In this document: piece after piece, positions 1 through 64,000 of the stretch
Layout: each line of letters begins with the position of its first letter
Position numbering within the stretch: the first letter of the stretch is position 1
Origin: Verrucomicrobiota bacterium
GTDB taxonomy: Bacteria > Verrucomicrobiota > Verrucomicrobiia > Chthoniobacterales > Terrimicrobiaceae
DNA: 64,000 bases
Direction: 5' to 3'
NCBI GenBank assembly: GCA_017305195.1
Contig: JAFKMU010000037.1
Location: forward strand, 1 to 64,000
Position numbers and translations under genes: made by a program
The notes under the pieces: generated by a model
The model's database searches: none
The model's input: the letters and a program-made list of their open reading frames with translations, nothing else
What the model was told of the DNA's origin: nothing

Positions 1-201
1 GCGAGCCTCTTTTATCTTCCGGCATACAGCCCCGATCTCAACCCCATCGAACTGGCCTTCGCCAAACTCAAGGCCGCCTTACGATCCGCCGCTCAACGCA
101 CCTTCCATGGTCTCACTGTGGCCACGGCCCTGGCCCTCGACTCCTTCTCCGCCTCCCATTGCCTTAACTTTTTTCGTCACGCTTGTTACGGGACAAATTA
201 A
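1..201 (+). CDS. IS630-family transposase, C-terminal end (partial)
   Basis: The window begins inside this frame, so only the last 66 residues and the TAA stop are visible. The segment holds YSPDLNPIE, the hallmark of IS630/DDE_3 transposases, in which the Glu is the third acidic residue of the DDE catalytic triad. The N-terminal helix-turn-helix and the first two Asp residues would lie left of the window, so I cannot tell whether the element is intact. It is on the opposite strand to the next gene. Confidence 0.85.
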   Translation, partial: ASLFYLPAYSPDLNPIELAFAKLKAALRSAAQRTFHGLTVATALALDSFSASHCLNFFRHACYGTN

Positions 202-216
202 ATAGAAAATGCTCTA
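202..216. mobile_element. Probable right end of the IS630-type element
   Basis: Directly after the transposase stop there are about 13 bases (AT-rich, then GCTC) followed by a TA dinucleotide at 215-216. IS630/Tc1 elements insert at TA and duplicate it, so this is a plausible right boundary. The left terminal repeat is outside the window, so the inverted repeat cannot be verified. Confidence 0.4.
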
Positions 217-252
217 GTGGGGGAGAACCGGTAAGTTCTCTGGAAGAGGAGG

Positions 253-1035
253 CTACTTCAGCGTCTCGAGGATGCCGGGGATCTCGGAAAGCGACTCGAT
301 GGTGTAATCCGGGATGGCGCTGTCGGGTTCTTCGCTACCTTTGACCTTGATCCAGATCGACTTGATGCCAGCGTTGTTGGCGCCTGCGATGTCGCGCTCG
401 AGCGAATTGCCCACCATGATGGCTTCCCTGGGCTCGACTCCGAGTTCCGAAAGGAGCCGATGAAAGATTTCCGGCTTGGGTTTGCCGATGCCGTGTTCGC
501 CGCTGACGGCGATGGCCTGGAAATGGCTGCCGAGTCCGCTGGCGGCGATCTTTTCCCGTTGTAAATCCGGGGCGCCGTTGGTGAGCATGGCCAGCTTGTG
601 ATTCGGAGCGAGGCGGGCAAGAGTTTCGCGAGCTTCCGGCATCAGGCGCTGCAAAACGCGGCGTTCCTTGGCGAAGGTTTTTGCAAGGTCCGCGGCACCC
701 TCCGGATCTTCGATCAACTGCTCGCGCAGGGCCGCGTCAAAGACTTGTTCCCGGTAAGCGTGAGCCCAATTGCGGAGGGCGGTGAGTTCCTCGCTGTCGC
801 CTTCAAATTTTCCCCACAGACACTCGAAGGCGCTGATGCCGATCGCCTTGCAGTATGGCTGGCACGGGCCGGCGGCCCAGAGAACACGGGCGTGACGCAT
901 GGCGTCGCGCTGGAAGCGGCCGGCATCGGCTCCGTGGCCGGTGGAGGCAGCGCGGGCTGTCGCGGCAAAGGCTTCGGAGGAAACGGCTTCATCCACTACG
1001 AGTGTGTCGTCGAGGTCGAAGAGAAGGGCTTTCAT
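253..1035 (-). CDS. HAD-superfamily hydrolase (YjjG/phosphatase-like)
   Basis: A 260-residue cytoplasmic protein with all HAD motifs. Motif I is DLDDT near the N-terminus, with nucleophile D7 and acid/base D9. Motif II is the LTNG segment, the motif III Lys lies in GKPKP, and motif IV is VGNSLERD. A helical cap sits between motifs I and II, as in subfamily I enzymes such as YjjG nucleotidase and 2-haloacid dehalogenase-like phosphatases. The substrate cannot be read from the sequence. It stands alone between the IS end and a small membrane protein gene. Confidence 0.85.
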   Translation of the reverse strand: MKALLFDLDDTLVVDEAVSSEAFAATARAASTGHGADAGRFQRDAMRHARVLWAAGPCQPYCKAIGISAFECLWGKFEGDSEELTALRNWAHAYREQVFDAALREQLIEDPEGAADLAKTFAKERRVLQRLMPEARETLARLAPNHKLAMLTNGAPDLQREKIAASGLGSHFQAIAVSGEHGIGKPKPEIFHRLLSELGVEPREAIMVGNSLERDIAGANNAGIKSIWIKVKGSEEPDSAIPDYTIESLSEIPGILETLK

Positions 1036-1126
1036 GAGGTGAAGAGAAACGAGTTGAGACTGGTCGCCGGGGCGGGACGATGCGTCCTGGCCGCGCCTTT
1101 CGTGGCTGAGTCAGACAAAAAGTGCA

Positions 1127-1156
1127 AGCCCGACAAGCGGCATTCGTCGCCGGGCT
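1127..1156 (-). terminator. Possible intrinsic terminator
   Basis: A 6-bp GC-rich stem (AGCCCG/CGGGCT) with an 18-nt loop is followed on the minus strand, after a short gap, by a T-run (TTTTTG). It lies just past the 3' end of the small membrane protein gene. The large loop makes this a weak call. Confidence 0.35.
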
Positions 1157-1180
1157 TTTACTGGAGCCGGAAGCGCCGGG

Positions 1181-1432
1181 CTATTTTTTGTCGAAACGGA
1201 AAAGGAAGGTTGCGATTTTGTGCGCCCTGGAGATGAGGGCCGAGGCCAGGATGAGGATGATCGCCGAGGCGAAGGCGCCTTGCACCAGCGTGAGGTTCAG
1301 CGGCTGCTTGGGGCTGGAGTATATCGCGATACCCAGCGTCGCAGTGGAGGTGATGAACGTCGCCAGGTAGGTGGCAAGAAAGTACAGGCCGAGGATGCGG
1401 ATCAGGAGGACGGTCCAGTCGTGCTTGGTCAT
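1181..1432 (-). CDS. Small hypothetical membrane protein (83 aa)
   Basis: The 83-residue product has two hydrophobic segments, about residues 8-35 and 48-68, separated by a short loop, and a positively charged C-terminus ending FRFDKK. This suggests a two-pass inner-membrane protein with both ends in the cytoplasm. I do not recognise the family. It lies 21 bp downstream of the DUF885 gene on the same strand and may be cotranscribed with it. Confidence 0.6.
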   Translation of the reverse strand: MTKHDWTVLLIRILGLYFLATYLATFITSTATLGIAIYSSPKQPLNLTLVQGAFASAIILILASALISRAHKIATFLFRFDKK

Positions 1433-1453
1433 GGAGTGGGATCGGAGGAAATA

Positions 1454-3094
1454 CTAGACGCCCTGGTCATGCACGCGCGAAATCCACGACCACGGAATCG
1501 CCCCATGGCTGAGGATCCAGTCGTTGAACTGCTTGAGCGTCCAGCCCTCCCCGCCAACGAAGCGGCGGTAGAGTTTCTCCACCTCGATGCGGCCGAGGAG
1601 ATAGCTCATCGGGACGGTGGGTGAGCTGGTGTACCAGTTCACATCGCCAGCGGCGCGGGCGCGGGTGAAATGCACGCCATCCATCAGCATCTTGCAGGCG
1701 GCGTCGAAGCTCAGTGAACCATCGTGGAGCCCGCAATCGATCACGATGCGATGGGCGCGCCAGAGGGCGTCGTGGATCTGGAGCAGCCGGGTGACCGGGG
1801 TTTTCACCAGCTTGCGCTCGACGGCCATGCTTTCGCACCACATCGTCCATCCTTCATAGAAAATGGAGTGGGCCGACTGGCGGCGGATCTTGCTGGCGAG
1901 GCGATTCTGAACGGCGAACTGAAGATGATGGCCGGGATAGCCCTCGTGAACGCTGGTGAGCTCCAGGCCGAAGTGTTGCTTGATCTCCGCCTGCTTGCGG
2001 GCGGGGCTCTTCTCCAGCAGGCTCAGGTCATTGACCCAGAAAATGCCCTGCTGTTTTTTCGAGAATGGCGGCGGCGCGTTGTAGGCGGCGGTCGGGAAGT
2101 GATGGCGGAGAAAGGCCGGGGTCGGCAGCACCTTGAGGGTTTCTCCATGCGGCAGGCTCACGATATCGAGCGAGCGGAGCTGATCCTTTAGCGAGCTGGT
2201 GACCTCCTTGTATTCGTCTAGGAGCGGGCGTTCCGGCAGCCAGCCGCGGGCGGCGGCCTCGATGGCCTCCTGGGCGCTCCGGCGGCCGTATTTGGCGGCC
2301 TCCTGCTCCAGGAGGAGTTCCATATGGGCCACGAGACGTTCGCCATTGGCGCGGGCCTCGGGCAGCGATAAGTCCAAGCCGAGCCGCTCGCGAATGAGGT
2401 ACTCAAAATTGGCCCGCCCGATGGCGTAGCCGCGCGCTTCACCCTGTTTGCGGCGTCCGATGGTCGAGGCGTAGTCGGCGAAGGCCTTGCACGCGGAAGA
2501 GATGAGGCGGCGGGTTTTTGCCGGATTCGCGGATTGGGCCGCGAGCGTCTCCTCGATCTCACCGAGGAAGCTCACCGCACCCTCGCAGGCTTTTTGAGCG
2601 AGCTGGGTCCAAAGCGGAACCGGCTTGGTCAGGCACCGGGCTCCGGCGTCGAGAAAATCGGGGATGGCGGCGAGGCGGGCCTCGATGGCCGGAAGGACCG
2701 AGGCGACCTTGTCGGCGTAGCGGACCAGCAGGTCGAAGATGGCATCCACCGCCGTGTCGCAATGCACCTGCGGATTGTTGCGCCAGCGCTCGAGGTCGCG
2801 GGATTCCAGGAGTTCCGTCCGCAACATGGAGACGAAAGCGCGTCGGTCGAGCCAGTCGTCGCCGTGGAACGCCGCCTCCGGCAGCGCCTCGACGGCGGCG
2901 AGAGTTTTTTCGGCGAGCTTGATCTGGGCCTTGTGCGTCGAGACATCGTTGGCGCCCAGCTGATCATTGAACTTCTCCAGCCCCAGGCGGCTCGCCGCTT
3001 GAGGAAACCGCTGATAGGTCTCGGCGAAATAGGCTTCCGAGAGAGTCCGAAAGTTTCGGACGTGCGCAATGTCGACGGCGTTGAGGAACTTCAT
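1454..3094 (-). CDS. DUF885 family protein (probable metallopeptidase-like)
   Basis: A 546-residue protein carrying the DUF885 signature HEGYPGHH at residues 383-390. DUF885 proteins have a zincin-like arrangement in which these His/Glu residues are expected to bind zinc, and related proteins act as dipeptidases or are annotated as X-Pro peptidase-like. No signal peptide is evident: the N-terminus MKFLNAVDIA is not hydrophobic enough, although many relatives are secreted. The gene starts 10 bp after the upstream signal-peptide protein on the same strand, so the two probably form one transcript. Substrate unknown. Confidence 0.8.
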   Translation of the reverse strand: MKFLNAVDIAHVRNFRTLSEAYFAETYQRFPQAASRLGLEKFNDQLGANDVSTHKAQIKLAEKTLAAVEALPEAAFHGDDWLDRRAFVSMLRTELLESRDLERWRNNPQVHCDTAVDAIFDLLVRYADKVASVLPAIEARLAAIPDFLDAGARCLTKPVPLWTQLAQKACEGAVSFLGEIEETLAAQSANPAKTRRLISSACKAFADYASTIGRRKQGEARGYAIGRANFEYLIRERLGLDLSLPEARANGERLVAHMELLLEQEAAKYGRRSAQEAIEAAARGWLPERPLLDEYKEVTSSLKDQLRSLDIVSLPHGETLKVLPTPAFLRHHFPTAAYNAPPPFSKKQQGIFWVNDLSLLEKSPARKQAEIKQHFGLELTSVHEGYPGHHLQFAVQNRLASKIRRQSAHSIFYEGWTMWCESMAVERKLVKTPVTRLLQIHDALWRAHRIVIDCGLHDGSLSFDAACKMLMDGVHFTRARAAGDVNWYTSSPTVPMSYLLGRIEVEKLYRRFVGGEGWTLKQFNDWILSHGAIPWSWISRVHDQGV

Positions 3095-3103
3095 AGAAAA
3101 GGA

Positions 3104-3955
3104 TCAGGGCGCGGCTTTTTTCACGATGCGGCCTTCGTCGTCCACGGGGCCGAGGGCGATGGCCTCCATCTGGTCGGCGAGCGTGCGCATCTGTTTGACC
3201 TCGGCCTCGGTGGGCGGCTGGCCCGCCTTGCTGGCCGCGAGGTCGCGCAACTCGGTGAGCTTGGCGATGAGGGTGGAGACAAATTCGGTTTTCTTCAGGC
3301 GCGGATGCAGCGTGTTGAGCCGGTCGAGATAGTAATCCATGACCTCCGAGCGGCCGAGGATGCGGGCGCGGTCGGGATTGTAGTTGCGCGCGCAGCTGTT
3401 GGCGGCGAGCTGGAAGCCGCGGAGCCAGCCGCCGAGACTGATCATGTGGGCCATCTGCTCATCGCGGAGATCGAGCATGGACTGCTCGACATCGCCCTGG
3501 GTGCGCACGAGCTCCTCGCGCATGCCCTGCCAGTCGCCTTTCCGGCTGTACTCAAGGAGGCTCTTGCTGCGCTTGGTCATGCCCTCGCCGATGCCGAGGG
3601 CACGGGCCTGGCGGATGAGGGCGCGGCCGATGTCCTGCACATCGTCGGAGCGTTCCGCGATGGTGAGCATGAAGCCGTCGGCCACGAGCGCGCCAAAGTG
3701 CAGCGAGGTCTGGAGCCGGTTGTCGAAAAGCGCGTCGCGGTTGTTCTGGGCGATGATGTCCAGCGGCGGCTGGAAGCTGCCGAGGTCCTTGAGGATGCCG
3801 GCGATGGACGGCGCGGTGATGTCGTTCACGCCGAGTTCGTCGCGCATGTACTCGTCGGAGGCAGCCTGCAATTCCTTATCCGTCGGTTCCTGGGCACAGA
3901 GAAGACCGACGCTGCAGGCAAGGCTAAAAGCGAGAGCGCATTGGCGCGAAACCAT
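3104..3955 (-). CDS. Hypothetical secreted helical protein
   Basis: I place the start at the ATG whose product begins MVSRQCALAF, because this gives a proper signal peptide ending near LLCAQ; the frame extends 13 codons further upstream without improving it. The mature part (about 260 residues) is charged and mostly helical, with Arg/Glu-rich segments and no motif I recognise. It lies immediately upstream of the DUF885 gene with a 9-bp gap and is divergent from alanine dehydrogenase. A periplasmic role is inferred from the signal peptide only. Confidence 0.7.
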   Translation of the reverse strand: MVSRQCALAFSLACSVGLLCAQEPTDKELQAASDEYMRDELGVNDITAPSIAGILKDLGSFQPPLDIIAQNNRDALFDNRLQTSLHFGALVADGFMLTIAERSDDVQDIGRALIRQARALGIGEGMTKRSKSLLEYSRKGDWQGMREELVRTQGDVEQSMLDLRDEQMAHMISLGGWLRGFQLAANSCARNYNPDRARILGRSEVMDYYLDRLNTLHPRLKKTEFVSTLIAKLTELRDLAASKAGQPPTEAEVKQMRTLADQMEAIALGPVDDEGRIVKKAAP

Positions 3956-4034
3956 ACGGTTACCCGTTAATATCCGATTTTGCACCCAAGGCAAAGAACT
4001 TGTGGTGGCGGGTTTTCCGAGGGATAATCACGAT

Positions 4035-5141
4035 GTGATTATCGGGGTTCCCAAAGAGATCAAGGAACAGGAATTCCGCGTCGCGCTGGTGCCTTCCGGC
4101 GCGTACCAGCTGGTTAAGCGCGGACACAGGGTATTGGTGGAAACCAACGCGGGGGCTGGCATCGGCTATCAGGATGCGGATTACCGGCAAGCCGGCGCAG
4201 AGATCGTGGCGACGCACGAGGAGGTCTTTGCCCGTGCCGACCTGATCGTGAAGGTCAAGGAGCCGCTCCCATCGGAATACGGCCTGCTGCGCAAAGGGCA
4301 GACGCTTTTCACCTATCTGCATCTCGCTGCCAGCAAGCCGCTTACGGAGGCGCTACTGGCCACTGGCGCGACCTGCATCGCCTACGAGACTGTCGAGGTG
4401 AACCGCCGCCTGCCGCTGCTCGAACCCATGAGTGAAATCGCCGGGCGCATGTCGGTGCTCGTCGGTGGGTATTTCCTCGCCAAGCATAACGATGGCAAAG
4501 GCGTGCTTCTCGGGGGAGTGCCGGGTGTATTGCCGGGCAAGGTGATCGTGATCGGCGGCGGGACGAGCGGAGTGAACGCTGCCCGTATGGCGACCGGCCT
4601 TGGCGCTGATGTGACGATTTTGGAGGTCGATCTTGAGCGGATGCGGTTTCTCGACATCACGATGGGGCCGGCGCATACGCTGTTTTCCAGCGAGGCGAGC
4701 CTGATCGAGCTGCTTCCGGGGGTGGACCTGTTGATCGGTGCGGTGCTTGTGCCGGGCGCGCGGGCTCCCAAGCTGATCACCCGGGAAATGCTCCGCATGA
4801 TGAAGCCCGGCAGCGTGCTCGTCGACATCGCCATCGACCAGGGCGGCTGTGTCGAGACCTCGCGGCCGACGACGCACCATGACCCGACCTTTATTGAGGA
4901 GGGAGTGGTGCATTACTGTGTGGCCAATATGCCCGGCGCCTACGCTCGCACAGCGACCCAGGCGCTGACCAATGCGACGTACCGCTACATCGAGACCCTG
5001 GCGGAGTTTGGCCTGGCCGAGGCGGTGAACCGCCAGCCCGGCCTGCTGCACGGCATTGAGATCCAGGATGGAAAGCTCACGTGCAAAGCGGTGGCGGAGG
5101 CGCACGGGATCGCGTATGATCCCGTCTCCCTTACCCAATGA
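4035..5141 (+). CDS. ald: Alanine dehydrogenase
   Basis: The product is a 368-residue NAD-dependent L-alanine dehydrogenase (alanine to pyruvate plus ammonia). The frame is open far upstream, but the GTG start gives MIIGVPKEIK, the conserved family N-terminus, and the usual length of about 370 residues. Visible features are the N-terminal catalytic domain with KVKEPL and the HLAA segment, and the Rossmann NAD loop GGGTSG at residues 174-179. The C-terminal ANMPGAYARTAT motif is also present. The stop overlaps the proA start (ATGA), implying translational coupling. Confidence 0.95.
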   Translation: MIIGVPKEIKEQEFRVALVPSGAYQLVKRGHRVLVETNAGAGIGYQDADYRQAGAEIVATHEEVFARADLIVKVKEPLPSEYGLLRKGQTLFTYLHLAASKPLTEALLATGATCIAYETVEVNRRLPLLEPMSEIAGRMSVLVGGYFLAKHNDGKGVLLGGVPGVLPGKVIVIGGGTSGVNAARMATGLGADVTILEVDLERMRFLDITMGPAHTLFSSEASLIELLPGVDLLIGAVLVPGARAPKLITREMLRMMKPGSVLVDIAIDQGGCVETSRPTTHHDPTFIEEGVVHYCVANMPGAYARTATQALTNATYRYIETLAEFGLAEAVNRQPGLLHGIEIQDGKLTCKAVAEAHGIAYDPVSLTQ

Positions 5142-6397
5142 CTCTGCAGGACCAAATAACGGAAATCGGGCGCAAGGCTCGCGCAGCCTCCCGGGAACTC
5201 GCCAAGCTCTCCGCCGGTACAAAAAACGCCGCGCTGAGAGGTATCGCCGATGCCTTGGTCGAGCGCGCCCCAGCCATTCTCGCGGCCAACGTGATTGACC
5301 TCGAGCGCGCTGAGAAGCATGGCCTGAGCAAGGCCATGCTCGACCGCCTGCGCCTGACCGATGAGCGTATCGCCTCCATGGGGGAGGGCATTCGCCGCGT
5401 GGCCGAGCTGGATGATCCAGTCGGCAAGACGATTCACCACTGGACACGGCCCAACGGTCTGCAAATCAACAAGGTGCGCACGCCGATAGGCGTGATCGGC
5501 ATTATTTACGAGTCGCGTCCCAATGTGACGAGCGACGCCGCCGTGCTCTGTCTGAAGACCGGCAACGCCGTGATCCTGCGAGGAGGCTCCGAGGCGATCG
5601 ATTCCAACCTGGCCATCGCCGAGGCGATGCAGGCGGGAGGCAGCGCCCATGGTTTGCCCCGGGATGCCGTGCAGCTCATTCCCACCATCGACCGCGAGGC
5701 CGTGCGCCTCATGGCGGAGATGGACCGCTACATCGATCTCATCGTCCCCCGGGGCGGGCACAAGCTTATCGAGACCGTCGTGAGCCACGCCCGCATGCCT
5801 GTGATCAAGCATTACCACGGCGTGTGCCATGTCTACGTCGATCGCGACGCGGATCTCGACATGGCGACCGAGATCACGATCAACGGCAAGGTCCAGCGCC
5901 CCGGCGTATGCAATGCCGTCGAGACCCTCCTGGTTCATCGCGGGGTCGCCCAGTCGTTTCTGGAGAAAGCCGGGGCGGAGTTGATCGCCAAGGGGGTCGA
6001 GATCCGGGGAGACGAGGCGACACAAGCCATCCTCAATGGCCGCTCGAAGCCTGCCACCGAGGAGGACTGGACGGCGGAGTACCTCGATCTCATCATTTCC
6101 GTGAAAGTCGTCGACGACCTCACCGAGGCCATCGAGCACATCGAGAAGTACGGTTCGCATCACAGTGACGCCATCGTGACGAGCAATCCCGCCGTGGCGG
6201 AGCGCTTCCTCAACGAGGTCGACTCGGCCACTGTCTATTGGAATGCCTCGACCCGGTTTACCGACGGCGGGGAGTTTGGGTTTGGCGCGGAGATCGGCAT
6301 CAGCACGGACAAGCTCCATGCCCGCGGACCGATGGGCCTCGATGAGCTGACGACCTACAAGTACGTGATCCGGGGAGACGGACAGATTCGCCAATGA
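5138..6397 (+). CDS. proA: Gamma-glutamyl phosphate reductase
   Basis: A 419-residue enzyme of the aldehyde dehydrogenase superfamily. It reduces gamma-glutamyl phosphate to glutamate semialdehyde in proline biosynthesis. The catalytic cysteine is C258 in the motif PGVCNA, and the family segments YESRPNVT, LRGGSEA and VPRGG are all present, as is the C-terminal LHARGPMGL. Length matches the family. The glutamate kinase partner (proB) is not adjacent. It overlaps its neighbours by 4 bp on both sides. Confidence 0.97.
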   Translation: MTLQDQITEIGRKARAASRELAKLSAGTKNAALRGIADALVERAPAILAANVIDLERAEKHGLSKAMLDRLRLTDERIASMGEGIRRVAELDDPVGKTIHHWTRPNGLQINKVRTPIGVIGIIYESRPNVTSDAAVLCLKTGNAVILRGGSEAIDSNLAIAEAMQAGGSAHGLPRDAVQLIPTIDREAVRLMAEMDRYIDLIVPRGGHKLIETVVSHARMPVIKHYHGVCHVYVDRDADLDMATEITINGKVQRPGVCNAVETLLVHRGVAQSFLEKAGAELIAKGVEIRGDEATQAILNGRSKPATEEDWTAEYLDLIISVKVVDDLTEAIEHIEKYGSHHSDAIVTSNPAVAERFLNEVDSATVYWNASTRFTDGGEFGFGAEIGISTDKLHARGPMGLDELTTYKYVIRGDGQIRQ

Positions 6398-6666
6398 ACG
6401 CGACGCGGGTTTTTTACGAGGGCAGGGTGCAGGGCGTCGGTTTCCGCTGGACGGCGCGCAAGATCGCCCAGGGCTATGACGTCACCGGGCTGGTGCGAAA
6501 TCTCCCGGACGGCCGGGTGGAGCTCCAGGTGAGCGGTGACGATGGCGAGGTGGATGCCTTTTTGACCGACATCCGCGACAGCGTGCTGGCGGGACACATC
6601 ACCACCGAGCAGCGCGAAAAGATTTCCCTGCCCAACGCATTCCGAGGATTCCAGATCATCTCATGA
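6394..6666 (+). CDS. acyP: Acylphosphatase
   Basis: A 90-residue protein with the full acylphosphatase signature GRVQGVGFR and GLVRNLPDG. The catalytic pair is R18 (phosphate binding) and N36 (water orientation). It hydrolyses carboxyl-phosphate bonds in the cytoplasm. Its position directly after proA is suggestive because gamma-glutamyl phosphate is an acyl phosphate, but a functional link is only an inference. Four-base overlaps (ATGA) join it to proA and to the following ABC gene. Confidence 0.93.
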   Translation: MNATRVFYEGRVQGVGFRWTARKIAQGYDVTGLVRNLPDGRVELQVSGDDGEVDAFLTDIRDSVLAGHITTEQREKISLPNAFRGFQIIS

Positions 6667-7514
6667 GCACCCCCGCCGTCCGCATTACCGGCCTCACCAA
6701 GCTGTATCCCGTGCATCTCCGCCGACAGAAGGTGGTTGCTGTCAGAGACTTGAATCTCGATGTCCCCGAGGGGCAGGTGTACGGCCTGCTCGGGCCCAAT
6801 GGCTCGGGCAAGAGCACCACGCTGAAGATCCTCCTCGGCCTCGTCACCGCGACGCATGGCAAGACGGAGATTTTTGGCGAGGACAGCCGCGATTACCACA
6901 GCCACCGTGATGTGGGGTTCCTGCCGGAGAATCCGTATTTCTACAAGTTCCTCACCGCCGATGAGACGATCCGCTTTTATGGCAAGATCTGCGGCATGAG
7001 CGGCAAGGCGCTCACCGCCAAGGTTTCCGAGCTTCTCGCGCTCGTGGGCCTGGAGGATGCGCGCCATCGCCGCGTGGGAGGATTTTCCAAGGGCATGCTC
7101 CAGCGCATCGGCCTGGCCCAGGCCCTGGTGCAGGACCCTCGCCTCCTGGTTCTCGACGAACCCACGGCGGGCGTCGATCCGCTCGGGTCCCGGCAGATCC
7201 GCGATCTCATCCTGGAGATGAAGCGCCGGGGCAAGACCGTACTGCTCACCTCGCACCTCCTCGAGCAGGTGCAGGAAGTTTGCGACCGGGTGGGCATCAT
7301 GTCGCGCGGAGTGATGCTGCGCGAGGGCACTCTCGGCGAACTCATCACCGTCGGCGGACAGACCGAGTATCTGGTCGAGAACGCTCCCGACGGCTTGCAG
7401 GAAAAAATCGCCCGGCTCGTGGCAGAATCCGGCGCCAAGCTGGTGGAAACCCGCAAGCCGCAGCGCACGCTCGAGAAGGTCTTCCTCGAGGCCATCGAGA
7501 ACGCCCAGAAGTGA
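6663..7514 (+). CDS. ABC transporter ATP-binding protein (ABC-2 type), no adjacent permease
   Basis: A 283-residue ATPase with Walker A GPNGSGKST (residues 44-52), a signature-like GGFSKGM, Walker B LLVLDEP followed by the D-loop, and the H-loop in LTSHLL. The approximately 75-residue C-terminal extension is typical of the CcmA/NatA/GldA-type ATPases that work with ABC-2 permeases. Such permeases are usually adjacent, but here the next gene is bioD, so the membrane partner must be elsewhere. The final GTGA overlaps the bioD start. Confidence 0.9.
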   Translation: MSTPAVRITGLTKLYPVHLRRQKVVAVRDLNLDVPEGQVYGLLGPNGSGKSTTLKILLGLVTATHGKTEIFGEDSRDYHSHRDVGFLPENPYFYKFLTADETIRFYGKICGMSGKALTAKVSELLALVGLEDARHRRVGGFSKGMLQRIGLAQALVQDPRLLVLDEPTAGVDPLGSRQIRDLILEMKRRGKTVLLTSHLLEQVQEVCDRVGIMSRGVMLREGTLGELITVGGQTEYLVENAPDGLQEKIARLVAESGAKLVETRKPQRTLEKVFLEAIENAQK

Positions 7515-8134
7515 ACTGCTTCATCACCGGCACGGACACCGGAGTCGGCAAAACCTTCGTCACCGCCCTGCTCACCCGGAGCCTGCGGGCGGCGGGTTTG
7601 GACACCATCGCGCTCAAGCCCATCAGCTGCGGCGACCGCGACGACGCCGAGACGCTGCATCGCGCCATCGGAGGGGAACTGCCCCTCGACGCCATCAATC
7701 CCCTGTGGTTCGACGCCCCGGCGGCCCCGCTCATCGCGGCGCGCGAGGAGGGACGGGAAATCGACGCCGCCGCGCTGCGCGATTGGTTCGCCGGGCTGCG
7801 TCAAAGCCGCAAATCCCTCCTCGTCGAGGGAGTCGGCGGCTGGCTGGTTCCCGTGGCCGAGGGCTTGGGCGGCGCGGAGTTTGCCGCCCTATTTGGCCTC
7901 CCCGTGGTCATCGTGGTGGCAAACCGGCTGGGATGCCTCAATCACACGCTCCTCACGATCGAGAGCATCCGAGCCCATGGTCTGACCTGCGCCGGGATGA
8001 TCATCAATCACCTCCAACCGCCGGAGACGATTTCCGAGCGCACGAATGCTACTCTCCTGCGGGAACTCGCAGTCGTGCCGGTGCTTTTCGAGATTCAGCC
8101 GGGGCAGCAGACGCTGGATCTCGCTGTAGCCTGA
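7511..8134 (+). CDS. bioD: Dethiobiotin synthetase
   Basis: A 207-residue enzyme that closes the ureido ring of dethiobiotin from DAPA, CO2 and ATP in biotin synthesis. The GTG start gives MNCFITGTDTGVGKT, whose GTDTGVGKT is the family P-loop. ALKPISCG carries the conserved Lys, and LLVEGVGGWLVP is the Mg/phosphate motif. No other bio genes are in the window. It overlaps the ABC ATPase by 4 bp and is probably expressed with the ald-proA-acyP chain. Confidence 0.93.
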   Translation: MNCFITGTDTGVGKTFVTALLTRSLRAAGLDTIALKPISCGDRDDAETLHRAIGGELPLDAINPLWFDAPAAPLIAAREEGREIDAAALRDWFAGLRQSRKSLLVEGVGGWLVPVAEGLGGAEFAALFGLPVVIVVANRLGCLNHTLLTIESIRAHGLTCAGMIINHLQPPETISERTNATLLRELAVVPVLFEIQPGQQTLDLAVA

Positions 8135-8144
8135 TCCGGGAGCG

Positions 8145-8294
8145 TTACTGGCTCTGCTTGTCGATCCACTCGCCGATCTGGCGGTCAGCGTTGACCGCGC
8201 CCTGCCAGGGGTCAAATTTCCGGCCCTGGGGGGTGGAAACGCATCCCGCGAGAACGAAGGACACGAGGACGAGCAGAGCGACGCGGATCAGCAT
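8145..8294 (-). CDS. Small lipoprotein
   Basis: A 49-residue product. Starting at MLIRVALL gives a short hydrophobic stretch and the lipobox LAGC, so it should be lipidated and anchored in a membrane. The mature part is only about 30 residues and ends EWIDKQSQ; no domain is recognisable. A longer start 13 codons upstream exists but would weaken the signal peptide. It is convergent with bioD, with only 10 bp between the stops. Confidence 0.65.
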   Translation of the reverse strand: MLIRVALLVLVSFVLAGCVSTPQGRKFDPWQGAVNADRQIGEWIDKQSQ

Positions 8295-8562
8295 AGAGCC
8301 GCTCAAAGTATCCCACGCCGGGATACGGGGCAAGTTTCGGCCGAAATCGCGGAAGATTTTGAAGTTCTGGCGGGAGTCGGTCCGGCGGTTCTTTGGTCAA
8401 GGCGATGTTGGGCGGGTCGGGTGATACACGGTTCCGGTGGAGGCTCTGGCGGGTATTTGGAGGGATTGGGACACCTTCTTCCTTGACGGAGTGGCCCCAT
8501 TCCGCAAGTGCTAACGGACTTGCCCAAAGCCGATGTGGTTATGGGTGGGTTTGCCTTTGCCC

Positions 8563-10869
8563 ATGAGATTTTCCCGACATATTTACGGTTTGGTGGCGGT
8601 TGCCATCCTGTTCGCGCTTGCCCCTGTCTTGAAGGCGCAGGAACAGACCGGTCCCATCATTCGCGAGATCGCCGTGGAGTATGTCGGACCGCCGGCCATC
8701 AGCGAGCAGCGCGTGCGGGACAATCTGGCCACCAAGGTGGGCGAGCCGTACAGCGAGCGTGCGGTGGAGTCCGACATTCGCGCCCTCTATGCGACGGGCG
8801 GCGTGGCTAACGTCCGCATGTTTGCCGAGCCTGCGGCGGACGGCGTGAAGGTGACGGTGCTCCTGCAGGGGCGTCCGGTCATCGAGGAGGTGGTGATCGA
8901 GGGAGCCGAGCAGCTTTCCATGAACCGCGTGCGCCGCGAGGTGTCCACCAAGGTCGGCGACGTGCTGAGCGAGGAAAAACTGGAGGCCGACCGCCAGAAG
9001 ATCCTCAAGATTTACGAGGATCGCTTCTACTCCGACGTGCAGGTGCAGTATCGCGTGCAGGAAATCGCGAACTCCAACCGCGTCCGCGTGATCTTCCAGA
9101 TCACCGAAGGCCCGCGCCTCGTGGTGCGCCGGATCAACTTCATCGGCAACGACAGCGTGCTCCCGCGCGACCTGCTCAAGGTGATGAAGACGAAGACATG
9201 GAACATCCTTTCGTTCTTCAACAAGAGCGGTCGTCTCCTCCCGGCCCAGATGGAAGAGGACAAGGTCGCGATCCGCACGCTGTACCAGAACCGCGGCTTT
9301 GCCGACGTGCAGGTGCTCGACTTTCAGACGGTGCCGCTGGAAAGCGATGGCGTGGAACTGAATATCACGGTCGTCGAGGGCATCCAGTACCGGGTGAACA
9401 ACCTCAAGCTCGAGGGCGTGAACATCGTGCCGAGCGAGGATCTGAAGGCCCGCCTTTCCATGCAGAATGGTTCGCTCTTCACGCCGAAGGGCATGGGCGA
9501 CGATCTCAAGCTCCTGCGTGATTTCTACGGCGCCCGGGGCTATGTCGACATGGTCGCGATGCCCGAGGTGCTCCCGGCTGGCCCGGGCGCGGTGGACGTG
9601 ACCTACCGCATCGATGAGCAGTTCCAGAGCTACGTGAACCTCGTGAACATCCAGGGCAACACCCGTACGAAGGATCGCGTGATCCGCCGGGAAATGGCGG
9701 TGAAGCCGGGCGATGTCTTTGACACGACGCTGGTGGATGTGAGCCGCAAGCGGCTGGAGAATCTGAATTACTTTGAGAAGGTCGAGACGGTGCCGACCGA
9801 GACGATCGTGCCGGGCCGCAAGGATCTGAATGTCATCGTGCAGGAGAAGCGCACGGGTTCGTTCAACTTCGGCGTGGGCTTCAGCACGACGGACAGCCTT
9901 GTCGGTTTCGCCGAGTTGCAGCAGAGCAACTTCGATCTCTTCAACTGGCCGACCTTCGTGGGAGGCGGCCAGCGCTTCCGCATCCGTGCGCAGTACGGTT
10001 TGCAGCGCAAGGACTTTGTCGTTTCGCTCACCGAGCCGTGGTTCATGGGCTACAAGCTCTCCGTTGGCGGCGAGGCGTACTACCGCGAGGCGAACTTCCT
10101 CTCCACGGTGTACAACCAGTCCAACTACGGCTTCGCCATCCAGGCTCGCAAGCAGCTGTGGCGCGCCCTGGCCGGACGCGTCGAGTACCGCCTCGAGGGC
10201 ATCGACATCTTCGACGTCGATGAGGATGACGTCGGCCAGTTCATTCAGGATTCCGCCGGGCTTTACACCCGCAGCGCCATCACGGGCGGCCTGACGTGGG
10301 ATACCCGCGACAGCCTGTTCCTGACCCGGCGCGGCGAGCTGGTCGAGTTCACGACCTTCATCGCAGGCGGCGGTCTCGGCGGCGACGTGCAGGACTACGG
10401 CGTCTCTATCGAGGCTTCCAAATACTTCCTGCTCCCATGGGACATCATCTTCACGGTGAAGGGTGAACTCGCCGTGGTGGATACCTGGGGCGGGTCGGAA
10501 GAAGTGCCGATCTTTGATCGGCTCTACCTGGGCGGCGCGAACAACCTGCGCGGCTTCAACTACCGCGAGGTCGGCCCGGTCGACCAGTATGACAACCCGA
10601 TCGGCGGTCAGTCGCTCGGCTATATGACCCTGGAAATGACCTTCCCGATCATGTCGCGCGTGCGTGGCGCGGTGTTTACGGATGCCGGTTTCGTGAACGC
10701 CGATGCGTATGATTTCAGCTCATCGAATGTGAATGCGGACATCGGTATCGGTCTGCGTCTCGACCTGCCGATCGGCCCGATCCGTGTCGATTACGGCTAC
10801 CCGGTCATTCACGACGGGTGGAACGGCCCTCCGGGCAAGTTCAACTTCAACATCGGCTATCAGTTTTAA
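8563..10869 (+). CDS. bamA: Outer membrane protein assembly factor BamA
   Basis: The product has about 768 residues: a signal peptide (MRFSRHIYGL to LKAQ), five POTRA domains over roughly residues 30-420, and a C-terminal Omp85 beta-barrel. The barrel contains the GGANNLRGF segment (the lid-loop region of the family) and ends in the terminal aromatic signal FNIGYQF. It folds beta-barrel proteins into the outer membrane. I chose the ATG at 8563 because it gives a clean signal peptide; an in-frame ATG at 8533 would add ten residues. The downstream genes skp and lpxD are standard envelope-biogenesis partners. Confidence 0.95.
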   Translation: MRFSRHIYGLVAVAILFALAPVLKAQEQTGPIIREIAVEYVGPPAISEQRVRDNLATKVGEPYSERAVESDIRALYATGGVANVRMFAEPAADGVKVTVLLQGRPVIEEVVIEGAEQLSMNRVRREVSTKVGDVLSEEKLEADRQKILKIYEDRFYSDVQVQYRVQEIANSNRVRVIFQITEGPRLVVRRINFIGNDSVLPRDLLKVMKTKTWNILSFFNKSGRLLPAQMEEDKVAIRTLYQNRGFADVQVLDFQTVPLESDGVELNITVVEGIQYRVNNLKLEGVNIVPSEDLKARLSMQNGSLFTPKGMGDDLKLLRDFYGARGYVDMVAMPEVLPAGPGAVDVTYRIDEQFQSYVNLVNIQGNTRTKDRVIRREMAVKPGDVFDTTLVDVSRKRLENLNYFEKVETVPTETIVPGRKDLNVIVQEKRTGSFNFGVGFSTTDSLVGFAELQQSNFDLFNWPTFVGGGQRFRIRAQYGLQRKDFVVSLTEPWFMGYKLSVGGEAYYREANFLSTVYNQSNYGFAIQARKQLWRALAGRVEYRLEGIDIFDVDEDDVGQFIQDSAGLYTRSAITGGLTWDTRDSLFLTRRGELVEFTTFIAGGGLGGDVQDYGVSIEASKYFLLPWDIIFTVKGELAVVDTWGGSEEVPIFDRLYLGGANNLRGFNYREVGPVDQYDNPIGGQSLGYMTLEMTFPIMSRVRGAVFTDAGFVNADAYDFSSSNVNADIGIGLRLDLPIGPIRVDYGYPVIHDGWNGPPGKFNFNIGYQF

Positions 10870-10930
10870 TTTTGAACATAGCCGCCCCATCGGCGGTCGA
10901 ATTTAGTCTCCAATCAGTTAAAAACATCCT

Positions 10931-11527
10931 ATGCGCAAACTCATCCTCTCCACCGTCCTGGCAACCGCCGCGATGTGCGTGGCCGCAAACTCCGCCAATG
11001 CCCAGATCAAGGTCGGCATCGTGGATATGAACACCGTCTTCACCTCGTACTACAAGACGAAGGACGCCGAGACGAAGATCAACGGCCAGCGCGCCGATGC
11101 CAAGAAGGAGCTCGACCAGCGCCTCGAGGGGCTGAAGAAGCTCATGGAGGACATCAACAAGCTCAACAAGGACATCGAGAAGCCCGAGCTGAGCAAGGAT
11201 GGCAAGGAAAAGGCCACGAAGGACCGCGATGAGAAGATCACCGAGGCCCGCGATCTTGACCGCCAGATCGGCGAGTTTCGCCAGGCCAAGGAGAAGCAGT
11301 TGCAGGATCAGTTCCTCCGCATGCGCAAGGACATCATCGACGACATCATGGCCGTCGTGAATGACAAGGTGAAGGCTGGCGGCTACGACATCGTCTTCGA
11401 CAAGAGCGGCGCCAGCATGGGCCAGATCCCGATCGTGCTCTACTCCCGCTCGGATCTCGACTTCAGCAACGACATCATCACGACGCTGAACAAGACCGCC
11501 CCGAAACCCGGCTCGGCTGCTAACTAA
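10931..11527 (+). CDS. skp: OmpH/Skp-family periplasmic chaperone
   Basis: A 198-residue protein with a signal peptide cleaved after SANAQ, then IKVGIVDMNTVF, the usual Skp/OmpH opening. A long Lys/Glu-rich coiled-coil region follows (about residues 50-130), and the C-terminal strand region includes YDIVFDKSG. It carries unfolded outer-membrane proteins through the periplasm to BamA, encoded 61 bp upstream. The lpxD start lies 3 bp after its stop. Confidence 0.92.
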   Translation: MRKLILSTVLATAAMCVAANSANAQIKVGIVDMNTVFTSYYKTKDAETKINGQRADAKKELDQRLEGLKKLMEDINKLNKDIEKPELSKDGKEKATKDRDEKITEARDLDRQIGEFRQAKEKQLQDQFLRMRKDIIDDIMAVVNDKVKAGGYDIVFDKSGASMGQIPIVLYSRSDLDFSNDIITTLNKTAPKPGSAAN

Positions 11528-11530
11528 AGC

Positions 11531-12550
11531 ATGCCCTCGCTCACGCTCCGCGAAATCGCCGAGCGCCTGGGGGGATGGGTGGCACCCGAGAATCAGGAGA
11601 CGCTGATCACCAGTGCAGCGTCTCTGACGGATGCCGACGAGGGAGATCTTTCCTTCTACGGCAACCCAAAGTACCTCAAGGCATTACGTAAATCCCGCGC
11701 CACGGCCGTGCTCGTTCCGCACGGCTTCGGCGAGGAGATCCCGGCCATTCGCGTCTGGGTAGACAATCCGATGGAGGCGTTTACCCGCCTCCTTCTGGAG
11801 TTTGCTCCGAAGCCGATTGCCTTTCCGCCCGGCGTTGACCCCGGAGCGCGTGTCGCCGCCGATGCGCAGATCGGCGAAGGGGTCCGCATCGAGGCCGGAG
11901 TGGTGATCGAACCCGGAGTGCGCATAGGCTCCGGAACGGTCATCCAGGCGAATACCTATATCGGGCACCAGACGACCATCGGAGCCCAGTGCTTCATCCA
12001 GTCGAATGTGACGATCCGTGATCGCTGCCAGATCGGCGACCGGGTGATTCTTCAGCCCGGCGTGGTGATCGGATCGGATGGCTTCGGCTACGAATTCCGC
12101 GACGGACGTCAGATCAAGATCCCGCAGACGGGCATCGTCCAGATCGACAGCGATGTGGAGATCGGCGCGAACAGCACGGTCGACCGGGCGCGGTTTGGCC
12201 GTACCTGGATCCAGGAAGGCGTCAAAATCGACAACCTCGTCCAGATCGCTCACAACGTGATCATCGGCAAACACAGCATCATCTGCGCTCATGTCGGCAT
12301 CTCCGGCAGCGTGCGGGTGGGCAGCCATGTCACGCTCGCTGGCAAGGTGGGAGTGAACGGCCACATCGAGATCGGCGACGGCGCGATTGTCACTGCCATG
12401 GCCGGCATCACGAAGAGTGTGCCGCCCAAGGAAATCCTCGTCGGTTTGCCGGCCAAGCCCATGCGGGAGTACAAGGAGAACTACGTCCTCCTGCACAACA
12501 TCCGGAAGCTGTACGACCGGGTGAAGGCTCTCGAGGCCAAACAGGAATAG
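11531..12550 (+). CDS. lpxD: UDP-3-O-acylglucosamine N-acyltransferase
   Basis: A 339-residue left-handed beta-helix acyltransferase that adds the second acyl chain in lipid A synthesis. An N-terminal uridine-binding domain (about residues 1-100) contains LSFYGNPKYL. A long run of hexapeptide repeats follows, then a C-terminal helix. The IAHNVIIGKH segment holds the conserved catalytic-site His. Its presence indicates that lipopolysaccharide is made. It ends the bamA-skp-lpxD run, followed by a strong hairpin. Confidence 0.96.
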   Translation: MPSLTLREIAERLGGWVAPENQETLITSAASLTDADEGDLSFYGNPKYLKALRKSRATAVLVPHGFGEEIPAIRVWVDNPMEAFTRLLLEFAPKPIAFPPGVDPGARVAADAQIGEGVRIEAGVVIEPGVRIGSGTVIQANTYIGHQTTIGAQCFIQSNVTIRDRCQIGDRVILQPGVVIGSDGFGYEFRDGRQIKIPQTGIVQIDSDVEIGANSTVDRARFGRTWIQEGVKIDNLVQIAHNVIIGKHSIICAHVGISGSVRVGSHVTLAGKVGVNGHIEIGDGAIVTAMAGITKSVPPKEILVGLPAKPMREYKENYVLLHNIRKLYDRVKALEAKQE

Positions 12551-12557
12551 TCTTTTC

Positions 12558-12596
12558 CATCAGGCGGCGCGGCATCCCGTGGCCGCCTGATGGGTT
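12558..12596 (+). terminator. Strong terminator hairpin after lpxD
   Basis: A perfect 11-bp stem (left arm 12558-12568, right arm 12582-12592) encloses a 13-nt loop and is followed by GGTTTT. It sits between the convergent ends of lpxD and the cupin gene. The short T-run is on the plus strand, so it mainly serves lpxD. Confidence 0.75.
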
Positions 12597-12603
12597 TTCC
12601 CCC

Positions 12604-12912
12604 TCAGCGGGAGAAGTGCAAAGCCAGCCACACGGCGTCGGTCGAGACGCTTTCCACCCGGTGGCGGCGATGGGCCGGGATCAACACGGCATCCCCGGGT
12701 GAGAGCGACTGCCGGGAGCCGTCGTCATAGGCCAGCATGGCTTCGCCGCGCAGCAGAGCCACCCATTCCTCCTGCTCCTGGTCGTACCAGAAGCCCGGCG
12801 GACTGCATTCGCCATGGGAGACGATATGCTCAAGCCGGAAGGCCCCGCCCTCCAGCAGGGGGCGAAATTCCTCCTTCGCGCCAGGGTTGTCGGGCAGGAG
12901 ATTGTCGTTCAT
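12604..12912 (-). CDS. Cupin-domain protein
   Basis: A 102-residue single-domain cupin beginning MNDNLLPDN. The visible signature includes EEWVALLRGEA and LSPGDAVLIPAHRRHRVES, with the His/Glu pattern of small metal-binding cupins. The role is unknown; such proteins are often sugar-acid isomerases or quercetinase-like enzymes. The ATG overlaps the esterase stop (ATGA), so the two are translationally coupled. A longer start nine codons upstream would run into the esterase. Confidence 0.8.
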   Translation of the reverse strand: MNDNLLPDNPGAKEEFRPLLEGGAFRLEHIVSHGECSPPGFWYDQEQEEWVALLRGEAMLAYDDGSRQSLSPGDAVLIPAHRRHRVESVSTDAVWLALHFSR

Positions 12913-13889
12913 GCCGCGCCCGATCCCTCGGAGAACCATTGGCCGAGGAGGGTATGGAGTTCCTGGCCTTCCGTGATCTCATAGCGGCAGGCGAAATGGG
13001 CGGCTGAGCGCACGTAGAGTTCCTTTGGGCCGGGAATAGCATTGTAGATGGAAAACTGGCCTTGCGGAGGCACGGCGGGATCAAACAACGCCGGGCTGAC
13101 AAGGGTCGGGATGCGGATGTGGCCGGCCGCCGTGGCGGCATCGAAATAGGCGAGCACGTTCATGACCTCCGGGCGGCGCAGCCAATACTCGCGCACCGCC
13201 GCGCCGCTGCCCACGCAGGGGACGGTGACGCGGAGCGGGTGATTGCCGAAGCTGGGGATATCGAGGTACGCCCGATGAAAGCGCGGCTCCCAGGGGACCG
13301 CGAGCGCACCCATGCCGCCGCCGAAGCTGCCGCCCATGTAGCGGAGATCCTTTGCCGTGGACGGAAACATTTCGATGAGAGCCGAGGCCGCCTGCCAGAC
13401 ATCGGCCGCACACCCGCGATGGACGTAGGTTTCGCGGGAGTCGATGCCGTGGACCACATGCCCGGCGGCTTCGTCGGGGATATCGGCATGGGCGGAACGG
13501 TTGAAGCCGCGCGCGCAGGGAAAGATGGCGGGACCAGCCGGGCATGGGAGATCAAAGTCCGGCTCCCCCCGGCCGCCGTAGCCGTGATAGACGACCCAGC
13601 CGCCGGGTTGATCCTCGGCTTTTGGCACGGTGACCCAGGCCCCGATGCGGACTCCGCCGAGGGAATCGTACTCGACCTCGTAGAGCGAGTACTCCGGGCG
13701 CGGGCTGATCACCTCGCGGGAAGCCAGCCGCAGCGGGGTGGCGAGGGTTTCGGCATAGGTATCCTGCCAGAACTGGCGAAAGTCGGCGGGCTCCTCGGGG
13801 AGCGGAATGCTCAGGAGAGCGTCGAGGTGGTAACCGTAGGTCGGGTCGAACGGGAACGGGTGTTCCAACTTCGGGGCGACTTTTTTCAT
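12909..13889 (-). CDS. Acetylxylan esterase / cephalosporin-C deacetylase family (CE7)
   Basis: A 326-residue alpha/beta hydrolase. Motifs are VVYHGYGGRG (oxyanion region), the nucleophile Ser in GGSFGGGMG, the Asp within SPALFDPAVPP, and the His in AAHFAC. These match CE7 esterases, which remove acetyl groups from xylo-oligosaccharides. There is no signal peptide, so it would act on imported oligosaccharides. I start at MKKVAPKLEHPFPFD, since the 55 codons upstream look non-coding and would overlap the terminator region. It is coupled to the downstream cupin. Confidence 0.85.
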   Translation of the reverse strand: MKKVAPKLEHPFPFDPTYGYHLDALLSIPLPEEPADFRQFWQDTYAETLATPLRLASREVISPRPEYSLYEVEYDSLGGVRIGAWVTVPKAEDQPGGWVVYHGYGGRGEPDFDLPCPAGPAIFPCARGFNRSAHADIPDEAAGHVVHGIDSRETYVHRGCAADVWQAASALIEMFPSTAKDLRYMGGSFGGGMGALAVPWEPRFHRAYLDIPSFGNHPLRVTVPCVGSGAAVREYWLRRPEVMNVLAYFDAATAAGHIRIPTLVSPALFDPAVPPQGQFSIYNAIPGPKELYVRSAAHFACRYEITEGQELHTLLGQWFSEGSGAA

Positions 13890-13939
13890 GAGAGTATCAG
13901 TTAACGACCGATGGCGGGGCGGAGGCAATGCCGGGGCCG

Positions 13940-13977
13940 AAAAAAGCGCCGCAGGAGATTTACTCCGTGCGGCGCTT
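13940..13977 (-). terminator. Intrinsic terminator of the Gfo/Idh gene
   Basis: A 9-bp stem AAGCGCCGC/GCGGCGCTT, extended by an inner GGAG/CTCC pairing, is followed on the minus strand by six T residues. It lies 20 bp beyond the oxidoreductase stop. This is a textbook rho-independent terminator. Confidence 0.85.
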
Positions 13978-13996
13978 CTGCATGAGGCTTGGGATC

Positions 13997-15118
13997 TTAA
14001 GTGTCGAGCAGCGAGGTGGTCATCCCCAGTGGGAATGGGGCTGGCTGCGCGCACTGATTGATGAGATCGACGAAGCGCCGTTCGGTGAACGAGGTTTCGA
14101 AGGCGCTGATGACCTCGAGCGAGTGGAGCGCGAGGCGCGCATCGCAGCGGTGGGGGCGGCCAGACTGGATGGCGTGAGCCATGTCCGCGACGCCGATGCT
14201 GCGGGAGTTCTCCTTGTAGTCAAAGGTGAGGGGCATCTTTACCCAGCCCTCGAAGTTCTTGCGCATCAGCTCGACCTCGCCGCCAAAGGTATTCGGGTCG
14301 GGCGCGACCACGCTGCCCTCGGTGCCGTAGATCTCGATCGGCTTGTGTTTGCCGCCGACGACATCGAAGCTTACGACGAGCGAAACCACCGCGCCGCTCT
14401 CGAAGAGCAGCGTGCCGGCGTAGTGCGTCGGCACCTCGGCGGGCAGGAATTTGCCGAACTGCTCCTTGCAGGTGGCGAGGCGTTCCTCACGAGCCTTGCC
14501 ATTGATGGCGCAGACGGATTTTACCGGGCCGAGGAGATGGATGAGCGCTGTGACGTAGTACGGACCCATGTCCATGAGCGGACCGGCTCCGCGCTGGTAG
14601 AGGAAGCCGGGATTCGGGTGCCAGCTCTCCGGACCGGAGGAGAGCATGAAGGCCGTGCCGGCGAGCGGACGACCGATGAGGCCGTCGTCGATGAGCTTGC
14701 GGACTGTCTGGTAGCCGGCCCCCAGGAAGGTGTCGGGAGCGCAGCCAACGCGGAGATTGCGCTTGTCGGCCTCGGCAATGATCTCGCGGGCTTCCTCCAG
14801 GGTGACGCCGAGCGGCTTCTCGCTGTAGGCGTGCTTTCCAGCGCGCAGGATATCGAGGGTGACCTGGGCGTGGGCCTGCGGGATGGTGAGGTTGATGACG
14901 ATGTCGATCTCCGGATCGGCCAGCAGCTCGGGAATCGTCAGCGCCTTGATCCCAAACTCGTCGGCGCGGGCCTGAGCGGTGTCGGGGTTGAGATCGGCGC
15001 AGGCCTTGAGCTGCAGGATGCGGAAGAGCTGGCATCCCTTGGCGTAGGCGCTGAAGATATTCCCGCAGCCGATGATGCCGACGCGAACGGGACGGACGTT
15101 ATCGAGAAGAGACTTCAT
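13997..15118 (-). CDS. Gfo/Idh/MocA-family oxidoreductase
   Basis: A 373-residue NAD(P)-dependent sugar oxidoreductase. The start MKSLLDNVRP is followed by the Rossmann fingerprint VGIIGCGN; the nucleotide-domain motif EKPLGV holds the conserved Lys. The C-terminal domain carries GAGPLMDMGPYY, with the family Asp/Tyr positions. The substrate is not deducible. It lies 14 bp downstream of the sugar isomerase on the same strand, a pairing typical of inositol- or hexose-modifying operons. The upstream region lacks a purine-rich ribosome-binding site. Confidence 0.88.
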   Translation of the reverse strand: MKSLLDNVRPVRVGIIGCGNIFSAYAKGCQLFRILQLKACADLNPDTAQARADEFGIKALTIPELLADPEIDIVINLTIPQAHAQVTLDILRAGKHAYSEKPLGVTLEEAREIIAEADKRNLRVGCAPDTFLGAGYQTVRKLIDDGLIGRPLAGTAFMLSSGPESWHPNPGFLYQRGAGPLMDMGPYYVTALIHLLGPVKSVCAINGKAREERLATCKEQFGKFLPAEVPTHYAGTLLFESGAVVSLVVSFDVVGGKHKPIEIYGTEGSVVAPDPNTFGGEVELMRKNFEGWVKMPLTFDYKENSRSIGVADMAHAIQSGRPHRCDARLALHSLEVISAFETSFTERRFVDLINQCAQPAPFPLGMTTSLLDT

Positions 15119-15132
15119 GATGAAAGAGGGGA

Positions 15133-15954
15133 TTAGCGGTTGCCGACGGCGAGGCCGTTGCTGGTGAGGTAGCGGTAGCTCGACTCGACGCACTCGAACA
15201 TATCGGTCTTGCTGTTGTCCTGTTCGACGACGAGCCATTGGGTGACGGCGGGATTCATCGCGGCGATGATGCCCTTGATGTCGTTCTTGCCCGATCCGAC
15301 GGCAAGGAGCGCAGCGTCGTCGGCGTTGAGCACCTCGAGCTGCGAGGTTTCCTCGTTGTAGCGGGACTCGGGGCGAACGAATGGGCCGTCCTTGATGTGG
15401 AGGAGCGGGGAGCGATCGCCGAAGCGGCGCACCATCTCGGCGGCGTCGTTTTCCCCGAAGTTTGCGGCCCAGTAGGTATCGAGCTCGAAGTGAACCTCGG
15501 GGCAAAGCTCGGCGAAGATGTCGTACTTGATGCGGCCGTCGATCTTTTCGAACTCCCAGTTGTGGTTGTGCAGGGTGAGGGTGAGTCCACCAGCTTTGAG
15601 CTTGGAGTTGATTTCGGCGACCTCGTCAGCCGTGCGCCGGATATCCTCGATCGTGGCGAATTCCTTCGTGCCGTATCCTCCGGCGACCATCGTGACGCCG
15701 AGAATGCCGCAGGTGTCGATCACCTCCTGGGTATTGTCGATGCGCGCCCACGGGCTGTGGGTGGAGGAAACAACCATGCCGAGGTCCTCGACATAGGTGC
15801 GAAAGTCTTTCGGGGTGAAGTTAAAGAACCCGGCGGGTTCCACACCCTTGTAGCCGATCCCGGCAAGGCGGCGCAGGACGGCTGGGAAGTCTTTCGCGGC
15901 TTCTTCCCGGAGGGTGTAGAGCTGGATGGAAATGGGTTTGAGGGTATTCGACAT
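15133..15954 (-). CDS. Sugar phosphate isomerase/epimerase (xylose isomerase-like TIM barrel)
   Basis: A 273-residue single-domain AP-endonuclease-2-type TIM barrel. Visible segments are the SIQLYTLRE opening, GVEPAGF, LTLHNHNWEF and HFELDTYWA, with His/Glu/Asp metal ligands on the strand ends. It is the likely partner of the Gfo/Idh enzyme in isomerising or epimerising a sugar or polyol. It is divergent from an AraC regulator, with a 15-bp repeat shared by the two promoter regions. No Shine-Dalgarno sequence is seen; the stretch before the ATG is pyrimidine-rich. Confidence 0.87.
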   Translation of the reverse strand: MSNTLKPISIQLYTLREEAAKDFPAVLRRLAGIGYKGVEPAGFFNFTPKDFRTYVEDLGMVVSSTHSPWARIDNTQEVIDTCGILGVTMVAGGYGTKEFATIEDIRRTADEVAEINSKLKAGGLTLTLHNHNWEFEKIDGRIKYDIFAELCPEVHFELDTYWAANFGENDAAEMVRRFGDRSPLLHIKDGPFVRPESRYNEETSQLEVLNADDAALLAVGSGKNDIKGIIAAMNPAVTQWLVVEQDNSKTDMFECVESSYRYLTSNGLAVGNR

Positions 15955-15963
15955 AAGGAGGAG

Positions 15964-16052
15964 AAATTAACGATTTCTATGGATGTGAGATGTCCTATTA
16001 AGGATTGGCGGAGTATCGCATAGGGATGAAAAGAGTGAAATTGACGATTTCT
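15964..16052. promoter_or_regulatory. Pair of direct repeats between divergent genes (candidate AraC operator)
   Basis: The sequences at 15964-15978 (AAATTAACGATTTCT) and 16038-16052 (AAATTGACGATTTCT) match at 14 of 15 bases in the same orientation, starting 74 bp apart, close to seven helical turns. One copy lies 10 bp before the isomerase start, the other 33 bp before the AraC start. AraC-type proteins bind direct repeats and often loop between distant sites, so autoregulation plus control of the divergent operon is a reasonable inference. Confidence 0.6.
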
Positions 16053-16084
16053 CTGATTCTTTTACAAAATCCCCATTGCTCGAA

Positions 16085-16882
16085 ATGAAGATCTCCCCCC
16101 AACGTCCGACGGCGGTCGAGGTGTCGTATTTTGAAGCTCCGGCTGTGGACGAGGTGCGACCCTACCGGATCGAAACGGGCTATCACCTGGTGGAGCTCGT
16201 GGTTGGCGGGGTGGTGAGGTTCGAGGTTGGAAACCGGGAACTGCGCCTCGGAGCCGGGGCGATGTTCTGGCACATCGAGGGGGAGGATACGATTTATCAG
16301 ACAGTCCCGGAGGCGCCCTACAAGTGCTATGTCTTTGACCTCGCCATCCCGAAGGGCACACCGCGTCCCGTGTCCCGCTTGTCTGTATTGCCTGATATCC
16401 GGAAGGCGGCGGAAATCGGGAGGGAGTTTCTGGTGGCGTTTCATAGCGAGTCGGTGGATCGGGGGATTCTGTGCGAGAGCGCGTGGTCGAGGCTTGTCTG
16501 GGAGGCACATCTCGCGGATATCGGCAATACAGGCCCGGGGATTCCGCCGAGCATGCGCGGGGCGCTGTCTTTCATCGAGTCGGGCTACATGCGCGCGGAT
16601 CTGTCGGTGCGGACGATCGCGAGCGCAGCGGGCTTGAGCGAGGCGCATCTGCATGCGCTTTTCCGCGGGCATTTCGGCCAGACGCCGCATCAGTTTGTCC
16701 TGGCCCGGCGCATTCAGGAGGCCAGATATCGTCTGACCGGTACGCGACAAACGATCAAGGCGATCGCGGCGGAATGCGGATTCGCCAACATTGAGACGTT
16801 TTACCGGGTCTTCCATCGGCAGCTCGGGACGACTCCGCAGAAGTATCGTGTGGCGTACGAGAGATTCTCGATGGAACGCTGA
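16085..16882 (+). CDS. AraC-family transcriptional regulator
   Basis: About 265 residues starting MKISPQRP; a TTG three codons upstream is an alternative. The N-terminal part (about 1-140) is a cupin-like sugar-sensing domain, and the last 100 residues hold two helix-turn-helix motifs. These include IASAAGLSEAHLHALF and the family signature ending IETFYRVFHRQLGTTPQKYR. It is divergent from the isomerase/oxidoreductase pair and most likely controls it in response to their sugar substrate. Confidence 0.88.
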   Translation: MKISPQRPTAVEVSYFEAPAVDEVRPYRIETGYHLVELVVGGVVRFEVGNRELRLGAGAMFWHIEGEDTIYQTVPEAPYKCYVFDLAIPKGTPRPVSRLSVLPDIRKAAEIGREFLVAFHSESVDRGILCESAWSRLVWEAHLADIGNTGPGIPPSMRGALSFIESGYMRADLSVRTIASAAGLSEAHLHALFRGHFGQTPHQFVLARRIQEARYRLTGTRQTIKAIAAECGFANIETFYRVFHRQLGTTPQKYRVAYERFSMER

Positions 16883-16902
16883 TCAAGTGTGCTCGTTTCC
16901 GT

Positions 16903-16931
16903 TTGACAAATCGTGCGCTTGCAGGGATAGG
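16903..16931 (+). promoter_or_regulatory. Possible sigma-70-type promoter upstream of the metal-efflux cluster
   Basis: TTGACA at 16903-16908 is followed after 17 bp by GATAGG (16926-16931). The -35 is consensus and the -10 is weak. Transcription from here would start within a few bases of the first ATG (16943), so that message would be nearly leaderless, which weakens the call. Confidence 0.3.
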
Positions 16932-16942
16932 GAGAACCGTCG

Positions 16943-17266
16943 ATGAGCGTTTGCCGCAAATTTGCCTCAGTTTTCTGGGCTGCCTTCCTCCTTCTCGTGG
17001 TGGCGGGGCAGATGGCTCATACTGCGACGGAGGTTGTCTGCGGCGATGATCATGCGGCGGAGGTACAGTGTGCCGATGCTGGTGACCACGGGAGCTGCCC
17101 GGCGGAGCACTCCGGCTGCCATGCTCACGGACACCTTTCGCTGGCCTTGTCCGACTCGGACTCGGCTCTTTACGTTGCATTGACTGCAGATCCTCTGCCG
17201 ATCTCGGATGAGGCTGTCCTCGACGCTCCGGTGCGCGAGATCGACCATCCGCCGCAATTGTCCTGA
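16943..17266 (+). CDS. Hypothetical exported His/Cys-containing protein
   Basis: A 107-residue protein with an N-terminal hydrophobic segment (about residues 8-28) that reads as a signal peptide or anchor. The middle is dense in His, Cys and acidic residues (CGDDH, HGSCPAEH, CHAHGH). This composition, together with its place ahead of the RND efflux genes, suggests periplasmic metal binding, but I do not recognise a family. GGGAG stands 9 bp before the ATG. Confidence 0.6.
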   Translation: MSVCRKFASVFWAAFLLLVVAGQMAHTATEVVCGDDHAAEVQCADAGDHGSCPAEHSGCHAHGHLSLALSDSDSALYVALTADPLPISDEAVLDAPVREIDHPPQLS

Positions 17267-17273
17267 TCCCTCG

Positions 17274-17290
17274 CGGGCGCAGTGCGCCCG
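17274..17290. other. Short GC hairpin between the first two genes of the efflux cluster
   Basis: A perfect 7-bp inverted repeat CGGGCGC/GCGCCCG with a 3-nt loop lies 8 bp after the first small gene. No T-run follows, so it is more likely an attenuating or RNA-stabilising hairpin than a terminator. Confidence 0.4.
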
Positions 17291-17391
17291 TGAGCATTTG
17301 AATCCCGAGGCGTTGCCTCGCGTCCGCGTCTCTCGGCGTGGAATCCATTCAACCGCTCTGTGCGCTGTTGCGCGCAGCCATCAGGACACTC

Positions 17392-17838
17392 ATGAACACA
17401 CATTATCTTCTCAGATTTCGGGCTCACGGGATCGCTTTGCTTGTCGCGATCACAGGAGCATTTTCCCTTTTCACCAACGATGCATCCGCCTGGACGGTGT
17501 TTCCGCACGTCAGTTCTCCGCTGGTGATCGAGAGCCAGGGCTCCACTGCCGGCGAACTCAAGGCATTCCGCGCGGTGGAATCAAAGGACAAACTCTACGT
17601 CACGGGGAGCATCAGAAAGCGCCCCGGCAACACGCTCCTCAGTCACGTCGATGTCCAGCTTGTCGACGCCCAGGGGCGCGTCATCGCAGAGGCGCGGGAG
17701 TCGATCAGCTACCGGCATCCGCGTACCGGAGGCGGCAAAATCGGGCGCTCTCCGTTTGTCGCAAGCTTTCCGCTGGCTGAAGCGCGCCAGGCGGCGAAGA
17801 TCGTCGTGCGCTACCATTCCGGAAGCCACGGGTCCTGA
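17392..17838 (+). CDS. Hypothetical periplasmic protein of the efflux cluster
   Basis: A 148-residue product with a signal peptide (MNTHYLLRF through DASA) and a mature part of about 115 residues. That part is predicted to be beta-rich (for example KLYVTGSIRKR and SHVDVQLVDAQG), resembling a small immunoglobulin-like or FxLYD-type sandwich. I do not recognise the family. It sits 9 bp upstream of the TolC-like gene and is probably cotranscribed with it. An in-frame start 18 codons upstream would spoil the signal peptide. Confidence 0.65.
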   Translation: MNTHYLLRFRAHGIALLVAITGAFSLFTNDASAWTVFPHVSSPLVIESQGSTAGELKAFRAVESKDKLYVTGSIRKRPGNTLLSHVDVQLVDAQGRVIAEARESISYRHPRTGGGKIGRSPFVASFPLAEARQAAKIVVRYHSGSHGS

Positions 17839-17847
17839 GGAAATCTG

Positions 17848-19122
17848 ATGAGACGATTACGAGGGATATGGGGGTGCGTGGCGATGCTCGTCGCATGGTC
17901 GGCGCATGCCGGGGATGGGACGGCTCAGTCCGTGGACGCGCTGGTGACGAGTGCGCTGGCCAACAATGCCGAACTGAAAGCCTATGAGGCGGAGGTATTG
18001 GCGGCCAGGGGACAGCGCACCCAGGCGGGGTTTTTCAAGAATCCCGAGGTGACGGTCGAGATCGGCGGTCGCGAGGTGCGGGACTCGGAGAATATCCTCC
18101 AGGGCAGCGGAACGACCTTCAGCCTGACGGTCATGCAGACGCTGGAGTTTCCCGGCAAGGGGACGCTGCGCAAGGCGATCGCGAACAAGAACGTCGAGAT
18201 CGCCGAGCTGGGGCTGGAGCAGTTTCGGCTGTCGCTCGCCGCACAGGTGCGGCTGCTGGCCTACGAGTATCTCGCCGCCTCATCCGGGGCGAAGGCAGCG
18301 GAGACCGTGTACGGGCAGTCGAAGGCGGTGGCCGACCAACTTGGCTCGGGCGGGGATTTCGGCGCGAGGCTGCAACTCGAGACCCGCCTGGTCCAGGCGA
18401 GCCTGGTGGAGCTGGGTGCGCGGATCAAGGAGGCGTCGCTCCGGGCGGAGCAGGCTCGCACGCGGCTCAACGCCCTGCTGGGGCGTCCGCAAAATCTGCC
18501 GCTTCGCATTACCTCACCCTTCACGCCACCTGCTGCGACCTTTGACCGGTCGGCGGTGGTGTTCGCGGCGCAGAACGGGAATCCGCTTCTGCAGATCCGG
18601 CGCAAGGAACTGGAGCGGTCCGCCCGGGAACTCACGGCGACGCGGCTCGATATCGCTCCGGACTTTGCCATCGGTCCGTTCTTCAGCCGCGACGTGGCTG
18701 GCGATACCGAGCAGAACCTCGGAGGGGCGATCTCTGCGACGCTGCCGGTGTGGGATTGGAACATCGGCAACATCCAGAACGCCCGGGCGAGGCTCGCCGT
18801 AGCGGAGGCGTTGCGGGTGAAGGCCGAGCGGGACACGGAGGCGGAGGTGCTCGGCCTGATCAAGGCGTATGAACTCACCCGCCGCCAGCTCGCCATGCTC
18901 CCGCAGGGATTGCTGCGGGACGTGGAGGAGGCCTCGACGCTGGCGGAGACGCAGTTTCGCAACGGCTCCATCGGCGCGCAGCTCTATCTCGATGCCCAGG
19001 CGGCTTACCTGAATTCCCTGCAATCCTCACAGGAGGCTGTTTTGGATGCGTGGCGCGCCGCGCTCGATATCGGCCTGCTGAGCGGCGGTCGGCTGGAAAG
19101 CAGCAAGGAGGCAAAACGATGA
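17848..19122 (+). CDS. TolC-family outer membrane efflux protein (CzcC-like)
   Basis: A 424-residue protein with a signal peptide ending near SAHAG, then the two structural repeats of outer-membrane efflux proteins. Each consists of long amphipathic helices, with ARTRLNALLGRPQNLP closing the first half and FFSRDVAGDTEQNLGG in the second beta-region. It would form the outer-membrane duct of a metal-efflux tripartite pump. The stop overlaps the adaptor start (ATGA). Confidence 0.88.
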   Translation: MRRLRGIWGCVAMLVAWSAHAGDGTAQSVDALVTSALANNAELKAYEAEVLAARGQRTQAGFFKNPEVTVEIGGREVRDSENILQGSGTTFSLTVMQTLEFPGKGTLRKAIANKNVEIAELGLEQFRLSLAAQVRLLAYEYLAASSGAKAAETVYGQSKAVADQLGSGGDFGARLQLETRLVQASLVELGARIKEASLRAEQARTRLNALLGRPQNLPLRITSPFTPPAATFDRSAVVFAAQNGNPLLQIRRKELERSARELTATRLDIAPDFAIGPFFSRDVAGDTEQNLGGAISATLPVWDWNIGNIQNARARLAVAEALRVKAERDTEAEVLGLIKAYELTRRQLAMLPQGLLRDVEEASTLAETQFRNGSIGAQLYLDAQAAYLNSLQSSQEAVLDAWRAALDIGLLSGGRLESSKEAKR

Positions 19123-19904
19123 AGAAGACAGCATTTCTCACGCTGGCTGTCGTGGTCGCATGGGCTTTCGCCGGTTGCGGACCGAGATCCGCAGGCCATC
19201 AGGACGGAGAGACCGAGGAGGCCCACGGCGGGCACGATCACGGAGAGTCTGGAGCCGAGGGAGCGAAGTACTCCGAAGGCAAGGGAATCCAGCTCATGGA
19301 GGAAACCGGGAAGGCCATCGGCCTCGTCACCGCCGAGGCGGAGGAGCGGGAGTTGACGCCCGTGATTCCGGTGGAAGCCCAGGTCTACCGCGCCGCGTCG
19401 GAGCCGTCCCGGCCGGGACGCGAGCAGACCGGATCGGCTTACGCCACGGCCTTCCTGCCGCCGAAGCTGGTGAGTTCCCTGAAAGCGGGCGACCCGGCGA
19501 CGGTGCGCACGGCGACCGGGGAATTCTCCGCGAGGGTATGGAAGATCGAGTCCATATCGCGGGATGCAGTCAATAACGAGGAGGTGATCCTCGAGATTGC
19601 GGACAAGGATGCCGTGCTGCGCGTCGGGGAGTTTGTCTCCGGGGCGGTGACGCGGTCCGGAGGCGCGGCGTCGGTCGTGGCCATCCCGCGTTCCGCCGTG
19701 CTGGAGACCGCCACGGGGAAGTTTGTCTTCGTCGAGAATGGCAAGTTCCTCCTGCGTACGCCCGTGACGACCGGCGCCGAATCCGCCGACTACATCGAGA
19801 TCGCGGATGGTTTGTACTCCGGCGATGTCATCGCCACCCAGCCTGTTGAAACCCTTTATCTGATCGAGTTGCGCTCCACCAAGGGGGGCGGCCACTCGCA
19901 CTAA
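19119..19904 (+). CDS. RND efflux periplasmic adaptor, short form (lipoprotein)
   Basis: A 261-residue membrane-fusion protein relative. AAGGAGG lies 9 bp before the ATG. The N-terminus has a lipobox FAGC, then a His-rich linker (HGGHDHGES). The rest matches the CzcB/CusB beta-barrel and membrane-proximal regions (PPKLVSSLKAGD, AIPRSAVLE, ADGLYSGDVI). Compared with typical adaptors of 350-500 residues, the lipoyl (barrel-sandwich) domain and alpha-hairpin between about residues 90 and 110 are missing. It sits between the TolC-like and pump genes of the same operon. Confidence 0.85.
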   Translation: MKKTAFLTLAVVVAWAFAGCGPRSAGHQDGETEEAHGGHDHGESGAEGAKYSEGKGIQLMEETGKAIGLVTAEAEERELTPVIPVEAQVYRAASEPSRPGREQTGSAYATAFLPPKLVSSLKAGDPATVRTATGEFSARVWKIESISRDAVNNEEVILEIADKDAVLRVGEFVSGAVTRSGGAASVVAIPRSAVLETATGKFVFVENGKFLLRTPVTTGAESADYIEIADGLYSGDVIATQPVETLYLIELRSTKGGGHSH

Positions 19905-19908
19905 CCCA

Positions 19909-22900
19909 ATGATCGAACGAATTATCGAGTTTTCCCTGCGCCAGCGCGTCTTTGTGCTGCTGGGCGCAATCGCCCTGCTGGCAGCGGGGCTGTGGTCCGC
20001 CACGAGGCTGCCCATCGACGCCGTCCCGGACATCACCAACATCCAGGTCCAGATCAACAGCGAGGTCAAGGGCCTCGCACCGGAGGAGATCGAGAAGCTG
20101 GTCACCTATCCGCTGGAGATGGAGATGTTTGGCATTCCCGGCATGATGGAGATGCGGTCGCTGTCGAAGTTTGGACTCTCCCAGGTGACGCTGGTCTTCG
20201 AGGAGGGGACGGATATTTATCGCGCCCGCCAGCTGGTGAGCGAGCGACTGCAAAACGCGGTCGACGACCTGCCTCGCGGTGTGTCGCCGAAGCTCGCTCC
20301 CATCACCACGGGCCTCGGCGAGATCTACTACTATGTGGTCGATTATGCTCCGGGCTACGACGGTGCGGACAAGCCAAAGACACGGGCGGAGCAGCTCATG
20401 GAGCTGAAGCTGATCCACGACTTTGTGGTGAAGCCGCAGTTGCGCAGCGTGCCGGGCATCGCCGAGGTGAATGCTTCGGGCGGTTATGAAAAGCAGATCG
20501 TCATCCTGCCCAAGCCCGAGAAGCTGCTCAGCAGCGGCGTCACCTTCAAGGAACTCTCGGATACGATCGGCGAGAATGTGGAGAATGCCGGAGGCAGCGT
20601 CATCCAGCTCGGGGGCGAGCAGATCGCCATCCGGTCCAATGGGCGCGTGCAATCGGCGGAGGAGATCGGAAACATCCCGGTCAAGTTCCGGGCGGGAGCC
20701 GAGCCGCTCCGCGTGAAGGACCTCGCCGAGGTGGAAATCGGCAAAAACATCCGCACCGGGTCGGCCACCTACAACGGCCAGGAGGCGGTGCTGGGCGCGG
20801 CCCTGATGCTGGCGGGCGAAAACAGCCGCATCATCGCCAAGCGGGTCGACGACAGGATCCGGGAGATCCGGGGCAAGCTGCCGCCGGGAGTGGAGATCAA
20901 GACGGTGTACGATCGCACGACGCTCGTGGACCAGACCATCGCGACGGTGGAGCGCAATCTCTTCGAGGGCGCGATACTGGTGATCGTCGTGCTGCTGCTC
21001 CTGCTGGGCAACTGGCGCGCGGCCTTGATCGTCTCGACAGCGATCCCGCTGTCGTTTCTCTTTGCCATCACGGGCATGGTGGAAACGCGGCTCTCGGGCA
21101 ACCTCATGAGCCTGGGGGCGGTGGACTTCGGCCTCATCATCGACGGTGCGGTCGTGATGGTGGAAAACATCGTCCGCCGTCTGGGCCTGCGGCAGCACGA
21201 GCTGGGTCGACTGCTGAACAAGGAAGAGCGCATCCATACCGTGCTCGCGGCGGCGAAAGAGGTCGGGCGACCGACGTTCTTTGGCGTGCTCATCATCACC
21301 ATCGTGTACATCCCGCTCCTGTCGCTCGTCGGCGTGGAGGGCAAGATGTTCAAGCCGATGGCGCTCACGGTCATCTATGCGCTGATCGGAGCATTGATCC
21401 TGTCGCTTACGCTGATGCCAGTGCTTTGCTCGTACTTCCTGCGGGGCCGGATCAGCGAGGAGGACAACTTTGCCATCCGTTTCCTCAAGCGGCTGTACGA
21501 GCCGACGCTGCGCTGGGCCTTGCGGATGCGCTGGGCCGTGGTGGGCGGTGCGGTGGCGCTGTTCGTGCTCGCCTTGCTGATCTTTGGCAAGCTCGGCGCG
21601 GAGTTCATTCCCCAGCTTGACGAGGGTTCCTTCGCCACGCACATGATTCGCACCACGAGCATCGGACTCGACGCCTCGGTCGGCATGCAGGAGCGGGCGG
21701 AAAAGGTGCTGCTCGGGAAATTCCCGGGTATTGCCTATACCTTCTCCCGCATCGGAACGGCGGAGGTGGCGACCGACCCGATGGGCGTGAACGTCGCCGA
21801 CACGTACATCTTTTACAAGCCGCTGGAGGAGTGGCCGAAGGTCGATGGAAAATTCCTGACCAAGGATGACCTGGCCAATCGCATGAGCGCGGAGCTGAGC
21901 GTGCAGGTGCCGGGGCAGGCATATCTTTTCTCGCAGCCGATCGAGATGCGCTTCAACGAAATCCTCGAGGGGACGCGGGCCGACATCGCGGTGAAGGTCT
22001 TTGGCGATGATTACGCCGAGATCGAGAAGATCGCCGGCGAGGTGCGGGAAATCCTCGAGAAGGTGCAGGGCGCGGCGGATGTGGAGTTTGACGCGCTGGG
22101 GAAGGCGCCGCTGCTGGAGGTGACGCCCAATCGCGAGGCGATGGCGAAATACAACGTGCATGCCAGCGAGATCAACGACGCGGTCGAGCATGCCATGGCG
22201 GGCGGAGAGCCCGGCACGGTGATCGACGGCAACCGCCGCTACCCCATCGTGGTCCGCATGCCGGAAAACCTCCGGGCGAAGATCGAGGAGATGAAGAAGC
22301 TCCCGCTACGGACTTCGGAAGGCGGACTCGTCACGCTCGGGCAGGTGGCGGATTTCTTCGTGGACGAGAAGGTCAATACCATCGCTCGCGAGATGGGCCA
22401 GCGCCGGGCGGCCATCATGGTCAACCTGCGCGGGCGCGACGTGGAGAGCTTCGTACTGGAGGCGCAGAAGAAAGTGACGGAGATGGTGAAACTGCCGACC
22501 GGGTACTCGGTCGAGTTTGGCGGGCAGTTCAAGAACCTGCAGGAGGCCCGGGCGCGGCTCGGCATCATCGTGCCGGTGGCGCTGGTGGTGATCTTCCTGC
22601 TCATCTTCATGGCCTTTGGCAGCCTGCGTCAGGCGATGCTCATCTACACGGGCATACCGCTGGCGGTGACGGGCGGCATCTTTGCCCTCTGGCTGCGAGG
22701 GATGCCCTTCAGCATCAGCGCGGGCGTCGGGTTTATTGCCTTGTCCGGCGTGGCCGTGCTCAACGGCCTGATGATGGTGAGCTACTACAACCAGCTTCGC
22801 GAGGCGGGGGAGTCCCTGATTGACGCGGTGATGGCGGGTTCGCTCACGCGATTGAGGCCGGTGATGATGACCGCGATGGTCGCGAGCCTAGGCTTCCTGC

Positions 22901-23064
22901 CGATGGCCCTCGGGCATGGCGCGGGGGCGGAGGTCCAGAGACCGCTCGCCACGGTCGTTATCGGAGGCATCATCAGCTCGACCTTCCTTACGCTGGTCGT
23001 GCTGCCGGTGCTGTACCAGTTCTTCGAATCCCGCCTTGGCGGAGCCAATACCAAGGAGTCCTGA
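19909..23064 (+). CDS. czcA: Heavy-metal RND efflux pump (CzcA/HME family)
   Basis: A 1051-residue inner-membrane proton-antiporter with the RND layout: TM1, porter domain, TM2-6, a second porter domain and TM7-12. TM4 holds D406-F-G and D412-G-A...E419-N, the proton/metal relay of divalent-cation HME pumps (Zn, Co, Cd, Ni). CusA-type copper/silver pumps have a different TM4 pattern, so I prefer the divalent class. Length and termini are standard. It lies 4 bp after the adaptor and 2 bp before the next gene. Confidence 0.93.
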   Translation: MIERIIEFSLRQRVFVLLGAIALLAAGLWSATRLPIDAVPDITNIQVQINSEVKGLAPEEIEKLVTYPLEMEMFGIPGMMEMRSLSKFGLSQVTLVFEEGTDIYRARQLVSERLQNAVDDLPRGVSPKLAPITTGLGEIYYYVVDYAPGYDGADKPKTRAEQLMELKLIHDFVVKPQLRSVPGIAEVNASGGYEKQIVILPKPEKLLSSGVTFKELSDTIGENVENAGGSVIQLGGEQIAIRSNGRVQSAEEIGNIPVKFRAGAEPLRVKDLAEVEIGKNIRTGSATYNGQEAVLGAALMLAGENSRIIAKRVDDRIREIRGKLPPGVEIKTVYDRTTLVDQTIATVERNLFEGAILVIVVLLLLLGNWRAALIVSTAIPLSFLFAITGMVETRLSGNLMSLGAVDFGLIIDGAVVMVENIVRRLGLRQHELGRLLNKEERIHTVLAAAKEVGRPTFFGVLIITIVYIPLLSLVGVEGKMFKPMALTVIYALIGALILSLTLMPVLCSYFLRGRISEEDNFAIRFLKRLYEPTLRWALRMRWAVVGGAVALFVLALLIFGKLGAEFIPQLDEGSFATHMIRTTSIGLDASVGMQERAEKVLLGKFPGIAYTFSRIGTAEVATDPMGVNVADTYIFYKPLEEWPKVDGKFLTKDDLANRMSAELSVQVPGQAYLFSQPIEMRFNEILEGTRADIAVKVFGDDYAEIEKIAGEVREILEKVQGAADVEFDALGKAPLLEVTPNREAMAKYNVHASEINDAVEHAMAGGEPGTVIDGNRRYPIVVRMPENLRAKIEEMKKLPLRTSEGGLVTLGQVADFFVDEKVNTIAREMGQRRAAIMVNLRGRDVESFVLEAQKKVTEMVKLPTGYSVEFGGQFKNLQEARARLGIIVPVALVVIFLLIFMAFGSLRQAMLIYTGIPLAVTGGIFALWLRGMPFSISAGVGFIALSGVAVLNGLMMVSYYNQLREAGESLIDAVMAGSLTRLRPVMMTAMVASLGFLPMALGHGAGAEVQRPLATVVIGGIISSTFLTLVVLPVLYQFFESRLGGANTKES

Positions 23065-23066
23065 AC

Positions 23067-24182
23067 ATGAAACGTCTTTTCATCCTTCTGGCCCTTGCGG
23101 GCAATGTGTGGGCGGAGGCGCTGACTCCCGATCAACTGGCCGGGCAGGCGCTGAGCGATAATCCCGAATTGCGATTTTACACGGAGCAGGCGGCGGCGCT
23201 GCCCAGGCCGGCGAAGGCCTCCGCGCCCGAGATCCCGCAGCCGTTGGATTTTCCCTCCCAGGCGGCGTTGCGCCGGGCGGTGCTTGATCTCGACCGGGAT
23301 CTGGCCCGGCTGTATCTCGCCGAGTTCCGGTACGTGCTGGAGAGTGAGGTGCGTCTCGGTGCGGTGGAATATCAAGCCGCGGTGGATACTGCCGCGACGG
23401 CAGCAGACATCGCTCATCGTATCGGGGCTCTGGTCAAGATGCTGGAGGAACGTCCCGCCGCAGGTGTCGAAGCGCTGATCGAGCGTCGAATCCTCGAGGG
23501 TGCGGCTCTGCCATTCATTCGGGAAGCCGCAGAGGCCAGGGTGCGTGCGGAATATCTGCGCACCCGGCTCAACGGGTTGCTCGGGCGCAAGGCGGACGAA
23601 GCACTTGAGATTTCCGGCGGTCTCGTGCTTCCGGAGCAAAAGGCGGCCGATGCGGTGGAGCGTCCCCTGTTGCTGAAGATCCGCGAGGCGGAGATCGCCC
23701 GGGGATTGTCCGGGGGTGAGGCTGTTGCGGAGATCGAGGCTTTCGCGGTCGGCGGATGGTTTACGCGAGAAGGGCTGGGCGCCAGTGAAGCCATGACCGG
23801 AGCGACACGCCCCGGGGCCACTTACGGCGCGGCTCCTGACCAGACGCGCGAGAGGCTGGCTGATGATGCCCGGCGCAAGTGGACGCGCGAGCAGGCGCAA
23901 AGGCGGGCCGCCGTGGCGGCGGCCACGGAAGTCGTCGACGCCATACCGCCCGCGCTGGTGGAGAACCTCCAGTCCGCTGCCGACCTGGCCGAGCGGCAGT
24001 ACCGGGTTGGCGCGCTGGGCGTGAACCTGCTGGTGGAAATCCATCGCGAGTATCTCGACGCCTTGCAAAGCCGCAATGCGTCCATCCTCCAGGCATGGCG
24101 CAATGCGCTCGATCTCGCCTTCCTCAATCTCCCGGATGACGACGCTCCACGCGGGAAAGTCACCGTCGATCCCAAGAATTGA
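23067..24182 (+). CDS. Divergent TolC-like protein in the metal-efflux operon
   Basis: A 371-residue exported protein (signal peptide MKRLFILLA to VWAEA) that is a shortened paralogue of the TolC-like gene upstream. YLRTRLNGLLGR corresponds to the end of the first helical repeat, FAVGGWFTREG to FAIGPFFSRDV, and the C-terminal LQAWRNALDLAFL to LDAWRAALDIGLL. The beta-strand segments are shortened, so membrane insertion is uncertain. It may be a degenerate or specialised partner of the pump. The start is 2 bp after the pump stop. Confidence 0.7.
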   Translation: MKRLFILLALAGNVWAEALTPDQLAGQALSDNPELRFYTEQAAALPRPAKASAPEIPQPLDFPSQAALRRAVLDLDRDLARLYLAEFRYVLESEVRLGAVEYQAAVDTAATAADIAHRIGALVKMLEERPAAGVEALIERRILEGAALPFIREAAEARVRAEYLRTRLNGLLGRKADEALEISGGLVLPEQKAADAVERPLLLKIREAEIARGLSGGEAVAEIEAFAVGGWFTREGLGASEAMTGATRPGATYGAAPDQTRERLADDARRKWTREQAQRRAAVAAATEVVDAIPPALVENLQSAADLAERQYRVGALGVNLLVEIHREYLDALQSRNASILQAWRNALDLAFLNLPDDDAPRGKVTVDPKN

Positions 24183-24212
24183 CCAATCCCGACACAATCA
24201 ATCCAACCCATC

Positions 24213-24695
24213 ATGAAAACACTCCTGACATCAACACTCGCGCTCCTCGTCCTGGCCTCGGCGGCCGTGGCTTCCGACGGCCATGATCACGGCAAAGTCA
24301 TCCCCGGCCCCAAGGGGGGCCGGATCGTCGAGGTCGAGGGCGGGCATGCCGAGTTCCTCGTGCAGCCGGATCGCAAGGTCTCCGTGACCTTTTATGGTGA
24401 AGACATGAAGGCCACAGGGCCTTCCGAGCAGGTCGTCACCGTAGTGGCCGAGGCTCCGGCGGGGAAAGCGAAGCTCGAGTTGGAAAAAACAGCCGACGGG
24501 TTTCTCTCCCGGACCGTGTTACCCGAGGGCGATGGCTATCGCATCGTCCTGCAGATCCGCGCCACCGAAGGGGCGAAGCCGCAGAACTTCCGCATCGATT
24601 ACCACGCGGAGACATGCGGCAAGTGCAGTCGTGCCGAGTACGCCTGCATCTGCGCCGAGGAAAGTGGCGGCGGCCATGGCGGCCACAGCCACTAG
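24213..24695 (+). CDS. Hypothetical periplasmic metal-binding protein
   Basis: A 160-residue protein with a signal peptide (MKTLLTSTL to AVAS), a mature N-terminal DGHDHGK motif, a predicted beta-rich core, and a tail with CGKC, CIC and GGHGGHSH. The His and Cys clusters suggest metal binding, consistent with its place at the end of the efflux operon. I do not recognise the family, and a soluble metal chaperone is only inferred. Confidence 0.65.
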   Translation: MKTLLTSTLALLVLASAAVASDGHDHGKVIPGPKGGRIVEVEGGHAEFLVQPDRKVSVTFYGEDMKATGPSEQVVTVVAEAPAGKAKLELEKTADGFLSRTVLPEGDGYRIVLQIRATEGAKPQNFRIDYHAETCGKCSRAEYACICAEESGGGHGGHSH

Positions 24696-24715
24696 GAGAG
24701 TTTGATAGAGAGACC

Positions 24716-24753
24716 TCGCTGGTAGGGGCGGAAAGGTTCCGCCCTACCAGCGA
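24716..24753. terminator. Long hairpin between convergent genes
   Basis: The arms TCGCTGGTAGGG and CCCTACCAGCGA, extended inward by CGGAA/TTCCG, form a nearly perfect stem of about 17 bp with a 3-nt loop and one bulged G. It lies between the last efflux gene and the convergent Gly/Ser-rich gene, whose stop codon is inside it. There is no clear T-run, but position and strength favour a two-way transcription or RNA 3'-end signal. Confidence 0.6.
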
Positions 24754-25304
24754 CGGTAATATCCGGCGTTGACGAAGGGACCGACATGTACGGCGGCGAC
24801 ACCGTTGGAACCGGCTACGACAGCAGTGCCGCCTGCCGGAACGACTGGCGGAGGCACGACGACCGGGGGCGGGACGACGACTGGAGCCGGAGCGGCATAG
24901 CCGACGCCGAAGCCACCACCGTAGCAGCCGCCATAGCTTGCGGTGCCATAGTGGTAGGTCGAGTATCCACCGTAGGCCGGGGAGTGGTACCCCGCGCTGT
25001 TCCAGCTGCCGGAGGCTCCTCCGGAGGTCGAGTAGCTGCCCGATCCAGTGTGCCAGCCGTTACCGTACTGGCTCGAGCTGGAGCTGTTTGCGGAATACGT
25101 CTGCCCGTCGCGGTTGGTATACGAGGTGGAGCCGGAGCGGTTCCAACTGCCATCGCCTCCGCTGACGGAGGAATTGTGACTCCATGAGCCGCCGCCGGAG
25201 AAGCTGCCGGAGCCAGACCGGCAGGCGCCCCAGGCGAAGAGTGGAGCGGGCAGCGCCGCGCAGGAAAGCGCGACGATCGAGGCGAGGAGAATCTTCTTTT
25301 TCAT
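24744..25304 (-). CDS. Gly/Ser/Tyr-rich secreted protein
   Basis: A 186-residue protein with a signal peptide (MKKKILLAS to LFAWG), then a low-complexity region of Gly, Ser, Asn, Tyr and Trp (about residues 30-135). A VVVPPP repeat follows, then a short C-terminal region ending AGYYRRW. Such composition is seen in surface or matrix proteins. Function unknown. It is the last of three minus-strand genes with short gaps. Confidence 0.65.
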   Translation of the reverse strand: MKKKILLASIVALSCAALPAPLFAWGACRSGSGSFSGGGSWSHNSSVSGGDGSWNRSGSTSYTNRDGQTYSANSSSSSQYGNGWHTGSGSYSTSGGASGSWNSAGYHSPAYGGYSTYHYGTASYGGCYGGGFGVGYAAPAPVVVPPPVVVPPPVVPAGGTAVVAGSNGVAAVHVGPFVNAGYYRRW

Positions 25305-25310
25305 GGCGGA

Positions 25311-26201
25311 TTATTTCTGGGTGGGATGGGTGAAAACGAGGTCTTCCGGCGGGGTGGCCTTCAGATCCTTGGCGGCAAGATTGGCGGTCGAGACGGTGAC
25401 GGAGCCATCCTTGTTCGGCGTGAGGGTCTGGGATGAGGTCAGTTTCGCGCCATTGCGAACCGTGTGGGTGGAGTCGATCGTCCAGGCGTCGCCCTGCTGC
25501 TTCCAGACGCTTTCGCCGAAGCCGCCATCATCCTCGAAGTCCCACGAACGCACACCACCCGTCGACGCATCCCAGGCGATCCACTGGACGCTGCCTGAGA
25601 CCGGTGTGTCGTTGCTGAGGATGGTGCGACGGATGATGAGAAAGTTGCCGTTCGGGCCGGGTTCGACGGAGAGCAGGACCTTTTCGCCCTGTTTCGTGAC
25701 GGCCTGCCATTCGCCGATCATCCAGCCGAGAGCGCCGAGCTCCGACGAGCGATCCGAGGGGGCGGCGGGAGTTTCTCGGACGGTGGCGAGGAGCCACTTG
25801 CCGTCTTTGCGGACGAAGAGATTCGAGTACCGGGCCACGCTGGGCGCGCCGCCCTGGGCGAAGGTGACGACGCTCAAGCCATCCTCCACGGCCGTGTCGG
25901 GCGTGGGAAAGGCGAGGGCCTCGCTGTCGATGCGCACCTGGGCGCCCTTGTTGGCGGCGAAGAAATCGGCGAAGAGCTTTGTGATCGCCTCGCGTCCCTT
26001 GTGGTGGACGCCATCGAGGTCGATGTAGTCCGCATTGGGCAGCCAGAACCCGGCGATGGCGTTGGCATCGCCCTGGTTGAAAGCCTTGACGTAAGCCTCC
26101 CCGACGGCCGCGATGGCGGCGCTGTCGGCGGAGTCTGCCGCCGGGAGACGGAGTGGCGTGAGGGAAGCCAGGAGGGCGAGGAGGAGGGTGCAGCGTTTCA
26201 T
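25311..26201 (-). CDS. Exported SnoaL/DUF4440-like (SgcJ/EcaC family) protein
   Basis: A 296-residue protein with a signal peptide (ending PAADS). The N-terminal approximately 130 residues match the NTF2-fold SgcJ/EcaC domain (VGEAYVKAFNQGDANAIAGFW, YIDLDGVHHKGREAI). The C-terminal half resembles the DUF1579-like beta region seen in such fusions (IGEWQAV, SVQWIAWD). The fold is clear but the ligand is not. It lies 13 bp after the YSC84-like gene and 6 bp before the Gly-rich gene, probably one transcript. Confidence 0.75.
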   Translation of the reverse strand: MKRCTLLLALLASLTPLRLPAADSADSAAIAAVGEAYVKAFNQGDANAIAGFWLPNADYIDLDGVHHKGREAITKLFADFFAANKGAQVRIDSEALAFPTPDTAVEDGLSVVTFAQGGAPSVARYSNLFVRKDGKWLLATVRETPAAPSDRSSELGALGWMIGEWQAVTKQGEKVLLSVEPGPNGNFLIIRRTILSNDTPVSGSVQWIAWDASTGGVRSWDFEDDGGFGESVWKQQGDAWTIDSTHTVRNGAKLTSSQTLTPNKDGSVTVSTANLAAKDLKATPPEDLVFTHPTQK

Positions 26202-26214
26202 GGAAAAGAGGGGG

Positions 26215-26796
26215 TTAGGGGGCGGCGATCTGCGTGATCTTGGAGCCGGTGAGGCCGAGTCCTGCCATCAGGCCGGTCTGGTTGAAGACGAAGGCGTAGA
26301 CATCCTGGGTAAGGGTGGTGGAGGTGTAGCTCTTGGCGAAGCCCTTGTCGGCGACGACCACGCTCGGCCCCGCTCCGATCTCAAAGCCCTCGGAGCGCTG
26401 GAGATAGTTCAGAGCTTTCTCGTTCATGAAGAAAAGGGCGTAGCCGTAGTCTTGCAACCCAGCCTGGAGGCCGTAGGAGAGAGCGGTGGTATTATAAACA
26501 CCAGCAGGGATGCCGTGGCGGAAAAGCACGCCGTTTCCGGCGGCGGCTCCATAGATGAACCCTCCTTTGACCACGCTGGGAAAGACGAGCACGGCGACCG
26601 CCTGGCGGCTTACGTAAGCGGCTGATGGGTTTTGTGAGACCAGAGTCTGGAGAGCATTGCGGGCGTTGGTTTCCAGCATCTGCTTGCCTGGTCCGCGAGA
26701 CTGGAAGAATGCGCAGCCGTTGAAGCCGAACATGAGCGCCATCGCGGCGAGCGGAGTTCCGATACGGGTGAAGCAACGACGAAGATCAGGCATCAT
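26215..26796 (-). CDS. YSC84/SYLF-domain lipoprotein
   Basis: About 193 residues from MMPDLRRCF. The signal segment ends at FNGC, a lipobox, so it is probably a lipoprotein. The body shows the SYLF/YSC84 pattern: AVAVLVFPSVVKGGFIYGAA, a GVLF segment, SYGLQAGLQ and a C-terminal GLTGSKI. Eukaryotic relatives bind phospholipid; bacterial ones are mostly uncharacterised envelope proteins. The first gene of a three-gene minus-strand run. An alternative start lies ten codons upstream. Confidence 0.8.
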   Translation of the reverse strand: MMPDLRRCFTRIGTPLAAMALMFGFNGCAFFQSRGPGKQMLETNARNALQTLVSQNPSAAYVSRQAVAVLVFPSVVKGGFIYGAAAGNGVLFRHGIPAGVYNTTALSYGLQAGLQDYGYALFFMNEKALNYLQRSEGFEIGAGPSVVVADKGFAKSYTSTTLTQDVYAFVFNQTGLMAGLGLTGSKITQIAAP

Positions 26797-27000
26797 GAAC
26801 CGGCGAGATAAACTCTTGGCGTGCAATTATTACATCATTTCCGTCCAAAAGCTATCCGATTCGCGCAACCAGTGGAGCGCCCGGGAGTGCTCCTGCGCCC
26901 TTTCTTAGCAGGCATTCCTTGCGCGGACGAATCTCGTTAGGTCAGAAGTTCCCCTGGCGATGGAGGGCTTTCTCCATGCGCCGGGACGCGTGAGGGTTGC

Positions 27001-27657
27001 CTACCGCCAGGTGAACCCGACGGCCTCCAGCCATGCCCTGGCCAGAGCGAGATGGCCGACGTAGCCGGGATGGATGCGATCCCAGGCGATGGCCATGGGA
27101 TGGGTGTGCTGGCAAAGACGGTCAAAGGCCGCCTGGAAATCGACCAGCACAGCGTCGTACTCGGCTGCGAGTTTGCGAACGATGCGGCCATACTCATCCA
27201 TGCGCTGGCGCATGGGGTCGGCGAGGTTGGGTTCGATGAAGAACGGGGTGACGAGGACGAGGCCCTTGACGCGCGGGCGGGTCTGGTCGAGGAGCGAGCG
27301 GTAGGTCGTCTCGTATTCGTCTGGAGGCACGGCATTTTCCGGCCGGAGCGGGATGTCAAACTGCCGCCACACGTCATTCACCCCGATGGCGATCGAGACC
27401 CAGTCGGGCTGCAGGTCGAGGACGTCGGTTTGCCAGCGGGCGGCGAGATCGCGCACGGTGTTGCCGCTGTTGCCGCGATTTACGACCCGATAGCGGCGCT
27501 CGGGATGCCACACTTGCAGGCAGGCGTTGACGAGGGCTGCATAGCCATTGCCGAAGCCTGGCGCACCCCATGGAGTGCTCTCCCCGGAGGGATCGCGGCC
27601 AGCGTCTGTGATGGAATCGCCGATGAGGACGATCTTGGAGTTTTCTGAGATTTGCAT
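27001..27657 (-). CDS. SGNH/GDSL-family hydrolase
   Basis: A 218-residue esterase-type hydrolase starting MQISENSKIV. Block I is GDSIT with nucleophile S15, block II the Gly in GNSGNT, block III GVND, and block V D-x-x-H in DRIHPG. There is no signal peptide. Substrates of such cytoplasmic enzymes include acetylated sugars. It is divergent from the LacI-type regulator 172 bp away. Confidence 0.88.
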   Translation of the reverse strand: MQISENSKIVLIGDSITDAGRDPSGESTPWGAPGFGNGYAALVNACLQVWHPERRYRVVNRGNSGNTVRDLAARWQTDVLDLQPDWVSIAIGVNDVWRQFDIPLRPENAVPPDEYETTYRSLLDQTRPRVKGLVLVTPFFIEPNLADPMRQRMDEYGRIVRKLAAEYDAVLVDFQAAFDRLCQHTHPMAIAWDRIHPGYVGHLALARAWLEAVGFTWR

Positions 27658-27829
27658 TTGGAAAGGGAGAAGGCTGCCAGCGGGTCTGATTCGCGAAGTG
27701 CGGGCGTTTGGCGGATGCTTAGGATATCGGGCCGGGAGGGGCAATGATTTTTACGAAATGCCGCAGGTTGGAAGATAAATCCTTGCAGAGTGAAGGAGGT
27801 GAGGACTGAAATGGGAAATCCTCCCGGCG

Positions 27830-28867
27830 ATGAATGGCAAAGTAACCCAGCGAGATATAGCGAAAGAGGCGGGAGTCTCTCATGTGACTGTCTCGCTTGC
27901 GTTGCGCGGTCATCCTGGCATTCCCGCGCAGACCCAAAATCGGATCAAACGGATTGCCGATGCCATGGGCTATGTGCCCGATCCGATGATGAGCGCGCTT
28001 TCCAGTTATCGGAAGATGCAGAGGCCGCAGGCCTTTCAGGCCAACATCGCCTGGATCAATAATTTCAAGGCGCCGGGCGACCTCTATCGGTACGATTTCA
28101 ATGAATACTACGAGGGGGCGCGGCAGCGGAGCCGGGAGTTGGGGTACCAGCTGGAGGAGTACCGCGTCGCGGAGGCGGGGGAGGACTGGCGTCGGCTCAA
28201 GAGAGTATTGGTGAATCGTGGCGTGCAGGGCGTTCTGCTCGCTCCGTCGGAGAATCCCAACGCAAAGTTCGATCTCGATCTCGCCACGTTCTCAGCCGTG
28301 CGCCTCGGCTATAGCTACAGTCATCCGGTCCTGCACACGGTGGCCAACATGCAATTTACCACAGCCTACAGCGCGGTGGAAAACCTGGCGCGACTCGGGT
28401 ACCGGCGCGTCGGTTTCGTGCTCGGCGAAGATGTGCAGGTTCGCACGGGACAGCGATTCGTCGGGGGGTTCAAGGCCGCCCAGTCGCTGCTGGCAAAGAA
28501 AGACTGCATCCCCATGCTTTCCTTGAAAGAAAACGGCGACATTCCCAAACAGGTGGCCGCCTGGAACCGCAAACACCGCCCGGATAGCATTGTCAGCCTT
28601 CACGGCATGTGGAGATATGGGCAGTTGCTGGAGGCCGGGCTGGAGATTCCCGATCACATCGGGTATGCGGACATGTCCGTGCCTGCCAATGAAAGCTTCC
28701 TCAGCGGCGTGTGCCAGAACTCCCGCGAGGTGGGAGTCCGCGCGGTGGACCTGCTCGTCGGAATGATCCATCGCCAGGAGAAAGGCATCCCCGAGCACTG
28801 TGCGCATCTGCTTATCGACGGCTATTGGATCGAGGGAAAAACGGCCCGGCAGGTCTCGTTTTGTTAA
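27830..28867 (+). CDS. LacI-family transcriptional regulator
   Basis: A 345-residue protein with an N-terminal LacI helix-turn-helix (TQRDIAKEAGVSHVTVSLAL, about residues 6-25) and hinge region, then a periplasmic-binding-protein-like effector domain. The gene heads the sugar cluster extending to 38.2 kb. A 16-bp motif beginning at its stop codon recurs in front of the PEP-CTERM gene at 33504, which makes both sites candidate operators. The sensed sugar is unknown. Confidence 0.9.
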   Translation: MNGKVTQRDIAKEAGVSHVTVSLALRGHPGIPAQTQNRIKRIADAMGYVPDPMMSALSSYRKMQRPQAFQANIAWINNFKAPGDLYRYDFNEYYEGARQRSRELGYQLEEYRVAEAGEDWRRLKRVLVNRGVQGVLLAPSENPNAKFDLDLATFSAVRLGYSYSHPVLHTVANMQFTTAYSAVENLARLGYRRVGFVLGEDVQVRTGQRFVGGFKAAQSLLAKKDCIPMLSLKENGDIPKQVAAWNRKHRPDSIVSLHGMWRYGQLLEAGLEIPDHIGYADMSVPANESFLSGVCQNSREVGVRAVDLLVGMIHRQEKGIPEHCAHLLIDGYWIEGKTARQVSFC

Positions 28868-28878
28868 ACTGAGTAAAT
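28863..28878 (+). promoter_or_regulatory. Candidate LacI operator, copy 1
   Basis: GTTAAACTGAGTAAAT overlaps the lacI stop and lies 60 bp before the CBM gene. It matches copy 2 at 33441-33456 at 14 of 16 positions, and the flanking TT is shared. Copy 2 has perfect GTTTA/TAAAC half-sites. Confidence 0.55.
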
Positions 28879-28916
28879 GGATTTCCTTTTGTAGGAAAGA
28901 AGGGGGTGAAGTAGCC

Positions 28917-28938
28917 TGATTCTAACACTTAGGAATCA
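28917..28938 (+). other. Hairpin reaching the start codon of the CBM gene
   Basis: TGATTC (28917-28922) and GAATCA (28933-28938) form an inverted repeat, extended inward by TAA/TTA with one bulged G. The A of the ATG is in the stem. It could affect translation initiation; no function is shown. Confidence 0.35.
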
Positions 28939-29582
28939 TGAAAAGCACCGTCCCCCCAATGCGCGGCATGGCCGCACTCGTTCTCATGGCTTCGTTTGCG
29001 CTCGTCTGCCCCAAGAGCCTGGCCGCCGACAATCTGGTCGAGAATGGAGATTTCGAATCCGGCCTTGACGGATGGGAGTTATTTATTGGTCCGGAGTTCA
29101 GAGACGCTGGCGCCGTAGCCACGGCGGAAACCACGCGGGAGGCGGCGCATGAAAGCACGGCCGCAGCGGAGGTGAAGACGGATCTGCCAATACGATACGG
29201 GATCTCGACCACACGCAAGTATCTTATCCCGGTGGAAGCCGGTGCGAAATACCGGATCAGCGGCTGGGTGAAACTGGCGGATGGCGCGGAGGCCCAGCCG
29301 GGACGTGCGGCGATCTATATTCGTCTCGGATTGATGCAGGACCAGAACAAGCCGACGCAGGACCCGCAGGGCAACATCCATGTCGGGCTGAAGGGGCAGG
29401 TCGTGCGGACGCCCGACTGGAACCAGCTCATCGTAACGAAATTGCCCTTCGACTGGACGAAGATCGAGTCCGAGGTGGAAATCCCGGACGGTCACTCGTA
29501 CGTGGCGATCGGTCTCTTTGTTGACCGCATCAAGGGCGCGGCTTACTGGGACGATATCGTTTTCGAAAAGGTCTCCAATTAA
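28938..29582 (+). CDS. Exported carbohydrate-binding-module protein (CBM4/9-like)
   Basis: A 214-residue protein with a signal peptide (to LAADN) followed directly by NLVENGDFESGLDGW, the usual opening of CBM4/9-type beta-sandwich domains. It closes with AYWDDIVFEK, also typical. There is no catalytic domain, so it is probably a stand-alone binding protein for a polysaccharide or oligosaccharide. First gene after the LacI regulator, preceded by a candidate operator. Confidence 0.8.
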   Translation: MKSTVPPMRGMAALVLMASFALVCPKSLAADNLVENGDFESGLDGWELFIGPEFRDAGAVATAETTREAAHESTAAAEVKTDLPIRYGISTTRKYLIPVEAGAKYRISGWVKLADGAEAQPGRAAIYIRLGLMQDQNKPTQDPQGNIHVGLKGQVVRTPDWNQLIVTKLPFDWTKIESEVEIPDGHSYVAIGLFVDRIKGAAYWDDIVFEKVSN

Positions 29583-29585
29583 GCT

Positions 29586-29611
29586 GGCGTCGCTCCCGGC
29601 GGAGCGTCGCC
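29586..29611 (+). other. Intercistronic hairpin between CBM gene and galM
   Basis: Two 11-bp arms (29586-29596 and 29601-29611) pair with a single mismatch around a 4-nt loop. There is no T-run. It probably protects or attenuates the upstream transcript rather than terminating it. Confidence 0.45.
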
Positions 29612-29629
29612 GAGCCTTCTCCTCCCCCC

Positions 29630-30760
29630 ATGAAAACCGTTTCTTCGCAATTCCGGGCGGCCCTGCTTGCCCTGTGCGGTGCGCTGGCTATCCCCGTGCT
29701 CGCCGCCGGGTCGGCTGGGACGCCCAAGGTCGAAGTATTCGGGAAAATGCCGGCCGGCCGTGAGGTGCACCGCTACGTGCTGACGAACAAAAGAGGGATG
29801 AGCGTGGAGCTGACGGACTACGGAGCATCCATCCTGGCGATTCGCGTTCCGGACAGGAAAGGGACGATCGCGGACGTGGTGCTCGGATACCGGCGCCTGG
29901 GCGGATATCTGGCCGTGACCAACCCCGACATGGGCGCGACGGTCGGCCGGTTTGCGGGGCGGATCGTAAATGGGCGGTTCGACCTTGATGGCAGGACGTA
30001 TTGGCTGACCCGAAATGACCGTGGCAATCATACCAACGGGGGTGCGCGGGGTTTCAGCCGCGAGTTATGGAATGGTGCGGTGGTGCCCGGGGCTAATGCG
30101 ATATGCTTTCAGCGCCGCAGCCCGGAGGGAGAGGAAGGATACCCTGGCAGGCTCGATGCCTCGGTGACGTATCGGCTGGAAGACGACAATGCCCTGCGCA
30201 TCGACTATCGGGCGGTGACGAATCGTCCCACGATCATCAATCTGACCAATCACGCGTATTTTGACTTGTCCGGAAACGGCGGCGGTGTGAGGGGTCAGCT
30301 CTTGCGGGTGAAGGCCGATGCCTATCTGCCTCAGAGGCTTGACGGAGCGCCGACGGGGGAGGTGGCAACGGTGAAGGGAACCTCGTTTGACTTTCGGCGG
30401 GAGCGTCTCATCGGGCGATGCCTGCCGGAGAATCCCGGCCAGCCCGGAGGATACAACCACACGCTGCGGCTCGACCGGGACAGGGACGGGCTGGTCTTTG
30501 CGGCAGAGCTTCGCGATCCTGCGAGCGGACGCAGCCTCAAGGTCCTCACGACCGAGCCTGGTCTTCACCTCTACACTGGCAATTATTTGAACTTCGCGGG
30601 AAACGGGAAACCCGGGCGAAGCTATCGCCCCTATGAGGGAGTGTGTCTGGAGACGCAGCATTTCTCAGATGCGCCGAACCAGCCCGGATTTCCCTCCGTG
30701 GTGCTGAAGCCCGGCGAGGAATACAAAAGCACGACGGTTTATGCCTTCGGAATCCGGTAA
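29630..30760 (+). CDS. galM: Exported aldose 1-epimerase (galactose mutarotase family)
   Basis: A 376-residue protein with a signal peptide (to AAGSA), so it acts outside the cytoplasm. Family motifs: GASILAIRVPD, GRFAGRI, the catalytic His in TNHAYFDLSG, and the catalytic Glu in CLETQHFSDAPNQP. It interconverts sugar anomers. Its place between the CBM and pseudopilin genes suggests service to a periplasmic sugar-release step. Confidence 0.92.
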   Translation: MKTVSSQFRAALLALCGALAIPVLAAGSAGTPKVEVFGKMPAGREVHRYVLTNKRGMSVELTDYGASILAIRVPDRKGTIADVVLGYRRLGGYLAVTNPDMGATVGRFAGRIVNGRFDLDGRTYWLTRNDRGNHTNGGARGFSRELWNGAVVPGANAICFQRRSPEGEEGYPGRLDASVTYRLEDDNALRIDYRAVTNRPTIINLTNHAYFDLSGNGGGVRGQLLRVKADAYLPQRLDGAPTGEVATVKGTSFDFRRERLIGRCLPENPGQPGGYNHTLRLDRDRDGLVFAAELRDPASGRSLKVLTTEPGLHLYTGNYLNFAGNGKPGRSYRPYEGVCLETQHFSDAPNQPGFPSVVLKPGEEYKSTTVYAFGIR

Positions 30761-30767
30761 GCAGATT

Positions 30768-31460
30768 ATGAGAATGAGACGATCATTGGCTTTCAGCCTG
30801 ATGGAGCTGCTGGTGTGCATCGGCATCATTGCGACTCTCGGAGTGCTGCTGTTCCCGACCTTCAACAATGTCCTGGCCAAAGGAAAGCAGACGACATGCG
30901 TCGGCAACCTGCGGCAGCTTTCGATGGCTTTCATTGCCTACCGCGGGGAGCATAACCAGTGCTTTCCCGGCGCCGGTCTGCCGCAGGAGGCGAATGGCCG
31001 CTGGATGCAGAAGGTGTCGCCCTATCTGGGACTGCCCGACTCCACGATGGCTAACAACGAGGCCTATTATCATCCCATCTTCTATTGTCCGATGGTGCCG
31101 CGTGAAGTTTACAGGAAGGGAGGGACCAAGGCGGGATGTGGCGTCTATGGAGCGCCGAGGTCGATTGTGACATTAAGCTCCGACCTGGGAGTCAATTATT
31201 TCAGTATCAAGGATCCCGCGAAGAAAGTGCTCCTGGCCGACAAGTCCTATCTCTCCTATCGCGGCTACGGCGGGGCCGGGCCGGGCCTGGACATGACGGC
31301 GGCCTTTCCAGCAGTGGCGGATGGCGCGGCGGCCAATCACCGGCCGGACAGTGATCCGAGAAAAGGCCCCGATGGTCCCGCCAACTATCTGTTTTGTGAC
31401 GGGCATGTGGAGACGTTGCTGGCCTGGCCGGGAGTCGACGCATTCAACGCTTCCAAATGA
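30768..31460 (+). CDS. Prepilin-type protein with H-X9-DG C-terminal motif (pseudopilin)
   Basis: A 230-residue protein beginning MRMRRSLAFSLMELLV, a type IV prepilin leader with the conserved Glu and an Ala where Gly is usual before the Phe. The N-terminal hydrophobic helix is followed by a globular region with CVGNLRQL, and the end carries NYLFCDGHVETL, the H-X9-DG processing-associated motif. Such proteins are abundant in Planctomycetes and Verrucomicrobia with PEP-CTERM proteins. The stop overlaps the next start (ATGA). Confidence 0.85.
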   Translation: MRMRRSLAFSLMELLVCIGIIATLGVLLFPTFNNVLAKGKQTTCVGNLRQLSMAFIAYRGEHNQCFPGAGLPQEANGRWMQKVSPYLGLPDSTMANNEAYYHPIFYCPMVPREVYRKGGTKAGCGVYGAPRSIVTLSSDLGVNYFSIKDPAKKVLLADKSYLSYRGYGGAGPGLDMTAAFPAVADGAAANHRPDSDPRKGPDGPANYLFCDGHVETLLAWPGVDAFNASK

Positions 31461-33352
31461 AACGAAATCCCTGGACCATTTTGTGGGCTGCGCCGCTGGC
31501 GTGCGGTTGTGTATTGGCTGTAGATCCCCCGGAGCCTGCGCGGCTCGAAGCGCTCAAACCCCGGATACAGGCCGGGCTGGAGGAGCTGGAAGCGGTCCAG
31601 AGTTCCCCGAAGGCCGATCCCGTCGTGAGGGAACTCGGTGCCGCGGCTCTCGCCTACATGATGGTTCAGCAGGACCCCATCAAGTCTCAGCGTGCCGTGG
31701 AGGAGGTCTTTGCCTTGCAGGAGATGGATCCTGCCAAACAAAACTACGGCAACGTCCCGTGGCAGAAGGGACGTCCAGAGATCGATGATCCGAATGCGAT
31801 CGAGTTTACTGCGCTGCCCCTGGCGGCGCTCTGTCTCAAGTACGGGGACCGTTTTCCTCCAGAAGTCCGTGAAAAGATGCAAGCCCGTCTCGGTGCCGCA
31901 TTGGTCGCGGTGAAGAATCACCCGGTGCCGGTGTGGTACACCAACATCTATCTGATGAATCTCGCCAACAAGATTCTCCTGGGCGAGTGCGTGGGTGATG
32001 CGGAGGCAGTGGCAAAGGGCCGCGGCGATCTGGAAAGGTGGCTGGAGTTTACGGGCCGGAATGGGATCACCGAATACAACAGCGCGGTCTACGCGGGAGT
32101 GCAGCTCGATGTGCTGCACACGCTGTATAATCTGGTGAAGGATTCCGGGATCAGGCAGCTCACGGGAAAGGCGCTGGATTATATCTGGACGGATGCAGCG
32201 GCGAACTATTTCCCTGCGGCGGAGGCCATGTCGGGAGCGAGCAGCCGTAGCTACAGCTTTCTGGGGCATGACCTGAATGTAAACCAGTACTACTATCTTT
32301 ATGGCTTTCAGAAGACCCTGCCGGGTCGCGTCGGAGGTCTGTGGGGTGAGATGTTTGCCTGGGCCAACGGAGTGTGGGGCGGCTATACGCCATCAACGGA
32401 AGTGAAACAACTGGCGGAGGAACCCGTGAAAGTGGTCCGGCAACGTGTCGGCGAAGAGGAGGGCAAGGACCGGTACAACTATATCACCCCTTCCTTTGCC
32501 CTGGGGACCTCGAGCTTTTTCTATGAACACCAGGACCGGCAGGTCTCGCTCATGCTGAACTCGCCGAAGAACCTCCCGGTAGTCAGCGTCGTCCTGGACC
32601 CCTTCAATGCGCCTTATGGAAAGGTGCGCATCCTCGAGACGCATGGTGGGCACTATAAAATCATGCATCTGCGCAACGAGATCTCGGCGGTGCAGGAAAA
32701 GGGAGCCGTCCTTGCGCTGATGAATCTCGCGTCGGAAGCGGCGAAGAAGATCGGCAGTTCCGTGGCGACCAATGTGATCCTGCCACTCCAGGCGGACGAG
32801 TTGTCCGTCGATGGGAAGCCGGTGAAATGGGGCCGGGAGGCGCTTCCTGTTTCCCAGGATAGCGTGATCGGAATCCGGGAGGGACGGAGCGCCGTGGCGA
32901 TCCGGCTCTTCCAAGCGGATCCCGCGATGGAGGGGCATCCTGTTTTATACCTGAGGAACGATGGGGCGCGGTATGGAGCTGGTCGGCTCGTCGCCTACCA
33001 CTCGCGCGGGAAGGACGGCATTACACCCGTGAAGATGCTGCGCAGCGGAGTCATCATTCTGGCCCGGGAGTGCGCAAGCGAGGAAGAGTTTGCGAAGTTC
33101 TTTCAGGAGGCGCGCAGCTGGACAATCACAGGCGCCATGGAGGGCGATGTGTGGAAGGTCACGGCTGCCGGCCCGTCGCCGAACGTGCCGGACTCGCAGC
33201 TTGCGTTAACCGCGGCTCTGGACATCCCGGGAAAGCATACGGCGCAGCGACTCGTGAATGGCCAGCCCTATGATGTGTCGCGCGTCTTCACGGTCAATGG
33301 GCGCGACCTGGCCGACCAGGTCCTGGCTCCGCAGGAGGCGTCCGCCGATTAG
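31457..33352 (+). CDS. Large secreted protein of unknown function in the sugar cluster
   Basis: A 631-residue protein with a signal peptide (MKRNPWTIL to LAVD). Residues about 25-290 are helix-rich with NIYLMNLANK and ITEYNSAVYAGVQLDVL. From about 300 on, the sequence looks beta-rich (SLMLNSPK, VILPLQADELS, AIRLFQAD). A helical toroid followed by beta-sandwich domains occurs in polysaccharide lyases and some hydrolases, and the cluster otherwise has no depolymerase, so an unrecognised lyase or hydrolase is a fair guess but unproven. It is translationally coupled to the pseudopilin. Confidence 0.6.
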   Translation: MKRNPWTILWAAPLACGCVLAVDPPEPARLEALKPRIQAGLEELEAVQSSPKADPVVRELGAAALAYMMVQQDPIKSQRAVEEVFALQEMDPAKQNYGNVPWQKGRPEIDDPNAIEFTALPLAALCLKYGDRFPPEVREKMQARLGAALVAVKNHPVPVWYTNIYLMNLANKILLGECVGDAEAVAKGRGDLERWLEFTGRNGITEYNSAVYAGVQLDVLHTLYNLVKDSGIRQLTGKALDYIWTDAAANYFPAAEAMSGASSRSYSFLGHDLNVNQYYYLYGFQKTLPGRVGGLWGEMFAWANGVWGGYTPSTEVKQLAEEPVKVVRQRVGEEEGKDRYNYITPSFALGTSSFFYEHQDRQVSLMLNSPKNLPVVSVVLDPFNAPYGKVRILETHGGHYKIMHLRNEISAVQEKGAVLALMNLASEAAKKIGSSVATNVILPLQADELSVDGKPVKWGREALPVSQDSVIGIREGRSAVAIRLFQADPAMEGHPVLYLRNDGARYGAGRLVAYHSRGKDGITPVKMLRSGVIILARECASEEEFAKFFQEARSWTITGAMEGDVWKVTAAGPSPNVPDSQLALTAALDIPGKHTAQRLVNGQPYDVSRVFTVNGRDLADQVLAPQEASAD

Positions 33353-33440
33353 CAAGACATTCGGATTTGATTGACGTAAGCCGCGTTTCCTAATCGAGGG
33401 TGGAGCACGATGGGTGGCGCGGCGAAATCTTTCCCGCTTT

Positions 33441-33456
33441 GTTTAACTGAGTAAAC
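33441..33456 (+). promoter_or_regulatory. Candidate LacI operator, copy 2
   Basis: GTTTAACTGAGTAAAC has 5-bp inverted half-sites GTTTA/TAAAC around ACTGAG and lies 48 bp before the PEP-CTERM gene. It matches the site at 28863-28878 at 14 of 16 positions. Two near-identical sites in the same cluster as a LacI gene make an operator likely. Confidence 0.6.
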
Positions 33457-33503
33457 GTTCGATTCGTCGACAAGGAATTTTCCGAGGCCTAGCGTGGGCG
33501 TGT

Positions 33504-35381
33504 ATGAGCACTGTTACTCCCCCTAATAAGTTATCATCTTTTTCCAGAATCACTCGCGCGAGCCTTTTGCCCGGCATCGTGTCTGCGTTTCTGGCTTCCG
33601 GCGCTTCAACCTTCGCGGCCTCGGCAACATGGAACGCCTCGGCGACCAATGGATATTGGGAGGCCTCCGGCGCTGAGAACAACTGGAGCACAGGGGCCGG
33701 TACATTTCCGGGTGCCACCACTGGCACGACTAACGCGGACACGGCGACATTTCTCTCCAGCGCGACGACCTCGATCGCGATTGACGCCTCGACGACAAAC
33801 GCGCTCGGCCTGAATATTAAGAATATCACGTTTGGCGCATCGGGGGCCACGCCGTCCTCCTTTACGATCGGCTCGACCTCGGGGAACGCGCTCGTTTTGA
33901 GCGATGCGGGAATACTGATGCTCTCGTCCGGAATCACCGGGACGAATATCACGCAGACCATCAATGCCCCGCTGACGCTGGCAGGCGCCTCCTATACCAT
34001 TCGCAACGACAGCACGATCACGTCAAATACCGTGGTCGTCAATGGCGCGGTCTCAGGCGGGAGCGCCTCTGCGACCACGCTGACCCTGAGAGGCGGCAAC
34101 GCGGGCGCCAATACAGTCAATGGCCTCATCAGCAATGGACTGGCTTCATCTCTCGCCGTGACCAAGAGCGACGGAGCGACCTGGATACTCACCAATCGCG
34201 CCAACAGCTACACCGGAAATACGACGGTGGGAGGGGGCGTCCTGCGGGCTGTCGACACGTTCACCTACGGGAGTGGAAACCAGACGATGACAGGCGGCGG
34301 GGCCATGGGTAAAGGGCAGGTCGTGGTCAACGGCGGAACGCTGCAACTGCGTGTCAACGGTGACAACACCGCGACGGCGCAGACGCTCACGTACCAAAAC
34401 TCCAGCATCTTTGTGAACAGCTCGGCGACATCGGTCATCGACCTCGATCGGGCGAGCGGTTCAACGGCGGCGAGCAAGACGCTGGCTTTTTCAGCCGGGT
34501 CGGTTGGCCGGGGAGGAAAACTGACTGTCACCAGCAGCAATGGCTACAAGCTTCAATTGAACAACCTGAACATCAGCGGCAGCCTGGATGGGAGCTACAC
34601 GCTGAACCCGACCAGCGGCACAGTGTTGCTGACCGGCACCCTGAACAACAACACCAACTCGACCACCGCGACGCTGATCCTCGATGGCACGAGCACGGGC
34701 AATGAGGTGCAGGCCAATGTGATCAACGGTGTCGGCACAGCCCGGGTGTTCGCCGTCACCAAATCCGGCACGAGCACGTGGACGCTCTCGGGGACGAATA
34801 CCTATACGGGAAACACGGTCGTCAGCGCCGGTACGCTGCTCATCAACGGCTCCCATGCGGCCGGATCGGGGACGTATAGCGTAAATGGTGGCACGCTCGG
34901 CGGCTCGGGCTCGATCACGGCAGCCTCGCTGTCTCTCGCCTCGGGTGCGAAGCTGGCTCCCGGAGGCGACGGGGCGGCGTCCAATGCCTTTACCTTTTCG
35001 CTGGCCGGAGGCATGGATCTCTCGGCGGCTTCGAGCGGCGCGTTTCTCTTCGATCTGGCGGGAGCTTCCGCAAGTGATCGCGTCACGATCACGACCGGCA
35101 CGTTGAATGTGGGAACATTGGATTTTTCGGACTTCGCGTTTACGGCGCTCGCAGGGTTCGGGGAGGGCGAGTATGTGCTCTTCGACGCGGCCTCGGCCAT
35201 CCAGGGAAATATCGGCGCCGCTGCCGGAACGATCAACGGTCTCACCGCCACGCTGTCGATCGATAGCGTCAATAACAATGTCCTCCTGACCGTCGTGCCC
35301 GAGCCCGGAACGACTGCTCTCGTGACGGCGGGATTACTCGGCTGGATGGTATTTGGCATCCGCCGCCGTATCAAAGGCTGA
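33504..35381 (+). CDS. PEP-CTERM protein with autotransporter-type beta-strand repeats
   Basis: A 625-residue exported protein: signal peptide (to TFAASA), then a Gly/Thr/Ser/Asn-rich beta-helix-like body. It contains autotransporter-associated repeats of the form NTYTGNTVVSAGTLLING (two clear copies, around residues 230-250 and 430-455). The C-terminus has VPEPG, a hydrophobic helix and RRR, the PEP-CTERM sorting signal. It should be anchored and processed by an exosortase, not seen here, and displayed outside the cell. There is no C-terminal beta-barrel. Preceded by candidate operator copy 2. Confidence 0.85.
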   Translation: MSTVTPPNKLSSFSRITRASLLPGIVSAFLASGASTFAASATWNASATNGYWEASGAENNWSTGAGTFPGATTGTTNADTATFLSSATTSIAIDASTTNALGLNIKNITFGASGATPSSFTIGSTSGNALVLSDAGILMLSSGITGTNITQTINAPLTLAGASYTIRNDSTITSNTVVVNGAVSGGSASATTLTLRGGNAGANTVNGLISNGLASSLAVTKSDGATWILTNRANSYTGNTTVGGGVLRAVDTFTYGSGNQTMTGGGAMGKGQVVVNGGTLQLRVNGDNTATAQTLTYQNSSIFVNSSATSVIDLDRASGSTAASKTLAFSAGSVGRGGKLTVTSSNGYKLQLNNLNISGSLDGSYTLNPTSGTVLLTGTLNNNTNSTTATLILDGTSTGNEVQANVINGVGTARVFAVTKSGTSTWTLSGTNTYTGNTVVSAGTLLINGSHAAGSGTYSVNGGTLGGSGSITAASLSLASGAKLAPGGDGAASNAFTFSLAGGMDLSAASSGAFLFDLAGASASDRVTITTGTLNVGTLDFSDFAFTALAGFGEGEYVLFDAASAIQGNIGAAAGTINGLTATLSIDSVNNNVLLTVVPEPGTTALVTAGLLGWMVFGIRRRIKG

Positions 35382-35460
35382 AAATCTCGCGCAGAACCGG
35401 AGAGGCGGGATGTGTCCGTTCTTCGGTTCGCCGGTGACAGACCATTAGCAACGCTTAGCC

Positions 35461-36936
35461 ATGCTGGCAGAGATCTCCGCAACCTCCGATCCTGGCGAAC
35501 CCGTCCGTGCGGGGAGGATCCCTGAGAGCGAGCGGATACCGTTTCGGCAAAAGACAGCGTTCAGTGCCGGGATGATGATGGACTACGCGTCGACGAGCCT
35601 GCTGACGGCGGTCTTGTGGATGCCGTATTTCAATATCGGCCTGGGCATGGCTCCGTCCACGCTGGGCGGCATCCTCATGGTCTTGATGGCATGGAATGCC
35701 TTTCTCGATCCTGTGACGGGGAACCTCTCGGATAACTTCCGCTCGCGGTGGGGGCGCAGACGGCCTTTCATGGTCGTGTCTGCGCTGGCCGCGGGAGGCT
35801 TGTTTCCCCTCTTTTGGAACATGCCGCCGGGATTGTCCGGGATGATGCAGGCAGGCTGGATCCTTGGCGTCGGGCTGGCATTTTACACGGCGTACTCCTT
35901 CTGGGCGATGCCGTATTACGGCCTCCAGATGGAGCTGACCCCAAACTATGATGAACGGACCCGCCTGACCGGCTGGATGACGTTTCTCGGGAAGATCGCC
36001 TATCTCGGCGGGGGCTGGACGCTGGCCATCTTCACGAGCGCGCTTTTTCTCAATCCTCAGACCGGGAAGGGCGATGTGGTCCTCGGAATGAAAACCGGCG
36101 GGTGGATCATTGGCGGGGTGATTGTCGTGTTTGGACTGCTCCCGGCCGTGTTTGTCAAAGAGCGCTTTCAGCCCTCTGTGATTGCCAGGACAGGAAAGGA
36201 GTCTTTCTGGCAGAGCCTTCGCGAGTCCTTTCGATGCGGGCCCTTGTGGGCCCTCATCGGGGTTTCCTTCCTGCTGGTCCTTGGGTCGAGCTCTGTCTCG
36301 GCTCTCGGCCAGTATCTGAATATCTATTACGTGTTCCAGGGAGATCTGGCGGCAGCCTCGGTCGTATCGGGGTGGAAGGTGTCGGTCCTTGTGGTGAGCG
36401 GGATCGCGCTGATCCCCATGTGGGTCTGGCTGGGAGAACGGTACGACAAAAGAAACGTCGTGTTGGGCATGCTGGTTTTCAGCATGGGAGGGCACATGCT
36501 GAATATCTTCTGCATCCGCGCGGACCTGCCGTATCTGCAAATCGTACCGGCGGTCTTTGAATCCGCAGCGATCTCGGCCATCTGGCTTTTCCTTCCCTCG
36601 ATGAAGGCGGACATCGCAGACCACGACGAGCTGACAACGCGTCGACGGCGCGAGGGAGCGATCAATTCGTTCTATTCCTGGTTCATCAAGGCGGCCCTGA
36701 CATGTGCGACCGGACTCGGTGGCATGCTGCTGGAGGTCTCCGGCTTCACGGCCAAGATCTCGCATCAACCTCGGGAGGTGCTGGACCGGATGTTTGCCAT
36801 CTTTCTGATTCTGCCTGTCTGCATCTGGGGCGGAGCGGCGCTGATCGGGCGTCTTTATCCGCTCAGCCGCAGGCGAATGGCCGAGGTGCGCCGCGAGCTT
36901 GAAAGGCGGCGAGGGGAGCCCGCTGTGAATTTATGA
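35461..36936 (+). CDS. GPH-family sugar:cation symporter (MelB-like)
   Basis: A 491-residue membrane protein with about 12 transmembrane segments and the glycoside-pentoside-hexuronide symporter features. WNAFLDPVTGNLSDN follows TM2, and SRWGRRRPF forms the conserved loop between TM2 and TM3. It should import a mono- or disaccharide or uronide with Na+ or H+. It is coupled to the following oxidoreductase by a 4-bp overlap, suggesting inward transport followed by oxidation. Confidence 0.88.
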   Translation: MLAEISATSDPGEPVRAGRIPESERIPFRQKTAFSAGMMMDYASTSLLTAVLWMPYFNIGLGMAPSTLGGILMVLMAWNAFLDPVTGNLSDNFRSRWGRRRPFMVVSALAAGGLFPLFWNMPPGLSGMMQAGWILGVGLAFYTAYSFWAMPYYGLQMELTPNYDERTRLTGWMTFLGKIAYLGGGWTLAIFTSALFLNPQTGKGDVVLGMKTGGWIIGGVIVVFGLLPAVFVKERFQPSVIARTGKESFWQSLRESFRCGPLWALIGVSFLLVLGSSSVSALGQYLNIYYVFQGDLAAASVVSGWKVSVLVVSGIALIPMWVWLGERYDKRNVVLGMLVFSMGGHMLNIFCIRADLPYLQIVPAVFESAAISAIWLFLPSMKADIADHDELTTRRRREGAINSFYSWFIKAALTCATGLGGMLLEVSGFTAKISHQPREVLDRMFAIFLILPVCIWGGAALIGRLYPLSRRRMAEVRRELERRRGEPAVNL

Positions 36937-38204
36937 ACAAGCCTGCATTTGGATTGATCGGCATCGGAGGCTTTGCCCGGGAGCATTATAATACCCTGAG
37001 GTACTTTGAGAGCGAGGGCTGGCTGCGGCTTGCCGCCGTTTGCGATCCGTTTATCGGGGAGCAGCCAGAGCTGGAGCGGGAGGTAAGGGCTGGCGGTGTC
37101 CGCATCTATCATGATCATCGCGCCATGCTGGAGAGCGAGGCAGGGTTGCGGGCGGTCGTGGTCGCCACGCCCATCCTGCTTCACGAGGAGATGCTGCTCG
37201 ATTGTCTCGGGAGCGGCCTTTTCATCTACCTGGAAAAGCCGCCGGTGCCTCTGGCGAGCCAGTTGCAGCGGCTGATCGAGGCCGATCGGCGGGGGCAGGT
37301 CTCGGTGGGTTTTCAGATGGTGGATTCGGATTGGAACCAGCAGATCAAGAGCTGGATAGCCGAGGGGCGGCTCGGTGAAATCCGGGAGATCCGGGTCGTG
37401 GCAAACTGGCCGCGATACGACGGGTACTATCGCCGGGCATCCTGGGCGGGACAGCTGGTGCAAGGAGACAGGCCCGTATTTGACGGTCCGGCGACCAACG
37501 CGCTGGCGCACCTCATTCATAGTGCGATGTACTTCGGGGGGGCGGAGAAGGCGGAGTTTGCCCGGCCAGTCACCGTGCAGGGGGAAATGTACCGGGTGCG
37601 GCCGATTCCGTCGTACGATCTGATGTGTCTCCGCGCCGGCCTGCCATCCGGAGCGACCGTGTTTGCGGCGCTGTCGCACGCCCAGCAGACCCCGGCTCCG
37701 TATCGTGTCGAGGTGATCGGCTCGGAGGGATGGTGCAGCGTCTCGGAGGAGCACAAGATCCTGGAGTCGAGTTTTGGCGCGTTCACGCTCCGGGAAATGC
37801 CTTCCGGGATGCTTCATGATGGGTATGTGAGCTTTTGCCAGTGGCTGCGCGGCCAGCGGGAGCGCCCCACCACGAGACTCGCGGATGCGGAGGGCTACGT
37901 CTGGACGACTAATGCCTTGCTAGCCTCCTCTGGCGGTATTCACACGGTCGATCCGCGCTGGTATCGGACCTGCGAGGATGCCCCGGGCCGGATTTACGAT
38001 GTTCACGGCCTGTCCGAAGCGCTGGCCGACGGGCGGCCATTGTTGTACTCCGAGCGCGAGCTGCCCTGGAGTGTGGAGCCGACTGTCGTACCCGTCGAAA
38101 ATACTGCGGAGTGGCGGGGCCGGATGGATCGGACGTTTCAGGTAGTTACGGGAGGAGGGCAGGCGAAGGAGGGCGCGGCCGCGGAGTTTGTGACTGCCGG
38201 ATAG
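36933..38204 (+). CDS. Gfo/Idh/MocA-family oxidoreductase
   Basis: A 423-residue NAD(P)-dependent oxidoreductase: Rossmann opening GLIGIGGFAREHY, EKPPVPL with the family Lys, and a C-terminal substrate domain of about 250 residues, longer than usual. Its C-terminal extension ends EFVTAG. The coupled GPH symporter suggests that it oxidises or interconverts the imported sugar. It closes the LacI-headed cluster. Confidence 0.87.
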   Translation: MNKPAFGLIGIGGFAREHYNTLRYFESEGWLRLAAVCDPFIGEQPELEREVRAGGVRIYHDHRAMLESEAGLRAVVVATPILLHEEMLLDCLGSGLFIYLEKPPVPLASQLQRLIEADRRGQVSVGFQMVDSDWNQQIKSWIAEGRLGEIREIRVVANWPRYDGYYRRASWAGQLVQGDRPVFDGPATNALAHLIHSAMYFGGAEKAEFARPVTVQGEMYRVRPIPSYDLMCLRAGLPSGATVFAALSHAQQTPAPYRVEVIGSEGWCSVSEEHKILESSFGAFTLREMPSGMLHDGYVSFCQWLRGQRERPTTRLADAEGYVWTTNALLASSGGIHTVDPRWYRTCEDAPGRIYDVHGLSEALADGRPLLYSERELPWSVEPTVVPVENTAEWRGRMDRTFQVVTGGGQAKEGAAAEFVTAG

Positions 38205-38411
38205 CGGTTCTTATCGCCTAAAGGCAGGGCGTACTCTTCTATTGCCTTGGCCTTGGTTCCTTCCTAAACATCCTTTCCCGTGGAGGGCGTGGGACGGAGT
38301 AATGAGGGAAGCTATCGGGAGACTTACGGTCCCTCGGTCGACCTTGCCTGGAGGCAGGCGGTCCAGAGTTCCCAGGCTACCGATGCCCGCCGGTGGAAGG
38401 GTTTGGAGAAA

Positions 38412-39494
38412 ATGCCGCTCTTCTGGCGCCTGCAGATTTGCGGCTGGCTGGGCTGGGCGGTGTGTTCGTCTCCCATCAATTTCACGATCTATACCGATAT
38501 CGGGACGGCATTCCTCATCACATGCGTGAGGGAGTTCACGGGCTTCGCGCTGACGCTCGGGTTGCGGGAAATCTACCGACGCACGCCGATTGGCCGCCTC
38601 GAGGTGTGGGCGGCAGCTCCGCTCATTGTGCTGATTTGCGTGATGACGGCTGCGCTCGATATCTCATCCCTCGTGGCATTGCAGAAGATGCTGCATCTCT
38701 CCGATGAGGACTTCAGCAATGCTCACATGCTGGGTCTCATCTTCTGCCTGCGGGCGCTGCTGTTTGTCTCGTGGAGCGGATTGTATCTTTCCTTTCGCGG
38801 GCTGCTGCAGACGCGGGAGCAGTCAGCCTTGCTCTTTCGCGCGGAGAAGCTCCGGCACGAGGCGGAACTCCAGATGCTGCGGTCGCAGACGAATCCGCAT
38901 TTTCTTTTCAACGCCTTCAACACGATCCTGAGCGAGGGAAAGGGAAACCCGCGCGTGATCGAGCTCGTGAAGTCGCTCTCGGACTATCTGCGGTATTCCC
39001 TATCCTGCCGCCATGAGGGATTCGTCTCGCTCGGAGCAGAGATCGATGCGATCGCGAGCTACCTGGAAGTCGAGAAAGCGCGGTTCGGCGGCGACCTCGT
39101 CCTCGAGATGAACGTGACGGAAACCGCCCGCTCGGCCGGGGTGCCCGGAGTCATCATCCAGCCGCTCATCGAGAATGCCATCAAGTACGGGCGCGAGACC
39201 TGCCAGCCGCCGCTCAAGGTGCGCATCGCCGCCGAGACGGGGCCTCATGCGTTGCGGATCGAGGTGAGCAACACCGGGCGCTGGCTGCCGATTCGCAAAC
39301 CGCGCAAGAACCAGCCGTCCGGCTCCGGGTTGCAGAATCTCCGCCGCCGCCTGGAGGCGATCTATCCCGGCACGCACCGGTTCGAAATCGGCGAGCGGCA
39401 TGGCGAAGTGGTGGCGCTGGTCGAGATCCAGATGAATCACGATTACGACAAGCGGTTGCAAGATTACGAACTGCGCCAGAGGATGGAGCCATGA
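38412..39494 (+). CDS. LytS-type sensor histidine kinase
   Basis: A 360-residue kinase starting MPLFWRLQI (GGAGA-like site upstream), with four or more N-terminal transmembrane segments (about residues 5-130). The HisKA_7TM/LytS phosphoacceptor motif NPHFLFNAFN holds H163, and the C-terminal ATPase has IENAIKYG (N-box) and GSGLQNLRRRL (G-box). There is no periplasmic sensing domain; a membrane signal is likely. It is coupled (ATGA) to the LytTR regulator downstream. Confidence 0.9.
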   Translation: MPLFWRLQICGWLGWAVCSSPINFTIYTDIGTAFLITCVREFTGFALTLGLREIYRRTPIGRLEVWAAAPLIVLICVMTAALDISSLVALQKMLHLSDEDFSNAHMLGLIFCLRALLFVSWSGLYLSFRGLLQTREQSALLFRAEKLRHEAELQMLRSQTNPHFLFNAFNTILSEGKGNPRVIELVKSLSDYLRYSLSCRHEGFVSLGAEIDAIASYLEVEKARFGGDLVLEMNVTETARSAGVPGVIIQPLIENAIKYGRETCQPPLKVRIAAETGPHALRIEVSNTGRWLPIRKPRKNQPSGSGLQNLRRRLEAIYPGTHRFEIGERHGEVVALVEIQMNHDYDKRLQDYELRQRMEP

Positions 39495-40222
39495 TTTCCT
39501 GGCGAGCGCTGATCATTGACGACGAAACGCCCGCGCGCACGCACCTGCGCGAGCTGCTCCTGGCGCATCCGCAGGTGGAGATCGCCGGAGAGGCGAGCTG
39601 TGTGAGCGAGGCGGCCAGGCTATGCTCCGAGCTGAGTCCGTCGCTGCTCTTTCTGGATTTGCAGATGCCGCGAGGTCTCGGCTTCGACTTGCTGCCGCTC
39701 ATCAACCCTGTGCCGGAGATCATCTTTGTCACGGCGTACAACGAATATGCGGTGCGAGCGTTTGAAGTGGGCGCGGTCGATTACCTGTTGAAGCCGATCT
39801 TTGCCGATCGTCTGGAGATCGCGCTGGCCAGGCTGGGTCAGCATCAGCCCAAGCTGGTCGAGAGAGCGGTTTCGGCCCTGGAGGAGGATTCGCCCATCTT
39901 TCTGCGGACCAGCAGCGGCCTGCGCGCGGTGCTCGTCCATCACGTCACCCATGTGATGGCCGACGGAAATTACACCACGCTCTGGCTGGAGAATGGCACC
40001 TCGCTCCTCGCTGATCGCACCATGCATGAGTGGGAGCATATTCTTCCAGCCACGCGGTTTGTCCGGCTCGACAGATCGCTGATGGTCAATACCGGCCACC
40101 TGACGGAATTGACTATTATCTCGCGTGATCTTGCGCATTTATCGCTCACCGGATGTCGCGAACCGATCAAGATCGGGCGTGCGGCGCGGAGCAGATTGAG
40201 ACAGTTGCAGCTTTTTCGCTGA
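39491..40222 (+). CDS. LytTR-family response regulator
   Basis: A 243-residue regulator: receiver domain (about 1-125) with phosphoacceptor D56 in FLDLQMPRG and the conserved Lys in LLKPI, then a C-terminal LytTR DNA-binding domain (about 140-243, containing HVMADGNYTTLW and RSLMVN). Its gene is followed directly by repeated 13-bp motifs ahead of the porin-like gene, so regulation of that gene is the likely function. Confidence 0.92.
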   Translation: MISWRALIIDDETPARTHLRELLLAHPQVEIAGEASCVSEAARLCSELSPSLLFLDLQMPRGLGFDLLPLINPVPEIIFVTAYNEYAVRAFEVGAVDYLLKPIFADRLEIALARLGQHQPKLVERAVSALEEDSPIFLRTSSGLRAVLVHHVTHVMADGNYTTLWLENGTSLLADRTMHEWEHILPATRFVRLDRSLMVNTGHLTELTIISRDLAHLSLTGCREPIKIGRAARSRLRQLQLFR

Positions 40223-40250
40223 GCAGATTTTGGCCGTACTAGCGGCTTTT

Positions 40251-40303
40251 CCCGATTCGCGGACAGCATTGCCCGATTCACGGAAACTTCCCGGAAATCG
40301 GGC
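40251..40303 (+). promoter_or_regulatory. Tandem repeats, candidate LytTR binding sites
   Basis: CCCGATTCGCGGA (40251-40263) and CCCGATTCACGGA (40272-40284) are direct repeats starting 21 bp apart, two helical turns. An inverted, slightly degenerate copy (CCGGAAATCGGGC) spans 40291-40303. LytTR proteins typically contact two direct repeats on the same face with a 21-22 bp period. They precede the porin-like gene by about 94 bp. Confidence 0.6.
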
Positions 40304-40396
40304 ATGGGTGGCCCGCCTGCTGCTTTTTGGCATGCCAGCTTCTGGACGAGAGTCTGGTCGCTTCTCAACAACCAAAAAACAAAGGGAAACGAAACA

Positions 40397-41230
40397 ATGC
40401 TAAAGATGAAATCATTGCGTGCGCTGGCGGCTCTGACCGTAGGCACCATGACTGTTGGCTCTGCCTTTGCCGGAACCACCACGGCGCCGGCGCAGAAGGA
40501 AGTGGCACCGGTTGAAGAAGAGAAACCGGCCGTTACCGGCTGGGTGTCCTTTGACCTGAACAGCCACTTCATCTCGTATGGATCGGATGTGTGGGGCGGC
40601 GGCACCAGTTGGGGGCGAGGCGTCTTCAACCCCTCGGGCGAACTCACCTGGGCCTCGCCGATCAAGGGCCTGAGTGTGGTGGCTGGTACATGGTGGGACG
40701 TGAATAATAATGCGCCTTCCACCATCGGCGGCTATCTCCAGGAGGTCGACGTGTGGGCGGGTCTGTCCTATGGATACAAGGACTTCTCCGTCACCGTGCT
40801 CTACCAGGCGTGGAACTACGGCGGCGAAACCGAGCAGATCCTCGATGTTGCGCTGAAGTATGCCAACAACAACTTCCTCAATCCTTCGCTGGTGATTCAC
40901 AATCGCGTGGACCCCGGCGCGGCTGAAGGCGGTGGCGGAAAGAACGGAACCTTCTTCGTTCCTAACATTAGCTACAACTTCAAGATCTGGAAGTTCACCA
41001 TTACGCCTTCCGCGGCCCTCGGCCTTTGTACGGAAGACTTCCACGGCGGAGGCGGCGGCTATGCTTATACGGCTCTCGGGCTCAATGGCAGCGTGCCGAT
41101 CCCGTACCTCCCCGGCAACTGGGAGCTCCATGGCGGCGTCACCTATTACAACACGAATGATGTTGTGATCCCGAACAATGTCGCGAACAACTTCGTGACC
41201 GGCAACATCGGCATCAAGCTATCCTTCTAG
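40397..41230 (+). CDS. Putative outer-membrane porin (TorF/Gcw_chp-like)
   Basis: A 277-residue protein starting MLKMKSLRALAALT with a signal peptide (to AFAGT). It has a repeated pattern of alternating hydrophobic strands and ends IGIKLSF, a C-terminal Phe typical of outer-membrane beta-barrels. Strand pairs such as SFDLNSHFISYG and SVTVLYQAWNYG resemble TorF-type putative porins. Position between the two-component pair and urtA suggests a channel for urea or other small nitrogen solutes, an inference only. Confidence 0.65.
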   Translation: MLKMKSLRALAALTVGTMTVGSAFAGTTTAPAQKEVAPVEEEKPAVTGWVSFDLNSHFISYGSDVWGGGTSWGRGVFNPSGELTWASPIKGLSVVAGTWWDVNNNAPSTIGGYLQEVDVWAGLSYGYKDFSVTVLYQAWNYGGETEQILDVALKYANNNFLNPSLVIHNRVDPGAAEGGGGKNGTFFVPNISYNFKIWKFTITPSAALGLCTEDFHGGGGGYAYTALGLNGSVPIPYLPGNWELHGGVTYYNTNDVVIPNNVANNFVTGNIGIKLSF

Positions 41231-41361
41231 ATCCACTTTAGGCAGCAGAGCCCGGGCTGGTCGCCAGGGTCGCGAACAAAACGGCATCGTTCGTGCTTCC
41301 AAACCCGGGTTCCTGCACTGCCCAACGAGAAAATTCACTCACCATCAAAGAAATACTCACT

Positions 41362-42633
41362 ATGAAACTCTCGCAAACACTTCAGGCCATGGCGGTCGGT
41401 GCGTCCCTTCTCGTCGGGACCATGGCACCGGCCCGCGCGGCCGAGGACACGGTCAAGGTCGGCGTCCTTCATTCTCTCAGCGGTACCATGGCGATCAGCG
41501 AAACCTCGCTGCGCGACGTTCTTCTCTTCGCCTTCGATGAAATCAATGCCAAGGGTGGTGTGCTCGGCAAAAAGATCGAGCCGGTCGTCGTGGATGGCGC
41601 GTCGAACTGGCCGCTCTTCGCGGAAAAGGCCAAACAGCTCCTGGAAGTCGACAAGGTCTCGGTGGTCTTCGGCTGCTGGACCTCGGTAAGCCGCAAGTCG
41701 GTGCTCCCGGTGTTCGAGAAGAACAACGGCCTGCTGTTCTACCCCGTGCAGTATGAAGGCGAGGAACTCTCGAAGAACATCTTTTACACCGCCGAGGCGG
41801 TGAACCAGCAGGCCATCCCGGCGGTGGATTACCTCCTCGCCGATGGTCGCAAGAAATTCTACCTCATCGGCACGGACTACGTGTACCCACAGACCACGAA
41901 CCTCGTGCTGCTGGAGTACCTCCTGTCCAAGGGCGTGCCGATCGAGAACATCGGCGGCGGTCTGCGCAAGGACGAGGCTGGCAAGGTGATCTCCGCAGGC
42001 AAGTACACCCCCTTCGGCCACACCGACTACCAGCAGATCGTGGCTGAGATCAAACAGTTTGCCGCCACGGGCGACGCCTGCGTGATCAACACGATCAACG
42101 GCGACTCGAATGTCCCGTTCTTCAAGGAATTCGCCGCCTCCGGCCTCACGGCTGCTGACTGTCCGGTCGTTTCCATGAGCCTCTCGGAAGACGAACTCCG
42201 CAGCCTGCCCACGAAGGATCTCGTCGGCCATCTCGGCTGCTGGGCGTACTTCATGTCGATCGACTCCAAGGAGAATGCGGCCTTCAAGAAGAACTTCTTC
42301 GACTGGCTCAAGACCGCCAAGGTGCAGGGTATCGAGCGCACGAACCGCGTGACCTGCAGCCCGATGGTTCTTTCCTACGATGGCGTTTATCTCTGGAAGG
42401 CCGCGGTCGAAAAGGCAGGTTCCTTCGATGTCGACAAGGTCCGCGAGGTTCTTGAGTCCGGCAAGATCACCTTTGACGGCCCGAACGGCCTCAACACGGT
42501 GGAGGAAAATCACCACACGAAGAAAAACACCTACATCGGCGAGACCAAGGCCGACGGGCAGTTCAAGATCGTGGAAGAATTCAAACAGGTCTACCCCGAG
42601 CCGTTCCTCAAGGGAACGTTCGTGAAGGAGTAG
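41362..42633 (+). CDS. urtA: Urea ABC transporter substrate-binding protein
   Basis: A 423-residue type-1 periplasmic binding protein (signal peptide to ARAAED) with the UrtA sequence [17 protein letters not shown] and [27 protein letters not shown] and [13 protein letters not shown] are also present. It captures urea or short-chain amides for UrtBC. I start at MKLSQTLQ, as the extra upstream codons precede the signal peptide. The transcript continues after a stable hairpin. Confidence 0.95.
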
Positions 42634-42659
42634 ACTCTCATATTCGGTAGCTAGAATCG

Positions 42660-42695
42660 GGGAGGAGTTTGGGAGAGGATACCCGAACTCCTCCC
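42660..42695 (+). other. Intercistronic hairpin between urtA and urtB
   Basis: A 14-bp stem (left 42660-42673, right 42682-42695, one G-U pair) encloses an 8-nt loop. No T-run follows. Such hairpins after binding-protein genes often raise the level of the upstream message relative to the permease genes. Confidence 0.6.
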
Positions 42696-42736
42696 GCTGG
42701 CCGAGCACTGATCCTGCTTACAACCAACGAACTTTC

Positions 42737-44461
42737 ATGATGCGACCATACGCCCAGCGTTCTCTTTTATTTCTCGCCGCAGTGGCGATGACTTTTGCCT
42801 CCCTCGTCTATGCGGATGAGTCGGAGACCGCGGCGCGGCAGAGCGCCGCCCGCGCCATCCTCGCTCCCGAGAGCGAGCAGGCGACGATCGTGCAGGACAT
42901 GGCCGCAAACCCCTCGCCGGTCCTGGGTCCGATCTTTGAGGCCTGGCAGCGCAGCCAGGTTTATATCTACGAGGCTCCAGACGGAGCTCGTATTCCCTTT
43001 ATACTCATGCCGGCGGACGGCTCCGCTTCCAAGGCGGTGAGGATTGATAACGGCGAGCCCCTCGTCGGCCCTGATGGTGCTCCCATCGTGGTGGATGAGA
43101 CGGTCATGAAGCCAGCGGAGACCTTTGCCAAGCTGCGCCGCGCCATGCGGTCGACCATGGATCTGCTGGCATTGGCTGATCCGGCTCCCGCCATCCGCCA
43201 GAGCGCCATTCTCAAGCTCGGCATGAAACAGTCGCCGGAGGCGCTTCCCATTCTTAATGCCCGCCTGGCCAAAGAACAGGACAAGGCGGTCAAAAACGGC
43301 ATCCTCGACGCCATAGCCCTCATCAATCTTGCCTCGCCTGATCCGCAACTGCAAATCGACGCGCTGAATCAGCTAAAGAAATCGAATTCCATACCGAGCC
43401 GGGAGCTCGTCGCCAAGATGGCGGCGGATGAAACTCTCTCTCCGAAGGTGCGGGCCGCTGCGTCGTCGACGCTCAAGGCCATCGATAATCATCTCTTCTG
43501 GGTCGACTTCTTCGGCACCATGTTCCGTGGCGTGAGTCTCGGATCGGTGCTGCTCGTCGTCGCCCTGGGCCTGGCCATCACCTTTGGCCTCATGGGGGTG
43601 ATCAACATGGCCCACGGCGAGATCATGGTGGTGGGCGGATATGCGACCTATCTCGTGCAGTGCGTCTTTGGCTCAGGTGTGGCGCTCGCGCCCTTTGGGA
43701 TCAGCGTGAACCTCCCGGGCTTCGGCTTCGATCCAAACTCGGGGATCTATCAAAGCTACTTCCTGTTCGCGCTGCCGGTGGCCTTTCTCAGCGCTGCGGC
43801 GGTGGGCATCCTGCTGGAGCGCGGCGTCATTCAGTTTCTCTATCGCCGTCCGCTGGAGTCGCTGCTCGCGACGTGGGGCGTTTCGCTGGTCATGCAGCAG
43901 CTCTTCCGCCTGATCTTTGGGCCAGCCAATGCGCCGGTTTACTCCCCGGCCTGGCTGCTGGGCAGCTTCTCTGTGGGTGACGTCATCATGAATTACAACC
44001 GCGTGTTTGTGATCATCTTCGCGGTGGCCATCGTGGTGGGGACCTCTCTCCTGCTGGCCAAGACGCCGGTAGGTCTGCTCATCCGAGCCGTAATGCAGGA
44101 TCGTACGACGGCGGCGTGCATGGGTGTGCGGACGCGCAAAGTCAATACGCTTACGTTTGCCTTCGGGTCCGGCCTGGCGGGACTCGCGGGAGCCTTCCTT
44201 TCCCAAATCGGCAACATTGGGCCGAGCACGGGCCAGACGTATATCGTCGATTCCTTCATGGTCGTGGTCGTGGGTGGTATCGGCAATCTCATCGGCACGG
44301 TGATCTCCGCGCTCGGCATCGGCACGGTCGACCAGATTCTCCAAACGAGCCTGCGAAACCCTGTCATTGGAAAGGTGCTTGTCCTGGTTGGCATCATCCT
44401 CTTCCTCCAGTGGAAGCCTTCGGGCCTTTTTGCCACCAAGGGACGCGGACTGGAGAACTAA
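42737..44461 (+). CDS. urtB: Urea ABC transporter permease UrtB
   Basis: A 574-residue protein with the UrtB layout: a signal-like N-terminus, a periplasmic HEAT-like helical region (about residues 130-250, with [17 protein letters not shown]), and a LivH-type permease of about eight TM segments. [19 protein letters not shown] and [15 protein letters not shown], the ATPase-coupling segment, are seen. It forms the membrane channel with UrtC. The N-terminal extension is normal for this family. Confidence 0.93.
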
Positions 44462-44465
44462 CGTC

Positions 44466-45620
44466 ATGAAACAGGAAGTTTCCAAAAAAGAGGTGCTCAT
44501 CGGAGCGATCGTCGCGGTGTTTCTCATCGCGGTGATTCCGGGCCTGAATGCCTTCACCCCGGCGGGGAGCTCGCTCCATGTGAGCGATTTTAATATCAAC
44601 CTGTGGGGGCAGTATCTTTGCCTCGCCATCGTGGCGGTGAGCATCGACATGCTCTGGGGCTACACAGGATTGCTGAGCCTCGGACAGATGCTCTTCTTCT
44701 CCCTCGGAGGCTATGCACTCGGCATGCATCTCATGCTGATGATTGGCAAGCTCGGTCAATACAAGAGCGACCTGCCGGACTTCATGGTCTTCCTGGGGTA
44801 TACCAAGCTCCCCGCGCACTGGGAGCCGTTTGCGCACTTCGGGTTTGCCGCCTTCGCGGTGCTCTGGGTGCCGGGGGTGGTGGCGTTCATTTTTGGTTAC
44901 CTCGCCTTTCGCTCCCGCATTCGCGGCGTTTACTTCTCGATCCTGACCCAGGCGCTGACCTATGCGGCATGTCTCCTTTTCTTTCGCAACGAGCTGACGC
45001 TCGGCGGTAACAACGGATTCACCGACTTCAAGACACTACTGGGCTTTGACCTGGGTACTCCGGGCACTCAGCGGGGACTTTATATCGCGTCGGCGGTTGC
45101 CCTGGTGCTGGTGTATGCTTTGTGCCGGTGGCTGACCCTGACCAAATTCGGCAAGGTCCAGAGGGCGATTCGCGATAGTGAAAACCGGGTGCTTTTCTCC
45201 GGCTACGCGGCGGCGAACTTCAAGCTCTTCGTTTTCGTTCTCGCGGGAATGATCGCCGGGCTGGCGGGTGCTCTTTATGTGCCGCAGGTTGGCATCATCA
45301 ACCCCAGCCAGATGGAGCCGGCGAAATCGCTGGAGGCCATCGTCTGGGTGGCGGTGGGCGGCCGGGCTTCGCTCATCGGGCCGATCATTGGAGCCATCGG
45401 CGTGAATGGCCTGAAGAGCTGGGCCAGCCAGGCTTTCCCGGCGTACTGGCCGATCTTCCTCGGGGCGATGTTTGTGGTGGTCGTGCTCTTCATGCCGCGT
45501 GGCGTGGTTGGTTTGCCTGCGCAGATCCAGGAGGCGTGGCGACGACATAAGCGGGCCAAGGAAGCTACCGCCGAGGCCGCTGCCGCTGCAACCCAGGTGC
45601 CAAAGGATTCCCAGTCATGA
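44466..45620 (+). CDS. urtC: Urea ABC transporter permease UrtC
   Basis: A 384-residue LivM-type permease with about ten TM segments. It includes [23 protein letters not shown], the family motif, and the coupling loop [15 protein letters not shown]. The ATG at 44466 is 4 bp after urtB; a longer open frame upstream overlaps urtB in another frame and is not used. The stop overlaps urtD by 4 bp. Confidence 0.93.
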
Positions 45621-46369
45621 GCAAGCAGTTCCTACTCGCCGCAGAAGGCGTCACAAAGAGCTTCGATGGGTTCAAGGCCATCAACGACCTGAACTTTTAC
45701 CTCGATAAAGGAGAGCTGCGGACGATCATCGGGCCGAACGGTGCGGGCAAGAGCACGTTCCTCGACCTGATCACGGGCCGCACTCGTCCCGATACCGGCA
45801 CGATCGAGTACAAGGGCACACCGCTGACGAAGCTGCGGGAATACGAGATCTACCGGCTCGGCATCGGGCGGAAATTCCAGACGCCGAGCGTCTACAGCGA
45901 CCATACGGTTTTCGAGAACATCCTCCTCGGTCTCGAGGGAAGCCGAAGCGTCTGGCCATCGATTTTCAGCCGGGTCAAGCCGGAGCAGAGGGAGCGTATT
46001 TACGAAGTGCTCAAGACCATCGGCCTGGCCGACAAGGCCGAGCTGAAGGCTGGCACGCTGGCCCACGGGCAGAAGCAGTGGCTGGAAATCGGGATGCTGC
46101 TCGCGCAAAACGCCGAGCTTCTCCTTGTCGACGAGCCCGCCGCAGGCATGACGGACGAGGAGACGGCGAAGACCGGCGAACTCCTCCTCAGCCTCGCGGG
46201 AAAACACACGATCATCGTCATCGAGCACGACATGGTTTTTGTCCGGCAGCTTGGCAGCAAGGTTACCGTGCTCCACCAGGGCCATGTCCTCTGCGATGGC
46301 TCTCTCGACCAGGTGCAGGCCGACGAGCGCGTCATCGAAGTCTATCTCGGCCGCAAAAAGAAACACTAG
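45617..46369 (+). CDS. urtD: Urea ABC transporter ATP-binding protein UrtD
   Basis: A 250-residue LivG-type ATPase: Walker [10 protein letters not shown], the [12 protein letters not shown] signature region typical of UrtD, Walker [12 protein letters not shown] and H-loop IEHDM. It powers the transporter with UrtE. Length is normal. The stop is 2 bp before urtE. Confidence 0.95.
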
Positions 46370-46371
46370 GT

Positions 46372-47331
46372 ATGCTCTCGATCAAAAATCTCTGCGTCTC
46401 TCTCGACGGGTCACTCATTCTGCGCGATGTCAGCATCGAAGTGCCGGAGAACCAGGTCTTCTGCCTCATGGGGCGCAATGGCGTCGGCAAGACCACCACG
46501 CTGAAAAGCATCGTCGGCATTCATCGCCCGACCAGCGGCAGCATTATCTTCAAGGGGAGGGATATTTCCCAGATGCCTGCCGAGGATCGCGCGAGGTCGG
46601 GTATTGGCTATGTCCCGCAGGGCCGCGGAATCTTCCCGCATCTCACGGTGGAGGAGAATCTCTTCATTGGAGCCATCGCCCAGGGCAAGAAGCCCGGCCG
46701 GTCGCTGGAGCGCATCTACTCGCTCTTCCCGATCCTGAAGGATTTTCTCTCGCGCAAGGGCGGCATGCTCTCGGGCGGCCAGCAGCAGCAGCTCTCCATC
46801 GCACGGGCTTTGCTCACGGAACCGGACCTGCTGATTCTCGATGAGCCGACCGAGGGCATCCAGCCCAACATCATCGACCAGATCGGCGATGCCCTGAAGC
46901 TCTTGCGCCGAGGCGGACATCACAACGAGCCCGGTCTCATGGCGGAGGCGGTGCAGTTGCTCAAGAAGCTGCGCGACGAAACCGACTATCCCGAGCCTGC
47001 GCTGATCGAGAAGCTGAGCGATGACATTAATGAAATGCGGCGCGTGGGAGCGGAGCGAAATGCCGCGGCCTTTACGGAGCTGTCGAAGACCTTTGAAATG
47101 ATCCGCCAGAAGGGGCCGCACGAGGGCAATCTGCTGGGCGAGGAGATAGCCAGCGCCCTCGACCAGCTCCACAGCGAGAAGTCGATGACGATCCTCCTGG
47201 TGGAGCAGTACCTCGATTTTTGTAAAGAACTCGCCGACAATTTCGCCATCCTCGACCGGGGGAGCGTGGTGGCTGGCGGGTCGGTGAAAGAACTCACTGA
47301 TGAAGTTGTCAGGGAGCATCTCACCGTATGA
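46372..47331 (+). CDS. urtE: Urea ABC transporter ATP-binding protein UrtE, with insertion
   Basis: A 319-residue LivF-type ATPase; relatives are about 230 residues. Walker A GRNGVGKTT, signature LSGGQQQQLS and Walker B LLILDEP (D157-E158) are intact, and the switch segment ILLVEQY lies at residues 274-280. Between QIGDALKLL (about 178) and that segment are about 85 additional, mainly helical and charged residues where other UrtE proteins have about ten. The extra block is in frame and keeps the local codon bias, so it is not a frameshift artefact. Confidence 0.9.
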   Translation: MLSIKNLCVSLDGSLILRDVSIEVPENQVFCLMGRNGVGKTTTLKSIVGIHRPTSGSIIFKGRDISQMPAEDRARSGIGYVPQGRGIFPHLTVEENLFIGAIAQGKKPGRSLERIYSLFPILKDFLSRKGGMLSGGQQQQLSIARALLTEPDLLILDEPTEGIQPNIIDQIGDALKLLRRGGHHNEPGLMAEAVQLLKKLRDETDYPEPALIEKLSDDINEMRRVGAERNAAAFTELSKTFEMIRQKGPHEGNLLGEEIASALDQLHSEKSMTILLVEQYLDFCKELADNFAILDRGSVVAGGSVKELTDEVVREHLTV

Positions 47332-47340
47332 TGATGTCGT

Positions 47341-47643
47341 ATGCACCTGAGTCCTCGTGAGACGGAAAAACTCATGATCGTGGTCGCCGCCGACCTGGCC
47401 CGTCGGCGGCAGAAGCGTGGGTTGAAGCTGAACTATCCCGAAGCCATCGCCATCCTCACGTACGAGATCCTCGAGGGTGCGCGTGATGGGCGATCCGTGG
47501 CCGAGCTGATGAGCTTTGGCACGACGATCCTGAAGCGCGAGGACGTGATGGAGGGAGTGCCGGAGATGATCGCCGAGGTGCAGGCAGAAGCCACGTTCCC
47601 GGATGGCACGAAACTTGTTACGGTTCACAATCCCATCCGATGA
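47341..47643 (+). CDS. ureA: Urease gamma subunit
   Basis: A 100-residue subunit with the complete UreA family sequence: [41 protein letters not shown] and VTVHNPI. It assembles with UreB and UreC into the nickel enzyme that hydrolyses urea to ammonia and CO2. It starts 9 bp after urtE, joining transport and hydrolysis in one apparent operon. Confidence 0.97.
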
Positions 47644-47948
47644 TCCCCGGCGAAATCATTCTCTCCCAAGACGGTCACCATGAGGCCAACCAGGGTCTCG
47701 AATGGAAAACCATCGTCGTCACCCACCGGGGCGACCGGCCTGTACAGGTGGGCAGCCACTTTCATTTTTACGAGGTGAACAGCCTCCTCGACTTTGATCG
47801 CGAGGCTGCTCGGGGATTCCGGCTGCGTATTCCCTCCGGCACGGCGGTGCGGTTTGAGCCGGGCGATACGCGGCAGGTGGAGCTGGTGGCTCTCGCCGGA
47901 AAGCGCGAGGTTTATGGGCTCAATGGAAAGGTGAACGGACCGCTATGA
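47640..47948 (+). CDS. ureB: Urease beta subunit
   Basis: A 102-residue UreB protein: [38 protein letters not shown] and the C-terminal KREVYGLNG. It overlaps UreA and UreC by 4 bp each. Length is normal for a separate beta subunit. Confidence 0.97.
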
Positions 47949-49678
47949 AAATGACCCGGGAGCTTTATGCGGAGATGTTTGGCCCGACGGTCGGGGATCA
48001 GGTGCGGCTGGCGGATACCGAGCTGTTCATCCAGGTCGAGCGTGACCTGATCGCGGAAAACGGCGGCTATGGCGGCGAGGTGAAATTTGGCGGAGGCAAG
48101 GTGATCCGCGACGGCATGGGGCAGTCGCCTCTGGCGCTGGATCATGAGTGTCTCGATCTGGTCATCACGAATGCCCTCATCCTCGATCCCGTGCAGGGTG
48201 TGATCAAAGCCGACATCGGCGTGAAGCATGGCCGCATCGTGGGTATCGGCCACGCGGGGAATCCGCTCATCCAGGATGGTATCACGATGGTGATCGGAGC
48301 CGCGACGGATGTGATTGCAGGCGAGGGGTGCATCGTCACGGCGGGCGGAATCGATTCGCACATCCACTTTATCTGCCCCCAGCAGATCGAGCATGCCGTG
48401 GCAGCGGGAACGACCACTCTGTTCGGCGGCGGCACGGGGCCGACGCATGGCACCTATGCCACCACGGTGACGCCGGGCCAGTGGAACATCCACCGCATGC
48501 TGGAGGCTGCGGATGAGTACCCGGTCAATATCGGTTATCTCGGCAAGGGCAACTGCTCGACTCCCGGCCCCCTGCGCGAACAAATCCTGGCAGGGGCCAT
48601 GGGATTGAAGCTGCACGAGGATTGGGGCACCACCCCGGCGGCTATTGACTGCTGCCTCGGCGTGGCGGATGAACTCGACGTGCAGGTGGCGATTCACACC
48701 GACACCCTGAACGAAGCGGGCTTCGTCGAAGATACGCTGCGCGCTTTCAAGGGCCGGGCGATTCATACTTATCATTCCGAGGGAGCGGGGGGAGGGCATG
48801 CGCCGGATATCATCCGCGTGTGCGGCGAGGCCAATGTCCTGCCGTCGTCCACCAATCCGACGCGGCCCTACACGGTCAATACCATCGACGAGCATCTCGA
48901 TATGCTCATGGTATGCCACCATCTGGACTCCAACATCCCGGAGGACGTCGCTTTTGCGGAATCACGCATTCGCGGCGAGACCATCGCGGCGGAGGATTTG
49001 CTGCACGACCTGGGAGCCTTTTCCATGATGTCGAGCGACAGCCAGGCGATGGGCCGCATTGGCGAAACCATCACCCGCACGTGGCAGACTGCGCACAAGA
49101 TGAAGGTGCAGTTTGGGAAGCTCGCGGCCAGCGCGGCGGGAGCAGCCCACGCGGCAGCGGATAATTTCCGCGCTCTGCGCTACATCGCAAAGTACACGAT
49201 CAATCCCGCCATCACGCATGGCATCGCGCATGAGGTGGGCTCCATCGAGGTCGGCAAGCTCGCGGACCTCGTGGTGTGGAAGCCCGCTTTCTTTGGCGTG
49301 AAGCCCGAGGTCGTGCTCAAGGGCGGCCTCATTGCCTATGCCAACATGGGCGATCCGAATGCGTCGATTCCCACGCCGCAGCCGATGTTTTACCGTCCGC
49401 AGTTTGCCGCCCATGGGCGGGCGCGTCTCGCCACCTCGGTGACGTTCGTGAGCCAGGCGTCGCTCGACGAGGGGCTGGCTGGCGCCGTGCGCGTCGGCAA
49501 GCGGCTCGTGCCGGTGCGCAATACGCGCAAGATCACCAAGCGTGACCTGCTTTGGAACGATGCGATGCCCCGCATCGAGGTCGATCCCGAGACCTACACG
49601 GTGAAGGCCGATGGCGTGGAACTCCGCTGCGCACCAGCGGAGGTCTTGCCGATGGCCCAGAGATACTTTTTGTTTTGA
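47945..49678 (+). CDS. ureC: Urease alpha (catalytic) subunit
   Basis: A 577-residue catalytic subunit. The nickel ligands are H139 and H141 (DSHIHF), the carbamylated lysine K222 (GLKLHEDWG), the His in AIHTDT, the GGGH His and the Asp in SSDSQAMGR. The mobile-flap Cys/His is VCHHLD. It catalyses the cytoplasmic hydrolysis of urea. The complete set of ligands indicates an active enzyme. UreE starts 2 bp after its stop. Confidence 0.98.
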
Positions 49679-49680
49679 GT

Positions 49681-50124
49681 ATGGAAATCGTTCGTCATCA
49701 CCTGCATGTCCATCGGTCGGAATCCGATCGCATCATTCCGATCCCGGTGGATCGCGAGGTCCTCGCCAAGCGCCGCTGGCGCGCCATTGCGGGTGACGGA
49801 CGGGAGTTTGGCTTCGATCTCGATCATCTGCTCTCCCACGGTGATTTCGTTCTGCGGGAAGAGGGCATTCTTTATGCGATCCGCCAGCGGGAGGAGCCGG
49901 TCTTTGAGATTCCTCTCGGCTACGTCCCGGCGGATGCGGCGCGCATCGCATGGCAACTCGGCAACCTGCATTTCCCGATCCAGATTGTCGACGAGGTGAT
50001 TCGAGTGGCGGCGGATGTTGCGGTAAAGCAGATGCTGGAGCGTGAGCAGATTCCCTATTTTGACTCTCTCGCCGTTTTCTGTCCCGCGACAGCCGGAGCG
50101 GTGCACCATCACCATCATGATTGA
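49681..50124 (+). CDS. ureE: Urease accessory protein UreE
   Basis: A 147-residue nickel-delivery protein: N-terminal peptide-binding domain, C-terminal metal-binding domain, and a terminal run of five His before Asp (AVHHHHHD), as in the Ni-storage tails of UreE. It supplies nickel to UreG/UreC. The start MEIVRHHLHVH follows the ureC stop; the stop overlaps ureF by 8 bp. Confidence 0.93.
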   Translation: MEIVRHHLHVHRSESDRIIPIPVDREVLAKRRWRAIAGDGREFGFDLDHLLSHGDFVLREEGILYAIRQREEPVFEIPLGYVPADAARIAWQLGNLHFPIQIVDEVIRVAADVAVKQMLEREQIPYFDSLAVFCPATAGAVHHHHHD

Positions 50125-50805
50125 GCTGGAGCAGGCGGGCCTTGCGTTCCTGCTGCAAACCTCGGATGCCACTTTCCCTACGGGTTCCTATGCTCACTCG
50201 CTCGGCATGGAGGAAATGGTGCAGCAGGGGCGGGTCCGTGATGAGGCGACGCTACGGGCTTTTCTGGACGATCATGTGATTCCCGCCGCCGCACAGCTCG
50301 ACCTGCCGCTCGTGGCGGAGGCGCATCGCGCCGTCGAGCGCGGCGACCTCGATGACCTGCTGGCGGTGGATCATCTTTCCGGCGTGCTGCGGCCTGCGCG
50401 GGAACTGCGCGCGGCCAGCCTTCAAACCGGGCGGCGGCGCCTTGCGATGCTTGCCGCGGTTTCTTCGATCCCGATCCTCCGGGCTTATCAAGACCGGGCG
50501 GCCGCCGATCCCGCCATCGGGCACCATGCCGCGGTCTGGGGCGCGGCTTGCGGCGCGCTGCCGGTGAACGCCGTGCTGACCGCCTATCTTTATCAATCCC
50601 TCGCAAGCTACTGCGCGGCGGCTCCGAAGCTGATTCGCATCGGGCAGGAAGGAATTCAGCGCGTGCTCACGGCCGCGCTGGGCGGAGCGATGCCTGCCGT
50701 GGAGGCGGCGCTCATGGTGGCGCGGGCCGACATCGGCTGGTTCGATCCCATGGTCGATATCGCCTCGATGTGGCACGAGGTGTCCGACGAACGACTTTTT
50801 ATTTC

Positions 50806-50809
<4 letters not shown>
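50117..50809 (+). CDS. ureF: Urease accessory protein UreF
   Basis: A 230-residue helical protein with the family opening [21 protein letters not shown] and RLIRIGQ-like C-terminal region ([11 protein letters not shown]). It acts with UreD/UreG in urease activation, gating nickel insertion. The ATG is inside the ureE His tail codons, giving an 8-bp overlap that supports coupled translation. Confidence 0.93.
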
Positions 50810-51408
<599 letters not shown>

Positions 51409-51414
51409 CACGCC

Positions 51415-52227
51415 GTGACCGGGCATCTCGCGCTTGAGCTGGTTCGCAGACCGAATGGCCCTACGCATATCGGCCGGCAGTCCTTTCATGCGCCCATGCA
51501 CCTGAGCAAGCCCTACTGGGACGGCAATCACCTGATCGTGCAGATGGTGAACTGTACGGCGGGGCTTCTCTCCGGCGATGTCATCGACATCTCCGTGCGG
51601 GCGAGGGAGGGCGCCTCAGGCGTATTGACAAGCCCCAGCGCCCAGCGCGCCTTTCGCGTGCTGGACGGAGGCGAGGTGGCGACCGTCCATCAGACATTTA
51701 CTGTCGAGCCTGGCGCGTGGCTGGAGGTCTGCCCGGAGATTTTCATCCCGCACAAGGGGGCGCGCCTGCGCCAGGTCACCCGGATCGAGGCGGCGGCCGA
51801 GTCGGAATCGCTTTTTGTGGAATCCCTCGCGCCCGGACGCGTTGGCTCGGACGAGTCCTATGCCTTTTCCGGTCTCGAGTGGGCGGCCGAGGTGTATGTG
51901 GACGGTCGGTTGCAGGTCCGCGAGAGGTATGACCTCTCCCCGGAGCAAAAGAGCATTGAGGCCCTGCGAAAGGTGTTCCCCGACGCCTACTATGCCTCGT
52001 GCTATCTGGTGACGCCCCGGCTGGGCGGACTCGCCGACTTGCGGACGGTGCTGCGCGACTCCTCCACGACGGATCTTTTCATGGCCGCCAGCGTCGTGGC
52101 ATCCCATATCGCGGCCATTAGAGTGCTGGCTTCCGGCAGCATCGCCCTGAGGCGGGGCATCCGGACGGTGAGAGAGTATTGCTATGGAGCGCTGGGGCGG
52201 GAGATGCCCGACTGGCGCAAGCTTTAG
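51415..52227 (+). CDS. ureD: Urease accessory protein UreD
   Basis: A 270-residue UreD/UreH scaffold with [26 protein letters not shown] and [11 protein letters not shown], followed by the [12 protein letters not shown] segment. It begins with GTG, 6 bp after the ureG stop. In many operons ureD comes first; here it is last (ABCEFGD order). Its stop overlaps the convergent yacG stop by 3 bases. Confidence 0.9.
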
Positions 52228-52439
52228 GGCTCGTCGTCGGTGCGCTTGAGTTCGTTCTCGTCGAAGTCAGCGAGCTCCTCCAGGTCCTCCGCCGTGATCG
52301 GGCTGGCGATGCGATATTCCTCGCCGAGCCAGCGGCCGAGATCGACCAGCTTGCACCGTTCGGAGCAAAAAGGCGCGTACGGCTGGTTGAACCAGGGGCC
52401 CTTTTTTCCGCAGGTGGGGCAGGTGTTCTCTTTGGACAT
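52224..52439 (-). CDS. yacG: Zinc-ribbon DNA gyrase inhibitor YacG
   Basis: A 71-residue protein starting [11 protein letters not shown]. Four Cys ligands C7, C10, C25 and C29 form the YacG zinc ribbon (CPTC and CSERC), and [16 protein letters not shown] is the family tail. It inhibits DNA gyrase in Escherichia coli. The frame extends 25 codons upstream, but the zinc-ribbon family begins here. Confidence 0.92.
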
Positions 52440-52536
52440 GGAGGTATTTACGAACCTCCGCCAAATTCCGTCAAGCAGCCCCCTTCTCGTTTGCGCGTCA
52501 TTGCTTCCGATCACTCTCGCGCTATAAGCTTCCCTC

Positions 52537-53439
52537 GTGGCGCGTATCTCCCCGGCTTCCCCTCCTGGTCCGACGGCCGCCTTGCTTCCCGAAGTCTGGC
52601 GAAACCTCCAGGTCTCCCTGATCTGGGCCTATCGCGGCCGCGTGGCGGAGAAGTTTCTCGATTTTTCCTCGGAGAGGGGCAACGTCACCGCCCGGCTGCT
52701 TTTTTCCGGGCGAATGACCGTGCGGCGCGGCGAAGCCGTGAGCGTGGCTGTACCCGGGCAGTGGGTGGTCATGGGCAACGGGCCGAGTCATCTGAACTTT
52801 GAGCGCGGCTCGGAGATTCTTTCCATCCATCTCGATGCGCACTGGCACACCGGGCAGCAGGTGATCCCGGAGGGTGCGGTGGTCGTGGTCGACAGCCGTA
52901 CGGAGGAGGAACTCACCCGCCTCGGGCGGGCTCTGGAGAAGTTCGTCCGTCATCGCCTCCATGATCCGCAGTTCAGCTTGTGGAGCCAGCCGCTGGAGTT
53001 GACCGACTATCTCGACAGCCAGGCCGTTTTTCTTCCCTGGCTGAGTGTTTTGTTTCGCGTCCTACAACAGGCGGGGACATCGCTTTTTGTCCCGGCCGCC
53101 CAGGATGACCGGATCACGCGGGTGCTGCACCTGCTGGGCGCGACGCCGCTGGATCAGCCTTTTGACGAGGCGCGGCTGATGGCCGCGGCCGGGATGAGCC
53201 GCAGCCACCTCAATCGCCTTTTCATTAGGCACACCGGGCTGACACCGCGAGGATTCGCCGAGAGGCGGCGGCAGGATTATGCCGGACGCCGTCTGCGCGA
53301 GCCGGATGTCAGCGTGAAGGTGGTTGCGCTTGAGCTGGGATTCCGGCAGCTCTCGCACTTCTCGCGCTGGTTCAAGGCCGCATCGGGTCTCACTCCGCGT
53401 GACTATCAGGCGCAAAGCCCGCTCAGGTTGCTGACGTAG
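52537..53439 (+). CDS. AraC-family transcriptional regulator
   Basis: A 300-residue regulator (GTG start, [11 protein letters not shown]): an N-terminal cupin-like sensing domain (about 1-170), then two helix-turn-helix motifs at the C-terminus ([16 protein letters not shown] and [20 protein letters not shown]). It is convergent with the FAD oxidoreductase, overlapping its 3' end by 17 bp, and probably controls that gene through the GGTTATCCG repeats at 54819-54849. Confidence 0.87.
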
Positions 53440-54775
53440 CGGGCTCGTACTCCGGGAGGTATCCGCCGTTTTCGCGCAGGATGTCGCGCAGGCGGTCGGT
53501 ATCGATTTCCCGCACCGAGGTGTCCTCCGCCAGGGCGAGGGCGGCGGCGGTGCCGGCGGCTTCGCCCATGGCGAGGCAGACGGGCATGACGCGGACGCTG
53601 CCCTGCACGATGCGGTCGGTCGAGATGCTGCGCCCGGCCACGAGCACATTGTCGAAGGAGACGGGGATCAGGCAGCGGTACGGGATGCCGTGCGACTCGC
53701 CGGGGCCGTAGCGCTTGAAGCGGTTGATGGCTTCCTCCCAGTCCTTGTTCTTTGCGGCCTCCTCGCGGGTGAGGTGGATGTCGATGAAGTAGGCGTTGCG
53801 GCAAATCTCATCCTCAAAAGTCCGCCGCGAGAGATAATCCTCCACGGTGAGGGTGTAGTCGCCGGTGATGCGGCGGGTTTCGCGGGCTCCGACCAGGCTG
53901 CCGGTTTGCACGAGATGGCAGTTGCCGAAAGCCTCGGACTGAAGCTCCTTCAGCGCATCGCGGTAGGCGGCGGCGAGCTGGCGTCCGGCCATGATGGCGC
54001 GGGAAACGGCGGCGGGATCGGTGTTGTCGATCTCGTAAATGTGACCGGCATTGAAGCCGACACAGCCCGGGCCGACGATGTTGTTGCAGAAGTGTGTGTC
54101 GGGGATGAGCGGGTATTTCGCCATCATCTGGTCCATCAGGCTGGGCTGGCCGTCGATCGACTTGCGGGCGTCGGGCATACGGCGATACGCCTCCTCGTTC
54201 ACATTGGCGAGGACGAAGCAGATCGTGACGGGCTGCATGTTGCCGGTGACGGGTTCTCCCTTCTCAAATGCTCCGCCGGCAAAGGCGACCACGTCGGCGT
54301 CCCCCGAGGTATCGATGAAGATGCGGGCGTCGATTTTGCTCAGGCCCTGCTTGTTTGCGATGGTGAGGCTTTTGACCGTGCGGCCCTCGACTTCCGCGCC
54401 CACGATAAAGGTATCAAAGAGCACCGTCACGCCCGCCTCGGTGACGAGGGAGTCGTAGACGCGCTTGAGGTGCTCCGCGTCGATGGCGACCCAGTCCATC
54501 TGCTCGGCGGGCACGTGCGGGGTGCCTTCCTTGGAGAGCTGGAAAACTTCCGAGGCGAGGCCGCCGAAGATGATGCGCTGCTGGTCGGAGAAGGGACACC
54601 AGGCTGGAACGAGGGCCGACGTGCCCATGCCGCCGAGAGAACAGGTGCGCTCGATCAGCAGCACCCGGCGGCCCTGGCGAGCGGCGGAAATGGCGGCGGT
54701 GCATCCGGCGGGACCGCCGCCAGCGACGACGACGTCCCATTGCTGCGAGGAGGGGGAGGAAGGCGGGAGGCTCAT
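53423..54775 (-). CDS. FAD-dependent oxidoreductase (FAD_oxidored family)
   Basis: A 450-residue flavoprotein starting MSLPPSSPSSQ. The FAD fingerprint is VVAGGGPAGCTAAISAARQG, followed by the GGMGTS segment and the second FAD region FIDTSGDADVVAFAG; CLAMGEAAGTAAALAL is near the C-terminus. This class oxidises unknown substrates and is common in planctomycete/verrucomicrobial sugar degradation clusters. No signal peptide is clear. Confidence 0.85.
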   Translation of the reverse strand: MSLPPSSPSSQQWDVVVAGGGPAGCTAAISAARQGRRVLLIERTCSLGGMGTSALVPAWCPFSDQQRIIFGGLASEVFQLSKEGTPHVPAEQMDWVAIDAEHLKRVYDSLVTEAGVTVLFDTFIVGAEVEGRTVKSLTIANKQGLSKIDARIFIDTSGDADVVAFAGGAFEKGEPVTGNMQPVTICFVLANVNEEAYRRMPDARKSIDGQPSLMDQMMAKYPLIPDTHFCNNIVGPGCVGFNAGHIYEIDNTDPAAVSRAIMAGRQLAAAYRDALKELQSEAFGNCHLVQTGSLVGARETRRITGDYTLTVEDYLSRRTFEDEICRNAYFIDIHLTREEAAKNKDWEEAINRFKRYGPGESHGIPYRCLIPVSFDNVLVAGRSISTDRIVQGSVRVMPVCLAMGEAAGTAAALALAEDTSVREIDTDRLRDILRENGGYLPEYEPATSAT

Positions 54776-54818
54776 GAGAGAACTATCCATCCGTCACCCG
54801 CCCAGGCGCAACCCCGGG

Positions 54819-54849
54819 AGGTTATCCGGGATGTTCCAAAGGTTATCCG
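54819..54849. promoter_or_regulatory. Direct repeats upstream of the FAD oxidoreductase (candidate AraC operator)
   Basis: AGGTTATCCG occurs at 54819-54828 and 54840-54849: two perfect 10-bp direct repeats with a 21-bp period, 44-74 bp before the oxidoreductase start. AraC-type proteins bind such pairs with both subunits on one face of the helix, and an AraC gene is its convergent neighbour. Confidence 0.6.
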
Positions 54850-54904
54850 AATTGCTCATCACGGGGCATCATCCCGAAGGTGATCCCATTATCTCGAAAG
54901 GCAC

Positions 54905-56113
<1,209 letters not shown>

Positions 56114-56155
56114 GGGTGTGTGGAATCCGGGGAAGGTTTGAAATCGAGAGCGAAA

Positions 56156-56175
56156 TATCAGATTTAAAACTGATA
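56156..56175. promoter_or_regulatory. Palindrome between the G3E GTPase and Fur/Zur genes (candidate Zur/Fur box)
   Basis: TATCAG and CTGATA are perfect inverted arms around an 8-bp AT-rich spacer. The site lies in the divergent promoter region, 43 bp from the GTPase start and 36 bp from the regulator start. AT-rich palindromes with TATCA/TGATA are common Fur-family targets. A control site for both genes is likely. Confidence 0.55.
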
Positions 56176-56210
56176 CTTGACTCTCAATTGGCGTCAACAG
56201 AAATTCCGGC

Positions 56211-56588
56211 ATGGCCTATAAAACCCGCCAGCGCGATGCGATCTGGCAAGTGATCGTATCGTCGGATCGACCGCTCACGCCCTTGGACATTTGCGAGGAG
56301 GCGGGGAAATCCGTGGAAGGCATCGGCATCGCCACCGTTTACCGGGCGCTGAAGCAGATGATCGCGGAGGGCCAGGTGCGGCACATCGACATCCCGGGCG
56401 TCCAGCCTCACTATGAAGCGGCCTCGCGCAGTCATCATCATTTCTTCCTCTGCGAGCGTTGCCAGCGTCTGTTCGATCTGGCGGGCTGCCTGCGTGGCAT
56501 CTCGGGCCTGCTGCCAGATGGCTTTCGCATGAAGAGGCACGAAATCGTCATCTACGGCGATTGCGAGAGCTGCGCGGGTAAGGCGTAG
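56211..56588 (+). CDS. zur: Fur-family transcriptional regulator, probably Zur
   Basis: A 125-residue regulator: winged helix (about 10-75) with [12 protein letters not shown], then a metal-sensing region with [10 protein letters not shown] and a structural-zinc CESC near the C-terminus. The HHH-CxxC pattern occurs in both Fur and Zur. The divergent G3E zinc chaperone and the downstream anchor-M protein, a class linked to zinc uptake elsewhere, favour Zur; Fur or PerR cannot be excluded. Confidence 0.8.
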
Positions 56589-56725
56589 GTCTCCCGGCTG
56601 TTACTGACAGCGAGTGTCGCGCTCCGGGGCTCGGGAAGCCATGCGCTTTTCCCGTAAGCCATCCCGTGTTCTCCGACCTTTTGTGAAGCCAGGGAACCGT
56701 GGTATGGAAAATTTTCCTGCTGGGG

Positions 56726-56762
56726 AATTTGATAATGAATATTGACAATCAATTATCAAATT
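56726..56762. promoter_or_regulatory. Long inverted repeat upstream of the anchored zinc-associated protein
   Basis: AATTTGATAAT (56726-56736) and ATTATCAAATT (56752-56762) are perfect 11-bp arms around a 15-nt spacer that contains a TTGACA hexamer. The arms contain the TGATA/TATCA element also present at the Zur divergent site. It lies 46 bp before the anchor-M gene. Confidence 0.55.
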
Positions 56763-56780
56763 TAGAAACAAGTGAGAATC

Positions 56781-56797
56781 GGTTATCAAAAATAACC
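56781..56797. promoter_or_regulatory. Second palindrome before the anchor-M gene
   Basis: GGTTAT and ATAACC are perfect arms around CAAAA, ending 10 bp before the ATG. It resembles the GTTAT/ATAAC form of Zur sites. Together with the longer repeat at 56726-56762 it gives a two-site arrangement. Confidence 0.5.
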
Positions 56798-56807
56798 CTG
56801 CAATCTC

Positions 56808-57566
56808 ATGAAAAAATACAAGCTGCCCCTGTTGTCCGGTCTCGTCGGAGCCGGAATGATCCTCTCCGCTGGAGTGTCTCAAGCCCAAGCCATCTACACC
56901 TCTGGCCACGGAGACCTTGGTGTCGAATACACGCCGGGCGAGGCGGAATTTGTGGCGCACTGGCACATTGGCTCGGGCGCGGTGGTTGATGGCGTGCCTT
57001 TGACGGAGGAGCAGGAGTTTGCGCCTGAGGCTCTCGCTGCCCAACTCGGCACGCAGGCGGCGGTTTCGTCCTCTGCTGTGGCCAGCGCGCTTGGCGTATC
57101 CACCGGGACGATGGTTTTTCGCACGGGAAATGCGGCCTACCCGCCGAATGTGGGATTTGGGCTTGAGGAGGTGGGGTCGGATTCGGAGTGGCTGGACGGA
57201 AGCATCACTCTGACCCTGACCGGATGGACCGGGCCGGGATCCATTGCGGTGTCGCAGACGATTGCAAATGTCGGCACGTTTGTCTGGTTCTCCAGTGATG
57301 CATCGAAGACGCAGAACAGCAACGCCTGGGATTTCGGCGTGGGCGGACATCAGCATCTCGACTGGTGGTTCTCCGAGGCGGGGAATTACTCGGTGACCTT
57401 CACCTGGACCGGCACCTACATCGGCGGCGAATCGCCCGTGGCGGTCAGCGGGTCCGGGGCCTATGAGTTTCAGGCCGTGCCCGAGCCGGGGACATGGGCC
57501 TTGCTCGGCGTGGCCTTGCTGATCGGAATGGCGGTTTATCGGCGGCGGGTGCTGCCGGTAAGTTGA
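56808..57566 (+). CDS. Choice-of-anchor-M domain protein with PEP-CTERM anchor
   Basis: A 252-residue exported protein: signal peptide (to SQAQA), then GHGDLGVEY near the start. AHWHIG and GGHQHLDWWFSEAG are present, and the last 30 residues carry VPEPG, a hydrophobic helix and RRR. The GH-D-L opening and H-Q-H-L-D-W-F/W motif match the choice-of-anchor-M (actinobacterial surface-anchored) domain found near zinc/manganese ABC transporters. Here a PEP-CTERM tail replaces the actinobacterial wall anchor. Probably a surface or periplasmic zinc-binding protein. Confidence 0.75.
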   Translation: MKKYKLPLLSGLVGAGMILSAGVSQAQAIYTSGHGDLGVEYTPGEAEFVAHWHIGSGAVVDGVPLTEEQEFAPEALAAQLGTQAAVSSSAVASALGVSTGTMVFRTGNAAYPPNVGFGLEEVGSDSEWLDGSITLTLTGWTGPGSIAVSQTIANVGTFVWFSSDASKTQNSNAWDFGVGGHQHLDWWFSEAGNYSVTFTWTGTYIGGESPVAVSGSGAYEFQAVPEPGTWALLGVALLIGMAVYRRRVLPVS

Positions 57567-57581
57567 TCCACGGTGGAGAGG

Positions 57582-57608
57582 CCGGTCCGCACATTATGTG
57601 CGGGCCGG
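57582..57608 (+). other. Hairpin enclosing the pseudopilin start codon
   Basis: A 12-bp stem (57582-57593 and 57597-57608, one G-U pair) with a TTA loop. The A of the ATG at 57596 is in the loop, and the rest of the start codon is in the stem. It could limit translation unless opened by upstream ribosomes, or attenuate transcription. Confidence 0.5.
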
Positions 57609-58330
57609 ATTCCGGCTCAAGAGCGAGGCGGCTCGTCGGGGGCTTTACCCTGGTGGAGTTGCTCATGGTTGTCGGCGTGGTGGGGATCCTGGTCTGCCTC
57701 GCCGTACCCGTCATATCCTCGGGCGCGATGGCGGCGAATCGCGCCAGGTGCGCCTCCAATCTGCGCCAGATCGGTCAGGCCATCATGCTTTATGCGGGGG
57801 ATCATGATGGAGTATTGCCTGTTACTTCCCATAGCACGGGGGACTCCAAGCTGAAACTCAATGGGAAGTGGCTGAACTCGATCGAGTATAGCTGGATCTA
57901 CCTGCTGGCCGATTACCTCGATAACGTCGACGAGGTGCGAGTGTGTCCGGCGGATGAAAAGTCACGCCAGAGCCAGATTCTCCAGATGAATGCGACGAGC
58001 TATCTGCTGAACGACACGGTGTTCGACTCCGAGACCTATGGCCGGTTGCAGAGTCTCCCGCATCCCTCGCGGCTGATGCTGGCCTTTATCAGCAATCGCC
58101 CGGTCAGCCGGACGTGGGACCATGCCCACTGTGCGAACTGGACGACCTGGCCGGCGCTGACGACGGATATCGCCGTTGACCGGCATCGGACCGGCGCGCG
58201 CGCCGGATCGAAGCTCAAGGGATCAGCCAATTACCTCTTCGCCGACGGACACGTGCAGAACCTGCAGGCGACGGAGGTCAAAGCGATGCTTGAGCGTGGA
58301 GAGAGGCCCTGGCTGCCCTCAGCAAACTAG
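57596..58330 (+). CDS. Prepilin-type protein with H-X9-DG motif (pseudopilin)
   Basis: A 244-residue protein. After a short basic leader the sequence GGFTLVELLMVV is a perfect type IV prepilin cleavage site, then the hydrophobic helix, CASNLRQIGQAIMLY, and the C-terminal NYLFADGHVQNL with a His upstream (H-X9-DG). The ATG lies in a hairpin; an in-frame TTG at 57563 overlapping the upstream stop (TTGA) is an alternative coupled start. It is 29 bp from the anchor-M gene and probably cotranscribed. Confidence 0.82.
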   Translation: MCGPDSGSRARRLVGGFTLVELLMVVGVVGILVCLAVPVISSGAMAANRARCASNLRQIGQAIMLYAGDHDGVLPVTSHSTGDSKLKLNGKWLNSIEYSWIYLLADYLDNVDEVRVCPADEKSRQSQILQMNATSYLLNDTVFDSETYGRLQSLPHPSRLMLAFISNRPVSRTWDHAHCANWTTWPALTTDIAVDRHRTGARAGSKLKGSANYLFADGHVQNLQATEVKAMLERGERPWLPSAN

Positions 58331-59004
58331 ACCTTCAGGATTGCCCGCAACAGCGGTTCCCATGGCGCGAACTGCGTGTTGGCCAGTCCGGCTTCGATCT
58401 CCGCGGCGCTCTGGACGTAGGGAGCGGCAGTGAGTTCATCCGCGCAGTGGGCAAGGAGGCTGCGCACGGAACCCGGGGTCGACTCGACGTGAAATTGCAG
58501 GCCGAGGCAGACGCCGGGAAGGTAGAATCCCTGCTCGGGGCATGCTTCGCTTGCAGCCACCCGTATTGCTCCCTGGGGCAGTTCGAAGGTGTCGCCATGC
58601 CAGTGCAGGACGGTGGGGGCTCCGGCGAGGGAGGGGAAAAGTCTGCGGATTTCGGGAGTGGGCTCGACGGGAAGCCAGCCGATTTCGCGGTGGGTATTCT
58701 GGAAAACCCTCGCGCCGAGCGCGTCGGCGAGCAGTTGTGCGCCGAGGCACACACCGAGGAGAGGGATGCCTTGATCGATGCACGCCCGGAGGAAGCGTTT
58801 CTCTTCCAACAGCCAGGGGTGATCACGATGCTGGTAGATATTCATCGGCCCGCCCATGACGATCACGGCGTGGCGACCGGAGGGATCGGGTAATTCCTGT
58901 TCGGAGACGAGAACCTTGCGGAGGGTGACGCCCTGGCTGTTCAGCCAGGTTTCCAGCCGGGCGGGTCCTTCGAAGGCGACATGCTGCAGACAGAGGATTT
59001 CCAT
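58327..59004 (-). CDS. Class I glutamine amidotransferase-like protein
   Basis: A 225-residue GATase domain protein starting MEILCLQHV. Nucleophile C86 is in GVCLGAQ, the catalytic His/Glu in LQFHVES, and GGPMNIYQ forms the oxyanion region. It resembles stand-alone GMP-synthase-like amidotransferases. The partner synthetase is not seen. It begins 8 bp after the MocR gene and its stop shares a CTAG with the convergent pseudopilin stop. Confidence 0.87.
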   Translation of the reverse strand: MEILCLQHVAFEGPARLETWLNSQGVTLRKVLVSEQELPDPSGRHAVIVMGGPMNIYQHRDHPWLLEEKRFLRACIDQGIPLLGVCLGAQLLADALGARVFQNTHREIGWLPVEPTPEIRRLFPSLAGAPTVLHWHGDTFELPQGAIRVAASEACPEQGFYLPGVCLGLQFHVESTPGSVRSLLAHCADELTAAPYVQSAAEIEAGLANTQFAPWEPLLRAILKV

Positions 59005-59012
59005 GGTGCGGA

Positions 59013-60455
59013 TCAGGGGGTGGCAGGAGGCGAGTCGTTTTGTTCGTGCGCGAGCTGGCCGAGGGTGTGGAGGGCGGTTTCCACGGCGGGCGACCATTCG
59101 ATGGCGCAGTTGACGCGGATGAAATGAGAGAATTCCCCCGTATGAGAAAAGATCGGGCCCGGGCAGATGCTGATGCTGTGCCGGGCGGCGGCGTCGCGGA
59201 GGCGCAGGGAATCGACCCGCTCGGGCAGCTCCACCCACAGGAAATACCCGCCGCCGGGACGGCTCAAAGCGGTGCCCTGCGGGAACGAGCGGGCGATGGC
59301 GGCGGAGATGCGGCACATCTGGGTTTCCAGCATCTTGCGGAGTCCGCGCAGATGGCGGTCGAAGCCGCCGGAGCGGAGATAGTCGGCTGCCGCCCGGGCT
59401 GTGACCTGCGGGGTGGTGATGCTGGAGACCAGCTTGAGCCGGTGGACATCCTCGGCATACCGACCGCCCGCGACCCAGCCGATGCGCAGCCCGGGCGACA
59501 GGGTTTTTGACAAGGACCCGCACAGTAGGTTGTCCCCCGGTTTGCCGAAGGTTCTCAGTGGGCGGTGACGGGAGTTGTCGAAACCGAGCTCCGCGTAAAT
59601 GTCGTCCTCAATGATCGGGATGCCGTGGCGGGCGGCGAGGTCGACCACCTTCTGGCGGCGTTCGTCGTCGAGGCTGGCCCCATGCGGATTGCCAAAGCTC
59701 GGGATGAGGATGCACGTCGCGATCCGGTAGCGCGAGAGCGCCCGCTCAAAGGCGGCGATGTCCAGCCCCCGGTCGCAGGTGGACGGTACGCTGATGACTT
59801 TCATCCCGAGACTTTCCAGCATCTGGAGGATGCCAAAGAATGTCGGAGACTCGACCAGCACGGTGTCGCCGGGATTGGCTGCTGCCCGCACGGCGAGATT
59901 CAGCGCGTCCATGCACCCCGTGGTGATGACGATCTCATCCGGGGACATGGTGCAGCCTGCGAGAGAAAGCCGGAGGGCGATCTCCTTGCGCAGGCCGAGA
60001 TCGGTCTCGCGGGAGCCATAGCGGCCAAAGTCCGTGGCATATTGGCGGGCCGCCCGGCTGACGCATCGCGCGACTTCTGCCGTCGGCAAAAGGCTGGGAT
60101 GAGGAATGCCCGCGCCGAGGGCGATGGTACGGGGATTGTCAAAATCGCGGAAGACCTGGGCGACATGCTCGGAGACCTTTGGCCGTTGCGGGCGGGCGGT
60201 GGTGTGCGCGGGGGTGGGCAGTGGCAGATGCGGGCGGGATTGCACGTAGAAGCCCGAGCGCGGCCGGGCAAAAATGAGGGAGCGGGCCTCCAGGTTGGTC
60301 AGCGCCTGGATGGCGGTGGCCGGGCTGATTCGCTCCATGCGGCAGAGTTCCCGCACGGAGGGGATGCGATCACCGGGGCCCAGGGCTCCGCCGGAGATCA
60401 GGGCCTCCAGGCGGGACTCCACCCGTTCATAGGCAAACTGTTCACGCAAGGCCAT
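59013..60455 (-). CDS. MocR-type GntR regulator with aminotransferase domain
   Basis: A 480-residue protein starting MALREQFAYERVESR. The N-terminal winged helix (about 1-75) contains RIPSVRELCRMERISPATAI; the rest is a fold-type I aminotransferase domain with the PLP Lys in GSLSKTLSPGLRIGW. MocR proteins sense PLP-linked amino compounds and often control neighbouring metabolic genes. The adjacent GATase gene is the likely target or partner. Confidence 0.92.
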   Translation of the reverse strand: MALREQFAYERVESRLEALISGGALGPGDRIPSVRELCRMERISPATAIQALTNLEARSLIFARPRSGFYVQSRPHLPLPTPAHTTARPQRPKVSEHVAQVFRDFDNPRTIALGAGIPHPSLLPTAEVARCVSRAARQYATDFGRYGSRETDLGLRKEIALRLSLAGCTMSPDEIVITTGCMDALNLAVRAAANPGDTVLVESPTFFGILQMLESLGMKVISVPSTCDRGLDIAAFERALSRYRIATCILIPSFGNPHGASLDDERRQKVVDLAARHGIPIIEDDIYAELGFDNSRHRPLRTFGKPGDNLLCGSLSKTLSPGLRIGWVAGGRYAEDVHRLKLVSSITTPQVTARAAADYLRSGGFDRHLRGLRKMLETQMCRISAAIARSFPQGTALSRPGGGYFLWVELPERVDSLRLRDAAARHSISICPGPIFSHTGEFSHFIRVNCAIEWSPAVETALHTLGQLAHEQNDSPPATP

Positions 60456-60607
60456 GCGTCGGGAATATAGCGCGGGTGGGCTGACCAATACAGAGACAGG
60501 TTTGAGAAATATTCACCGGTACAGCGCGTCGGATTTCTCCCTGTGCCGGTGGGGAATCCCGGAGGGTGTCTCTGCCGGATGTCTCGCGGCTGCGGGAGGA
60601 TGGCGGT

Positions 60608-60736
60608 ATGAACCTGAAAAGCATTCCTGGATGGGGGCGGCGTCTGCTGGCGGTGATAGAGGAGACCTGGCGGGTGCAGCTCTGGCTGTGGGAGACGTAT
60701 TTCGACAGCGTCCCCGGGCGCAGGCCGCGGAAATAG
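60608..60736 (+). CDS. Small ORF of 42 residues with strong ribosome-binding site
   Basis: A short frame reads MNLKSIPGWGRRLLAVIEE and ends GRRPRK. GGGAGGA stands 7 bases before its ATG, among the best Shine-Dalgarno matches in the window. Codon third positions are GC-rich, like real genes here. It is Trp/Arg-rich with an amphipathic centre (RVQLWLWETYF). It lies 47 bp before the GntR/LacI regulator. Function unknown; a real small protein or a leader peptide are both possible. Confidence 0.45.
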   Translation: MNLKSIPGWGRRLLAVIEETWRVQLWLWETYFDSVPGRRPRK

Positions 60737-60783
60737 CCGGGTGCTTGCCTAGCAGCGGCGTATCTCCTCATAATCCGGGGCTC

Positions 60784-61875
60784 ATGGCCCGCCCCGACAC
60801 GGAATCCCGCCTGGCTCTGGATTTGATCCGCCAGCGTCTCATGCACGGAGATTATGCCCACCGCCTGCCGGGCGAAAGGCAACTGGCCGCCGGTCTGGCC
60901 CTGAGCCGCCCGACGGTGCGCAAGGCCATCACGCAGCTGCTGGCCGAGGGGGTGCTGATGCGCGATGCCAGCGGCCGACTGCACCTTCCCTCCGGCGAGG
61001 GCGACGGCGGGCGCCGCAAGGTGATCGCCTTTCTCCATGAGGGCGTGTCGCTGGCCCGGGAGGCGGCGGCATGGCGGGATGGCGTGTATGCGGCGGCCGA
61101 AAAACGAGGCCTCACCGTGCGGTCCGTGGTATTCGAGCATGACGACGACCCGAGGATCGGCGCGGCGTTCTCCCGGTACGACGGGGTGTTTCTTTTGCTG
61201 CGGTCGCGGGATCAGGCAACTCCCCGTCTCTTGAAGCAGATCCAGGAATCCGGCGCCCGCGTGGCGGCTCTAGACCAGGATTGCTCCGCGCTCGGGCTGC
61301 GCTCCGTGATCGTCTTCCCGAGTGGATCGGTCGCCAAGCTGCTGGATCACCTGCGCGAGCTCGGGCATCGAAAAATCCACTGCCTCAACATTCAGCCCAG
61401 CAATCCGGTGATCGAGTCTCGCATCGAGGCCTGGCGCTCCTATCTCGCGAAGCATGGGCTCGAGGGCGAGGAGTACTCTCCTGCGACGGCAAATAATGAT
61501 CTCGCCGCAGCCTACCGCCAGGTGGGCGCGCGCATTCGCAAAGGGTGGCAGCGGGATTGCGCCATCTATTGCGTTACGCTCCAGGCCGCCATCGGCGCGA
61601 TGAGGACGCTCTATGAACTCGGCGTGCGCATCGGCGAGGAGGTGTCGGTTTGCGTGGTCAACGATGAGGGGCTCGGCCCCTATCTCGTTCCGTCGCTGAC
61701 GGCATTGCAGATGCCCTCCCGGCAGAAATATGTGCAAAAGGCCGTCGACTGGATGGCCGGGCTGGCCGAGTGGAAGACGCCATCGCTCATGCAGCCTCGC
61801 GAGGCGCGGCTGTTCATCGGCGAATCCACCGGACCGAGGAAGCCCCGCCGGGTTTCGATTGACAGGACGAGTTAA
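60784..61875 (+). CDS. GntR/LacI hybrid transcriptional regulator
   Basis: A 363-residue regulator starting MARPDTESRLALDL. A GntR winged helix (about 1-70, with RLPGERQLAAGLALSRPTVRK) is fused to a LacI-like sugar-binding domain (about 75-355). This AraR-like architecture usually represses sugar genes. It sits directly upstream of an alpha-mannosidase, with the palindrome TACCG-AAAA-CGGTA between them. Confidence 0.88.
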   Translation: MARPDTESRLALDLIRQRLMHGDYAHRLPGERQLAAGLALSRPTVRKAITQLLAEGVLMRDASGRLHLPSGEGDGGRRKVIAFLHEGVSLAREAAAWRDGVYAAAEKRGLTVRSVVFEHDDDPRIGAAFSRYDGVFLLLRSRDQATPRLLKQIQESGARVAALDQDCSALGLRSVIVFPSGSVAKLLDHLRELGHRKIHCLNIQPSNPVIESRIEAWRSYLAKHGLEGEEYSPATANNDLAAAYRQVGARIRKGWQRDCAIYCVTLQAAIGAMRTLYELGVRIGEEVSVCVVNDEGLGPYLVPSLTALQMPSRQKYVQKAVDWMAGLAEWKTPSLMQPREARLFIGESTGPRKPRRVSIDRTS

Positions 61876-61877
61876 AA

Positions 61878-61891
61878 TACCGAAAACGGTA
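61878..61891. promoter_or_regulatory. Palindrome between the hybrid regulator and the mannosidase (candidate operator)
   Basis: TACCG and CGGTA are perfect inverted arms around AAAA, 2 bp after the regulator stop and 14 bp before the mannosidase GTG. It fits an operator for the adjacent GntR/LacI hybrid regulator. Confidence 0.45.
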
Positions 61892-61905
61892 ACAAAACGA
61901 ATCCT

Positions 61906-64000
61906 GTGTTACCGAAGACATTTCTCTCCCAACTGGTGCCGGCCCGGGTCGGCGAGGCCGTGCGCCGGGTCGAAAAGCAAATCTGGCGGGATCTTCCCGG
62001 GGCTTGCCGGATTGAGCAGACGCAACCGTCGCTGACCTTTCGGACGGTCAAAGAAATCCAGCCCGGCGATTTCCTGCCGGTGCCGGAGGGCAGTTTTCAC
62101 TGGGGGCCGAAGTATGCGCAGAGCTGGTTCCGCGTGACGTTGCCGGAGAGCGCCTCGGAGGAGACGGTTTATTTCAACTGGCAGGATCAGGCCGAAGCGA
62201 CCGCCTATATCGATGGCGTGCCGTACTCGGGGCTCGACCTCGCGCACCAGCGCATTCCGCTTCCGGCAGGAACGAAGGAGCTTTGGGTCGAGGCGGTTTG
62301 CATTCGCAGTGGCATCTGGCTCACAGGCGAGGCGGCTCGCCTCGAAGAGGAGGGGAGCCTGTTTGTGGCACCGAAGCTGGAGTCGCGCAACGATGCCGCC
62401 TGGGCGGTTTACCATGATCTCAAGGTGATGCTGGAGCTCATGGAGACGGAGTTCTTTGAATATCAGCCTGCCGCGCCCGGGTTGACCAAGCCGCTCACCA
62501 GCCCGGTGCGGTACTCGGCCCCGGCTTTCCGGGGGAGCCGACTGCTCCGCCGCCTCTTCGAGCGTCTCGATCGTGCCGTGGACGTGCTGGATCATGAAGG
62601 CCTGGACGCGATGGCCGAGGAGATGCGCAAGGTCTACGCGGAGTTCCCCGGTTCTGTCGACGCAGGCAAGGTCGTTCTGACTGGGCATGCGCATATCGAC
62701 CTCGTCTGGCTCTGGCCGGAGCGGGTGGGGGAATTCAAGGCCGTGCACTCCTGGTCGACCCAGACGCGGCTGCTCGAGACGTATCCCGAGTTTCGTTTTG
62801 GCTATTCCCAGCCCGCGAGCTACGAGGCGGTGGGCCGGCGCTCGCCCGAGCTGCTCGATCGCGTGAAGGGCCTGATCAAGGCGCGCAAGTGGGACGCGAT
62901 CGGCGCGGCCTATGTCGAGGGTGATACGCAGATGCCCTGCGGCGAGGCGATCCTGCGCTGCCTGCGCATCGGGCAGGAGGAGTTTCGCGCGCTCAAGGGA
63001 AGCCCGAGCGAGGTCTTCTGGCTGCCGGATGTCTTTGGATACAGCGGCGCGATGCCGCAGTTGCTCAAGGGGCTCGGGGTGAAGAGCTTCTTCACCACGA
63101 AACTCTCGTGGAGCTCGATCAACCGGTTCCCGCACACGAGTTTCGTCTGGCAGGGTCTCGACGATTCCTCGATCACGGCGCACATCGTTCTCATTCACGA
63201 CTACAATGAATGGGTCGACGTGAAGCGGCTGCGCGAGGACATGCTGCATCACCAGCAGTCCGCCGTGCATCCGGAGGTGCTGATCCCGACCGGCTACGGG
63301 GATGGCGGTGGAGGGCCGACCGAGACCATGATCGAGCGCGCCCGGCGCGTGGCGAATCTCGCGGGCCTGCCGCAGGTCGAGTGGGGCAACATCGAGCCGT
63401 TCTTTGAGCGGCTGCGCGAGGTGGAATCCGAACTGCCCGTGGTAAAAGGCGAACTGCTGCTGGAATTGCACCGGGGCGTCTTCACCACGCATGGCGAGCT
63501 GAAGTATCAGTTCCGGCGGCTGGAGCGGGCCTTGCAGACGCTGGAGGCCGCGCATGTCGTGCGCGGGCTGGGGCCGATCGACCTCCATTACTGGAAGCGT
63601 GCGAGCTTTTCCCATTTTCACGACTACATCCCGGGCAGTTCCATCTGGGAGGTCTATGCCGAGGCGATCCCGGAGCTTCAGCAGCTCGCCGACAAGGCCT
63701 ATGCCGAGACGGTCGCGGCGTTGAGCGGGACGACGGACGCCGCGCCGGCGTGGTTCAATCCGCTTCCGCTCCCGCGCACCTGGATCGACGGGTCGACGTG
63801 CTACGAGCTGCCTCCGCTGAGCGGCGGTCCGGTGGATTCGCTCGCGGTTCGGGAGGTCCGCGCTCCGCGGGCCTCGGCGACCTCGATCGAGAGCGAGCGC
63901 GTGGCCGCGACATTTTCGGCGCAGGGTTCTCTTGAGTCGCTCCTGGTCGACGGCTGCAAGGTCGACGTCACTGCGCACAAGCTCACTTCCTACCCCGACC
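61906..64000 (+). CDS. Alpha-mannosidase, GH38 (partial, continues past the window)
   Basis: An open frame of 698 codons running off the right edge. The GTG start gives MLPKTFLSQLVPARV. An N-terminal beta-sandwich (about 60-150) is followed by the GH38 catalytic domain: GHAHIDLVWLWP, where H263 and D265 are the expected zinc ligands, and WLPDVFGYSG with nucleophile D375. Then come a helical domain and the start of the C-terminal beta domain. It cleaves alpha-mannosides, cytoplasmic as no signal peptide is seen. Confidence 0.92.
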   Translation, partial: MLPKTFLSQLVPARVGEAVRRVEKQIWRDLPGACRIEQTQPSLTFRTVKEIQPGDFLPVPEGSFHWGPKYAQSWFRVTLPESASEETVYFNWQDQAEATAYIDGVPYSGLDLAHQRIPLPAGTKELWVEAVCIRSGIWLTGEAARLEEEGSLFVAPKLESRNDAAWAVYHDLKVMLELMETEFFEYQPAAPGLTKPLTSPVRYSAPAFRGSRLLRRLFERLDRAVDVLDHEGLDAMAEEMRKVYAEFPGSVDAGKVVLTGHAHIDLVWLWPERVGEFKAVHSWSTQTRLLETYPEFRFGYSQPASYEAVGRRSPELLDRVKGLIKARKWDAIGAAYVEGDTQMPCGEAILRCLRIGQEEFRALKGSPSEVFWLPDVFGYSGAMPQLLKGLGVKSFFTTKLSWSSINRFPHTSFVWQGLDDSSITAHIVLIHDYNEWVDVKRLREDMLHHQQSAVHPEVLIPTGYGDGGGGPTETMIERARRVANLAGLPQVEWGNIEPFFERLREVESELPVVKGELLLELHRGVFTTHGELKYQFRRLERALQTLEAAHVVRGLGPIDLHYWKRASFSHFHDYIPGSSIWEVYAEAIPELQQLADKAYAETVAALSGTTDAAPAWFNPLPLPRTWIDGSTCYELPPLSGGPVDSLAVREVRAPRASATSIESERVAATFSAQGSLESLLVDGCKVDVTAHKLTSYPD

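Follow-up and report, generated by a model that had tools for sequence, protein, structure and literature searches.

A predicted zinc-starvation surface module with a dedicated histidine-site pseudopilin in a Verrucomicrobiota genome

How scarce zinc passes the outer membrane has been described chiefly for TonB receptors. Among the systems closest to the locus described here, ZepA of Anabaena, a zinc exoprotein with a PEP-CTERM domain, is regulated by Zur, and its homologs, those of the PVC superphylum included, are exported PEP-CTERM proteins found in FUR, COG0523 and TonB-receptor contexts, with Zur-like palindromes of 15 and 16 bp before the zepA genes; in the sections of the report available to us, no pilin is named in these contexts and the delivery step is left open (PMC10957091). 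In Corynebacterium diphtheriae, the anchor-M-type proteins ZnuE, ZnuF, ZnuG and CmrA are exported, carry an HxD/HxH pair and are zinc-regulated. Proteins of this type bind zinc there, with zinc thermal shifts reported for ZnuE, ZnuF and ZnuG; the histidines of these three matter in growth tests, while the accessible text leaves their part in binding in vitro unsettled (PMC12445094). The ZigA/YciC-type chaperones of COG0523, also under Zur, are described in the available part of the literature mainly beside znuABC, zur and paralogs of zinc-independent enzymes (PMC2770081).

Since ZepA and the C. diphtheriae anchor-M proteins are in print, as far as the available texts describe them, the capture of zinc by PEP-CTERM proteins already has precedents. 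In contrast, among the open-access articles listed in our searches there was no report of a zinc-linked pseudopilin, and we found none in open-access articles of type II secretion with a PEP-CTERM protein and a pseudopilin, or of pilin-based outer-membrane zinc uptake under Zur in Planctomycetota. The novelty would thus lie in the pseudopilin: what is new here is a predicted zinc-starvation surface module in which a dedicated pseudopilin with a histidine site is the second partner.

The window, a stretch of 64,000 nucleotides from a Verrucomicrobiota genome, contains in order zigA, a FUR-family gene, an anchor-M gene and a pseudopilin gene. The same four genes, 95% identical, are found in Spartobacteria bacterium LR76. 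An earlier note on this DNA had described the four-gene locus, which is real, and had read it as a response to zinc starvation, a reading that the gene content partly supports. All the parts it placed within 56113-58330 are present, but zigA, at 54905-56113, falls to the left of that start. The pseudopilin, which the note named and left unused, is the most distinctive part of the module. The genome (5.1 Mb, 94.7% complete) has one anchor-M match, six FUR-family and seven cobW matches, one exosortase and eight PF00437 matches. Contig C11 carries its three ABC-3 permeases and C3 the module, so the locus lacks the zinc ABC transporter of the C. diphtheriae-type Znu cluster. There, according to the sections available, anchoring is of the sortase type or otherwise Gram-positive and ZnuABC is the neighbor, whereas here we found a PEP-CTERM tail, ZigA and a pseudopilin (PMC12445094). 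For the Gram-negative form of surface zinc capture that the note suggested, ZepA, by its accessible description, is already a precedent as a PEP-CTERM zinc exoprotein (PMC10957091).

The zinc metallochaperone GTPase encoded by zigA (54905-56113, minus strand) reached 657.6 bits in a profile search against the equivalog NF038288 (cut-off, 600) and also matched PF02492 and PF07683. Its translation contains GCICC, in keeping with CXCC, the metal motif of COG0523, and the gene is divergent from the FUR-family gene, as had been noted. In these features it resembles the ZigA/YciC chaperones under Zur, although those are mainly found in the neighborhoods listed above, in the available part of that account, and this one is beside an anchor-M gene and a pilin gene (PMC2770081).

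The regulator (56211-56588, plus strand) belongs to the FUR family (PF01475, 63.7 bits) and has both structural-zinc CxxC pairs, CERC and CESC. The earlier note called it Zur; the family assignment stood, and the name, taken from sequence alone, we rejected. No NCBIfam equivalog scored over its cut-off, the best model scores being those of PerR and Irr, far below theirs, and the curated Zur model NF008646 gave 16.7 bits against a cut-off of 167, a miss that is weak evidence because this model was built on Zur of the E. coli type. Aligned with 2o03, the protein has Ala and Phe, with no Cys or His, at two site-2 positions, where M. tuberculosis Zur has the zinc ligands Cys76 and His83. That the regulator acts as Zur is a prediction from gene context. 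The ZepA authors likewise stated, in the text available, that such a FUR-type gene could not be named from sequence alone (PMC10957091).

The 288 genomes of the phylum include 44 with a match to this regulator at an E value of ≤1e-12. Among 20 neighborhoods of its orthologs, ZnuABC was divergent in one (L240), ZigA was divergent in another (L242), a TonB receptor adjoined in a third (L236) and a box scoring at least 13 was near the gene in three (L235, L245, L252); most of the 20 had no obvious zinc gene. Six anchor-M genomes in this set (G015, G119, G157, G158, G174, G186) have the ortholog away from the anchor-M locus, and a different FUR type is found at the anchor-M loci L043, L047, L054, L056, L180 and L182. 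The zinc link of the regulator is thus contextual.

The palindrome TGAnAAT-N2-ATTnTCA occurs four times across the two intergenic regions, as predicted regulator boxes found by pattern scan. The zigA-FUR region holds TGATACTTGACTCTCA (56171-56186; 10 of 12 consensus bases), while three boxes precede the anchor-M gene, namely TGATAATGAATATTGA (56730-56745; 10/12), TGACAATCAATTATCA (56743-56758; 12/12) and TGAGAATCGGTTATCA (56773-56788; 11/12, with 13 of 16 positions identical in LR76). The earlier claim of palindromes in both regions thus held, the copies being beyond chance and mostly conserved in this close relative. With block limits chosen once the alignment had been seen, 40 of 41 positions of 56722-56762 are identical in LR76, against 91 of 133 in the upstream rest of the same intergenic region, and 39 of 39 positions of 56148-56186, against 23 of 34 nearby; the latter block carries the first box and another palindrome, TATCAG-N8-CTGATA (56156-56175). 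The exact form TGANAATNNATTNTCA is found once in the 5.1-Mb genome, as TGACAATCAATTATCA. Four of the 64 genome sites with up to two mismatches to it fall in 56171-56788, a count that is partly circular because the pattern was drawn from the same locus. Elsewhere, four sites have one mismatch: three are intragenic (L098, L099, L101) and the fourth (L100) precedes a gene that looks LysR-like by inspection, the gene calls being simple ones. No intergenic box of at least 10/12 was found at the ABC-3 loci of the genome (L095, L096) or at the cobW pair on contig C53 (L097).

The note had suggested looking for the same gene set with such boxes in other members of the phylum. The set recurs, and in shuffle tests the boxes were significant (P ≤ 0.05) at 20 of 52 loci, 13 of them at P ≤ 0.01, but not at the other 32; these P values are optimistic, because the pattern was chosen with part of the loci already seen. 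The arm TGNNAAT ranked first among 30 letter orders, with 18 loci (60 shuffles), followed by 12, 8 and 5. Relatives carry either the 16-bp type, such as TGATAATCTATTATCA in L168 and TGATAACTGATTATCA before ZigA in L060, or an alternative 15-bp type, TGCAAAT-N-ATTTGCA.

The choice-of-anchor-M protein (56808-57566, plus strand) scored 68.3 bits against NF038134 choice_anch_M (cut-off, 55), in the profile search set beforehand as the test that could refute its membership. PF07589 (24.8 bits) and TIGR02595 (23.2 bits), both over cut-off, identify the PEP-CTERM anchor that had been described, as in ZepA, and a signal peptide was seen by inspection. Its five histidines lie in HGD (34-36), HWH (51-53) and HQH (181-183). 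The first and last of these are the reported motifs, seen as GHGDLG (H34, D36) and GGHQHLDW (H181, H183), an HxD/HxH pair that, as in ZnuE, ZnuF, ZnuG and CmrA, brackets about 150 residues, here 144 between HGD and HQH. In 39 aligned relatives, H34, D36, H51, H181 and H183 are invariant and H53 nearly so; across a wider selection of 22 anchor-M proteins, D36, H181 and H183 never vary, and the first histidine is missing in five (L044, L047, L048, L051, L055). The AlphaFold2 model (pLDDT, 91.7) shows a largely beta structure and a helix at the C terminus, and gave middling Z scores in VIA-align (best, 6.7, with CueO); Foldseek found no PDB match at an E value of ≤0.001 for this model or for that of the pilin. 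By analogy with the corynebacterial proteins, we infer that the anchor-M protein binds zinc. We rejected its identification as ZepA, which was compared by its published description: the ZepA motif, H-X2-9-H-F/Y-H in the text available, is absent, the first histidine here being 16 residues before HWH, and there is a C-terminal HxH in addition (PMC10957091).

The gene that follows (57596-58330, plus strand) codes for a DUF1559-type pseudopilin, as had been reported, with 38 bits against PF07596 (cut-off, 23.3) and a TIGR02532 prepilin signal of 19.7 bits (cut-off, 16.3), but below cut-off for PF07963 (18.2 versus 21.2 bits). It has the prepilin signal and the DUF1559 profile in common with type IV pilins and with the pseudopilins of type II secretion, and its model gave a weak match to the type IV pilin fold. 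The module pilin differs from them by an invariant H79, a DHxH motif and the linkage to anchor-M genes; D175, H176, H178 and W182 are invariant as well. When pilins of the 288 genomes were scored, with up to nine candidates per genome, 15 reached 284 to 367 bits and the next 132.7. Fourteen of these 15 adjoin anchor-M genes and the fifteenth abuts a ZigA-type gene; a high-scoring pilin is present in 13 of the 22 anchor-M genomes versus 1 of the 266 others, and the linkage spans eight families, as these are labeled.

All 132 aligned pilins have the histidines H79, H176 and H178. This set was selected by score: to the pilins of the window and of 11 loci it adds the 120 best of 797 (7,998 candidates scored). 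In contrast, among 29 of the 64 own-genome paralogs, H79 is found in one, H176 in one and H178 in none, about half of the 29 being gapped at H176 and H178. Checked locus by locus, all 32 module pilins have DHxH and 30 have P..H. The pseudopilin is, by sequence, apart from its paralogs, a member of a dedicated group with three invariant histidines, and we infer that these form a zinc site.

Anchor-M matches at an E value of ≤1e-4 are found in 22 of the 288 genomes, 21 of them over cut-off, and scanning named genomes yielded 33 loci, that of LR76 among them. A metagenome-assembled genome labeled Blastochloris sp. has the FUR, anchor-M and pilin genes plus a ZigA-type gene; of the loci labeled Planctomycetota, L179, L197 and L198 have a pilin, and the fourth, L190, has none within the stretch examined. 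Altogether, 53 distinct loci comprise 32 with the pilin, 15 without it in which a TonB receptor adjoins the anchor-M gene, none with both and 6 with neither; the window locus has no such receptor. The exclusion gives a Fisher P of 9e-9, but the loci are related, and it may be a lineage effect, because in the 288-genome set families f6, f7 and f13 have the TonB arrangement and the pilin arrangement belongs to different families. A ZigA-type gene is present at 14 of the 53 loci and a FUR gene at 13. Five sequences each went into the FUR and ZigA profiles; the TonB profile was made from six, of which one was checked in Pfam. Duplicate loci (L167, L170, L176, L177, L178, L200) were left out of the box and linkage counts, as were L061 and L201 to L204, without an anchor-M profile match (L061 is a 26-bit match in the 288-genome search). 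L199, a 3-kb contig lacking anchor-M, was left out of the box tests and counted among the 53; the close relatives L063 and L166 were both counted, and some genomes contribute two loci.

Taken as a whole, the locus is probably, with a good deal of room for doubt, a zinc-starvation gene module under the FUR-family regulator, with anchor-M and pilin at the surface. With zinc plentiful, the regulator, in a Zur role, would sit on the TGAnAAT-N2-ATTnTCA boxes; when zinc falls, zigA, the FUR gene itself and the anchor-M/pseudopilin pair would be released. ZigA would give scarce zinc to cytoplasmic client enzymes, while the anchor-M protein would be exported, processed by the exosortase and, on the outside of the cell, bind zinc with the histidines of its HxD/HxH pair. 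The pseudopilin, processed and assembled by a type-4-filament or type II secretion machine, may hold a second zinc site (H79, H176, H178 and perhaps D175) and take over zinc from the anchor-M protein to move it through the envelope; in the sister arrangement, a TonB receptor would do this.

The abundance of pilin genes in these genomes, with 65 matches in this one, might suggest that the pilin is a chance neighbor; we rejected this as scarcely credible, given the score step, the linkage across eight families and the 13/22 versus 1/266 distribution. It might conceivably be a general partner of any PEP-CTERM protein, but the pilins linked to anchor-M genes make up a single high-scoring group, separate from all others. 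A stronger contender, though still rather unlikely, is that the pseudopilin is an export adaptor with structural histidines, which helps a type II secretion-like machine to surface the anchor-M protein and has no role in zinc uptake. In 27 of the 31 loci with both genes, the two frames overlap or lie within a few base pairs of each other (gap of 0 to 8 bp between frames taken from stop to stop), the genome has its eight PF00437 matches, and the profile and the weak fold match are pilin-like, all of which agrees with such a helper. However, the near absence from paralogs of histidines that are universal in the aligned set suggests a site, and at the TonB-receptor loci an anchor-M protein of the same kind is put in place with no such pilin.

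The zinc itself may not feed uptake. It is unlikely, in our estimate, that the anchor-M protein stores the metal at the surface or denies it to competitors, although ZnuF and ZnuG lowered growth without the transporter, so that sequestering or storage was proposed in the available text (PMC12445094), and this locus has no zinc ABC transporter; ZnuE, of the same type, is needed for growth in low zinc (PMC12445094), and ZigA, a chaperone of scarcity, belongs to the gene set. Even less probable is a module that answers manganese, nickel, cobalt or iron under a FUR-family regulator other than Zur. PerR and Irr as best scores and the likely urease accessory genes upstream in the window, named by inspection, would fit such a metal; ZigA is a zinc-named equivalog over its cut-off, anchor-M proteins elsewhere bind zinc (PMC12445094) and the boxes resemble the Zur motifs published before zepA genes, as shown in the sections available (PMC10957091), which argue against it.

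Extending the preferred zinc-starvation reading, a pilus-based zinc route could be present in many Verrucomicrobiota and some Planctomycetota, in which, controlled by a Zur-like switch, a zinc-binding pseudopilin on a type-4-filament machine would replace the TonB receptor, taking zinc from the PEP-CTERM anchor-M protein that catches it and carrying it through the outer membrane. We offer this as a speculative proposal that is quite likely to be wrong; the apparent exchange of a TonB receptor for a pilin that has three invariant histidines turns a metal route linked to pili into something concrete that can be tested and, if true, would assign a function to one of the many pilins in the large families that these bacteria have.

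A lower-scoring group of HxH pilins was found with surface proteins of another kind, and L202 and L061 also have likely TonB receptors, by inspection, which weakens a simple rule of pilin-TonB swap. Among the 16 pilins just below the score step, three have DHxH and two EHxH; two of the three with DHxH adjoin such other surface proteins.

Shortly 3' of the anchor-M stop codon, a strong hairpin of 11 pairs (window 57583-57607) extends into the pilin gene, the start codon of which is touched by the loop. The hairpin has a z-score of -3.1 against shuffled sequences, and its arms are conserved in the close relative Spartobacteria bacterium LR76, where the pilin start codon is GTG. This structure may serve in translational coupling of the anchor-M and pilin genes.

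Among the fetched loci, a protein of ~800 residues is found repeatedly beside anchor-M genes (L044:6362-8743, L047:10350-12836, L048:9051-11576, L051:5495-7930 and L057:7291-9609), and its L047 copy contains a spermine-synthase domain; a metallophore role for this neighbor is only a guess. Another group, of three genes, adjoins the pilin/anchor-M pair at two loci (L050:5795-9316 and L052:5103-8676). In L052, the copies of which were run against Pfam, the pair is preceded by an FAD oxidoreductase, a protein that gave no Pfam match, and a GTPase that resembles FeoB and carries Gate domains; the same three gene types adjoin the pair in L050. The group is possibly an inner-membrane metal transporter. 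The Pfam-less protein is also present in locus L041.

By inspection, we recognized a second gene set at three loci (L202:3093-8360, L203:2752-5247 and L061:12360-17225), composed of a lower-scoring pilin that carries HxH, an exported protein starting with HDH or HSH, and an additional exported protein (PEP-CTERM in two cases), with a likely TonB receptor in L202 and L061. This set could be a sister metal module.

Orthologs of the window FUR gene in two genomes adjoin exported proteins of ~430 residues that look alike (L235:5881-7194 and L243:3277-4563), the L235 copy having no Pfam match. In the genome of the window itself, two FUR-family genes lie near the ends of contigs C14 and C18 (loci L102 and L103), preceded by genes that, by inspection, resemble metal-pumping P-type ATPases. 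Upstream of the module, the window contains a cobW-type match (50821-51333) and two genes named by inspection only: 51415-52227 is probably ureD, for a urease accessory protein, and 52224-52514, on the minus strand, probably encodes a zinc protein of the YacG type.
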